The position numbers were made by a program, and so were the translations under genes. The notes under the pieces are model-generated. The model had not been told where the DNA came from, ran no database searches, and was given only the letters and a program-made list of their open reading frames with translations. Below, in pieces: positions 1 through 42,434 of a DNA stretch of 42,434 nt. This stretch comes from Prochlorococcus sp. AG-409-L14. GTDB taxonomy: Bacteria > Cyanobacteriota > Cyanobacteriia > PCC-6307 > Cyanobiaceae. Positions within the stretch are counted from its first letter, which is position 1, and each line of letters starts with the position of its first letter. Location: positions 1-42,434 of the forward strand of contig QCKF01000012.1 of the NCBI GenBank assembly GCA_003215545.1, in the 5' to 3' direction.

Positions 1-1043
1 ATCAACTAGATCCAGATAATATAAGTTTAGGTGAATTTGATGAAGCTTTTACTTGGTCTGCAGAAGTATTGTCTGCTCAAGGGGTCGATTCATCAAAGGT
101 ATCTCTTGAAGAAATTGATTGGTTGGGACGACTTCGGCGTGGATTAGAAAAAACGAGGCAGGGTTTTGTCACAGAACTATTAGAAAAATTTGGAGATGAT
201 CCTTTAACTCCCGAAGCTTTAGATGATTTGGAAACACTTTTATTACGAGCCGACGTTGGAGTAAAAGCTACTGATGAAGTTCTTGATGCTTTAAGGAGAA
301 GATTGAATGAAGAAGTTGTTGACTCTAGTGAGGGATTGGCTTTTTTGAAAGAGAAGCTGGTAAGTATCTTGAATACCCCTATTATTTCCACTGGAGTAGA
401 TTCCCTTACACCGCAAAAAGATGTTTTAAATATTTGGTTGGTTGTCGGTGTTAATGGTGTAGGTAAGACTACTACTCTTGGTAAATTAGCTCATCTTGCT
501 ATTAGAAGTGGATATTCTTCTTTAATTGCAGCTGCAGATACTTTTCGTGCAGCAGCTGTAGAACAGATACAAGTTTGGGGAGACAGAAGTGGAGTACAAG
601 TGATAGCTAATAAAACAACAAATGCTGATCCTGCAGCTGTTGTTTATGATGCTATTGGCGCAGCCAAGGCGAAAGAAATAGATTTGCTACTAGTAGATAC
701 CGCTGGTCGCCTACAAACAAAAAATAATTTAATGGAAGAACTACATAAGGTTCGTAAAATAATAGATAAGCTAGCCCCAGAAGCAAATGTTCAATCACTT
801 TTGGTTTTAGATGCAAGTCAAGGCCAGAATGGTCTTCGCCAAGCAATGGCTTTTGCTAAAAGTGCTTCATTAACAGGTGTTGTTATTACAAAGCTTGATG
901 GATCCTCAAGAGGAGGAGTAGCTATAGCAGTTTCCGCTGAAGCAAAATTACCTATTCGCTTTATTGGGGCTGGCGAAGGAATCAGAGATTTAAGACCTTT
1001 TAACAGTTTTGAATTTGTTGAAGCACTTTTGGCAAAACGATGA
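1..1043 (+). CDS. ftsY: Signal recognition particle receptor FtsY (5' end outside window)
   Basis: SRP receptor GTPase that docks the SRP-ribosome complex at the membrane for co-translational insertion. The reading frame is open from base 3 with no stop, so the gene starts upstream; a TTG at 69 is only an internal leucine codon. Visible are the helical N domain (IDWLGRLRRGLEKTR), the G1 loop GVNGVGKTTT near base 447, the DTFRAAAVEQ motif of the SRP-GTPase insertion, G3 (DTAGR), G4 (TKLDGSSRGG) and the C-terminal GAGEGIRDLRPF signature. Residues before the N domain (FDEAFTWSAEVL) belong to the variable acidic A region. It ends in TGA and is followed 57 bases later by the phosphatase gene on the same strand. 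Identity is secure; only the missing N terminus is unknown. Confidence 0.97.
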   Translation, partial: QLDPDNISLGEFDEAFTWSAEVLSAQGVDSSKVSLEEIDWLGRLRRGLEKTRQGFVTELLEKFGDDPLTPEALDDLETLLLRADVGVKATDEVLDALRRRLNEEVVDSSEGLAFLKEKLVSILNTPIISTGVDSLTPQKDVLNIWLVVGVNGVGKTTTLGKLAHLAIRSGYSSLIAAADTFRAAAVEQIQVWGDRSGVQVIANKTTNADPAAVVYDAIGAAKAKEIDLLLVDTAGRLQTKNNLMEELHKVRKIIDKLAPEANVQSLLVLDASQGQNGLRQAMAFAKSASLTGVVITKLDGSSRGGVAIAVSAEAKLPIRFIGAGEGIRDLRPFNSFEFVEALLAKR

Positions 1044-1100
1044 CTCGACAGATACTTTTTGAATATTTTGCTACGTTTTTAGTCTTCTGGATGTTATGCA

Positions 1101-2471
1101 GTGAGTAAGAAATCAACTAATACGGCCCAACCTTTGTCTGCTACAGCCTCATTAAGGGAATTACTTGACAGTTTGTCTAAGGAACAATTACGCAATCAAG
1201 AGTTACTAGTTTCATTGGGTTTTGCATTAAGAAGCTTTACTAATTTGTATAGATTTCTAGAGCTTGTACCAGTAGTTGCTTCTCGATTAGTTAGTGCTGA
1301 TGGAGCTCTTTTAGTACCTTTTCATGCTGATGGCCGTATTTGGAGAGATCAATTACAAGTTATTCCAGTAGGCGAATCTCAGGAACTTTTAAGGCATGTA
1401 GCTTCTTTTGAACCTGGAAAAAAACTTACTTTTAGTTCTGACCCAAATCAAATAATTGCAATGGATCATCTTGTTCAAAATCATTTGAGCACCGCAGGAA
1501 TATTTTCTACTTCCATAGTTTCAAGAGGTCAATCTCGAGGTCGATTATATGTTTTTAATCAAAAAGTCCCTTTGATTTGGAGTGATTTTCATTCTAGACA
1601 TATGCAGTTATTAGCTGATTTAACTGGTGTTGCTATAGAAAATGATTTAATTTTGCAAGAGAGGCGTCGTCATGAAAATGTTGATCGTCAATTAAGTATA
1701 GGTGCAGAGATTCAGTCACAATTATTGCCTGACTCTTGCCCTGTTATAGAAGGTGTTGATCTTGCCGCACGTTGTAGACCTGCTTTTCAAGTTGGAGGTG
1801 ATTATTACGACTTTATGCCAACCAGACCAGAATTGATGGGTAGACGAAGAGAAAGAGGGCGTTGGGCCTTAGTTATAGGAGATGTTATGGGGAAAGGAGT
1901 GCCAGCAGGATTGTTGATGACAATGCTTCGAGGAATGCTCCGTGCAGAAGTTTTGAGTGGACTACCACCTGATCGTATTTTGCATGATTTGAATCAATTA
2001 GCTCTTGAGGACTTGTCCCATTCTCATAGGTTTGTAACCCTTTTTTATTCAGATTTTGATCCTCGTTCTCGTAGGCTTCGCTTTGCTAATGCAGCACATA
2101 ATCCACCTTTGCTTTGGAAAGCAGAGCAAAGAACTGTTTCAAGATTAGATGCACCTGGATTGCTAATAGGACTTCAGTCTGAAGCTGAATTTGGTTGCGG
2201 AGAAATTATTCTTGAGCCTGGAGATGTGCTGCTTTATTACACCGATGGAGTAACAGAGGCTCCTGGGCTGGCTGGTGATCGCTTTAATGAGAGTCGATTG
2301 ATAGCTCTTTTAGAAGAATGTTGTCTGGGCGGTTTAGAAGCAAAAGAAATCCTTAATCAGTTATTTTTACGTTTGGATCGTTTTGTTGGCCGTGATCATC
2401 AACTTGAAGATGATGCTTCCATGGTTGTTTTAAAAGTATCAGAGGCTTTGAGATTGCCTTCATTACGTTGA
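1101..2471 (+). CDS. RsbU/SpoIIE-type PP2C serine phosphatase with GAF-like sensor
   Basis: A 456-residue soluble protein. The first roughly 190 residues look like a GAF-type sensor domain (a region ending in LLADLTGVAIENDLILQERR), then a coiled linker, then a PPM/SpoIIE phosphatase domain from about residue 205. Metal-binding and family motifs seen: GGDYYDF, IGDVMGKGVPAG, NAAHNPPLLW, YYTDGVTEA and the terminal DDASMVVLK. Known members dephosphorylate anti-anti-sigma factors or similar STAS proteins in partner-switching; no anti-sigma or STAS gene is adjacent, so the target is unknown. The start is a GTG at 1101; the ATG at 1091 is out of frame. It sits between ftsY and argH on the same strand with about 60-base gaps. 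Family assignment is strong, biological role inferred. Confidence 0.9.
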   Translation: MSKKSTNTAQPLSATASLRELLDSLSKEQLRNQELLVSLGFALRSFTNLYRFLELVPVVASRLVSADGALLVPFHADGRIWRDQLQVIPVGESQELLRHVASFEPGKKLTFSSDPNQIIAMDHLVQNHLSTAGIFSTSIVSRGQSRGRLYVFNQKVPLIWSDFHSRHMQLLADLTGVAIENDLILQERRRHENVDRQLSIGAEIQSQLLPDSCPVIEGVDLAARCRPAFQVGGDYYDFMPTRPELMGRRRERGRWALVIGDVMGKGVPAGLLMTMLRGMLRAEVLSGLPPDRILHDLNQLALEDLSHSHRFVTLFYSDFDPRSRRLRFANAAHNPPLLWKAEQRTVSRLDAPGLLIGLQSEAEFGCGEIILEPGDVLLYYTDGVTEAPGLAGDRFNESRLIALLEECCLGGLEAKEILNQLFLRLDRFVGRDHQLEDDASMVVLKVSEALRLPSLR

Positions 2472-2535
2472 ATATTGATTGCCCTGACAAGTTCTTTTTA
2501 AACTGCTTTATTAGAAGAAGATTAGGAACAAGTAT

Positions 2536-3936
2536 TTGTCTACAACTTGGAGCGAAAGGTTTGAAGAAGGGCTAAATCCAGCTATTGAGAGGTTTAATGC
2601 CTCTATAGGCTTTGATATTGCTTTATTGCAAGAAGATCTTGATGGCTCTATTGCACATGCAAAGATGCTTGGAGAATGTGGTGTAATTAGTCCAGAAGAG
2701 TCTTATCAGCTTGAATGCGGCTTAGAACAAATTCGTAAAGAAGCAGAACAAGGTAAGTTTAATCCAACTATCAAAGATGAAGACATACATTTTGCAGTTG
2801 AAAGGCGTTTAATTGCAATTCTTGGTCCTATAGGAAAGAAGCTTCATAGTGGTAGAAGCAGAAATGATCAAGTTGGATGTGATCTAAGGATTTGGTTGCG
2901 ACGTCGAATAGATGAAATAGATCTGCAAATTGAACATTTTCAAAAAGTTTTAATGGATCATGCATTGCGTAATTTATACACCTTAATACCTGGATATACT
3001 CATCTACAAAGAGCGCAACCTTTATCTTTGGCACATCATCTTTTGGCATATATTGAAATGCTACAACGAGATAAAGAACGTTTTCTTGATTTAAGAAAAA
3101 GAGTAAACATATCCCCTTTGGGAGCAGCTGCATTGGCTGGAACTTCTTTGCCAATTGATAGGAACTATACTGCTCAAATCCTTGGCTTTAATGGTATTTA
3201 TGCAAATAGTTTAGATGCAGTAAGTGATCGAGATTTTGCAGTTGAATTTGCCTCAGCTTCTTCAATTTTAATGGTTCATTTAAGTCGATTATCAGATGAA
3301 GTTATTATGTGGGCTACTGAAGAATTTGGTTTTGTTCGCTTGACTGATCGCTGTGCTACTGGAAGTAGTCTAATGCCTCAAAAAAAGAATCCAGATGTAC
3401 CCGAATTGGTCAGGGGAAAATGTGGGCGTGTTTTTGGTCATTTGCAGGGATTATTAACTATGTTGAAAGGAATACCTTTAGCTTATAATAAAGATTTTCA
3501 AGAAGATAAAGAAGCGCTTTTTGACATAGTCATTACTGTTGAATCTTGTCTTGAAGCAATGTCAATTTTGTTAGCAGAAGGACTTGAATTTTTGCCTGAA
3601 AGATTAGCTAGTGCAGTTCAGTCAGATTTTTCAAATGCAACAGATGTTGCTGATTATTTAGTGGGAAAGGGTGTTCCATTCCGTGAGGCATATCAGATGG
3701 TTGGCAAAGTTGTGAAGCGTTGTATTAATGATCAAATTCTTTTGAAGGATTTAACTCTTCAGGAATGGCAGGAAATTTCGCCAAAAATAGCTAATGATCT
3801 TTACGACAAAATTGCTCCAAAGCAAGTCGTGGCTTCAAGAATCAGTGAAGGTGGCACTGGTTTTGATCAGGTTGAAAAGCAACTCGATGTTTGGTGCAAG
3901 CGTCTTGGTATCAAAAATAATCAGTTAAACGTTTAA
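2536..3936 (+). CDS. argH: Argininosuccinate lyase
   Basis: Cleaves argininosuccinate into arginine and fumarate, the last step of arginine synthesis; cytosolic homotetramer. The 466-residue length is normal. The superfamily signature [12 protein letters not shown] lies at about residues 279-290, with the earlier [10 protein letters not shown] and HLQRAQP conserved segments supplying other active-site residues. I take the TTG at 2536, because the protein then begins [11 protein letters not shown], directly ahead of conserved sequence, and an AGGA lies 10 bases upstream. It is a single gene with no other arginine genes nearby. A 10-base perfect palindrome (GCTAATTAGC, 3937-3946) follows the stop codon. 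Confidence 0.97.
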
Positions 3937-3946
3937 GCTAATTAGC
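3937..3946. repeat. Perfect 10-base palindrome after argH
   Basis: GCTAATTAGC directly follows the argH stop. It is too short, has no loop and no T-run, so it is not a clear terminator; it could be a protein-binding site or chance in AT-rich sequence. Confidence 0.2.
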
Positions 3947-4041
3947 GTTTAACCTGGTTATGTCATCACGACTGATTTTTTTGAATCGTCTTTTTGATGG
4001 CTTTTTAGATCCCTTAGGCAATTTTTTAGGCCCAAAGTCAA

Positions 4042-4566
4042 GTGAGCATTTTTGTTGGTAATTTGCCCTTCCGTGCTGAGAAGGAAGACGTCATTGAATT
4101 GTTTGCACCTTTTGGAGAGGTAGCAAACTGTTCTCTTCCCCTTGAACGCGACACAGGTCGCAAAAGGGGTTTTGCGTTTATTGAGATGTCTGATGAAGCG
4201 GCAGAAGCTGCTGCAATTGAGGCTCTTCAAGGCGCAGAGCTAATGGGTCGTCCATTACGCATTAATAAAGCTGAGCCTCGTGGTGCTGCACCAAGAAGGG
4301 GTGGCGGCGGCGGTTATGGCGGCGGTGGCTATGGCGGCGGTGGCTATGGCGGTGCTAATTCAGGTTCTGAAAACGCCGGTGGAGGCCGTCCATCAGGCGC
4401 AAGAGGATGGGAAGATCGCAGTTATGGAGGAGGTTCTTCACAACCACAAGATTCTGCAAATAATGATGATGGACGTAGCCGACGACGCAGAGGAACTGCG
4501 CCAGATGGCGGTTCGTTTGGTTCAGATGAGGATGGGGCTAGTGATTATGGTGGTGCAGAGGGTTAA
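4042..4566 (+). CDS. RRM-type glycine-rich RNA-binding protein
   Basis: 174 residues: one RNA recognition motif (about 1-77) with RNP2 (SIFVGNLPF) and RNP1 (KRGFAFIEM), followed by a disordered tail rich in Gly, Tyr, Ser, Arg and Asp. The tail contains a GGYGGGGYGGGGYGG run (bases about 4300-4350) encoded by a short tandem DNA repeat. Cyanobacterial members (Rbp family) are single-RRM proteins, several of them cold-induced, and act on mRNA stability or localisation. The start is a GTG at 4042, which puts RNP2 at the very N terminus as is typical. The tail is longer and more acidic at its end than in the short Rbp proteins. Converges on the dihydrouridine synthase gene. Confidence 0.93.
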   Translation: MSIFVGNLPFRAEKEDVIELFAPFGEVANCSLPLERDTGRKRGFAFIEMSDEAAEAAAIEALQGAELMGRPLRINKAEPRGAAPRRGGGGGYGGGGYGGGGYGGANSGSENAGGGRPSGARGWEDRSYGGGSSQPQDSANNDDGRSRRRRGTAPDGGSFGSDEDGASDYGGAEG

Positions 4567-4567
4567 T

Positions 4568-4583
4568 ACTTGTTATTACAAGT
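4568..4583. terminator. Small hairpin between convergent genes
   Basis: ACTTGT-TATT-ACAAGT is a perfect 6-base stem with a 4-base loop in the 16-base gap between the RNA-binding protein and dus stops. It has little GC and no clean T-run, so a terminator role is only a suggestion. Confidence 0.3.
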
Positions 4584-5587
4584 TAAAGTCCCACTGCTTG
4601 TAGTTCTTTGACTGCTTTTTTTAGAATGCTTATATCTGCGTTATTTTTTTGTGCGCTTATGCCTAAACTTTGACGCCATCGACGAGCCCCTGGGGTCGCT
4701 TTGACTAATTTCAGAAGATGTCGGCTTATATCCCAAAGTTTTCCACCTCTTGCTAGATGTTTTTCTGCAAAAGGGATTAATGCATTGATTACTTGTGAAG
4801 CTGATATTTCTTTTTGACGCTCATTAAAGAAGGTTTCATCTATAGTTTTCCAACGCAAAGGGTCTTCATATATTGCTCTTCCTACCATGACCCCATCAAA
4901 TATTTTTAGTGCTTTACTGCATTGATTTGGAGTTTCTAGGCCTCCATTTAGTTCAATAATTAATTCTGGTCTTTTTTCTTTTAAGCTTGCAACTCTTTCA
5001 TATTTTAGTGGAGGAATGCTACGGTTTTCTTTAGGGTTTAAACCATTTAACCAGGCTTTTCTTGCATGAATTGCAAATCTTTTTGCGCCTGCAGAAGCTA
5101 GTGTGTCAACAAATTTGATTAGAAATTCTTCACTATCAAGATTATCAATACCAATTCTATGTTTGACGGTAACATTGAGTCGACTTGCATTGGACATTGC
5201 TTCTACACAATGAGCAACTTTATATGGACTTGCCATTAGACAAGCTCCAAAATTTCCTGATCGAACTTTATTGCTTGGGCAGCCAATGTTTAGGTTGATT
5301 TCGTCATAACCCCATTCCTCAGCAATTCTTGCCGCATCTGCTAATAATTTTGGATCATCCCCTCCAATTTGAAGTGAGATCGGGTGCTCAATATCGTCAA
5401 AGTCCAGGAGAGTTGACCTTTTATTGCTGTAGTGCAATGCTTTTGCAACTACCATTTCTGAATATAAAAGTGCTCTGCGGCTAATTTGTCGCATAAGAAC
5501 TCTGAAATGCCTGTCAGTGCAATCGAGCATTGGGGCGATGCTGAATCGATAGGCTCCGTCAAGCTTTGGTATTGAACTGACAAACAT
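4583..5587 (-). CDS. dusA: tRNA-dihydrouridine synthase (DusA type)
   Basis: FMN enzyme that reduces uridine to dihydrouridine in the tRNA D-loop. About 334 residues, a TIM-barrel. Seen: APMLDCTDRHFR near the N terminus, INLNIGCPSNKVRSGNFGA with the catalytic Cys, TVKHRIGIDN, FAIHARKAWLNGL and the ELNGGLETP phosphate-binding loop. SNKVRSGNFGACLM and the HARKAW segment favour the DusA subgroup over DusB/C. A GTG lies one codon upstream of the ATG used here (complement of 5585-5587). It converges with the RNA-binding protein gene and diverges from msrB. Confidence 0.93.
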   Translation of the reverse strand: MFVSSIPKLDGAYRFSIAPMLDCTDRHFRVLMRQISRRALLYSEMVVAKALHYSNKRSTLLDFDDIEHPISLQIGGDDPKLLADAARIAEEWGYDEINLNIGCPSNKVRSGNFGACLMASPYKVAHCVEAMSNASRLNVTVKHRIGIDNLDSEEFLIKFVDTLASAGAKRFAIHARKAWLNGLNPKENRSIPPLKYERVASLKEKRPELIIELNGGLETPNQCSKALKIFDGVMVGRAIYEDPLRWKTIDETFFNERQKEISASQVINALIPFAEKHLARGGKLWDISRHLLKLVKATPGARRWRQSLGISAQKNNADISILKKAVKELQAVGL

Positions 5588-5670
5588 CACTAAAAACTGC
5601 TAGTAAATTTTTAGGCTTTTTATTAGAAAAGATTTATTAGAATTGAGGTTACTTCACGCCGGGTATTTCT

Positions 5671-6162
5671 TTGTTATCTAATCGTCGAGGACTGCTCTTT
5701 TCCATGTTTTCAGGATTTATTGGACTTCTTGGGTATTCCAAGAAGGTTTTTGCAGCATCAAAGACTGGTTCAGAAGATTGGTCTTTAAGTAATTCAGAGT
5801 GGCGTAATCGCTTGTCTCCACAGGCTTATAATGTTTTACGAGAGGAAGGTACCGAGAGGCCATTTTCAAGTCCGTTAAACGAAGAAAAAAGAAGTGGGAC
5901 CTTTCATTGTGCAGGTTGTGATCTCGCTCTATTTTCTTCAACAGCAAAATATGACAGTGGAACTGGCTGGCCAAGTTTTTGGCAACCTTTAGATCATGCG
6001 ATAGATACCAAAGTAGATTTTAAATTGATCGTCCCTCGTACGGAATATCACTGTTCGAGATGTGGCGGACACCAAGGACACGTTTTTGATGACGGTCCTA
6101 GACCCACAGGTAAACGCTATTGCAATAACGGAGTTGCCCTTTCATTCCGACCAAGTATTTGA
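5671..6162 (+). CDS. msrB: Peptide methionine-R-sulfoxide reductase, probably exported
   Basis: Reduces methionine-R-sulfoxide in proteins. The MsrB core holds both zinc CxxC pairs (CAGC and CSRC), the SGTGWPSFW substrate loop, and the catalytic Cys in RYCNN. The N terminus starts at a TTG (5671) and reads LSNRRGLLFSMFSGFIGLLG followed by an Ala-containing cleavage-like site (VFAAS): a twin-arginine plus hydrophobic stretch consistent with a Tat signal, so the enzyme may work in periplasm or thylakoid lumen. Its 3' end overlaps the next gene in another frame. Family call is firm; export is inference. Confidence 0.93.
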   Translation: MLSNRRGLLFSMFSGFIGLLGYSKKVFAASKTGSEDWSLSNSEWRNRLSPQAYNVLREEGTERPFSSPLNEEKRSGTFHCAGCDLALFSSTAKYDSGTGWPSFWQPLDHAIDTKVDFKLIVPRTEYHCSRCGGHQGHVFDDGPRPTGKRYCNNGVALSFRPSI

Positions 6163-7387
6163 CCTTGTCGTTGTCGGTGGTGGCGCATCTGGCTTTATGG
6201 GTGCCATTACCGCTGCAGAAGAAGGCCTTTCATCAGTCCTTATTCTTGAGGCTGCTTCTAAACCATTAGGTAAGGTACGTATTAGCGGTGGTGGTCGTTG
6301 CAATGTCACGCATGCTTGTTGGGATATAAATGATTTGGTAACTAATTACCCTAGAGGAAGTAGACCATTATTAAGTCCTTTTTCTAGATTTGCATGTGGA
6401 GATGCAATCGCATGGTTTGTTGATCGAGGAGTGGATTTAATTGAGGAAAAGGATGGAAGAATGTTTCCAGTTACAAATAATTCTGGCACTGTTATTTCTT
6501 GTTTACGGTCTGCTGCCAAGAAATCTGGAGTTATTGTCCAGACAGGAACTACTGTTAATACTATTGAGCATTCTGGAGATAAAGTTTTTTTAATTAATTG
6601 TCGAAACAGAAATCAAACTTTCTGTGCTAATAAGATTTTACTTGCGACAGGTAGTCATCCAACTGGCAGAAGTATTTCAACTTCTTTGGGCCATACTCTT
6701 GAACAATCAGTTCCATCGTTGTTCAGCTTTTCTATAGATAATATTTTCCTTAAAAACTGCATAGGCCTTTCGTTTGATAATGTCCATCTAATTTTAATAG
6801 TTAATAATAAAAAATTTGAAGATAAAGGAAGTATTTTAATTACTCATTGGGGCTTAAGTGGTCCATTGGTATTGAGATTGACTGCTTTTGCTGCTCGGGT
6901 ATTAAGTGAAAATGGATATAAAGCTGAATTGATTATTGATTGGTTAGGTATGACTAGTGATGAGTTAAGAAATTTGCTTTCTCATACAAGACAAAACTAC
7001 TCGAAATATACCTTGCAATCTTTTAAGCCTTTTCAGAATATTTCAAAAAGATTTTGGATAAATCTTTTATTTGACTTGGAAATAGATCCATTAACGTATT
7101 GGGCGGATTTTTCATTAAAAATGGAAATGAAGCTAATTAAAGCTCTGCTTAAAGCTAAATTTGATATTAAAGGGCGTGGCCCTTATGGCGAGGAATTTGT
7201 CACTGCTGGTGGTGTTAATCTTGATGAAATTGATATGGTAACTATGCAAAGTCGTATTTGTACAGGGCTTTATTTTGCAGGTGAATTGTTAAATATTGAT
7301 GGCTTGACTGGTGGTTTCAATTTTCAGCATTGTTGGACTAGTGGTTGGCTTGCTGGTAAAGCTATAGCTGAAAAAAATAATTCTTAG
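6089..7387 (+). CDS. HI0933/YhiN-family FAD-dependent oxidoreductase
   Basis: Flavoprotein of the BaiN/HI0933 family; enzymatic role unclear in most bacteria. The dinucleotide-binding motif DLVVVGGGASGFMG lies close to the N terminus, followed by GKVRISGGGRCNVTH, a family hallmark, then LLATGSHPTG, and the C-terminal AGELLNIDGLTGGFNFQ FAD-contact signature. The start is uncertain. The frame is open back to a GTG at 6062, the only in-frame ATG before the FAD motif is 6089, and a TTG at 6134 would put only about ten residues ahead of it. Because bases before 6162 also encode the conserved MsrB C terminus, the TTG may well be the true start. Same strand as msrB, so co-transcription is likely. 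Confidence 0.88.
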   Translation: MTVLDPQVNAIAITELPFHSDQVFDLVVVGGGASGFMGAITAAEEGLSSVLILEAASKPLGKVRISGGGRCNVTHACWDINDLVTNYPRGSRPLLSPFSRFACGDAIAWFVDRGVDLIEEKDGRMFPVTNNSGTVISCLRSAAKKSGVIVQTGTTVNTIEHSGDKVFLINCRNRNQTFCANKILLATGSHPTGRSISTSLGHTLEQSVPSLFSFSIDNIFLKNCIGLSFDNVHLILIVNNKKFEDKGSILITHWGLSGPLVLRLTAFAARVLSENGYKAELIIDWLGMTSDELRNLLSHTRQNYSKYTLQSFKPFQNISKRFWINLLFDLEIDPLTYWADFSLKMEMKLIKALLKAKFDIKGRGPYGEEFVTAGGVNLDEIDMVTMQSRICTGLYFAGELLNIDGLTGGFNFQHCWTSGWLAGKAIAEKNNS

Positions 7388-7539
7388 TTTTATAATGTAG
7401 TAAATTTTGGAATAACTTCTATTCAATTATTAGAATTAGTCGTAAAATATTTCTATGTATAGATAAATAATAGGCTTACTGCTTCTTTGAATTTATTTTT
7501 TCTGACCTCGATTCCTCTTTCAGGCTTAAAAATAGAAGG

Positions 7540-7553
7540 TGCGGGCTTCCGCA
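7540..7553 (+). promoter_or_regulatory. Short hairpin in grpE leader
   Basis: TGCGG-GCTT-CCGCA forms a 5-base GC-rich stem about 60 bases before the grpE ATG. I looked for a CIRCE element (TTAGCACTC repeat pair) in the 225-base gap and did not see one. The hairpin may be part of the 5' leader; function unknown. Confidence 0.25.
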
Positions 7554-7612
7554 GCTTGTGGAATGCCTACTTAGTACTTCAACATATGTAAGCGCATTTG
7601 CAGCTGGCCGGC

Positions 7613-8395
7613 ATGAGCGGAGAAGTTTCACCCCAAGTCCACGATTCAATGGACTCTGATCCAGATGCCACCTCTACATCAGAGCTTGAGAATGATGTTC
7701 TTAAAGAGGTTTCGTCGTCAAATGACTCGGAGTCTAAAATTAGTTCTGAAGGTTCCTCGGTAAATTCTCAAGCTAATAGTCCTGAAATTGGATCTGAGGA
7801 TTCTGGCTCAAATGATTTTGTGGATAACAAGGTTGCTGATAATGATGCTCGTTTGTTGCAACTAGAGACAGAGCATGAAACTTTAAAAAGCCAATATATG
7901 AGAATTGCAGCAGATTTTGATAATTTTCGAAAAAGACAATCTCGTGATCAAGATGATCTTAAAGTTCAGCTGATCTGCAGTACTTTGAGTGAGATTTTGC
8001 CAGTTGTAGATAATTTTGAAAGAGCACGTCAGCAGCTTGATCCCCAAGGAGAAGAGGCTCAAGCTTTGCATAGGAGCTATCAAGGTTTATATAAGCAACT
8101 TGTGGATGTTTTAAAGCAACTTGGTGTTGCACCAATGCGTGTAGCAGGACAGACTTTTGATCCAACTCTTCATGAGGCTGTTTTGAGAGAACCAAGTGAT
8201 GAATATGTTGAGGATCTAATTACTGAAGAACTTCAGCGTGGATATCACTTGAATGGACGAGTTTTACGACATGCATTAGTAAAAGTTTCTATGGGTCCTG
8301 GTCCTCAAAATGTCAACAAAGATCAAGAGCCTAAAAGTGAGAATCCTCCTGAGGAGAAAAAGGATAATTCTGATGCATCCAATTCAGAGGCTTGA
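7613..8395 (+). CDS. grpE: GrpE, nucleotide exchange factor of DnaK
   Basis: Co-chaperone that releases ADP from DnaK. About 260 residues. The first 80 or so are acidic, Ser/Asp/Asn-rich and probably disordered. The conserved coiled-coil plus beta-domain core starts near [19 protein letters not shown] and includes [39 protein letters not shown] and the C-terminal [17 protein letters not shown]. The ATG at 7613 is used; a TTG at 7598 lies in the same frame. A second low-complexity acidic tail follows the core. dnaJ starts 45 bases downstream; dnaK is not in the window. Confidence 0.96.
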
Positions 8396-8440
8396 TTTAA
8401 TGAATGATCATTTTTTAAATCTGCATTTGGTGCAATTCTG

Positions 8441-9571
8441 ATGGCTGATTATTACGATCTTTTGGGTGTTAGTAGAGATGCTGACAGTGACACGCTGAAA
8501 ACAGCATATAGACGTTTAGCAAGAAAATATCATCCAGATATTAATAAGGAAAAAGGCGCTGAAGAGCGATTTAAGGAAATTGGTCGAGCTTATGAAGTTT
8601 TAGGTGATCCACAAACTAGGGCAAGGTATGACCAATTTGGTGAAGCAGGTTTGGGCGGAAGCGCTGGAATGCCTGATATGGGTGATATGGGTGGATTTGC
8701 AGATCTTTTCGAAACTTTCTTTAGTGGTTTTGGAGGACCATCTTCTGGTGGTGCTAGGTCTCAAAGAAGAGGTCCCCAGCAAGGCGAAGATCTTAGATAT
8801 GATTTAACTATCGAATTCAATCAGGCAGTTTTTGGTCAAGAAAGAGAAATTAAAATTCCTCATTTAGAGACTTGTAATACATGTCGAGGCAGTGGGGCGA
8901 AGCAAGGAAGCGGCCCTGTTACTTGCTCTACTTGTGGTGGCGCTGGTCAGGTAAGGCGTGCAACACGTACACCTTTTGGTAGTTTTACGCAAGTAGCCGA
9001 ATGCCCAAGTTGTAATGGAACGGGGCAAGTGATTTCGGATCCTTGTGGTTCTTGTAATGGTAAAGGCGTTGATCAAGTTAGGAAAAAATTGCGTATTAAT
9101 ATTCCTGCAGGAGTTGATTCAGGGACCAGATTAAGAGTCTCTGGAGAGGGTAATGCTGGAGCTAGAGGTGGTTCTCCTGGTGATTTATATGTTTTTTTAA
9201 AAGTTAAAAACCATCCTAAATTAAAGCGTGATGGATTAACAATTCATTCAGAAGTAACTATTAGTTATTTACAAGCAATCTTAGGCGATATTATTGAAGT
9301 TGATACAGTTGATGGTCCTACATCTTTGCAAATACCATCAGGTAGTCAGCCCAATCAAGTCCTTGTATTAGAAAACAAAGGAATACCTAAGCTTGGAAAC
9401 CCTGTTGCACGAGGAAATCAACGTGTCACAGTAAATATTAAATTACCTTCGAAGATCTCTAATCAAGAATCTCAATTGCTAGAAGAGTTAGCAAGTATTT
9501 ATTCAAGGAAAGGCACTCAAAATCATCATCATAAGAGTGGATTATTTTCTAGGTTGTTTAGTAAGAGCTAG
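8441..9571 (+). CDS. dnaJ: Chaperone DnaJ (type I Hsp40)
   Basis: 376 residues with full type I architecture. J domain at the N terminus ([14 protein letters not shown]) with the HPD tripeptide in YHPDIN that stimulates DnaK ATPase; a Gly/Met/Phe-rich linker; four zinc repeats ([32 protein letters not shown]) at about residues 145-205; then the substrate-binding beta domains. The C-terminal tail contains a short His run (NHHHKSG). It follows grpE and is only two bases from the TusA-like gene, so grpE-dnaJ-tusA-like-rsgA reads as one operon. Confidence 0.97.
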
Positions 9572-9573
9572 TC

Positions 9574-9813
9574 ATGCTTCATGATAAAGCAGAAAATTAT
9601 ATTGATTTACGTGGAACTCCTTGCCCTATGAATTTTGTTCGTTGCCGTTTATTTTTAGAAAAACTGAAGCCACAAGAATTTTTAATTGTTGATCTGGATA
9701 AAGGTGAGCCTGAAGAATTGGTGATTTCTGGTCTTCAAAATGCAGGTCATCAAGTGGATGTTGTTTCACAAAAAATGAATTCATTGAGGGTTAAGATTAT
9801 TTGTGGAATATAA
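9574..9813 (+). CDS. TusA/SirA-family sulfur-carrier-like protein
   Basis: 79 residues with the TusA-like fold signature IDLRGTPCPMNFVRCRL near the N terminus. The Cys of the Cys-Pro dipeptide is the position that carries persulfide in TusA, where the motif is CPxP; here the second Pro is Asn (CPMN), and a further Cys follows at VRC. In E. coli TusA relays sulfur for tRNA thiolation; the role of this variant is not established. Begins two bases after dnaJ and overlaps rsgA by 11 bases, so it is translationally embedded in the chaperone operon. Confidence 0.85.
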   Translation: MLHDKAENYIDLRGTPCPMNFVRCRLFLEKLKPQEFLIVDLDKGEPEELVISGLQNAGHQVDVVSQKMNSLRVKIICGI

Positions 9814-10702
9814 TAGTTCTTCAGGAATAGTTGTTTCTTTCAAGGCAAATTATGTAGAAGTAGAAATTGGAAAGCTTAACCAAAACATCAATCAAAGATC
9901 AACAAGGCTTTTGTGTACGAGAAGAAATCGTTTGAGATACTCTGGTGATTTAGTTAATGTTGGAGATGAAGTTTCGGTTGCAGAAATCGACTGGGAGCAT
10001 TCAACAGGTGTTATAACTTCAGTAAAGCCAAGATTTAATTTATTAACTCGACCAAATGTTGCAAATGTTTCTCATATAGTTGTTGCTTTATCTTTGCAAA
10101 ATCCTTTGTTTGATTTGGATCAAGCAAGTAGATTTTTGCTCACAGCTGAACAAATAGATCTTGAAATTTGTTTAGTCTTGACAAAGATTGATTTGTTAGA
10201 CCAAAAGAAAGTTCGGAAAAGAATTTCTCTTTGTAATTCTTGGGGTTATGACCCTATAGGCGTTTCTTGTAAGACAGGAGAAGGTTTGGACCTTTTGATT
10301 GCCTCTTTGAATTCTGCACGCCTTGCAGTTTTGTGCGGACCTTCAGGAGTAGGAAAAAGTAGTTTGCTGAATTGCTTGATTCCAGAAGCATCTGTTCCGG
10401 TTGGCTCACTATCTTCACGATTGCAACGTGGAAAAAATACAACTAGTAATGTTGAGCTTTTTGCATTTACAAATAAATCACTTTTGGCTGACACACCAGG
10501 TTTTAATAAGCCAGAAATCACTGTTAAGCCAAATGAACTGGCATATCTTTTTCCTGAATTAAGAAATCAACTTATCAAAAGTCCTTGTAAATTTAGGGAT
10601 TGTTTGCACCGTGATGAGTTAGGGTGTGGTGTAGATAAAAATTGGGAAAGATATTCATCTTATCTTTTATGCTTAGAAGAATTGCTTACTCTCCATCGCT
10701 AA
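9803..10702 (+). CDS. rsgA: Ribosome small-subunit biogenesis GTPase RsgA
   Basis: Circularly permuted GTPase that helps late 30S maturation. An N-terminal OB-fold part (about 1-75) is followed by G motifs in permuted order: G4 (TKIDLLD), then G1 ([12 protein letters not shown]), then G3 (DTPGF). The C-terminal zinc motif [14 protein letters not shown] completes the family. 299 residues is normal. The start is a GTG at 9803, inside the end of the preceding gene. The 3' end overlaps the convergent YbaB gene by 17 bases. Confidence 0.96.
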
Positions 10703-11033
10703 GTCCAGGAAGATTAAGATTTAATCCACCAGTTAATTCTTCCATGCGATCTTTCATAGTGGTTGTTGAAAGATTGTAAGCATTTTGAAGTGCTTCCAGT
10801 GTTTTTTCTTCTATTATTTCTTTATTCTTTTGTAGAAGAGATGGATCCAATTCAACTTTTAAAGGTTGTTGGTTTCCAGAAAGCCAGATGCTTGCCAGGC
10901 CATCTTCACTACTACCTTTTATTTCCATTGCTTCAAGCTCTTCTTGTAGCTTTTGAGCATCTTGCTGAATTTGTTGAGCTTTTCTAAAAGCTTCGGTTAG
11001 TTGACCGAAATTAGGAAGTCCGAACGCTGCCAT
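10686..11033 (-). CDS. YbaB/EbfC-family nucleoid-associated protein
   Basis: 115 residues; a small DNA-binding protein of the YbaB/EbfC family, usually a dimer that coats DNA. The N-terminal helix [20 protein letters not shown] and the following strand-helix part with LDPSLL and the conserved C-terminal coil are typical. ATG start at 11033. It lies 36 bases downstream of murB on the same strand and its 3' end overlaps rsgA. In many bacteria the gene sits with recR/dnaX; here it follows the mur genes. Confidence 0.92.
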
Positions 11034-11069
11034 AACTTGATTTAACGAAACTGCACCTTAAACGGTTGC

Positions 11070-11960
11070 TTAGAAACCAAGCTGTTTGACTTCTGTTTGG
11101 AGCTCTAGATCATGTGTTTTCTTTACCCTTCTTTGCACTAGTTGTATTAGTTGTTTGATGTCGGCTGCAGTCCCTTCACCAGTATTGATAATGAAGTTTG
11201 CATGTAGTTTCGAAATTTCTGCTCCTCCGATTGATTTTCCTTTAAGGCCCAGTCCTTCAATTATTTGACCTGCTTTGAGTGGTTCCGGATTTCGAAAGAC
11301 GCTGCCACAGCTAGGTAAATGATATGGCTGAGTGCTAGTTCTATGAATAAGGTTCTGATGAGTTATATGGGAAAGCTCCTTTTGGTCGTGACCAGGTTCA
11401 AGTAAAAATTTTGCTGATAGGACAATTAATTTTTCTTCTTGCAGCCGACTATACCTATATGAGAAATTTAGCTCTTGACTATTGATTATAAATGGATCTG
11501 TTCCAGACCTAGGCATTACTAGAACTGAATGAAGAGTTTCCTGGATTTGGCTTCCTTGGGCGCCAGCATTCATTACAGCTGCGCCGCCAACTGTACCTGG
11601 AATACCTACTGCCCATTCAAGCCCATGCAAGCCAGCTTTTGCAGCTTTTCTTGCTAAATTTGGAATAGATTCTCCAGCAAAGGCATCAATTAATCCACTT
11701 TTTTTATTGAGACTTGAACCTTGTAGTTTTCTTAGGCATATGCTTAAGCCATTAAGACCTGAGTCATTGATTAATAAATTTGATCCAGCACCAATCACAT
11801 TGCAATTTATGTTTTTTGCATTAGCCCATATCAAAAGTGTTTGTAGCTCTTTGATATTTATAGGCTCTGCGAGAAATTCCGCGGGTCCACCAATACGCCA
11901 TGTAGTTAGATTAGCTAATTTATGAGATTGGTGTATTTTGATTCCTTGTATGCAGGTCAT
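11070..11960 (-). CDS. murB: UDP-N-acetylenolpyruvoylglucosamine reductase
   Basis: FAD enzyme that reduces the enolpyruvyl group to give UDP-N-acetylmuramate in peptidoglycan synthesis. 296 residues, the short type lacking the E. coli extra loop. Seen: [32 protein letters not shown] (FAD pyrophosphate binding), [19 protein letters not shown], and [10 protein letters not shown], whose Ser is the proton donor position. Starts within the last 4 bases of murC (ATGA overlap), a classic coupling. Confidence 0.97.
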
Positions 11961-13438
11961 GCCACTAGTTTGGGATCAAAAGAATTTGTTTGATCGTTAA
12001 GTTTTTGCCAAAGACAATTTATATCTCCTGCCCCCATTAATAGAATGAGATCATCTTTAAATGTTTTTTCCTTAGTCAACTTAATCAAATCATTTAGATT
12101 TTGAGCAACTAATACTTCCAAATCTGGATTGATATTTTTAATTTGCCTAGATAAAGCGACACTATTTGCTCCTTCTATATATTTTTCACCGGCTGGATAT
12201 ACAGGGGCTAATAAGACACAATCTGCATCACTAAATGATTTGCTAAATGCATTCATAAATTTTTTCGTTCTTGTATATCTGTGAGGTTGAAATACAACCA
12301 CAAGTCTATCTGGACAGCTTGGCAGGTCTGTTTTTTTGCTATTTATCATTAATCTTGCCATCGATAGTGTCTCTCGTATTTCTGTTGGATGATGAGCGTA
12401 ATCATCTACAATATGCCTGCCTTTCCATGTTCCACGGTAGTCGAATCGACGACCTGGACACTTGATTCTTTTAATATGATTTTGCAATTCCCTAAAGGAT
12501 ATCCCGTGAATTCTACATGCTGCAATTGCAGCAGTTGTATTGCTTAGATTATGCAATCCTGGTAAAGGAATAGATATTTTACCAACATAATTTCCCTTCT
12601 CAAAAAAATTGGCAATTGTTTGACTCCCATCTATCGAAACTGGTATGGCAGCAAAATCAACTTTTTCTGACATTTTGATGGACCACCAAGCATCAGGATT
12701 AAAATATCTTTGTAGAATAGGGCAATCATAATTCGCTATTATTAGTTTAGATTGATTGCAAAATATTTGAAATGTTTGAATCATATGCTCTAAGTTTTTG
12801 TAAAAATCTATGTGATCCAGTTCCAGATTTGTTATTAAACCTATCGAAGGGTGAAATTTTACTAAGGTTCCGTCTGATTCATCTGCTTCAGCTACGAGTA
12901 GTGCAGCAGAGCCAGAGTGTGCGTTTGAGTTGTAGTGGGGAACTAGTCCCCCTATCACAGCTGTAGGGTCTTTCTGAGCCAAAGCCAGCATTGTTGTGAT
13001 GATTGTGCTGGTAGTTGTTTTTCCGTGCGTTCCTGCGACGACTATGGCCTCTTGTTCTTGAATTAATGCTGCGAGTAAGTCAGATCGGTGCCAGATTTCG
13101 ATTTGTGCTTGTTTTGTGGCGATTAGTTCAGGGTTATTAGGGTCAATAGCTGAACTCAGAACTACAAGAGGCTTTCTGCCATTTGTAAGAGTGCGAATGC
13201 TTTCAATATTTTCAGCAGTTTGGGAAAAGAATATTCTTGCTCCTTTGGAAATTAATTTTTGCAGGTTTGCTTTTTTTTGCTGATCTGATCCTGAAACCGA
13301 GAATCCTCGATCTAAGAGAATCAACGCCAAACCAGACATGCCTACGCCACCAATGCCTATGAAGTGCACATGTCGATCGATGTTGATCAAGTTTCGACTT
13401 GAGAGCGCTAGAGGCTTGAAGATAGGCCAGGCTGCCAT
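11957..13438 (-). CDS. murC: UDP-N-acetylmuramate-L-alanine ligase
   Basis: Adds L-Ala to UDP-MurNAc, the first peptide-stem step. 493 residues in three domains: an N-terminal UDP-binding part with [14 protein letters not shown], the ATP-binding [11 protein letters not shown] loop near residue 114, EADESDGT and [10 protein letters not shown], and a C-terminal part with FDYRG and [10 protein letters not shown]. Upstream partner of murB with a 4-base overlap. It diverges from gap2 across about 160 bases. Confidence 0.97.
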
Positions 13439-13556
13439 TTAAGGCTCATTTCTTCACATCTCCAAATCCAAGCTCTCAAGTGGGTTTTGGTTTTGTGTTT
13501 GGCTCTAGCCTGTATTGATAGTGACGGTTTTTTTAATGAACTGGATGGTGTTTCTG

Positions 13557-13562
13557 TATGAT
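13557..13562 (+). promoter_or_regulatory. Candidate -10 box for gap2
   Basis: TATGAT matches the TATAAT consensus at five of six positions and lies about 38 bases before the gap2 ATG, giving a short leader. No convincing -35 hexamer is seen at the expected spacing. Position within a divergent murC-gap2 gap supports a promoter, but the match alone is weak. Confidence 0.3.
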
Positions 13563-13599
13563 CGGCGGCCAATGAACTTGCGGTTTGACCGCTTTTGAT

Positions 13600-14622
13600 A
13601 TGACCCTGCGTGTTGCGATTAACGGATTTGGGCGAATTGGTCGCAACTTTATGCGTTGTTGGCTCAGTCGTGGAGAGAATACTGGCATTGAGGTGGTTGG
13701 CATTAACGTCACCTCTGATCCAAAAACATGTGCACATTTATTGAAGTATGACTCCATTCTTGGCCAGATTAATAATGCTGAGATTAGTCATACAGAAGAT
13801 ACTTTTATTATTAATGATAAAAAGATCAGATGTTTTTCGGATAGGAACCCATTGAATCTCCCATGGAAGGATTGGGGTATTGATTTAGTTATCGAATCAA
13901 CTGGTGTTTTCAATACTGATGTTGGAGCAAGTAAACATCTAGAGGCAGGTGCAAAAAAAGTTATTCTTACAGCTCCAGGAAAGGGAGATGGAGTAGGTAC
14001 TTATGTAGTTGGTGTTAATGCTGATCAATATAATCACAATGATTATAATATTTTAAGTAATGCAAGTTGTACAACTAATTGTTTGGCTCCAATAGTTAAA
14101 GTACTTGATCAAACATTTGGCATTAATAAAGGTTTAATGACCACAATTCATAGTTATACAGGAGATCAGAGGATCTTAGATAATAGTCATCGTGATCTAC
14201 GTCGTGCTCGGGCAGCAGCGATGAATATTGTTCCAACTTCAACAGGCGCTGCCAAAGCAGTAGCTTTAGTTTATCCACAGATGAAGGGGAAATTGACTGG
14301 AATTGCGATGCGTGTTCCAACCCCTAATGTTTCCGCAGTGGATTTAGTTTTCGAGGCCGGTCGAAGTGTTAATGCTGATGAAGTCAATGCAGCTTTGAAG
14401 AAAGCTTCAGAGAGTTCTATGAAAGGAATAATTAAATATGGTGATTTGCCTTTGGTTTCTACCGATTATGCAGGTACAAATGAATCAACTATTGTTGATG
14501 AGGCATTAACTATGTCTATTGGAGATAACATGGTTAAGGTTTTAGCTTGGTATGACAATGAATGGGGTTATAGTCAGAGGGTGGTTGACTTGGCAGAAAT
14601 AGTTTCTCAAAAGTGGCAATAA
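13600..14622 (+). CDS. gap2: Glyceraldehyde-3-phosphate dehydrogenase, Gap2 type
   Basis: About 340 residues. The Rossmann motif [13 protein letters not shown] is at the N terminus, the catalytic Cys in [11 protein letters not shown] is near residue 155, and [16 protein letters not shown] and the C-terminal [16 protein letters not shown] are present. Cyanobacterial Gap2 uses NADPH or NADH and works in the Calvin cycle and gluconeogenesis, unlike glycolytic Gap1; the sequence looks like the Gap2/plastid GapA side. No GapB-like redox C-terminal extension. The ATG at 13600 is preferred to the in-frame TTG at 13585. Confidence 0.96.
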
Positions 14623-14637
14623 CTAAATTTAAGAAAA

Positions 14638-15618
14638 TTAGTAGTGTTTAAACCCTTTATAATTTGGGTTTATTTTCTCACCATTAGACCATAAAGCAAT
14701 TGCTTCTCCTTCTTTCATGATTCCTATAGCTTTGCTATTTGGATGAATTTTAAGAAATTCTTTTGCCCATTCTGGTGAAAGGCTCAGCACCATCTCAAAG
14801 TCTTCTCCCCCATTAATACACCACTCATCCCAAATTATCCCTGTAGGCCAATCTGGTGCTTTAGGTAATTTTTTTATGTCTAAAATTGCTTGGCAGCAAC
14901 TGCTTTGGCAAAGACTATTGACAGCCTCAAGAAGCCCATCACTGCTATCAGTTCCTGCAGCTCTCCAAGGTATTGTATTTGGTTTACTTTTTTGCAGGTT
15001 TTTTAAAGCTTCTATTGGTGGAGTAGGACGCTGATGACATTTGATAGCAGTTTCTTTCAGTTGTTTTGAACAAAAACTGTCGTTAACTAGTGGGTCGGAT
15101 AGAAGTATTGCTAATCCTAATCGGCTTAGTCCATGTGGCCCACTGACTACTATCCAATCTCCTGGCAGAGCTTGTGATCGATGCAATCTTAATGGACCTA
15201 ATTGGCCAAAAGCAGTTATAGCTATGATTTTTTCTTTTCCGCTTGAACAATCTCCCCCTAGTAGTTTTCCTCCATACTCTTCTAGTGATTTGTCTATGCC
15301 TTTATAAACATTTTTGACCCAATTCCAGCAGGTTTTTGGAGGTGCTATTAGTCCTACAGTTATCCCAATTACTTGATCTGCTCCACTGCATATTAAATCA
15401 GAAATGTTTGCAGCTGTTGCTCTGCAACCTATATCAAATGGACTAGTAGTTTTATCACTAAAATGAATTTGTTCAACAAATATATCAGTGTTAATAACTA
15501 AATTTTTTCCGTTAGATTCTATTTCAGCAGTATCATCATCAATTTGCCCTTTAGGCATGAAAAGACTAAGTCTATTGAGGATTTCTTTTTCTCCCAGTTG
15601 AGCAAGAGTTTCGCTCAC
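14638..15618 (-). CDS. thiL: Thiamine-monophosphate kinase
   Basis: Phosphorylates thiamine monophosphate to the active diphosphate. 326 residues of the AIR-synthase/PurM fold. Seen: the acidic metal/ATP loop (DDDTAEI then NTDIFVEQIHF), RATAANISDLICSGA, GGDCSSG and TDSSDGLLEAV, plus NGGEDFEMV near the C terminus. The start is a GTG at 15618, 11 bases after the cyclophilin stop, so the two form a pair. Converges with gap2 across only 15 bases. Confidence 0.95.
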   Translation of the reverse strand: MSETLAQLGEKEILNRLSLFMPKGQIDDDTAEIESNGKNLVINTDIFVEQIHFSDKTTSPFDIGCRATAANISDLICSGADQVIGITVGLIAPPKTCWNWVKNVYKGIDKSLEEYGGKLLGGDCSSGKEKIIAITAFGQLGPLRLHRSQALPGDWIVVSGPHGLSRLGLAILLSDPLVNDSFCSKQLKETAIKCHQRPTPPIEALKNLQKSKPNTIPWRAAGTDSSDGLLEAVNSLCQSSCCQAILDIKKLPKAPDWPTGIIWDEWCINGGEDFEMVLSLSPEWAKEFLKIHPNSKAIGIMKEGEAIALWSNGEKINPNYKGFKHY

Positions 15619-15629
15619 TTTATTCTCGC

Positions 15630-16706
15630 TTAAGCATGATCTTTGAGTAGATTTGCACCACTCAAAACCTTTATAGATTTAATTTTATCTTTAACGCCTA
15701 ATTCTTCTAAAACCTCAAAACCCTCTACTACGTATCCAAAGGCTGCATTTCGGCCATCAATCAGGTTTCTTCCAGCAGGGTTGAGTTCTGCTTCGTATAA
15801 AAAGAAGAAAAATTGTGATGAACCATCATCTAGCGCTTCTCCTGAATGCGCCCACCCAAGTGTTCCAAGTGTTGCAAACGGAAGCACAGGTACTTCAGTG
15901 TAAATACCAATTTCTTCAAATGATTTGTTATAAACAGTGTCTAATTTTCCTGGAACTCTTATTTCAAGGGGTACATGCCTTTCTTCGTTTGTATTAGGGT
16001 CTATATATCCAATTGCATCACCTTTTGGATCTCCAGTTTGTAATATATAAAAGTCTTCCGCTCTATTAAAAGGTAAGTCATCATAGAAGCCTTTGAGTGC
16101 CAAATCAATAAATGCTCCTCCTGTCAGTGGTGCATTATATCCATCTATTATGGCATTCATAGGTCCTTTAGATGTCTCAATTAATACTTCTGCTCTGCCA
16201 AGTAATCTAGGCAGATCATCAAATTCTGAAGGAATATTGTATGGAAATTCGTCAGTAAGTAGAAGTGATTCTAATTCACCGATTTTTTCAAGACTGACTC
16301 TACGTATTTGGATAAATTTTTCTTTATTTTTTTCACTAGAAGCTTCTTCTAAATCCTTAAGATCATCCTTTAAAGATATAAGAATGTTCTCACCTTTATC
16401 CCTATTCCCTTGAGGAATACTGCTAAGAATTCCTTGTTTTTTCCTATTCAGTAAAAACAGGCTTGAAGATGCTGCTTTGTTTATAGCTGGCCAACGTCCT
16501 CCTCTGACTAAATCGCTTGTATCTTCTAAGTTGTGTTGGAGTTCCCTCAGCTCCTTTTGCTCGATTGGCAAGGCATTCCTTAGAAGTGCATAGGGACTTT
16601 TAATAGCATTCCCAGGTGGTAGTGCTGCCAATGCTGGTGGGCATATTGAAATGCTTAGTGAGCTAAGGATGATTAGGAATCCAATTAAGACACGCTTGAT
16701 GTTCAT
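15630..16706 (-). CDS. Lumenal-type cyclophilin peptidyl-prolyl isomerase
   Basis: 358 residues: a hydrophobic N-terminal signal ([15 protein letters not shown] then an Ala-rich cleavage region), a helical N-terminal domain of about 150 residues with leucine-rich segments, and a C-terminal cyclophilin domain (about 175-355). This matches the layout of plant CYP38/TLP40 and its cyanobacterial counterparts, which act in photosystem assembly in the thylakoid lumen. The isomerase core is divergent: [16 protein letters not shown] stands where typical cyclophilins have the FFI substrate strand, so catalytic activity may be weak. Upstream of thiL; diverges from efp. Confidence 0.88.
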
Positions 16707-16724
16707 GATTCATTTAGATTATGC

Positions 16725-16743
16725 AAGACTTTCGCACAGTCTT
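16725..16743. promoter_or_regulatory. Inverted repeat and -10-like box upstream of efp
   Basis: AAGACT (16725-16730) and AGTCTT (16738-16743) are a perfect 6-base inverted repeat with a 7-base spacer in the 63-base gap between the divergent cyclophilin and efp genes. A TATGAT -10-like box (16743-16748) begins at the right arm, 22 bases before the efp ATG. This could be an operator or simply chance. Confidence 0.3.
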
Positions 16744-16769
16744 ATGATCGCTTGGTATGCCCTTTTGGG

Positions 16770-17330
16770 ATGATCTCTAGTAACGACTTCCGGACTGGCA
16801 CCACCATCGAGCTTGATGGAGCAGTTTGGCGGGTCATAGAGTTTTTGCATGTGAAACCTGGCAAGGGTTCTGCATTTGTCCGCACTAAGCTGAAGGCGGT
16901 TCAAAGCGGCAATGTTGTTGAAAAGACTTTTCGCGCAGGAGAAATGTTGCCTCAAGCATTGCTGGAAAAGTCAATTCTCCAACACACTTATATGGAATCA
17001 GGAGATTACGTTTTTATGGATATGTCTACATATGAGGAAACAAGACTGACAGCTGAGCAAATCGGTGAAAGTAGGAAGTATCTCAAAGAAGGCATGGAGG
17101 TTAACGTGGTTTCTTGGAATGGCAAACCTCTAGAAGTCGAGCTTCCAAATTCGGTTGTTTTGGAAATTACTCAAACCGATCCTGGTGTCAAAGGTGATAC
17201 CGCTACAGGAGGCACTAAACCTGCCACACTAGAAACAGGTGCGCAGGTAATGGTTCCTTTATTTATTTCTATTGGAGAGAAAATAAAGGTTGATACGCGT
17301 AACCACAGTTATCTAGGGCGAGAGAACTAA
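16770..17330 (+). CDS. efp: Translation elongation factor P
   Basis: Relieves ribosome stalling at polyproline stretches. 186 residues: KOW-like domain I with the tip loop [12 protein letters not shown], whose Lys at about residue 32-34 is the position modified in other bacteria, then two OB domains and the C-terminal signature [13 protein letters not shown]. The ATG at 16770 is the family-typical start ([10 protein letters not shown]); an upstream TTG (16752) is rejected. The stop codon overlaps the accB ATG by one base (TAATG), so the two are coupled, a common order in bacteria. Confidence 0.98.
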
Positions 17331-17830
17331 TGACTATTCAGCTTGATCATGATGAATTGCATCGCTTGCTAGCCGCTTTGGCTGAAAGCGATATTCAGGA
17401 GTTTCGCTTGGAAGGCGAAGATTTTCGACTAGAGGTAAGGAGAAACTTGCCATCTCCAAATTCTTCTTCGGTGCTCCCGGTAACTTCTATTTCTAGTAAT
17501 GAGTCTGAGGCACCTGTATCCCCTCAGATCAAAGTCGATCCTCCTATACCAAGTAGTCCTCCGCCTGCAGTCCCAGGTTCACGAGCTGATTCCATTGAAA
17601 TTACAGCTCCAATGGTTGGCACTTTTTATCGGGCACCTGCACCTGGAGAACCTTCTTTTGTTGAAGTTGGAACTCGCATAGCTGTTGGCCAAACTGTTTG
17701 TATTCTTGAGGCAATGAAGTTGATGAATGAATTGGAATCTGAAATTAGTGGTGAAATCTTAGAGATAGTTGTCGACAATGGAACGCCAGTAGAGTTTGGG
17801 CAGGTTTTAATGAGGGTGAAGCCAAGCTAA
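17330..17830 (+). CDS. accB: Biotin carboxyl carrier protein of acetyl-CoA carboxylase
   Basis: Carries the biotin that shuttles carboxylate in fatty-acid synthesis. 166 residues: N-terminal segment (about 1-45), a Pro/Ser-rich linker (SSPPPAVPGS), and the biotinyl domain with APMVGTFYRAP and the biotinylation site EAMKLMNE near residue 132. Translationally coupled to efp. accC is not in the window. Converges on pdxA with a 2-base gap. Confidence 0.97.
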   Translation: MTIQLDHDELHRLLAALAESDIQEFRLEGEDFRLEVRRNLPSPNSSSVLPVTSISSNESEAPVSPQIKVDPPIPSSPPPAVPGSRADSIEITAPMVGTFYRAPAPGEPSFVEVGTRIAVGQTVCILEAMKLMNELESEISGEILEIVVDNGTPVEFGQVLMRVKPS

Positions 17831-17832
17831 AT

Positions 17833-18858
17833 TTACTGTTTTGAAAGTTCAATAGCTGTTCTTATTGCACTGAGCATACTTTCTTCTCTTGCACAACCAC
17901 TGCCTGCAATGTCAAAGGCAGTTCCATGGTCAGGGGAGGTTCGAATAAAAGGGAGTCCTAAAGTTGTATTAACGGCATTATCAAACGAAATTAATTTGAC
18001 AGGAATTAGGCCTTGATCGTGATACAAAGCTAAAAAGCCATCTGTAACATCTTCATTAGAATTATTGCGCCATGAATTTGCGGCTTTTAGCCAGCATGTA
18101 TCTGGAGGTACAGGGCCTTCAACCGTAATATTAGGGTTTTTATCTTTCCATTTTTTGATGGCAGGTATTAATAATTCAATTTCTTCTTTACCTAGTTTTC
18201 CGTTTTCTCCAGCATGTGGATTTAATCCAGCAATTGTTAATTTCGGATTTTGCTTAAATTTTTTACAAAAGCTTAGTAAAGCATCAAGTTTTTCGTTGAT
18301 TAGTTTGCTAGTCAATGTGTCAGTAACCTGCTGAATAGGTATATGTGTAGTAGCAAGTAAAGTATTTAATCTCCATCCATTATATGGAGATTTAGCTGTA
18401 AATAGCATTGACGCATTTTGACTTTCTGTGATTTCAGCAAGTCTTTCTGTTTGCCCTGGATATCTGTGTCCTGCTTGATGCCAAGCATCTTTACATATTG
18501 GAGCTGTAATTAGTGCTTTGGCCTTATTTTTAATTAAAATTTGAGATGCACGTGTTAACCACTGGAAGCTAATATCACCTGTTTTGGCTGTTGGTTCTCC
18601 AGGAGCAAAATTGGCTTCAAAACTTATATTTTCAATTTCTATATTTTTAGGATTTGCAATATTTTCAATCCCTTTTGATTTTAAATGGTCATAAGTTTTT
18701 TCAATTGTGTTTCTACAACCAACTAATATTGGGAACATTTCTCTGGAAATTTCTGGATAATTTAACGCCTTTAATATGACTTCAATGCCAATGCCTGCAG
18801 GATCTCCTGTGGCAAAAATAAGTAGCTGATCATTATCCAAAATAGTTTTTGCTTGCAT
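17833..18858 (-). CDS. pdxA: 4-hydroxythreonine-4-phosphate dehydrogenase
   Basis: Oxidises 4-phosphohydroxy-L-threonine in pyridoxal phosphate synthesis. 341 residues. Seen: FATGDPAGIGIEVILKAL, LITAPICKDAWHQAGHRYPG with a metal His, GLNPHAGENG, and ALYHDQGLIPVKL with a further metal His, all family hallmarks. Overlaps the end of the upstream epimerase gene by 26 bases on the same strand, so the two are likely co-transcribed. Confidence 0.96.
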   Translation of the reverse strand: MQAKTILDNDQLLIFATGDPAGIGIEVILKALNYPEISREMFPILVGCRNTIEKTYDHLKSKGIENIANPKNIEIENISFEANFAPGEPTAKTGDISFQWLTRASQILIKNKAKALITAPICKDAWHQAGHRYPGQTERLAEITESQNASMLFTAKSPYNGWRLNTLLATTHIPIQQVTDTLTSKLINEKLDALLSFCKKFKQNPKLTIAGLNPHAGENGKLGKEEIELLIPAIKKWKDKNPNITVEGPVPPDTCWLKAANSWRNNSNEDVTDGFLALYHDQGLIPVKLISFDNAVNTTLGLPFIRTSPDHGTAFDIAGSGCAREESMLSAIRTAIELSKQ

Positions 18859-19759
18859 GCGCTCTCATTTGCAAATTTTTAAAGCAGTCTTTTAATCCTG
18901 CCTTATAGCTTGGATGTATCAAAGAATATCCTAGTTTTTTACATAGTAAATCATTGCTTACTCTCCTATTCTCTTCCCAGAAAGAACGTGCCATTGGACT
19001 CATGTTTTTTGATGCAATTTCAAATGACTCTAATTTTGGTAATTCTTTGTTTAATAAGTTGGCAGCATAACTAAGTACTTCTACATTTGATGTTGGAAGA
19101 TTGTCGGCAATATTGATTACGTTTGGCCTTGTGCCTCTAGAGTTTAAATGAATCAAATGCAATATTGCGCCAGTAATGTCATCTACATGGATTCTAGAAA
19201 ATATTTGCCCTGATTTTTCTATCATTTTATTTTTTCCTTTATCTATTATTTCTATAGCTGATCGACCTGGGCCATAGATTCCTGGTAATCGAAGAATTTG
19301 TAAAGGCAGTTCAGATGACTGCCAGGCTTTTTCGCATGCAAGTCGTCGCTTGCTTCTAAGTTGTTTTGGGTTTGGTGAATTTTTTTCATACACCCATTCA
19401 CCTTCTGAATCTCCATACACTCCTGTTGTTGAAAGATATCCAACCCATTTCAGAGGTAGTCTTTGTATTGTCGTTTTTAAGCTGTTCAGCACAGGGTCTG
19501 TTCCATCTTCTGCTGGAGGGATGCAGCACAGGATATGAGTGACGTCTTTTAGAACTTCTATAGAAGGCAAAATTTTCGTATTACTGTCAAAAATAAAGTC
19601 AGCTCCTGGTTTGTTGATTCCTCTTCGACTACACAAGACGTTTCCCCCAAGGGCTCTTGCTGCTTGAGCAAAGTGTTGGCCGCTAAATCCAGCTCCTAGA
19701 ATTAAGAATTTGGAATTTTCAGGTAGAGGAGGGCACCTCTTGACAACTTCGTCTAACAT
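18833..19759 (-). CDS. NAD(P)-dependent epimerase/dehydratase-like protein
   Basis: 308 residues, extended short-chain dehydrogenase superfamily, YeeZ-like. N-terminal nucleotide-binding loop FLILGAGFSGQHFAQAARAL, then GYLSTTGVYGDSEGEWVYE with an S/T before the YG segment, LRLPGIYGPGRSAIE and RIHVDDITGAI. The usual YxxxK catalytic pair is not obvious, so the reaction is unknown. Its ATG (complement of 19757-19759) lies at the beginning of the divergent small-gene region and its end overlaps pdxA. Confidence 0.87.
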   Translation of the reverse strand: MLDEVVKRCPPLPENSKFLILGAGFSGQHFAQAARALGGNVLCSRRGINKPGADFIFDSNTKILPSIEVLKDVTHILCCIPPAEDGTDPVLNSLKTTIQRLPLKWVGYLSTTGVYGDSEGEWVYEKNSPNPKQLRSKRRLACEKAWQSSELPLQILRLPGIYGPGRSAIEIIDKGKNKMIEKSGQIFSRIHVDDITGAILHLIHLNSRGTRPNVINIADNLPTSNVEVLSYAANLLNKELPKLESFEIASKNMSPMARSFWEENRRVSNDLLCKKLGYSLIHPSYKAGLKDCFKNLQMRAHASKNYFG

Positions 19760-19862
19760 GAGTACAAATGTATTAGTAGTTGATTTTTTAATGACAAGTT
19801 CTGTTTTTCATCCTGATAAGGATTCTTTGGCAAGGTTGCCTAGTGAAGGTTCTGTTAGGACC

Positions 19863-20012
19863 ATGATGGATAGTGAAAGGAAATGGATTTTTGTACTTGC
19901 CATAACTCTTTCGACTATGGCATTTGCAAGCATTCTTGCTCCAGAAAAACCTCAACAATTGGCATCTATTTGTCAAAAGCACAACCCTGAAATTGTTTGC
20001 CAAGTATGGTGA
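19863..20012 (+). CDS. Small single-span membrane or exported protein
   Basis: About 49 residues from the ATG at 19863 (a second ATG follows at once, and AGGA sits 2-5 bases upstream). A charged start (MMDSERK) is followed by a hydrophobic stretch WIFVLAITLSTMAFASIL and a short tail ending ICQKHNPEIVCQVW with two Cys. The frame is open further upstream to ATGs at 19758 and 19710, which would add a poorly folded-looking N terminus overlapping the epimerase start. The Cys-x-His...Cys-x-x-W ending resembles small conserved picocyanobacterial proteins I have seen, but I do not know a function. Confidence 0.6.
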   Translation: MMDSERKWIFVLAITLSTMAFASILAPEKPQQLASICQKHNPEIVCQVW

Positions 20013-20017
20013 ATTTC

Positions 20018-20419
20018 TTAGGCAGCTTGAAATGTCCAATCCTGTTCTTGGCTTTTAATTGCTTTTTTATCAGTATTTGGTTTTGCCCATTCAAGCAATC
20101 TTAAAGCTAGGCGAAGATCTCCATCCACCCAAGCTCTAATTGCCATAGCTCTTCTAGGGTCATAGAAGCGTTGTTGTCTATACCAATCAAAAACCTCTTC
20201 ATCAGATTTACGTCCATTACAACTCAGGCATGCAGGAACACAGTTCTCTGTAACACTTAAACCTCCACGGCTGAGAGGTTTTATGTGATCAATAGATTCA
20301 GATGGTTTTCCACAATATATGCAACTTTGTCCAGTGGATTTATGCAGTGACTGTCGCCATCTTCTAACACGTAGTTTTGGGCATAGATCTTCGAGAAAAA
20401 CCGCGTCCCTGGTGTGCAT
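20018..20419 (-). CDS. HNH endonuclease
   Basis: 133 residues. The HNH/zinc module is clear: CIYCGKPSESIDHIKPLSRG, then TENCVPACLSCNGRKSDE, giving two CxxC pairs, the metal-activating His in DHI and the Asn of the central helix. The N terminus (RDAVFLEDLCPKLRVRRWRQ) is basic and may bind DNA. Its cellular target is unknown; close relatives appear widely in picocyanobacteria as stand-alone genes. It diverges from a SNF2 helicase gene across 169 bases, and ends 5 bases from the tail-to-tail small membrane protein gene. Confidence 0.9.
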   Translation of the reverse strand: MHTRDAVFLEDLCPKLRVRRWRQSLHKSTGQSCIYCGKPSESIDHIKPLSRGGLSVTENCVPACLSCNGRKSDEEVFDWYRQQRFYDPRRAMAIRAWVDGDLRLALRLLEWAKPNTDKKAIKSQEQDWTFQAA

Positions 20420-20523
20420 CAGAGTGCTTGATTTTTTCTAGTCTGCCGTGTTCGGTCTTCTAGTCAATGAATAAATGGATTGTTTTTTGTTTTCTCTCAA
20501 TTTCCTTGCTTGAACTCAGAAAC

Positions 20524-20547
20524 ACATTAGTTTTTAAAGCCTAATGT
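20524..20547. promoter_or_regulatory. Inverted repeat between HNH and helicase genes
   Basis: ACATTAG (20524-20530) and CTAATGT (20541-20547) form a perfect 7-base inverted repeat with a 10-base spacer, centred between the divergent HNH nuclease and SNF2 helicase genes. The geometry fits a dimer operator controlling both; a hairpin is the alternative. No flanking promoter boxes were convincing. Confidence 0.35.
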
Positions 20548-20588
20548 TTTGAGTTGGGCCCAAGCCGCTGAATTTTTCTAGCTGCTAT

Positions 20589-22154
20589 ATGGATTTAAGC
20601 CCTTCGGGCTTGGTCAATATTTTTTTCCCTTTTGATGCGGTAACACATTCAAAACTTCGTAGTATCCGCCCTAAGGGTTTCTGGTGCAGTGCTTCAAGGG
20701 CATGGGAATTTCCTTTCTCTTCAATAGATTCCTTAATTGAGCAACTTGGCTCTCGCTTTGTAATTGGTGATGATTTGTCTGAATGGCTGAATTGGAGCAA
20801 GGTCCCCTTGCCTCCTTTGCCTTCTTATCAAACATTGAGTGAAAATTCCAATTTCAATCGCCCTTTGATGGACGGAAGGATTCCTTTTGAACACCAATGT
20901 TCTGGTGCTAGTTGGTTATTGACTAAGCGCCGAGCTTTGCTCAGTGATGAGATGGGTTTAGGCAAAACGTTAACAGCACTTCTTGCCGCTAAAGCAATTG
21001 TTGAGTTCGTCAAGATAAATGTGATTGTGATTGCTCCCTCAATAGTTCATTCGCATTGGAAAAAAGAGGCTAGCGCAGTGGGATTATCAATTGCATTAAA
21101 TAGTTGGGCATCTATACCGCGTAATTTGCCTGGGGAAGGATCTTTAGTAATTGTTGATGAGGCGCATTTCGCAAAGTCTCTTTCTACAAAGCGCTCTCAA
21201 GCAATGCTGAGATTATCTCGTCATCCTCGCTTGCAAATAATATGGATGCTTTCAGGAACACCTATTAAGAATGGACGTCCTAAAGAGTTGTTTCCTCTCT
21301 TGGCAGCTATGGATCATCCAATAGCCGTTAATCAAAGTTTTTATGAAAATAATTTCTGTAAATCCCATCTAAGAAATAATTCTTTGAGCGATAATCAAGG
21401 TGCATCAAATTTGGAGGAATTGCAAAAATCAATTAATACTTTAATGTTAAATCGATGTAAGAAACAAATATTAAATCTACCTGAAAAATCCCGAAAAAAT
21501 CACATTGTTTTACTTGATTCCAATGCAGAAAAAGGTTTTAACCATCGTTTGGAACTAGTTATCGATGATTATCAAGATCGAGCTAAAAGAGGATTAGTTA
21601 GGTCAGAAGCAGAGCCTTTGGCTGTAATGACAGCCTTGAGACAAATAACTGCAGAGTTTAAACTTCCTGCAGTTTCTAAAGTCCTGAAAGGACTTATAAA
21701 GAAAGAGGAATCAGTTCTTTTATTTAGTTGTTTTATTCAACCGTTGGAGATGTTAAATGTTTATCTAGGAGGCTCTTTAATTACTGGTCGACAGACCTTG
21801 AAGGAGAGAGAACTCTCTATTGCTAAATTTCAAGCTGGTCAAGTACCTTTGCTGTTAGCTACTTATGGTGTCGCAGGGCTCGGGCTTTCATTGCATAAAG
21901 CAAGTAATGTTGTTTTGTTAGAAAGGCCTTGGACTCCTGGTGAAGTATCTCAAGCAGAGGATAGGTGTCATAGGATAGGCATGCAAAAAGTATTGACTTC
22001 GCATTGGTTTCAATTAGGTTTTGCGGATCAACTTGTTGATTCTATAGTAGCTAGTAAGGCTGAGAATATAGAGTTAATTATGAGGCAAAAGTCAGTTGTA
22101 CTAAAAAGAGATACTTTGCCAAAGATGGTTTCTAGTTTTCTTCAAAGTATTTAG
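20589..22154 (+). CDS. SNF2-family helicase with HARP-like N terminus
   Basis: 521 residues, small for SNF2 proteins. Residues about 10-60 (FPFDAVTHSKLRSI then CSASRAWEFPFSSIDSLIEQL) resemble the HARP repeat of SMARCAL1-type annealing helicases: a short strand, LRSI-turn, then R-x-WEFP. Motor motifs follow: I DEMGLGKTLTALL, II VDEAH, III LSGTPIKNGRPKE, V YGVAGLGLSLH, VI QAEDRCHRIGMQ. The ATG at 20589 is used. A 6-base GC stem lies at codons 4-8. The family assignment is firm; the annealing-helicase-like role in fork or repair work is inference. Divergent from the HNH gene. Confidence 0.9.
   Translation: MDLSPSGLVNIFFPFDAVTHSKLRSIRPKGFWCSASRAWEFPFSSIDSLIEQLGSRFVIGDDLSEWLNWSKVPLPPLPSYQTLSENSNFNRPLMDGRIPFEHQCSGASWLLTKRRALLSDEMGLGKTLTALLAAKAIVEFVKINVIVIAPSIVHSHWKKEASAVGLSIALNSWASIPRNLPGEGSLVIVDEAHFAKSLSTKRSQAMLRLSRHPRLQIIWMLSGTPIKNGRPKELFPLLAAMDHPIAVNQSFYENNFCKSHLRNNSLSDNQGASNLEELQKSINTLMLNRCKKQILNLPEKSRKNHIVLLDSNAEKGFNHRLELVIDDYQDRAKRGLVRSEAEPLAVMTALRQITAEFKLPAVSKVLKGLIKKEESVLLFSCFIQPLEMLNVYLGGSLITGRQTLKERELSIAKFQAGQVPLLLATYGVAGLGLSLHKASNVVLLERPWTPGEVSQAEDRCHRIGMQKVLTSHWFQLGFADQLVDSIVASKAENIELIMRQKSVVLKRDTLPKMVSSFLQSI
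20597..20611 (+). promoter_or_regulatory. GC-rich hairpin just inside helicase start
   Basis: AAGCCC-TTC-GGGCTT is a perfect 6-base stem starting 8 bases after the A of the ATG. A run of seven Ts follows 9 bases later. It looks like an intrinsic-terminator stem but lies in the coding region; it could hinder initiation or attenuate transcription. Confidence 0.35.
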
Positions 22155-22199
22155 GTTGAATTGTTTTATCTTTGCCATCCTTCTTTTGAATTTCATAAA

Positions 22200-22613
22200 T
22201 TAATATCTATATCTATCTTTCTGCTCTTCTTGGATTAGTGATTCTTCGTTATTAGTCTCATTCTCTAACTTTTTGATATGAGGACTAAATAAATCTCCTA
22301 GGTAACTACCACAGCCATCGAATTCATTGGGGTTTTTAACAACTGCTTCAGTTATCATTACTGCGGCATGAGTGGGAGATGTTTTAAATAATCCACTACT
22401 TTGGCGCTTAATTACCTCATATGAGGCATTCCAGCTGACCTCATGTTCGTTCCCACTTTGGCGCATAAAGCAATAAATTTTGGCTCCTTTCTCTGAAGTT
22501 TCGATTGATCCAGCATTGGTGGATAGTCCAAAGAAACTGCAACTGGCAAGACTAATGACTCCGATGCAGACTGCAATTTGATTTCTCACAGCAAATGAAT
22601 AGCTATATAGCAC
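22200..22613 (-). CDS. Putative lipoprotein of unknown function
   Basis: 137 residues. The N terminus has a hydrophobic stretch (IAVCIGVISLASC) with LASC fitting a lipobox, so the mature protein may begin at that Cys and be membrane anchored. The middle part (AKIYCFMRQSGNEHEVSWNA, then GLFKTSPTHAAVMITEAVV and CGSYLGDLF) looks like a conserved domain of a small picocyanobacterial family; I cannot name a function. The tail is acidic and Gln/Lys-rich. It converges on the helicase gene across 45 bases. Upstream of it is a 480-base stretch without a clear gene. Confidence 0.7.
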   Translation of the reverse strand: MLYSYSFAVRNQIAVCIGVISLASCSFFGLSTNAGSIETSEKGAKIYCFMRQSGNEHEVSWNASYEVIKRQSSGLFKTSPTHAAVMITEAVVKNPNEFDGCGSYLGDLFSPHIKKLENETNNEESLIQEEQKDRYRY

Positions 22614-23097
22614 TCGTAACGTATCTCTTTAAAACTGTCCAGATCTAGTTAGTGATTTATTAGCTTAGGTTTTGTTAGCAATTTAACTAAAAGGTAGTGA
22701 TAATCAGCAAAGGTATTAGTCGTACTGAATTAATAGAGCTATTGCCCCCATCTATCCAAGTTTTGAGTCGTATAGCCCTATTCCACTAATTGCTCAAAGC
22801 TGTGCAGCACAAAGGAGAGGTATCAGTGGATCCATTCTCAGTAGATGACTATTCCTAGGTTGAATCATAATTCCAGTGAGAAAAAAGGTAATCGTAATTT
22901 GAAAAGCATATGGCAATCTGCTTTTCAATTGCTCGATTGAATTCTTTGTGGGGCCATGTCTATAACTGTTTCTATTGATGACTTCTTCAAAAACACATCA
23001 TTCCAGTTTGGTTCCAATTGCTTTTTCGATCAACTGTCTAAGAGAGACTTGAGTCTTTTCAAAGTATGTGTTGTTATCAGTGCAAGTATTTTTTCCC
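22614..23097. other. Gene-poor stretch with micro-ORF candidates
   Basis: No standard gene. It holds AAAGGAG (22811-22817), a strong Shine-Dalgarno, 8 bases before a GTG (22826) that opens only a 10-residue frame (MDPFSVDDYS, ending 22858). An overlapping ATG (22845) opens a 31-residue basic frame ending at 22940. An ATG at 22956 opens a 50-residue frame to 23108 that runs past the start of the next gene. An unrecognised small RNA is also possible. I see no tRNA or long repeat. Confidence 0.5.
22845..22940 (+). CDS. Candidate 31-residue basic peptide
   Basis: Begins MTIPRLNHNSSEKKGNRN and ends in SIWQSAFQLLD: a basic, Asn/Ser-rich half followed by an amphipathic half. It overlaps by 14 bases, in another frame, a 10-residue frame that has the better ribosome site. 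The two could be one gene joined by a frameshift (MDPFSVDDY.. into IPRLNH..), a coupled pair, or chance. Function unknown and reality unproven. Confidence 0.25.
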   Translation: MTIPRLNHNSSEKKGNRNLKSIWQSAFQLLD

Positions 23098-23108
23098 ATG
23101 ATGACTAA
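22956..23108 (+). CDS. Candidate 50-residue peptide
   Basis: Frame opened by an ATG at 22956, beginning MSITVSIDDFFKNTSFQFG and ending in VVISASIFSHDD. It is open across the rest of the gap and overlaps the next gene start (ATG 23098) by 11 bases, which would suit coupling. No recognised domain and no strong ribosome site, so it may be chance. Confidence 0.2.
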   Translation: MSITVSIDDFFKNTSFQFGSNCFFDQLSKRDLSLFKVCVVISASIFSHDD

Positions 23109-23388
23109 TTCATGTTCTTTTAGGATCACACGTACTGCTGAAGATTTGGCTCAAACCATAAATGCTCTTTCTCAGAGGTTGGTCAAGCTTGAACAGCGCT
23201 TAGAAGCTTTAGAGCTTGAATTTCAAGAAGAAGGAAACTATCAACAGCCTGATGAAGAAATTAAAATGTTAGATGGAGTAGATCATTTATTAAAAGAATG
23301 CCAAATCCTACTTGAATCCTCATCTGAAGTAGATGACAATGAAATTCTTCCTTTAGAAGATGATGAAGAGCAATCTTTAGCTGCCTAA
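23098..23388 (+). CDS. Small coiled-coil protein, unknown function
   Basis: About 96 residues from tandem ATGs at 23098/23101. A central heptad-like helix (LAQTINALSQRLVKLEQRLE) predicts a coiled coil, followed by a strongly acidic C-terminal half (PDEEIKML, EVDDNE, EDDEEQS). A longer frame starts at 23068 but adds only hydrophobic residues from AT-rich sequence. The composition suggests a soluble scaffold or adaptor. Followed by a 5-base hairpin and another small gene on the same strand. Confidence 0.65.
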   Translation: MMTNSCSFRITRTAEDLAQTINALSQRLVKLEQRLEALELEFQEEGNYQQPDEEIKMLDGVDHLLKECQILLESSSEVDDNEILPLEDDEEQSLAA

Positions 23389-23389
23389 T

Positions 23390-23403
23390 CACTCTTAGGA
23401 GTG
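23390..23403 (+). other. Short hairpin between small genes
   Basis: CACTC-TTAG-GAGTG is a perfect 5-base stem, 4-base loop immediately after the coiled-coil gene stop. It is not followed by a T-run (AAAATAGAAAAAAA instead), so it is not a standard terminator; it might be an RNA-stability element. Confidence 0.3.
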
Positions 23404-23429
23404 GCAAAATAGAAAAAAATTAGGCAACC

Positions 23430-23660
23430 ATGGCTTCAACCATTTCTGCCTCAACTACTTCAGGATCAGATTTTGATTCAGGACCGCATCGAGTTAAGTC
23501 AAATTTGACTCGCAAGGCTTTTTGTGAAGGTGGGCATCACCTTGAAAAGCTTGAATTTGCATTGGCTGTAGCTGAAACGAGAGGAGATCACTTACGTGCA
23601 GCTTCATTGCGATCTGAGATAGCAGCTATGGGCGGGAATATTGAGGAGCCAGGAACTTGA
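23430..23660 (+). CDS. Small conserved-looking protein, unknown function
   Basis: 76 residues. The first 20 are Ser/Thr-rich and probably disordered; the rest (LTRKAFCEGGHHLEKLEFAL, then AVAETRGDHLRAASLRSEIA and the ending GGNIEEPGT) has a helix-turn-helix hairpin appearance with alternating Leu/Ala and charged residues. The regular pattern and clean composition argue that it is real. I know of similar short picocyanobacterial proteins but no function. ATG start at 23430, 41 bases after the preceding stop. Confidence 0.7.
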   Translation: MASTISASTTSGSDFDSGPHRVKSNLTRKAFCEGGHHLEKLEFALAVAETRGDHLRAASLRSEIAAMGGNIEEPGT

Positions 23661-23755
23661 AAAAACTTTTATTCAAAAACCTAACTTCTGGCTTTGCTTG
23701 AATATCAATTTCCTTAATTAAGATCAGATGATTTCCTCTTAAGCATTCTTTATGT

Positions 23756-23761
23756 TATAGT
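23756..23761 (+). promoter_or_regulatory. Candidate -10 box
   Basis: TATAGT, five of six matches to TATAAT, 25 bases before the next small gene's start and within an AT-rich leader. No clear -35 hexamer at 17 bases upstream. Weak on its own. Confidence 0.25.
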
Positions 23762-23785
23762 CTCTGAACAAAATAAAAATTAGTT

Positions 23786-24010
23786 TTGAAGTCAACTTTG
23801 GTCAAGTCACTATCTAAAAACGGTGCTTTTCGTGAAAAAAGTGAAGCTTATTTGCGATCAGCTGTAAATTTCTTTGATTCTGCCATTGCACAAGCTGAAG
23901 CAGGAGAGCTGCAATCAGCTGCTAGCTTAATCCTTAAGGCCTTGGATCAGGAGAGAAGAGCTGGAAGTGTTGGACCTCAAGTTCTTCAATTAATCAAGCC
24001 ACGCACATAA
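23786..24010 (+). CDS. Small helical protein, unknown function
   Basis: 74 residues from a TTG (23786). A basic N terminus (KSTLVKSLSKNGAFREK) is followed by an Ala/Glu/Leu-rich helical repeat-like part (YLRSAVNFFDSAIAQAEAGE and SAASLILKALDQERRAG) that looks like a single TPR-type hairpin, then a short tail. This would suit a small adaptor, but that is a guess from pattern. It lies 125 bases after the preceding small gene and 70 bases before the oppositely oriented tRNA. Confidence 0.6.
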   Translation: MKSTLVKSLSKNGAFREKSEAYLRSAVNFFDSAIAQAEAGELQSAASLILKALDQERRAGSVGPQVLQLIKPRT

Positions 24011-24080
24011 TAAGCATTTAATTATTTTAGTTTTATATAAATTAATAGTATTCAAAATTGCTTCCTAAATGAGCTTTTAA

Positions 24081-24152
24081 AGCGGGTGACCGGATTTGAA
24101 CCGGCGACGTTCAGCTTGGGAAGCTGACATTCTACCGCTGAATTACACCCGC
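24081..24152 (-). tRNA. tRNA-Gly (anticodon CCC)
   Basis: On the minus strand the 7-base acceptor stem GCGGGTG pairs with CACCCGC, followed by discriminator T. The D-loop carries TTCAGCGGTAGAA, the anticodon arm is CAGC-TTCCCAA-GCTG with CCC at positions 34-36, and the T arm is CCGG-TTCAAAT-CCGG. Length 72 bases; CCA is not encoded. It reads GGG glycine codons. It lies between a small unknown gene and the aminotransferase gene, in its own short gap. Confidence 0.97.
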
Positions 24153-24194
24153 ATTTGTGGACCTGATTCAGAATTAATCTAGATTCTAAATACT

Positions 24195-25343
24195 CTAGCT
24201 CAGTATTTTTGCAGCAGCTTTTATTCCATCCCCCGTAGTTTGATGTTTTTTGTCGAGAGATTGAACAGTTGCTTCTATTGCAGCTATTGCTGCCAACACA
24301 TCTCTGTCATTTACAAATCCTAAATGACCTATTCTGAAAATTTGCCCTTTCAAATGATCTTGTCCTCCAGCTAGGAGAATGTCATATTTTTCTTTAACTG
24401 CTTTACGTAGGTCTTCAGCATTAATATTTTTAGGGTTCACAGCTGTAATTGCAGGACTTCTATGGCCTTTTGCTGAAAATATGCTGAGTCCGATTGCTTC
24501 CATGCCTGCTATTGCAGCAGCTTGATGTCTTGCGTGGCGAGAGAAAACAGCATCAAGCCCTTCTTTTTGTAATAAATTTAAAGATACTTCAAGGGAAAAA
24601 AATAAATTTATTGCTGGGGTAAATGGATTGCTGTTTTTGATAGCGGCCTGGCGATATAAATTTAGATCAAGATAAAATTTTGGTAAATCTGATTTTTCGC
24701 AAGCTTGCCATGCTCTATCGCTCATGGCAACAAAGCTTAGTCCAGGTGGCATCATGTAACCCTTTTGTGAACCTGAGGCGACGACATCTAACCCCCATTT
24801 ATCCATTGGAACATTGCATGCTCCAAGACTAGTTACACAATCAGCAATGATTAGTGATTTTCCATGATCTTGTACATGCTTACTAATAGTTTGTAGATCA
24901 TTTAGAACACCAGTTGAAGTTTCTGAGTGCGTAAGAATGACGGCACTAATTTCTTTATTTGTATCTGCTTCAAGAATTGCTCTGAACTCTTCAGGGTTTA
25001 AAGGTTGGCCCCAGTCAGCTCTTACTATTTCTACGTTTAGACCATAAGCTTTGGCAACTTTGACCCATCTTTCTCCGAATTTTCCATTTTCACCGCAAAC
25101 AACTTTCTCACCTCGACTAAGAGTGTTGATGATTCCCGCCTCCATGGCGGCAGTCCCACTTCCAGTAATCGTAAGTACTTCAGAATTGGTTTGATGCAAC
25201 CATTTCAGTTGATTGCTGGTTCTTTTGACTATCTCTTGGAATTCCCCACTCCTGTGACCGATTGGATGCCTTCCAATCGCTTGGAGGACACTTTCTGGCA
25301 CGGGAGTTGGTCCAGGGATCATCAGGGTGAGTTTTTCCTGCAT
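24195..25343 (-). CDS. Class V aminotransferase (Ser/Ala-glyoxylate type)
   Basis: PLP enzyme, 382 residues. N terminus LTLMIPGPTPVPESVLQA and the loop IGHRSGEF are typical of alanine- or serine-glyoxylate/pyruvate aminotransferases. VASGSQKGYMMPPG contains the Schiff-base Lys near residue 195; ILTHSETSTGV and the C-terminal FRIGHLGFVNDRD contribute to substrate and phosphate binding. In cyanobacteria such enzymes serve photorespiratory glycolate metabolism; the older label soluble hydrogenase small subunit is misleading. Exact substrate pair cannot be told from sequence. Divergent from cbiD over 43 bases. Confidence 0.93.
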   Translation of the reverse strand: MQEKLTLMIPGPTPVPESVLQAIGRHPIGHRSGEFQEIVKRTSNQLKWLHQTNSEVLTITGSGTAAMEAGIINTLSRGEKVVCGENGKFGERWVKVAKAYGLNVEIVRADWGQPLNPEEFRAILEADTNKEISAVILTHSETSTGVLNDLQTISKHVQDHGKSLIIADCVTSLGACNVPMDKWGLDVVASGSQKGYMMPPGLSFVAMSDRAWQACEKSDLPKFYLDLNLYRQAAIKNSNPFTPAINLFFSLEVSLNLLQKEGLDAVFSRHARHQAAAIAGMEAIGLSIFSAKGHRSPAITAVNPKNINAEDLRKAVKEKYDILLAGGQDHLKGQIFRIGHLGFVNDRDVLAAIAAIEATVQSLDKKHQTTGDGIKAAAKILS

Positions 25344-25386
25344 GGTCGCCAGATCAATAATCAGTCATCCTAAAAAATAATCTGCA

Positions 25387-26565
25387 TTGGTCTCTGCTAT
25401 TTCTTCATCTGCTGGCTCTTCTGGTTTTACCCTTCCTGTATGGGTGGCAGCCTCAGCCCGTGCTGCTACTGAGATTTTAGGAGGGAAGGTTTTTAACCCT
25501 AAGCAGAAACTGTTTGATTTGGACCACAATAAATCTTTGATTGTTCCTGTTAGTTCAGCTGTTTTACTTTCTTGTAACCAAAAAGCAATGGCGATTAGTC
25601 ATTGCGAGTCAGCATTGCCTCTTGACATCACAAGGAATTTAGAAGTTTGGACTTTTGTGCAATTACAACAGAAACCTTTGAGCGGTACTGAGAAATTGGG
25701 TCTCTCGACAGATTCTTGGTTACAAATTGTGGGAGGTTTTGGAGTTGGTAAAGTTGACTTAACCAATCAGATTTCTATTTCTAAATATGCAGTTGATTTA
25801 CTTAAATATAATCTGCGTTCTTTAGTTCCTAATGGATTTTGTCTAAAAGTTGAAGTTATCTTTCCTAAAGGTACAGAGTTGGCACAAAGAACTAGTAATC
25901 AGGCGTTTGGTGTTGTTGAAGGCCTCGCTTTGATTGGTACTCAAGCACATCCTGAGGTTAGTGCATCTCCTGAGCAACTGGAAGCGGCATTGGACCAAAT
26001 TCGCTTAAAATGTGCTAGTTCTAATTTCTCAGGAACCCTTGCTTTAGTAGTAGGGGAGAATGGCTTTGATTTAGCAATTCGATTAGGCTTCTCGATTGAC
26101 TCTCTTGTAAAAGTAGGTAATTGGATTGGTCCAGCTTTAGTTGAAGCTGCGAAAAGAGGTGTCAAGGAACTTTTATTATTTGGATATCATGGCAAGCTAA
26201 TTAAACTTGCAGGAGGTATTTTTCATACTCATAATCATTTAGCGGATGCAAGAATAGAAATTCTTACTTCTTTAGCTGTTCAAGAGGAAATTGCATCAAA
26301 TCTCCTCAAGGAAATCAATCAGTCTGACTCTGTAGAAGCAGCATGGTGCATTTTGGCGAAATATGATTCTTTGATTGCAAATGATTTGTGGCGCAGGATG
26401 GCTGTGACTATAGAGAACAAGAGTTTCTCTTATATAACTCGATATGGAGATTTTTCTATGTCTATAGGTGTGGCGTTATTTGATCGTTCAAGAAAATTGC
26501 GATGGGCTGGACAGAATGGTCTTAAGCAGTTGCCATTATTTGGGGCTTCGCTTGATGAGGTCTAA
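25387..26565 (+). CDS. cbiD: Cobalt-precorrin-5B C1-methyltransferase
   Basis: Methylates C1 of the corrin ring in anaerobic-type B12 synthesis. 392 residues from a TTG at 25387. The N terminus reads SGFTLPVWVAASARAATEIL where many CbiD proteins have a TTGTCAAAAAKAA segment; this variant appears to be a cyanobacterial form. Other family features: NPKQKLFDL, GFGVGKVDL, VIFPKGTELAQRTSNQAFG and LLFGYHGKLIKLAGGIFHTH. Stand-alone; other cobalamin genes are not in the window. Family call firm. Confidence 0.92.
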   Translation: MVSAISSSAGSSGFTLPVWVAASARAATEILGGKVFNPKQKLFDLDHNKSLIVPVSSAVLLSCNQKAMAISHCESALPLDITRNLEVWTFVQLQQKPLSGTEKLGLSTDSWLQIVGGFGVGKVDLTNQISISKYAVDLLKYNLRSLVPNGFCLKVEVIFPKGTELAQRTSNQAFGVVEGLALIGTQAHPEVSASPEQLEAALDQIRLKCASSNFSGTLALVVGENGFDLAIRLGFSIDSLVKVGNWIGPALVEAAKRGVKELLLFGYHGKLIKLAGGIFHTHNHLADARIEILTSLAVQEEIASNLLKEINQSDSVEAAWCILAKYDSLIANDLWRRMAVTIENKSFSYITRYGDFSMSIGVALFDRSRKLRWAGQNGLKQLPLFGASLDEV

Positions 26566-26625
26566 AAATCTCTTATTCCTTACTCTGACTTCTTTGAAGG
26601 CAGTCTTTTTTAAGTCTTTCTAGAA

Positions 26626-28212
26626 ATGTCAACACTTCAATCAGAAGCTAAACGCAAGCCTGCCATTGTCATTCTTGATTTTGGCTCACAATATTCAGAG
26701 TTAATTGCACGTCGAATTCGAGAGACCGAGGTGTATTCCTTGGTAGTGAGTTTTTCTATAAGCCTTGCAGAACTTCGGGCTCTTGCACCTAAAGGAATTA
26801 TTTTGAGTGGAGGTCCACGGTCTGTGTATGCCTCTGGTGCGCCGTTATGTGATCCAGAGATTTTTAATTTAGGTATCCCTGTACTTGGAGTTTGTTATGG
26901 GATGCAATTAATGGTTCACCTATTAGGTGGATCTGTTGAGGCTGCAACAGGTAAGGCTGAATATGGCAAGGCGCCTTTGGAAGTTGATGACCCAACAGAC
27001 TTATTAACGAATGTAGCTAGTGGTTCCACGATGTGGATGAGTCATGGAGATTCAGTGAAGCTTTTGCCTAGTGAATTTGTATCTTTAGCTCATACTTCGA
27101 ATACTCCACAAGCAGCAATTGCCTCTCATCAACGTCGTCTTTATGGCGTTCAATTTCATCCTGAAGTAGTTCATTCTACAGAGGGTATGGTGTTGATTAG
27201 GAATTTTGTTTATCATATTTGTGGTTGTGACGCTGATTGGACTACTAAAGCATTTATAACTGAAGCTACTAATCAGGTTAGAACTCAAGTTGGAAAAAAA
27301 AGAGTTCTATTGGCTTTGTCAGGTGGAGTAGATTCTTCAACATTGGCATTTTTACTTAATAAGGCGATTGGTAATCAATTGACTTGTATGTTTATTGATC
27401 AAGGTTTTATGAGGAAGGGTGAACCAGAATTCTTGATGGATTTTTTTGATAGGAAGTTTCATATTCATGTGGAATATATTAATGCGAGAGAACGTTTTAT
27501 TTCTAAGTTAAAAGGTGTTATTGATCCAGAACAAAAGAGAAAAATAATAGGCGCAGAATTTATAAGAGTTTTCGAAGAGGAAAGTGCACGATTAGGACCA
27601 TTTGATTATTTGGCACAGGGAACTCTGTATCCTGATGTTATAGAAAGTGCTGGCACAAATTTAGATTTAAAAACAGGTGAAAGAGTAGCTGTAAAGATTA
27701 AGAGCCATCATAATGTAGGTGGGTTACCTAAGGACCTGCAATTTAAATTAGTTGAGCCATTACGTAGATTATTTAAGGATGAGGTTCGAAAAGTTGGTCG
27801 TTCCTTAGGCTTGCCTGAAGAAATTGTTAGTAGGCATCCTTTCCCTGGGCCTGGCTTGGCCATAAGAATACTTGGTGAAGTTACTACTCAAAAATTGAAT
27901 TGTTTACGTGATGCTGACTTGATTGTTCGTGAGGAAATACGCAAAGCAAATTTATACCATGATATTTGGCAGGCTTTTGCTGTCTTGCTACCTGTTTGCT
28001 CAGTAGGAGTTATGGGCGATCAAAGAACTTATGCATGGCCAATTGTTCTTCGCTGTGTTTCTAGTGAGGATGGCATGACAGCGGATTGGTCTCGCTTACC
28101 ATATGAAGTATTAGAAATTATTTCTAATAGAATTGTTAATGAAGTTGATGGTGTGAATAGAGTTGTTTTAGATATTACAAGTAAGCCTCCTGGAACTATT
28201 GAGTGGGAATAG
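26626..28212 (+). CDS. guaA: GMP synthase (glutamine-hydrolysing)
   Basis: Converts XMP to GMP using glutamine ammonia and ATP. 528 residues: class I amidotransferase domain (about 1-200) with nucleophile Cys in GVCYGMQLM and His/Glu in [13 protein letters not shown]-pyrophosphatase domain with P-loop [13 protein letters not shown]; then the C-terminal dimer domain with [17 protein letters not shown] and the ending [10 protein letters not shown]. All catalytic elements are present. ATG start at 26626, 60 bases after cbiD. Confidence 0.98.
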
Positions 28213-28706
28213 AATATCGGCATAAAACCTAGTAATAGAATGAATATCTTAGTTTCACTATGCACCTAGTTATCTTCTTTACTGTGAAATCCTATTAGAA
28301 TGGGGTTCTATATAAATCTCAAAATTTAGATGCTTTTGAGTATTCAGATAGTAATTCTAGAAACCCAGAATTGATACATTGCCATGAAGGTATTGGGATA
28401 TTTTTTTCTAATTCTTCCCAGTTCTTTAAGTTGGCTTGTGTTTTATCTTCTGGGAAATAGTTATTATATAGAGATTTAATTGGTTGTGGAACTAGGATTT
28501 TTCGCGATTTATAAGTTCTGATATTTCGCTGGTCAATTATACATCCTCCTTTTTTAGTTGTTTCTAGGCCTATTCAACTTGTAATGATCCAGAGAAAGCA
28601 TTTTTTTCATAGACATCCCTCTATTGTTAGCCTCGACTGTTATTGTCTGACTAGGGCTGGTGAATTGTATTTTTTATAGATAACCTGGTCCAGAAGCTTT
28701 AGGGTT
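28213..28706. other. Gene-poor stretch holding a broken or unusual small gene
   Basis: About 490 bases. Its centre (28319-28616, minus strand) contains coding-like sequence, listed separately. 28213-28318 and 28617-28706 show nothing recognisable; no terminator with a T-run was seen after guaA. Confidence 0.6.
28319..28616 (-). pseudogene. Frame-interrupted small gene or AUU-started ORF
   Basis: On the minus strand an ATG (28616-28614, preceded by GAGGG) opens MSMKKMLSLDHYKLNRPRNN and stops at 28554. In the frame one base further on, 28573 down to 28319 is open for 84 codons with protein-like composition (LVPQPIKSLYNNYFPEDK, NLKNWEELEKNIPIPSWQ, ending FLELLSEYSKASKF) but contains no ATG, GTG or TTG. 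Either a one-base shift has split a gene of about 95 residues, or the second part starts at an ATT (28537-28535) that has AAGGAGG exactly 7 bases upstream. I do not recognise the product. Confidence 0.5.
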
Positions 28707-29318
28707 TTGACAGTAGCCCAACAACAGGATTTTCAGCTGCAGCGTCGTTTGCAGCAGGATAGTATTCAACTCGCGGGAAAAACCGTTTACATAAACCCTT
28801 TTCTTTATTGGCGGCGATTTGACACTAATACTGATAGGTGGTTGAGGGAACCTGGACAATTAGGTGATGACCAGATCAAGCCCAATCGAAGAAGGTTTTA
28901 TCCTGAGCTTGATTGGACTTTTTTGGAGGATGAAGATAGGGCTGTAAAGGATGGAGCGGTTGAGATGTTTTTGAAGAGTCTTGAATTGATAGGAACATTT
29001 CACCCAGATTTGAATGCGGGTCAACTTCTTGAAGTTGAGCGCAAGATGGCAGTGACTAAGAAACGTGCCTTTGAAAGATGGGTAGAAAAGTCTTTTCGAC
29101 GTCGATTAAAAGAAGAATCTCGTGAAAGGAATCGATTTGCTCGTGAAAGATCATGGAGGACAGTTCGCGAATGGGTTTCTTTGGACACAACTCGTCAAGC
29201 AGTAGGCCCATTGGTTGGATTGTTAGTTTTGGTAGGTTTTGGTGGATGGTCTATGGGTGTTTCAAGTGTCCAATGTCCACCATTTATGATGCCTACGGAG
29301 CAAACTGGACTTAAATAG
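28707..29318 (+). CDS. Conserved-looking protein with C-terminal membrane span
   Basis: 203 residues from a TTG at 28707. The first 160 residues are charged and helical, with aromatic motifs INPFLYWRRFDTNTDRWLRE and FYPELDWTFLEDEDRAVKDG and a highly basic region (KKRAFERWVEKSFRRRLKEE). One hydrophobic segment (AVGPLVGLLVLVGFGGWSMG) lies near the C terminus, so the protein is probably tail-anchored or has a cytosolic N domain. Function unknown. Followed 17 bases later by another small gene and then a PBP2 gene, suggesting an envelope or division link by context only. Confidence 0.7.
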   Translation: MTVAQQQDFQLQRRLQQDSIQLAGKTVYINPFLYWRRFDTNTDRWLREPGQLGDDQIKPNRRRFYPELDWTFLEDEDRAVKDGAVEMFLKSLELIGTFHPDLNAGQLLEVERKMAVTKKRAFERWVEKSFRRRLKEESRERNRFARERSWRTVREWVSLDTTRQAVGPLVGLLVLVGFGGWSMGVSSVQCPPFMMPTEQTGLK

Positions 29319-29335
29319 ATTTTTCAGAGGCTTTT

Positions 29336-29713
29336 ATGGCCGATGATCCTTTTGAAAAGTTGCATCTTGCATTTATGCAGGAAGTGCTTCCTGTGAGTTT
29401 GGCAATGTTGGATAGAGCAAAGCAGGGTGGACCTAGCAAAGTTGTTGAAGTTTTTACTTCTTCGAATGAGCCGTTTCAAGATTTACGATCAGAGGGAGAT
29501 GCTTCTGCGCAAAAATTAAGGCAGCAACTTGATGAGATTCGCCCAGGACTTGGTAATCCAATAATGCCAGTCAATGTTGAAGTAGATAACTTAGAGGTTT
29601 CTAATGAAGATTTACTTGAGAAGGATTCTTTAGTTCAGGTTTTGGAAAGAATTCAAATAAATTTAGAAGCTCTTGAAAAATGTCTAGAGGATGATTCAAA
29701 TTCTGTAAATTGA
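29336..29713 (+). CDS. Small soluble protein upstream of PBP2, unknown function
   Basis: 125 residues beginning MADDPFEKLHLAFMQEVLPV, helical, with a middle loop (EIRPGLGNPIMPVNVEVDN) and a C-terminal coil (LVQVLERIQINLEALEKCLE). No signal or membrane segment. It lies between a tail-anchored unknown and the PBP2 gene; its stop overlaps a possible TTG start of that gene (TTGA). The tight packing suggests a functional link to cell-wall synthesis, but nothing in the protein itself shows that. Confidence 0.7.
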   Translation: MADDPFEKLHLAFMQEVLPVSLAMLDRAKQGGPSKVVEVFTSSNEPFQDLRSEGDASAQKLRQQLDEIRPGLGNPIMPVNVEVDNLEVSNEDLLEKDSLVQVLERIQINLEALEKCLEDDSNSVN

Positions 29714-29721
29714 TCAATTCA

Positions 29722-31527
29722 ATGAGACGTAAACGAGTTCATCTAGATGCGAATCAAAAACGAACAGTTGGTTTGATTAATCAACCTTCTCTTTTCTTGG
29801 GATTGGTTATTATTTTTTTCGGAGCTATGGTACTTCGATTGTTTTGGTTGCAAATAATTAAAGGAACTTATTTCTCTAAACTTTCTGATGAAAACCGTAT
29901 TCGATTGGTTTCAAGAGCACCTGTCAGAGGAAAATTATTAGATCGTAATGGTAGGATTTTAGCTGATAGTAAGCTTGCATATACACTTTCTATTCAGCCA
30001 CGACTGGTTAATAAAAACTCATGGCCTGAATTAAGTAAAAACTTATCTAACTTGCTTGAAATACCAATTCAACAGTTGGAACTAAAATATGCAAAAGGAG
30101 TACAATCTGATCCTTTCAGAATTATTTTAGCTAGGAATTTGAGCCGCGAACAGGTTATTCGCTTTAAGGAAGTTGAGCAGACTCTTCATGGTTCACAGGT
30201 AGATGTTGAGATTATTCGCTATTACCCTTATGGGACTCTTGCTGCACATGTTTTAGGGTATACACAACCAATTACTCGGGCAGAATTTCTGCGTCTATCA
30301 AGTAAGGGTTACAGAATTAGAGACCGCATAGGTAGAACAGGCGTAGAAGCAGCTTATGAGTTGCATTTACGAGGAGAATGGGGTGGTGAAATGCTTGAGG
30401 TAGATGCAATTGGTGATATTCAGAGAAGTATAGGTTTTAAGCCTCCAGTTGCAGGTCAAGATCTTGTTTTGACTATTGATCTTGATTTACAAAGAGCAGC
30501 TGAGAAGGCTTTGGCAGATAAGAAGGCAGGAGCAATTGTGGCTATAGATCCTCGAACAGGCGCAATCATGGCTATGGCAAGTAGGCCTAATTATGATCCA
30601 AACTTTTTTTCAAAACCTATAATGCCACAAAAACAGTACGACAAATTATTTTTTTCATCACAATTGCCTCTTTTTAGTAGAGCTATTAATTCTTATGACC
30701 CAGGCAGTACATGGAAACCTGTGACAGCAATAGCTGGTATGGAGAGTGGTAAGTTTCCCGCTGATGTTCGCTTATCTACTGCTCCATGCCTGAAGTATGG
30801 AAGTCATTGTTTTCGTGAACATAATGGGAAAGGTTTTGGTGTGATTGGTTATGAAGATGCACTTCGTGTTTCAAGTAATACTTTTTTCTATCAGGTTGGA
30901 GTAGGTGTTGGCTCTAAGGCGTTATATGACTCTGCGAAAAAATTAGGATTTGATTCTTTGACAGGGATTGAAATTAGTTTTGAAGAAAGTAAAGGTCTTG
31001 TAGGTAATGAAGAATGGGCTGCAAAAGGACGAGGTTGGGGAGAGCCAGGACAAACTCCATGGCAACCTGAAGATATTGCAAGTGCGTCTATAGGACAGGC
31101 TGTAGTTCAGATTACGCCACTGCAATTGGCTAGGGCTTACGCAGTTTTTGCGAATGGTGGTTATTTGATTACTCCGCATCTTGCAACATTTAATCAAGAT
31201 TGGACTAGTCCGGAATATCGGAAAAAAGTAGATATACAAACTTCTACCTTAGAAACAGTGAGACGTGGCTTGAGAAAAGTGATCGAGTCAGGAACTGGAT
31301 CAAGATTGACAATTGATGCCAATAATCTTCCTCCATCTGCAGGTAAAACCGGAACAGCTGAAGATAGTACTGGTGGAGCAGATCATGCATGGTTTGTTTG
31401 CTTTGCTCCATATGAATCTAGTGATATCGTAATTGTTGCTTTCGCTCAGAACACACCAGGTGGTGGGTCTGTCCATGCTTTACCTATGGCACGACGAGTT
31501 CTAGAGGCGTGGCAAAATCAAAGATGA
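29722..31527 (+). CDS. mrdA: Penicillin-binding protein 2 (class B transpeptidase)
   Basis: D,D-transpeptidase that cross-links peptidoglycan, elongation type. One N-terminal membrane span (LFLGLVIIFFGAMVLRLFWL), a dimerisation domain with APVRGKLLDRNGRILADS, and the transpeptidase domain with SxxK in SYDPGSTWKPVTA, SxN in VSSNTFFYQ and KTG in AGKTGTAED. About 601 residues. I use the ATG at 29722; a TTG at 29710 overlapping the previous stop would add four residues. MrdA rather than FtsI fits the length and NYDPNFF segment, but the two are close. Confidence 0.9.
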   Translation: MRRKRVHLDANQKRTVGLINQPSLFLGLVIIFFGAMVLRLFWLQIIKGTYFSKLSDENRIRLVSRAPVRGKLLDRNGRILADSKLAYTLSIQPRLVNKNSWPELSKNLSNLLEIPIQQLELKYAKGVQSDPFRIILARNLSREQVIRFKEVEQTLHGSQVDVEIIRYYPYGTLAAHVLGYTQPITRAEFLRLSSKGYRIRDRIGRTGVEAAYELHLRGEWGGEMLEVDAIGDIQRSIGFKPPVAGQDLVLTIDLDLQRAAEKALADKKAGAIVAIDPRTGAIMAMASRPNYDPNFFSKPIMPQKQYDKLFFSSQLPLFSRAINSYDPGSTWKPVTAIAGMESGKFPADVRLSTAPCLKYGSHCFREHNGKGFGVIGYEDALRVSSNTFFYQVGVGVGSKALYDSAKKLGFDSLTGIEISFEESKGLVGNEEWAAKGRGWGEPGQTPWQPEDIASASIGQAVVQITPLQLARAYAVFANGGYLITPHLATFNQDWTSPEYRKKVDIQTSTLETVRRGLRKVIESGTGSRLTIDANNLPPSAGKTGTAEDSTGGADHAWFVCFAPYESSDIVIVAFAQNTPGGGSVHALPMARRVLEAWQNQR

Positions 31528-31555
31528 TGCCATAAAGGAAGATTTTGAAAAATAT

Positions 31556-31762
31556 TTAGGCTACTTGTTTAAATGTAATTTCTTCAGAAAGCTTTTTATC
31601 TAATAGGTTTTTAACTTCATTTAATGAACAAGCTTTTGTTCTAAAAGGTAGTAAGACCATTGGGCTCCTTTCAGGGCGTACCAACCAACTTTGGTTTGGC
31701 TGCTCCAAAAGTAGAAAACCTCGATACCGAATAGCTATTAATTGGCTTGTTTTAAATCCCAT
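31556..31762 (-). CDS. Small conserved-looking protein, unknown function
   Basis: 68 residues, ATG at 31762. The sequence RGFLLLEQPNQSWLVRPERS followed by PMVLLPFRTKACSLNEVKNL looks like a compact two-strand plus helix fold and is the sort of sequence conserved across picocyanobacteria; I recall related short proteins but no function. One Cys, no membrane segment. It converges with the PBP2 gene (28-base gap). A 240-base AT-rich stretch upstream contains nothing I can recognise. Confidence 0.65.
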   Translation of the reverse strand: MGFKTSQLIAIRYRGFLLLEQPNQSWLVRPERSPMVLLPFRTKACSLNEVKNLLDKKLSEEITFKQVA

Positions 31763-32002
31763 TGAAAATGCAAATTTACAATCGATATCCTACATATTTC
31801 ACACCACAATATATGGTGTGTCTTCTAAATACTAAGATTCTTTATGCATAATGTGTCTGGAGTGTTGTTTTCGCTACAAAAGCCTTTCAATTCTATCGAT
31901 TTCCTGCTTTTTAAGCAGAGGAATAATGTATAAACCGATATTTTGCCTTGCTTCTCATTTTTTAAATATGCTATATATAGCGTCTTTGGCCTGTTTGTGT
32001 CT

Positions 32003-32530
32003 TTATTGAAGTTTTAATTGCTTCATTTGCATTAGACGCCCTAAGAGATCTTGTATTGATTGATCTTTTGCTGGCTTGCTGTAGTTGCTCAAAAGTTGAC
32101 GCCCAACAACTTGTGCTCCTAGATGCGTAAGTTGTATACGAAGTGACAACAGTAACTCCATCCCTCCTCCACCGGAGAAAGTTGATATTGCTATAGGCCT
32201 TCCATTGAATAAATTTCTGAAATCCTCCTCTTGTACAGAAAGCCAAGCTAATGCACTGGTGAATACAGGTGGAATAGATCCGTTGTATTCAGGTGCGCAG
32301 ATTACCCATCTGGGTATTTTCGTGATGTCATTGTTGAGTTGATGAACAATGGATGGTATGCCACTAGAGGCATGAGTTCTAGGATTATATAAAGGTAGAT
32401 CTAAGGTGGTTAAGTCAATTAATTTTGTTTGATTCCCTAGTTCTTTTCCAATTCGTATAAATCGTTCAGCCAGTTTCAGATTTTCACCATTACTGGCGGT
32501 AATAACTAGAAGATGCTTTGAGTAGTCCAT
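32003..32530 (-). CDS. NADPH-dependent FMN reductase family protein
   Basis: 175 residues of the flavodoxin-like NADPH:FMN reductase fold. An N-terminal LLVITASNGENLKLAERF phosphate-binding loop replaces the usual GSxRxxS; CAPEYNGSIPPVFTSALAWL is the family's flavin-contact signature, and PIAISTFSGGGG follows. Likely reduces FMN or quinones. Located 33 bases downstream of the flv1 gene in the same direction, so it may supply or maintain flavin for the diflavin proteins (inference). Confidence 0.87.
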   Translation of the reverse strand: MDYSKHLLVITASNGENLKLAERFIRIGKELGNQTKLIDLTTLDLPLYNPRTHASSGIPSIVHQLNNDITKIPRWVICAPEYNGSIPPVFTSALAWLSVQEEDFRNLFNGRPIAISTFSGGGGMELLLSLRIQLTHLGAQVVGRQLLSNYSKPAKDQSIQDLLGRLMQMKQLKLQ

Positions 32531-32563
32531 TGGTTGGATGATTTAGGTTTGAGAGGGCAATGG

Positions 32564-34399
32564 TTAATAGTTAGCTCCAGTTCGTCGATGATGTACTGCA
32601 GTCATACCTTCTTTGTCTAGAACTTTCCCATGTTTGATTTCTGCATAAATCAGCCAATGATCCCCACATTCCATTCGTTGGTTAACGCATCCTTCAAGCC
32701 ATGCCAACGCATCTGGAAGGATAAGTTGCCTATTGGGACTTTCTTCAAGATTAAGATCTTTAAAGCGATTTTCTCCTGGTGCAAAAGGTTTAAGGAAGCG
32801 TTGCATAAGATTTTTGTGATGCCCCGATGCGAGCACATTCAGAGCAAAGTAATTGTTTTTATGAAGAAGGACTTCTACAGCTCGCTCTTTAGCTACTGCA
32901 ATTGTCAAACCTAGTGGCTTGAAGCTGGCTTGACTAATCCAACTTGCCACCATCGCTCCTGTTAAAGAGTCCTCCCCTTCTCCTTGTTTGACTGTGAGAA
33001 TGCAAAGTGATCCAATTACTCTACCTAATGCGACTATTGCTGGATCACTACGACTAGTAGTAATACCTCCCTTCGCACGTCGTTGGTTTTGCTTTTGCTT
33101 GTTTATAAGAGTTCTGCCAAAACGTATTCCAGTTTCTTCAAGGGTTTTGATCATTCCTTTATCTGGACTGAATTTAATTTTGATTGGTTCAAAGCCAAAG
33201 ACAAACCCTCCATCATTTAATTTATTTTCTAGAAGATCAATAGCTTCGCCACTCCATCCATAACTTCCAAAAATTCCCACTGGCTTTTGTCTATCGCCTT
33301 CTGCGAGCAGGGTTCCAAGGGCTGAGACTATAGGAGTGGGTGCATGTCCACCCAATGTTGGTGATCCAATTAGATAAGCATCAGCTTTTCTTATTTCTTG
33401 CATTAATTCATTGGCTGATGTGAACTCACAATTAAGACTTTTGATACGAGCTCCCGTACGGTTGACCCCATTCGCAAGTGCATCAGCTATTGCTGCGGTA
33501 TTTCCATAGGCACTGGCATATAGCAATATCACATTAGGAGTTGAGATTGCTTTTCTTTCACCCCATCTTTGATAGTCGTTTAATAAACTGCGCCAACTTG
33601 ATTCTATTGCGGGCCCATGCCCTGGAGCTACAGTTTGTATGTCTAATTCTTCAAGTCGTTCAACTATTCCATTGACCTGACTTGCCATTGGTGCCATCAA
33701 GCAGTCAAAGTAATGTCGCCTATCTTCTTCTGTAGAGCTACTAGTTTTTTCAGACCAAGCATCTGTGCAAAGATGTGCACCAAAAAATTTATCACTCATA
33801 AGTAGACCTTGATTTCTTTCGAAGACAATTAGACCACCTGGCCACCTAGCAGTTGGTGCAGGCATTAATGTGAATTCATAGTCATCTTCGAAGGTGATAT
33901 TTTGTTCTTTCTTGATAATAAGAAGATTAGGAATAGGGGGTATGTTTTCTTCTTGTGAGTTTGGTTGATCTCTACTAGGCTTTTTTCTATTCCATAGATC
34001 TTGCAGCAATTTAGCTCCAGGATTTGTAATTATAATTGTTATGTCCGGATAAACTTTTGCCAAGTTTCTAAGCAAAGCTATTCGATTTGGATTGATATGT
34101 CCAACTATTATCGACAATTTTTTGGTTCCTTTTGGCAAAGTAGCGTGCAAGGCTGGTAAGAAAACCTCGCTATATGTCTCGCCAGGAGGATGTATTAATA
34201 ACGGAGTATTTCTTTTAGAAGATGATTCAGATGAGAACAAAAGAAAGGAATTAGCTGTACTTCCTCTTTCTAGTCCGTATTCGATCTCAAATCGAATTCT
34301 TTTAGGGCTGAGGCTTCTAAGACTAATAAAGCTTTCATCTATAGGAATTGATATAACTCTTTTAGGACTTTGAGAGTTTTGAAGTGGGAGTTGTGTCAT
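32564..34399 (-). CDS. flv1: Flavodiiron protein, Flv1 type
   Basis: 611 residues in the cyanobacterial three-domain order: lactamase-like domain (about 1-280), flavodoxin domain with LLYASAYGNTAAIADALA, and C-terminal NAD(P)H:flavin reductase domain (RVIGSLCILTVKQ to the end). The di-iron ligand positions are substituted: the HxExDH stretch reads HINPNR (residues 101-106), the later His is Arg in TARWPG and the Asp is Lys in SDKFFG. That loss is the hallmark of Flv1-like partners, which pair with Flv3 for light-driven reduction of O2 to water. Starts with a one-base overlap of the flv3 stop. Confidence 0.92.
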   Translation of the reverse strand: MTQLPLQNSQSPKRVISIPIDESFISLRSLSPKRIRFEIEYGLERGSTANSFLLFSSESSSKRNTPLLIHPPGETYSEVFLPALHATLPKGTKKLSIIVGHINPNRIALLRNLAKVYPDITIIITNPGAKLLQDLWNRKKPSRDQPNSQEENIPPIPNLLIIKKEQNITFEDDYEFTLMPAPTARWPGGLIVFERNQGLLMSDKFFGAHLCTDAWSEKTSSSTEEDRRHYFDCLMAPMASQVNGIVERLEELDIQTVAPGHGPAIESSWRSLLNDYQRWGERKAISTPNVILLYASAYGNTAAIADALANGVNRTGARIKSLNCEFTSANELMQEIRKADAYLIGSPTLGGHAPTPIVSALGTLLAEGDRQKPVGIFGSYGWSGEAIDLLENKLNDGGFVFGFEPIKIKFSPDKGMIKTLEETGIRFGRTLINKQKQNQRRAKGGITTSRSDPAIVALGRVIGSLCILTVKQGEGEDSLTGAMVASWISQASFKPLGLTIAVAKERAVEVLLHKNNYFALNVLASGHHKNLMQRFLKPFAPGENRFKDLNLEESPNRQLILPDALAWLEGCVNQRMECGDHWLIYAEIKHGKVLDKEGMTAVHHRRTGANY

Positions 34400-36174
34400 T
34401 AATAATTACTTCCAACTTTACGATGATGTACAGCTGTTTTTGCTTCAGCATCCGATACTTTTCCTTCTTCAACTACTGCATAAATAATCCAATGATCAGA
34501 TGTCTCTAATCTTTGTTTTACTTGGCAGCCAAGAAAAGCTAGGGCATCACTCAGTACAGGACCTCCTTTAGCTAGATCTTCAAAATATTCTACGCCTTGA
34601 AAACGATCTGCTCCTGGTGGAAATCTTTTGAGAAATTGACGTAGCAATGGCTGATAATTATTTTCTTTGAGAATATTTACTACGAAACGATCACCAACTT
34701 GCATTAATGCTTCAATAGCACGATCTTTAGCTACAGCGACCGTAAGACCAGGGGGCTCAAAGCTAGCTTGACTTACCCAGCTTGCAATCATTGCACTACG
34801 ACGCTTGTTCTCTCCGTCTTTTTGGCTAGCTGTAATTACATATAAACCTCCACTAATACGCCCCATTGCTTTAGTAAGCTCTCCATCTAAATTTTTAATT
34901 GCGATAATATTTTCTTTCCGATTTAATATTTGCCCTAGATCTGTACCAGCTTCCTCAAATTGTTGGAAGATGTTGCCATCTGGTGTTTTTTTAACTCGCA
35001 AAGGTTGAAACGCTTCTTTTTGTCCAAGGCTTTGCAGTTGGTTTACAACTACATCAATAGGCTCATCACTTTTTCCATATGCATCATAAGCACCTACCCA
35101 TTGGCTTTTCTTAAGTGCAGCAAGGATAGTGCCAATAGAACGTTGTAAATCTGCATCAGGTTCACTTGGCCATGTTGGAATCACTACTGCATTCGCTTCT
35201 CCAATAAGGGCGCTTAATTCCTGAAGATCCGATCCTTGTATGTCGACTAGTTGTACTTGTGTTTCAGCTTTGCCGATGCCATGTGCAATTGCTTGACTGA
35301 GCTGATCGCAGAAACCATATTGACTTATATAGCAAACAGCTACATATTTAGAGCCTTTGTTATTTTGAGTGCTCCATTTTTGATAATTTTCTAACCATAG
35401 TGAGAGATGATTCTTTAGTATTGGCCCGTGTCCAACTGCAATTGTTTCAATACTTGGTAACTTACCAATTCTTTTTAGAGCTTGAATAACACTTCTAGAA
35501 TTTGGTCCCATGAGACAATCGTAATAGAAACGAAAATCAGATTCTATATTTTTTGGATAAAGGTCATACATATCATTTGAGCAATAGTGCATACCAAATG
35601 CATCACACGTATATAGAATATTCGTCCCATGATCAAAGGAAAAGATTGTATCTGGCCAATGTAGATTAGGAGCACTAATGAATTCAATATTGTGTTCAAT
35701 ACCTGTTGATTTATTAGTGCCAAGGTTTAAATAGTCACCACTTTTGACAGCCTGAGACTTAAAACTTCTATGTAGTTGGTTTTCTAAAAACTTGATAGCA
35801 ACCTTTGAAGCATGAATTTCAATATTGGGGTTTAGTTCAAGTAAATCACCAATAAGTCCAGAATGATCAGGTTCCGTATGACTTACAATTAAGTAATTTA
35901 TAAGAAGAGGATCAATTTGTTTTTTAAGTTCATTTAACCAATCAGCTTTGAATTTTTGATGACTTGTGTCAATAAGTGCATTCTTTTGTCCTTGTATTAA
36001 AAAGCTGTTGTATGTGGTTCCATTACGTAGGCCAAATTCAATATCAAAGCGACTACGATCCCAATCTAAAGAGCGGATTGTAGTTGTATCTTCACCAATG
36101 GAATTGCATTGAAGTGAAAGTCGTGCTTTTCCCTGGGGATCTCTAGCTGTTTTCTCAGAGTCATTAATCTTCAT
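34399..36174 (-). CDS. flv3: Flavodiiron protein, Flv3 type
   Basis: About 591 residues, same three domains as its neighbour. The di-iron site is intact: HTEPDH, then the His in LHWPD, the Asp in TCDAFG and the His in VGHGP. Flavodoxin part CYISQYGFCDQLSQAIAHG, reductase part RISGGLYVITASQKDG. Together with the adjacent Flv1-type protein this makes the photoprotective Mehler-like pair that accepts electrons from photosystem I side. The ATG at 36174 is used; a TTG at 36183 is in frame. Upstream of flv1 and overlapping it by one base (TAATG). Confidence 0.93.
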   Translation of the reverse strand: MKINDSEKTARDPQGKARLSLQCNSIGEDTTTIRSLDWDRSRFDIEFGLRNGTTYNSFLIQGQKNALIDTSHQKFKADWLNELKKQIDPLLINYLIVSHTEPDHSGLIGDLLELNPNIEIHASKVAIKFLENQLHRSFKSQAVKSGDYLNLGTNKSTGIEHNIEFISAPNLHWPDTIFSFDHGTNILYTCDAFGMHYCSNDMYDLYPKNIESDFRFYYDCLMGPNSRSVIQALKRIGKLPSIETIAVGHGPILKNHLSLWLENYQKWSTQNNKGSKYVAVCYISQYGFCDQLSQAIAHGIGKAETQVQLVDIQGSDLQELSALIGEANAVVIPTWPSEPDADLQRSIGTILAALKKSQWVGAYDAYGKSDEPIDVVVNQLQSLGQKEAFQPLRVKKTPDGNIFQQFEEAGTDLGQILNRKENIIAIKNLDGELTKAMGRISGGLYVITASQKDGENKRRSAMIASWVSQASFEPPGLTVAVAKDRAIEALMQVGDRFVVNILKENNYQPLLRQFLKRFPPGADRFQGVEYFEDLAKGGPVLSDALAFLGCQVKQRLETSDHWIIYAVVEEGKVSDAEAKTAVHHRKVGSNY

Positions 36175-36228
36175 GGACCTCAAGTTGATATTTCATAACT
36201 TTAGGTTGTATTTCTTTTAAAAGTGGAT

Positions 36229-37599
36229 TTATGACCAAGATGCGTTAGGAAGCCAATTAACTAGTGCTGGAAATAATATTATAAGTAATAAAACACAAAT
36301 TTGAAGGCCAACAAATGGTAAAGCGCCAAGATAAATTTCTCTTGTTGTAATAGATTTCGGTGCTACTCCTCGTAGGTAAAAAAGTGCAAAACCAAATGGT
36401 GGAGTTAGAAAGGATGTTTGTAAGTTTGCTCCTATGACAACGCCTAGCCATACAAGTGCATCAGGTCCAAGTAATTGTCTGGCGGCAGGTAAAAGTAGTG
36501 GTACTGCAATAAAAGCTATTTCAAAAAAATCTATAAAAAATCCTAAGATAAAAATGATTAACATGCTAAATATTAAAAAACCAGTTTTTCCACCTGGAAG
36601 GTTCACTAGGACATTTGCTATTAATTCATCTCCTCCAACCCCTCTAAAAACTAAGCTAAAAGCTGTTGAACCCAGTAGTATTGCCATAACCATAGAAGTT
36701 GTTCTAACAGTTTCGTCACATACTCTTTCCAAGATTTTTCTACTAAACCCTTTTTCTTTAGCTGCTAGTACCATTGAACCAATTGCACCTAAAGTTCCTG
36801 CTTCCGTTGGTGTTGCAATTCCGAAGAAAATGCTTCCTAGAACAATCAAAATCAGACCAAGTGGTGGAGTTATTGCTTGAATTAGCTTCTTTAACTGTTT
36901 AGTAGTTATCTTGTTGAAGTTTTGCTTAGGAGCAAGTTTTGGTTTCAGGTTACTAATTATAAGAACATAAATTGCGAAAGTGCTTGCCATTAGCAAGCCA
37001 GGAATTAATGATCCTAGGAATAAGTCTCCAACAGATATGCCTAATTGATCACCTAAAACAACAAGAACAATACTTGGGGGAATAATTTGACCAAGTGTTC
37101 CAGATGCTGCAATAACTCCAGTTGCAAGTGAAGGGTTATAACCTGCTCGCAACATCGCAGGTAGAGAAATAAAACCCATTGTTGTAACTGTTGCTGCCAC
37201 TACTCCAGTTGTCGCGGCTAATAAAGATCCAACAATGACAACTGCTAAGGCGAGGCCACCTCGTAGTCTTCCCAAGAGTTGACCCATGCTTTCTAATAGG
37301 CGCTCTGCAATGCCCGATCTCTCCAGCATCGCCCCCATAAAAATAAAAGCTGGAATAGCAAGCAAGGTAAAATTTGCCATTATTCCTAGGATTCTTTGAG
37401 GTAATGCTGTTAAAAAAATTGGATCAATTACTCCAAGAAGAATCCCGATACTTGAGAACAGAACTGCAATCCCTCCTAAGCAGAATGCAACTGGATATCC
37501 GCTTAGAAGTACTATGACCAGACATAAAAACATTCCTGGTCCAAGAATTAAGCTTGGTTCAATGCTTATTACATAATTTAGAATTTCGATCTCTATCAA
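36229..37599 (-). CDS. dctM: TRAP transporter large permease (DctM)
   Basis: 456 residues, almost entirely hydrophobic with about twelve membrane spans. Conserved family pieces: AIPAFIFMGAMLERSGIAERL, GVVAATVTTMGFISLPAML, ASGTLGQIIPPSIVLVVLGD, PTEAGTLGAIG and FFIDFFEIAFIAVPLLLPAA. Forms the Na+-driven transport channel with DctQ. A TTG at 37599 overlaps the dctQ stop by 4 bases (TTGA), which I take as the start. Last gene of a dctP-dctQ-dctM operon. Confidence 0.95.
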   Translation of the reverse strand: MIEIEILNYVISIEPSLILGPGMFLCLVIVLLSGYPVAFCLGGIAVLFSSIGILLGVIDPIFLTALPQRILGIMANFTLLAIPAFIFMGAMLERSGIAERLLESMGQLLGRLRGGLALAVVIVGSLLAATTGVVAATVTTMGFISLPAMLRAGYNPSLATGVIAASGTLGQIIPPSIVLVVLGDQLGISVGDLFLGSLIPGLLMASTFAIYVLIISNLKPKLAPKQNFNKITTKQLKKLIQAITPPLGLILIVLGSIFFGIATPTEAGTLGAIGSMVLAAKEKGFSRKILERVCDETVRTTSMVMAILLGSTAFSLVFRGVGGDELIANVLVNLPGGKTGFLIFSMLIIFILGFFIDFFEIAFIAVPLLLPAARQLLGPDALVWLGVVIGANLQTSFLTPPFGFALFYLRGVAPKSITTREIYLGALPFVGLQICVLLLIILFPALVNWLPNASWS

Positions 37600-38147
37600 T
37601 TTTCTTCTCCTTTGAACTTTTTATTCAAATTAGATTCCTTTAATGCTAAATAATTTTTAATTGCTTCTGATATCCCTTGTAAAGCTAAGAGAAAAAAACC
37701 TATAGGGATTAAGCTTTTTACTATATAACGAGGCAAGCCATTAGGATCAGGTGAGGCTTCATGTATGATCCAAGATTGAAGTGTTGGTTCAGCTGAAAGC
37801 AAGACAATTCCTATTGAAAAGGGTAAAAGTAGAAATATTGTGCCAATTAATTCGATTTGTCTTTTTCTTTTAGTTTCCCAGTTTGTTTGAAGAATATCGA
37901 CACGCACATGGTTTTGTTTTTGTAGAGTCCAACCCATGCCAAGTAAAAAAATTAAGTCGAATAAATACCATTGACTTTCTATAAGTCTGTTCGAGCTTAA
38001 ATTATGACCTATACTGACCCCTATATATCTACCAATTACATTCCATAAGCCTAAGCCAAGCATTAACACTACAGACCAACGAGCAAGTAATGACGTCTTT
38101 TTATTTAAGTTATCAATGTGATGAGAAATACTCAGAAGTTTTTGCAT
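37596..38147 (-). CDS. dctQ: TRAP transporter small permease (DctQ)
   Basis: About 183 residues with four predicted spans (ARWSVVLMLGLGLWNVIGRY; WYLFDLIFLLGMGWTLQ; a span around IGTIFLLLPFSIGIVLL; SLIPIGFFLLALQGISEAIK) and the VRVDILQTNW loop typical of the family. The ATG at 38147 leaves a 7-base gap to the dctP stop; an earlier in-frame ATG at 38189 would overlap dctP by 35 bases and is less likely. It couples the binding protein to DctM. Confidence 0.9.
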   Translation of the reverse strand: MQKLLSISHHIDNLNKKTSLLARWSVVLMLGLGLWNVIGRYIGVSIGHNLSSNRLIESQWYLFDLIFLLGMGWTLQKQNHVRVDILQTNWETKRKRQIELIGTIFLLLPFSIGIVLLSAEPTLQSWIIHEASPDPNGLPRYIVKSLIPIGFFLLALQGISEAIKNYLALKESNLNKKFKGEEN

Positions 38148-38154
38148 ATTTAAC

Positions 38155-39264
38155 TTACTGATAGTTAAAATTCGAGAATGAGTACTCATTTATTTTGTTC
38201 CAGGAATAGACTTGTTTACGAAAAGTTCTCCATTGTTCAAAGATATTCCTAAAGGTTTGATCTTTGGCAGAGATGTCATAATAGAGTTGAAATGAAGCTT
38301 CTTTAGCAGCTTGAAGAACGCTCTTTTCATAAGCCACTAATTCAGTTCCACCTTTGATTAATCTTTGTAATGCTGCGCCATTAAGACTGTCATAACTGCT
38401 GAGCATAGTCATGTTTGCTTGAAAACAAGCTGTCTTGAATACGGCTTTGTATTCTTGTGGAAGTTTTTCCCAGGCTTTTTTATTCACAATGGCATTGAGT
38501 GTTGGACCTGGCTCCCACCAGCCTGGGTAGTAATAGAAACGAGCTGCTTTAGCAAAACCTAGTTTTTCGTCGTCATAAGGACCTGTCCATTCAGCTGCAT
38601 CAATAGCTCCTCGATCTAGTGCTAAAAAGACTTCGCCGCCAGGTAGTACTTGAACATTTACTCCAAGTTGAGACATCACTTCGCCTCCAAGACCTGGGAT
38701 ACGCATTTTCAGTCCTTTTAAAGAGTTAAGGTTTTGGAGTTTTTCTTTAAACCAGCCTCCCATTTGTGCACCAGTATTTCCAGCTGGAAAATTCACTACA
38801 CCAAAATCTGCAAACAGTTGATTCATTATTTCGTTGCCACCACTTTCATATAGCCACGAATTTTGTTGTTGGGCCGTCAATCCGAAAGGTACAGAGGTCC
38901 CAAATGAAAAAGCAGGGTTTTTCCCTTTGTAGTAATAGCTTGCAGTATGACCACATTCAACTGAGCCTGCTTGGACTGCATCTAGTACTTCTAAACCTGG
39001 GACTATTTCTCCTGCGGCATAGGGCTTGATTTGGAAGCGTCCATTAGTAAGTGCATTAACTCTTTGACTAATGGTTTTTGCGCCACCAAAAATAGTATCC
39101 AAAGAGTAAGGCCAGCTTGTTGCCATTCTCCAGCGTATATTTGGCAGGCTGTTAATTGTTTGAGAAGTTTCTTCTTTTCTTATCGTGCAAGAGCTGAGTA
39201 CTCCTGCACCTATAGCAGCTGCAATTGCTGTAGTTCCTGAGCCTACAAATTTTCTTCGTTGCAT
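38155..39264 (-). CDS. dctP: TRAP transporter substrate-binding protein (DctP, 2-oxoacid-like)
   Basis: 369 residues. The N terminus MQRRKFVGSGTTAIAAAIG has twin arginines and a hydrophobic core, ending in LSSC, so Tat export with lipid anchoring is possible. The mature part has DTIFGGAKTISQRVN, YAAGEIVPGLEVLDAVQAG, MGGWFKEKLQNL, LKMRIPGLGGEVMSQLGV and the cluster EWTGPYDDEKLGF then YYYPGWWEPGPT. These resemble the TakP/mannitol-chloroaromatic subfamily, where TakP binds 2-oxoacids, more than C4-dicarboxylate DctP. A Synechocystis TRAP system (GtrABC) takes up glutamate, so the true substrate is open. A TATAAT lies at 39443-39448 (minus), about 180 bases upstream of the start; its role is unclear. 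Confidence 0.93.
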   Translation of the reverse strand: MQRRKFVGSGTTAIAAAIGAGVLSSCTIRKEETSQTINSLPNIRWRMATSWPYSLDTIFGGAKTISQRVNALTNGRFQIKPYAAGEIVPGLEVLDAVQAGSVECGHTASYYYKGKNPAFSFGTSVPFGLTAQQQNSWLYESGGNEIMNQLFADFGVVNFPAGNTGAQMGGWFKEKLQNLNSLKGLKMRIPGLGGEVMSQLGVNVQVLPGGEVFLALDRGAIDAAEWTGPYDDEKLGFAKAARFYYYPGWWEPGPTLNAIVNKKAWEKLPQEYKAVFKTACFQANMTMLSSYDSLNGAALQRLIKGGTELVAYEKSVLQAAKEASFQLYYDISAKDQTFRNIFEQWRTFRKQVYSWNKINEYSFSNFNYQ

Positions 39265-39490
39265 GCCGCCTCTTTTTATTTTTATTTTACGAGGAATTAG
39301 TTAGTTTTTGCTAAGTTCTCAGCTCATAATTAAGCAAGATTTAAAAACTTATGATCCAGTTGATACGAAAATATAGTTTTTGCGCTATTTGGTTAGGGTG
39401 AATATTTAATGATGAATTCATTTTAATGATATAAGCTTGCTCATTATATGTAAATTTAAAGATAACAAATGCAATCTAACCAATGACAAT

Positions 39491-40369
39491 TCAACTGCCT
39501 GTATTCATTGCTTTTATCATTGCTTGTTGTGCAAAGTGTTGCCCTTGTGTATGAAGATGTTTGAGGAAGTTATTACGAGCTTGAGGAAACAATGGTTCTT
39601 CCGCTAATGGTAGTTCTCCAACCAGGTCAAGTCCTGTGTCCCCTTCAATGGCTGGCGCAATAACAACTAAATCCGAATTTAAATTACCATCATATTTCCA
39701 CCAAAGACTTGGATCTAAAATTGCTGGATGTTTTGATGCAATATTCTCCTGATTTTTTTTCTTGTTATTCATAGTTTCTTTTGAAAGATCAGCCAAGATT
39801 TTTCTCCTTTCCTTTGCCAGATCCTCTAATAATTGAAATCTTGTCCTTCCTCTTAATTGAAATAAAACAAACGGATCTTCACTAAATCGATCTCCCATAA
39901 GGTAATAGATTGCACTTATATGCTTGCATGGGTTGGCTTTATCAGGACAATTACATTCACTACGCACTTCTTGAAGCTTGAATGGAAATAGTCTTCGTCC
40001 ACTTGCAGCAAAAGCTCTTTCAATATCTGCGGGCATAATTCCTGCTAATAATTGTGCTGACCAGCGTGCTTTTTGTGTCAGTGCTTCAAGGACATATTGC
40101 CAATCTTCATCGTCAAGTATATCTAACCATAATTTCACTTTGTATGGCTCTTCACCTGTACCTTGCACCCTTGCATGAACTCTTCTTCCTTCGAATCTAA
40201 TCGATGTCACATTGCCTTCTCTTGCATATGCCCACGCTCGTTCTAGTCTTTTTTTGAATCGATATGAATTAATTAACTCCATCCATTGTTCTACCCACCA
40301 GGGTTGTTGACTAAGGCCTTGCTCACTAATAGCAGTTGTAATTTTGGAGTTATCTAGAGGTGAATTCAT
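39491..40369 (-). CDS. SWIM zinc-finger protein
   Basis: 292 residues. A SWIM motif of the form CxCx(n)CxH is seen as SECNCPDKANPCKHISA near residues 155-170, flanked by conserved helical parts (WSAQLLAGIMPADIERAF, RRLFPFKLQEV upstream; RTRFQLLEDLAKERR after). SWIM domains bind DNA or proteins and in bacteria commonly sit beside SNF2-type ATPases (a published association). Here the gene lies 8 bases after the SNF2 helicase stop on the same strand, so the two are surely one operon. No catalytic domain is apparent. Confidence 0.92.
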   Translation of the reverse strand: MNSPLDNSKITTAISEQGLSQQPWWVEQWMELINSYRFKKRLERAWAYAREGNVTSIRFEGRRVHARVQGTGEEPYKVKLWLDILDDEDWQYVLEALTQKARWSAQLLAGIMPADIERAFAASGRRLFPFKLQEVRSECNCPDKANPCKHISAIYYLMGDRFSEDPFVLFQLRGRTRFQLLEDLAKERRKILADLSKETMNNKKKNQENIASKHPAILDPSLWWKYDGNLNSDLVVIAPAIEGDTGLDLVGELPLAEEPLFPQARNNFLKHLHTQGQHFAQQAMIKAMNTGS

Positions 40370-40377
40370 AGGTGTTA

Positions 40378-42434
40378 TTAATAATTGGCTAAGTGAACAA
40401 GCTTGCGTAGTTCACTTATGTCTAAACTTCCAAGCCAGTTTTCTCCTGACCCGATGATATCTTCTGCAAGTTTTGATTTTTCTCGAATCATTTGGTCAAT
40501 CTTTTCTTCAACAGATCCACTGGTTATAAATTTGTGAACCATGACTCGGTTTGTTTGTCCAATTCGGTAAGCACGGTCTGTTGCTTGGTTCTCGACAGCC
40601 GGATTCCACCAACGGTCAATATGAAAAACATGACTGGCTCGTGTCAAATTTAGGCCAATTCCACCTGCTTTTAGTGAGAGTAGGAAAATCTGTGGGCCAC
40701 GTGGATCTTCTTGGAACCTATCTACCATTGCCTGCCGCTCTTTTTTTGTTGTGCTTCCATATAGAAAAGGCACCTCAAAGCACCATTTTTGCTCTAGGAA
40801 TTGTTTGAGTAAATTGCCCCATTCTGCGAATTGTGTAAAGAGCAATGCCCGATCACCTGCTTCGATAACTTCTTCGAGAATTTCCTCAAGACGTTGTAGC
40901 TTTGCAGATCTATTAACAAATTCATGATCAATTTTCTCTTCTTTCAGTACTAGAGCTGGATGATTACAAATTTGCTTCAGACGAGTTAGAAGTGCCAATA
41001 CTTTTCCCTGACGTTGACCGGTTGGGGAGGTGGCAATTGAATCCAAAGTATTCTCAACAGTTTTTTGATACAAAAATCTTTGCTCTTTACTTAGGCCGAC
41101 CCATTCACTAAGTTCAACTTTTTCTGGTAAATCTGAGATAATAGCTTTGTCAGTTTTGAGCCGACGAAGAATGAACGGACTTACTCTTGATTTTAGATCT
41201 TTCAAAGAAGATATGTCTCCATATCTCTCTATAGGTAGTCGATAACGTTGACGAAAGAATTCTTCTTCTCCCAGCACCCTTGGATTTAGAAAATCCATTA
41301 ATGCCCATAATTCACTTATACGGTTTTCTACGGGTGTTCCTGTTAACGCTATTCTGAAGCGACTATTTTTAATGCGTTTAGCTATTTCACGTGTCGCTTG
41401 ACTTTGTTTGGCACTTGAGTTTTTAATTGCTTGAGCTTCATCAATTACTATTCCTTGCCAGTCAATAGTTTCTAAGACTTCGATATCTCGTTGTAGAAGT
41501 CCATAACTTGTTAGGACTAGATCTATTCTTTTGACTGATTTTTCAAGGGTTGATGGAGTGGAGGGACGTTTAGGTCCATAATGCTCACTTACTTTTAAAT
41601 CTGGAGTAAAAGCTTTTGCTTCTCTCCTCCAATTTGTTAGTACAGATGTTGGAGCAATTAGTAATACTGGACGTTTTAATTCTTGCTCGGCTTTTAAATG
41701 TTGTAAGAAAGCAAGTAATTGTATGGTTTTTCCAAGCCCCATATCATCCGCTAGACATGCTCCTTGGTCAAATCTATGCAAGAAAGCTAACCACCCTAAT
41801 CCTCTTTCTTGATAAGGTCTTAGTTGACCAATAAACCCTTCAGGTGCAGCAAGTGGGTCAGGGGCTTTTTGTTGATGGTATTGCTGTAAGACACCTTGAA
41901 GTCTTGGTCCAGCTTGAAAGCAATGTATTGGGAGGCGCATTAGCATGTCGCCGGATGTAGAAGTTAGGCGTAGTGCATCATCAAGGCTGAGTTCTGGATT
42001 GTTACTACAAAATTTCTCGGCATTTTTTAAATCGTTTGGCCTTAATTCGATCCAAGCACCTTTATGGAGGACTAATGGACTGCGTTTTTGCGCTAATCGC
42101 TCTAGTTCATGTAGAGTTAAAGTAACTCCACCAATCATTAGCTCCCAACTCCAATCAAGATTTTCTCCCAGAGTTAAGCCTCTTGAATTTTTAGGTAACT
42201 CAGCCTTGATAGCGATACCAAGTCGACTTGCTAGGCCACCCGAGAGGCTTGGAGGTAGTTCGACGCCTACTCCAATACTACGTAGTTGATATGTTGCTGT
42301 TCTTACTAAAACAAAAGCTTCTGCAGGGGTAAGTTGCATCGACACTGGTGTGGCATTATTCAGTCCTCTCTCAAGAGCATCGAAAACATTTAAGGCTCGA
42401 CCTAATCCTTCTAAAAGTACTTCGCCAGGATGTT
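40378..42434 (-). CDS. SNF2/HepA-family helicase (5' end outside window)
   Basis: Large SNF2 ATPase; the frame is open to the window's right edge with no stop beyond the internal start-like GTG at 42345, so the N terminus lies outside. About 685 residues are visible. A poorly conserved N-terminal part precedes the motor: LADDMGLGKTIQLLAFL (I), IDEAQAIKN (II, DEAQ form), LTGTPVENRISELWALMDF (III), LSLKAGGIGLNLTRASHVF (V) and QATDRAYRIGQ (VI). Typical of bacterial HepA/RapA-like remodelers that work with a SWIM protein. Unlike the 521-residue SNF2 protein at 20.6 kb, it has no HARP-like part in the visible sequence. Confidence 0.93.
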   Translation of the reverse strand, partial: HPGEVLLEGLGRALNVFDALERGLNNATPVSMQLTPAEAFVLVRTATYQLRSIGVGVELPPSLSGGLASRLGIAIKAELPKNSRGLTLGENLDWSWELMIGGVTLTLHELERLAQKRSPLVLHKGAWIELRPNDLKNAEKFCSNNPELSLDDALRLTSTSGDMLMRLPIHCFQAGPRLQGVLQQYHQQKAPDPLAAPEGFIGQLRPYQERGLGWLAFLHRFDQGACLADDMGLGKTIQLLAFLQHLKAEQELKRPVLLIAPTSVLTNWRREAKAFTPDLKVSEHYGPKRPSTPSTLEKSVKRIDLVLTSYGLLQRDIEVLETIDWQGIVIDEAQAIKNSSAKQSQATREIAKRIKNSRFRIALTGTPVENRISELWALMDFLNPRVLGEEEFFRQRYRLPIERYGDISSLKDLKSRVSPFILRRLKTDKAIISDLPEKVELSEWVGLSKEQRFLYQKTVENTLDSIATSPTGQRQGKVLALLTRLKQICNHPALVLKEEKIDHEFVNRSAKLQRLEEILEEVIEAGDRALLFTQFAEWGNLLKQFLEQKWCFEVPFLYGSTTKKERQAMVDRFQEDPRGPQIFLLSLKAGGIGLNLTRASHVFHIDRWWNPAVENQATDRAYRIGQTNRVMVHKFITSGSVEEKIDQMIREKSKLAEDIIGSGENWLGSLDISELRKLVHLANY

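Follow-up and report, generated by a model that had tools for sequence, protein, structure and literature searches.

The HNH and SNF2 genes

The window, which is the whole stretch of DNA analysed here, covers 42,434 nucleotides of a contig of Prochlorococcus sp. AG-409-L14. It carries an HNH endonuclease gene (P0001, 133 aa) at 20018..20419 on the minus strand and a compact SNF2-family ATPase gene (P0002, 521 aa) at 20589..22154 on the plus strand. The two genes diverge from an intergenic region of 169 bases (20420..20588). The genome is of Prochlorococcus type, with Prochlorococcus single cells making up many of its nearest relatives in the named collection. Both open reading frames had been described in an earlier note made from the sequence alone, and both are genuine genes with profile matches and intact motifs. 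P0001 matched PF01844 with 44.1 bits (cut-off 21.4), while P0002 matched SNF2-rel_dom (PF00176) with 90 bits and Helicase_C (PF00271) with 48 bits, both above cut-off. A literature search found no description of, or experiment on, either gene.

The 7-base inverted repeat that was pointed out between the two genes is present (ACATTAG at 20524 and CTAATGT at 20541) and is the single one in the 169 bases. But dinucleotide shuffling of the region gave at least one such repeat in 284 of 1000 cases, and neither strand folded better than shuffles (z about -0.6). The repeat is therefore at chance level and has no evidential weight, and its use as an operator was rejected. Scans of the intergenic region for promoters, terminators and Rfam families gave nothing exceeding chance. 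A terminator-like hairpin, TTAAGCCCTTCGGGCTTGG, followed by a T-rich stretch lies at 20595-20613 on the plus strand, within the first SNF2 codons; the number of terminator-like matches around this region was not above that of shuffled sequence.

The SNF2 motor and its relatives

The two-lobe SNF2 motor occupies residues about 100-490 of P0002 (20886..22058, plus strand), as judged from Pfam, the alignment and an AlphaFold2 model. Walker A (GLGKT), DEAH, SGTP and QAEDRCHRIG (motif VI) are intact and are essentially invariant in 31 aligned sequences. The model of the full protein had a pLDDT of 86.6, and its top fold matches in the PDB were eukaryotic SNF2 ATPases.

Outside the family Cyanobiaceae, the motor is most closely related to proteins encoded by plasmids of Microcystis NIES-88 (p1-NIES88), Synechococcus PCC 7502 and Nostoc (pNOS7524.01), with 32-36% identity, and by Thermus phage MN1 and viral contigs of IMG/VR, with 25-36% identity. 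These HARP-like SNF2 helicases of plasmids and phages (PHROG 62) are homologous with P0002, and several IMG/VR matches as well as the Microcystis and PCC 7502 ones extend to about its residue 9. They differ in that they belong to mobile elements and are mostly larger (about 520-790 aa). They also differ in having no HNH gene nearby: motif search of the fetched flanks found none at 80 viral motor loci and none at the four plasmid or phage motor loci examined. On pNOS7524.01, a short HNH protein is annotated by NCBI about 6 kb from the motor, and it was not flagged by the motif search. Among about 213 genomes of the class outside Cyanobiaceae, only one had an SNF2 ortholog, and this was on a 63-kb replicon matching the plasmid of Synechococcus PCC 7502 in length and position. 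On that plasmid, the SNF2 homolog lies a few kb from apparent type I restriction genes and a ParA-like gene (L091:5265-8411 and 10928-12943).

The N-terminal domain of P0002

The earlier note had suggested that the N-terminus of P0002 looks like a HARP repeat. Pfam HARP (PF07443) did not match P0002, its first 96 residues or 30 homologs, and a PDB search with the profile of picocyanobacterial N-termini (A3) gave nothing significant. The viral SNF2 homologs of IMG/VR, however, align with P0002 from about residue 9, and six of the nine that were scanned matched PF07443 with E-values of 8e-5 to 6e-3 (16-23 bits, under the 25-bit cut-off). A profile of 13 viral SNF2 N-termini (A4) had as its best PDB match 4O66, the HARP structure of SMARCAL1, with an E-value of 2.4e-4. 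This viral profile aligned with A3 in hhalign with 95.9% probability over 66 columns. P0002 itself scored 20.7 bits against A4, compared with 10.3 bits for the top of 20000 shuffled sequences. Compared directly with the HARP segment of 4O66, A3 was no better than shuffles. The N-terminal domain modelled in isolation had a pLDDT of 87.6, and Foldseek with this model gave no significant PDB match; 4O66 was not listed, and three XPB entries were under the threshold.

We call the domain (residues 1-68; 20589..20792, plus strand) HARP-like because it is connected with HARP by a two-step profile chain through the viral homologs, while direct matches are absent. By these profile comparisons it is a diverged HARP-like domain reached via intermediates and not HARP by definition, and the similarity appears real but remote. 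Thus the likeness seen by the earlier note is retained at the level of profiles, although neither a direct Pfam match nor the fold search confirmed it. By leading from viral SNF2 proteins to the HARP domain of SMARCAL1, this chain also connects the helicases of phages and plasmids with eukaryotic fork remodellers.

The HNH protein

The HNH core of P0001 spans residues 33-74 (20198..20323, minus strand; CxxC, DH, N, CxxCN), and was delimited by the Pfam match and by invariant columns of alignment A2. This alignment contains 25 HNH homologs with 60-80% identity, in which the zinc cysteines C33, C36, C64 and C67 as well as D44-H45, N59 and N68 are invariant. The core is followed by a conserved C-terminal extension at residues 75-111 (20087..20197, minus strand; WYRxQxFYDPRRAMAIRAW...LLxW), which is near-invariant in the same alignment, with most of WYRxQxFYDPRR invariant too. 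The best solved relative of P0001 is 4H9D, a Geobacter HNH nickase that has the same HNH core. The rest of the C-terminus (20018-20086, minus strand) is a variable linker followed, in nearly all of the proteins, by a short conserved tail: W..QAA or, in another group, WRWQMA(A/S). This tail is reminiscent of a degradation tag or a binding motif.

The nearest relatives of P0001 found outside the family are free-standing HNH proteins of cyanophages (S-EIV1, S-CBS2, ACG-2014f). They share the P0001-type core and, up to about residue 102, also the C-terminal extension, with about 34-44% identity. These phage copies are located among structural and other phage genes, with no SNF2 gene in the fetched flank. 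Elsewhere in the class, outside Cyanobiaceae, HNH matches did not go beyond the generic core. An HNH gene of Prochlorococcus, PMM1528, was reported to be UV-induced (PMC2921402). We did not identify it with the P0001 gene; its locus number suggests a different HNH gene.

Conservation of the locus in Cyanobiaceae

Among 251 Cyanobiaceae genomes, many of them incomplete, 166 had both orthologs, 53 had HNH only, two had SNF2 only and 30 had neither. A motor gene without HNH was thus seen in two of 168 genomes, and both cases are doubtful, one being fragmentary. G183, a single-cell genome with the motor but no HNH, was set aside: an assembly artefact or a local deletion is probable because the SDR match starts where the SNF2 gene starts.

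The side-by-side arrangement from which the earlier note had started was found across the family, in marine as well as freshwater picocyanobacteria. Both genes are adjacent in 79 of 80 named loci and always divergent, with a median gap of 188 bases (range 86-292). But gene order is likewise conserved family-wide throughout the surrounding block, which comprises about 15 genes (gap-thiL-cyp-efp-accB-pdxA-SDR-HNH-SNF2-hyp-agt-cbiD-guaA). Because this entire block keeps its order, the adjacency of HNH and SNF2 alone says little, and we did not use it by itself as functional evidence. The two genes might even be unrelated, separately acquired and neighbours merely through the stability of the block. 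The conserved order from gap to guaA would agree with such a history, and so would the different elements in which the nearest outside relatives reside, cyanophages for HNH and plasmids and other phages for SNF2.

The block also bears on whether the pair is a domesticated anti-phage or restriction module, with motor and nuclease acting against invading DNA like helicase-nuclease defence systems. P0002 gave generic matches to ZorD, DpdE and DrmD, and P0001 gave weak matches to PDC-M01B and PtuB. All of these, however, fall on the shared motor or HNH cores, and the NCBIfam ones are far under the curated cut-offs. Defence genes are typically found in patchy islands, whereas most genomes of the family have these two genes within a housekeeping block, accompanied by no methylase or other partner. 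We consider a defence role very improbable.

A conserved gene for a microprotein of 49 aa (19863..20012, plus strand) converges on the HNH gene. A single hydrophobic stretch and, towards the C-terminus, the motif SICxxHNxxxxCxVW characterise the protein, which matched no Pfam family. Of 115 loci, 105 have it no more than 500 bp from the HNH 3' end, usually at 0-10 bases, and the loci that lost SNF2 are among them. Small Prochlorococcus genomes of genus g18 have one or two extra paralogs of the P0001-type HNH elsewhere in the chromosome, about 56-71% identical. Examples are L108:7356-7757 and L109:7979-8320 (G151), and similar genomes have them too. Some of the matches contain in-frame stops, and the microprotein was absent beside the paralogs in both loci checked.

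The HNH gene after loss of the motor

In a large group of Prochlorococcus (genera g4, g11, g17, g18, g39 and g56), the SNF2 gene alone is missing. The gap from HNH to the next gene is 80-300 bases in this group, and in two further genomes (L292 and L294) it is longer, at 562 and 868 bases. The catalytic residues of HNH are retained in these lineages.

A crude first comparison had indicated relaxed selection on HNH after the loss of the motor (0.85 vs 0.54), a difference that vanished in the final comparison. There, with SNF2-bearing Prochlorococcus as control and a common core alignment, the divergence of HNH relative to four control genes was 0.51 without the motor (n=19) and 0.47 with it (n=22). 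Since HNH is intact and its constraint is unchanged, the nuclease remains useful without the motor. The retention, which mostly reflects one main loss event, argues against an obligate two-subunit enzyme.

Joint absence of the pair

In other lineages both genes are missing from the same site. In genus g9 the SDR and lipoprotein genes directly adjoin, and both HNH and SNF2 are missing there. In the genus g49 genome G048 (L320), the microprotein and SDR are present, and HNH and SNF2 are absent. G025 is nested among marine Synechococcus, and there too the SDR gene adjoins the lipoprotein gene and the pair is missing. Trees were made by FastTree and rooted with other cyanobacteria. Those of guaA and of guaA+argH placed g9 and g49 outside the clade that bears the pair (support 0.86 and 0.79), and the corresponding node, on which the case for a joint gain depends, was not recovered with argH only.

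Because these early-branching members lack both genes and the nested G025 lost both, the pair may have come as one unit. The HNH and SNF2 genes probably reached the picocyanobacterial chromosome as a pair, at a single site that has the SDR/microprotein genes on one side and the lipoprotein gene on the other. G025 would be a later joint loss, which fits this reading, and g9 and g49 may alternatively represent joint losses as well. A link between HNH and SNF2 is favoured by their near restriction to the family, by their shared slot, and by the fact that early-branching lineages and a single nested genome lack the two together. Independent histories in a stable block would predict neither that g9, g49 and G025 all lack both genes at the same slot nor that the motor alone in an intact neighbourhood was found in no genome of the family. 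We therefore regard mere synteny of unrelated genes as possible but rather unlikely.

Comparison with ZRANB3

The earlier note had interpreted the pair as a two-gene counterpart of the vertebrate protein ZRANB3 (AH2). ZRANB3 likewise combines a HARP-like SNF2 motor with a C4-zinc HNH domain related to 4H9D, and the closest structural relatives of its HNH domain are T4 endonuclease VII and 4H9D (PMC5481773). However, ZRANB3 is a single fused protein with the HNH domain C-terminal to the motor, while here all 79 named loci with both genes have them separate and divergent. ZRANB3 also has a helical insert in its HNH domain, and deleting this ZRANB3-specific insert abolishes its nuclease activity (PMC5481773). 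P0001 has an unbroken Pfam core of 42 aa, with no room for the insert because there are just 7 residues between C36 and D44. No Pfam family of the NZF zinc finger, another feature of ZRANB3, was found in P0001 or P0002 at E-values up to 10. In addition, ZRANB3 carries the PCNA-binding motifs PIP and APIM; bacteria are not known to have PCNA. The HNH and SNF2 parts are cousins of the ZRANB3 parts, and the pair is not ZRANB3.

In a split machine of this type, HNH and motor would bind each other, and ATP-driven remodelling would license structure-specific nicking by HNH at stalled forks. The partial match of domains (HARP-like, SNF2 and C4-zinc HNH), the shared relative 4H9D, the one shared slot with its joint absences, and the near lack of motors without HNH agree with it. 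But HNH without a detected motor in 53 genomes, with its constraint unchanged where the motor was lost, does not, nor do the viral, plasmid and phage motor loci without HNH or the short spacing between C36 and D44. We judge such a machine improbable. The same holds, to a slightly greater degree, for a version in which the pair was acquired as a unit and forms a two-subunit, ATP-dependent, structure-specific nuclease for stalled forks, with several Prochlorococcus having dropped the motor and reused the nuclease. If true, a split counterpart of ZRANB3 would be something most picocyanobacteria rely on. HNH and SNF2 are not shown to be one machine, because lineages that lost the motor keep the nuclease unchanged. 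Of the earlier interpretation, the HARP-like similarity and the family-wide adjacency stand, and the step to a two-gene module modelled on ZRANB3 is not supported, in view of the synteny of the block, the losses of SNF2 only, the unchanged HNH constraint, the viral and plasmid motors without HNH and the absence of the insert.

Proposed roles of the two proteins

The explanation we favour, with a probability of about 0.55, is that a HARP-like SNF2 translocase has been domesticated and lies next to an HNH nuclease that works autonomously. P0002 would be a chromosomally fixed member of the compact SNF2 double-strand-DNA translocases with a HARP-like N-terminus that are borne by plasmids and phages. 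It shares the architecture of its distant relative SMARCAL1 (HARP), a human annealing helicase of fork repair, with a compact SNF2 motor directly after the HARP-like domain, and a HARP domain plus motor is reported to be enough for annealing helicase activity (PMC4035279). By analogy with SMARCAL1, the most likely activity of P0002 is ATP-driven re-annealing or branch migration of strands where DNA is stalled or branched, and the HARP-like domain may recognise the branch. The analogy has its differences, since the HARP likeness of P0002 is detectable via viral intermediates only and there is no partner like RPA, which is eukaryotic. P0001, judged by its family membership, would be a zinc HNH nuclease that stands alone and probably acts as a nickase, nicking DNA on its own account. 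The pair probably entered the chromosome together, and HNH would then have been independent of the motor, as it is retained with unchanged constraint where the motor was lost.

Picocyanobacteria are phototrophs that abound in the sea, and a SMARCAL1-like motor present as a fixed gene in the majority of them but given up by many Prochlorococcus would be a concrete difference in the handling of stalled replication.

The window also encodes a further SNF2 protein at 40378-42345 on the minus strand, 18 kb off and near the contig end. It is larger than P0002, belongs to the SCO1167/SCO6262 type and has DUF3670. Its start is possibly cut, and orthologs of about 1050 aa are present in most Cyanobiaceae genomes looked at.
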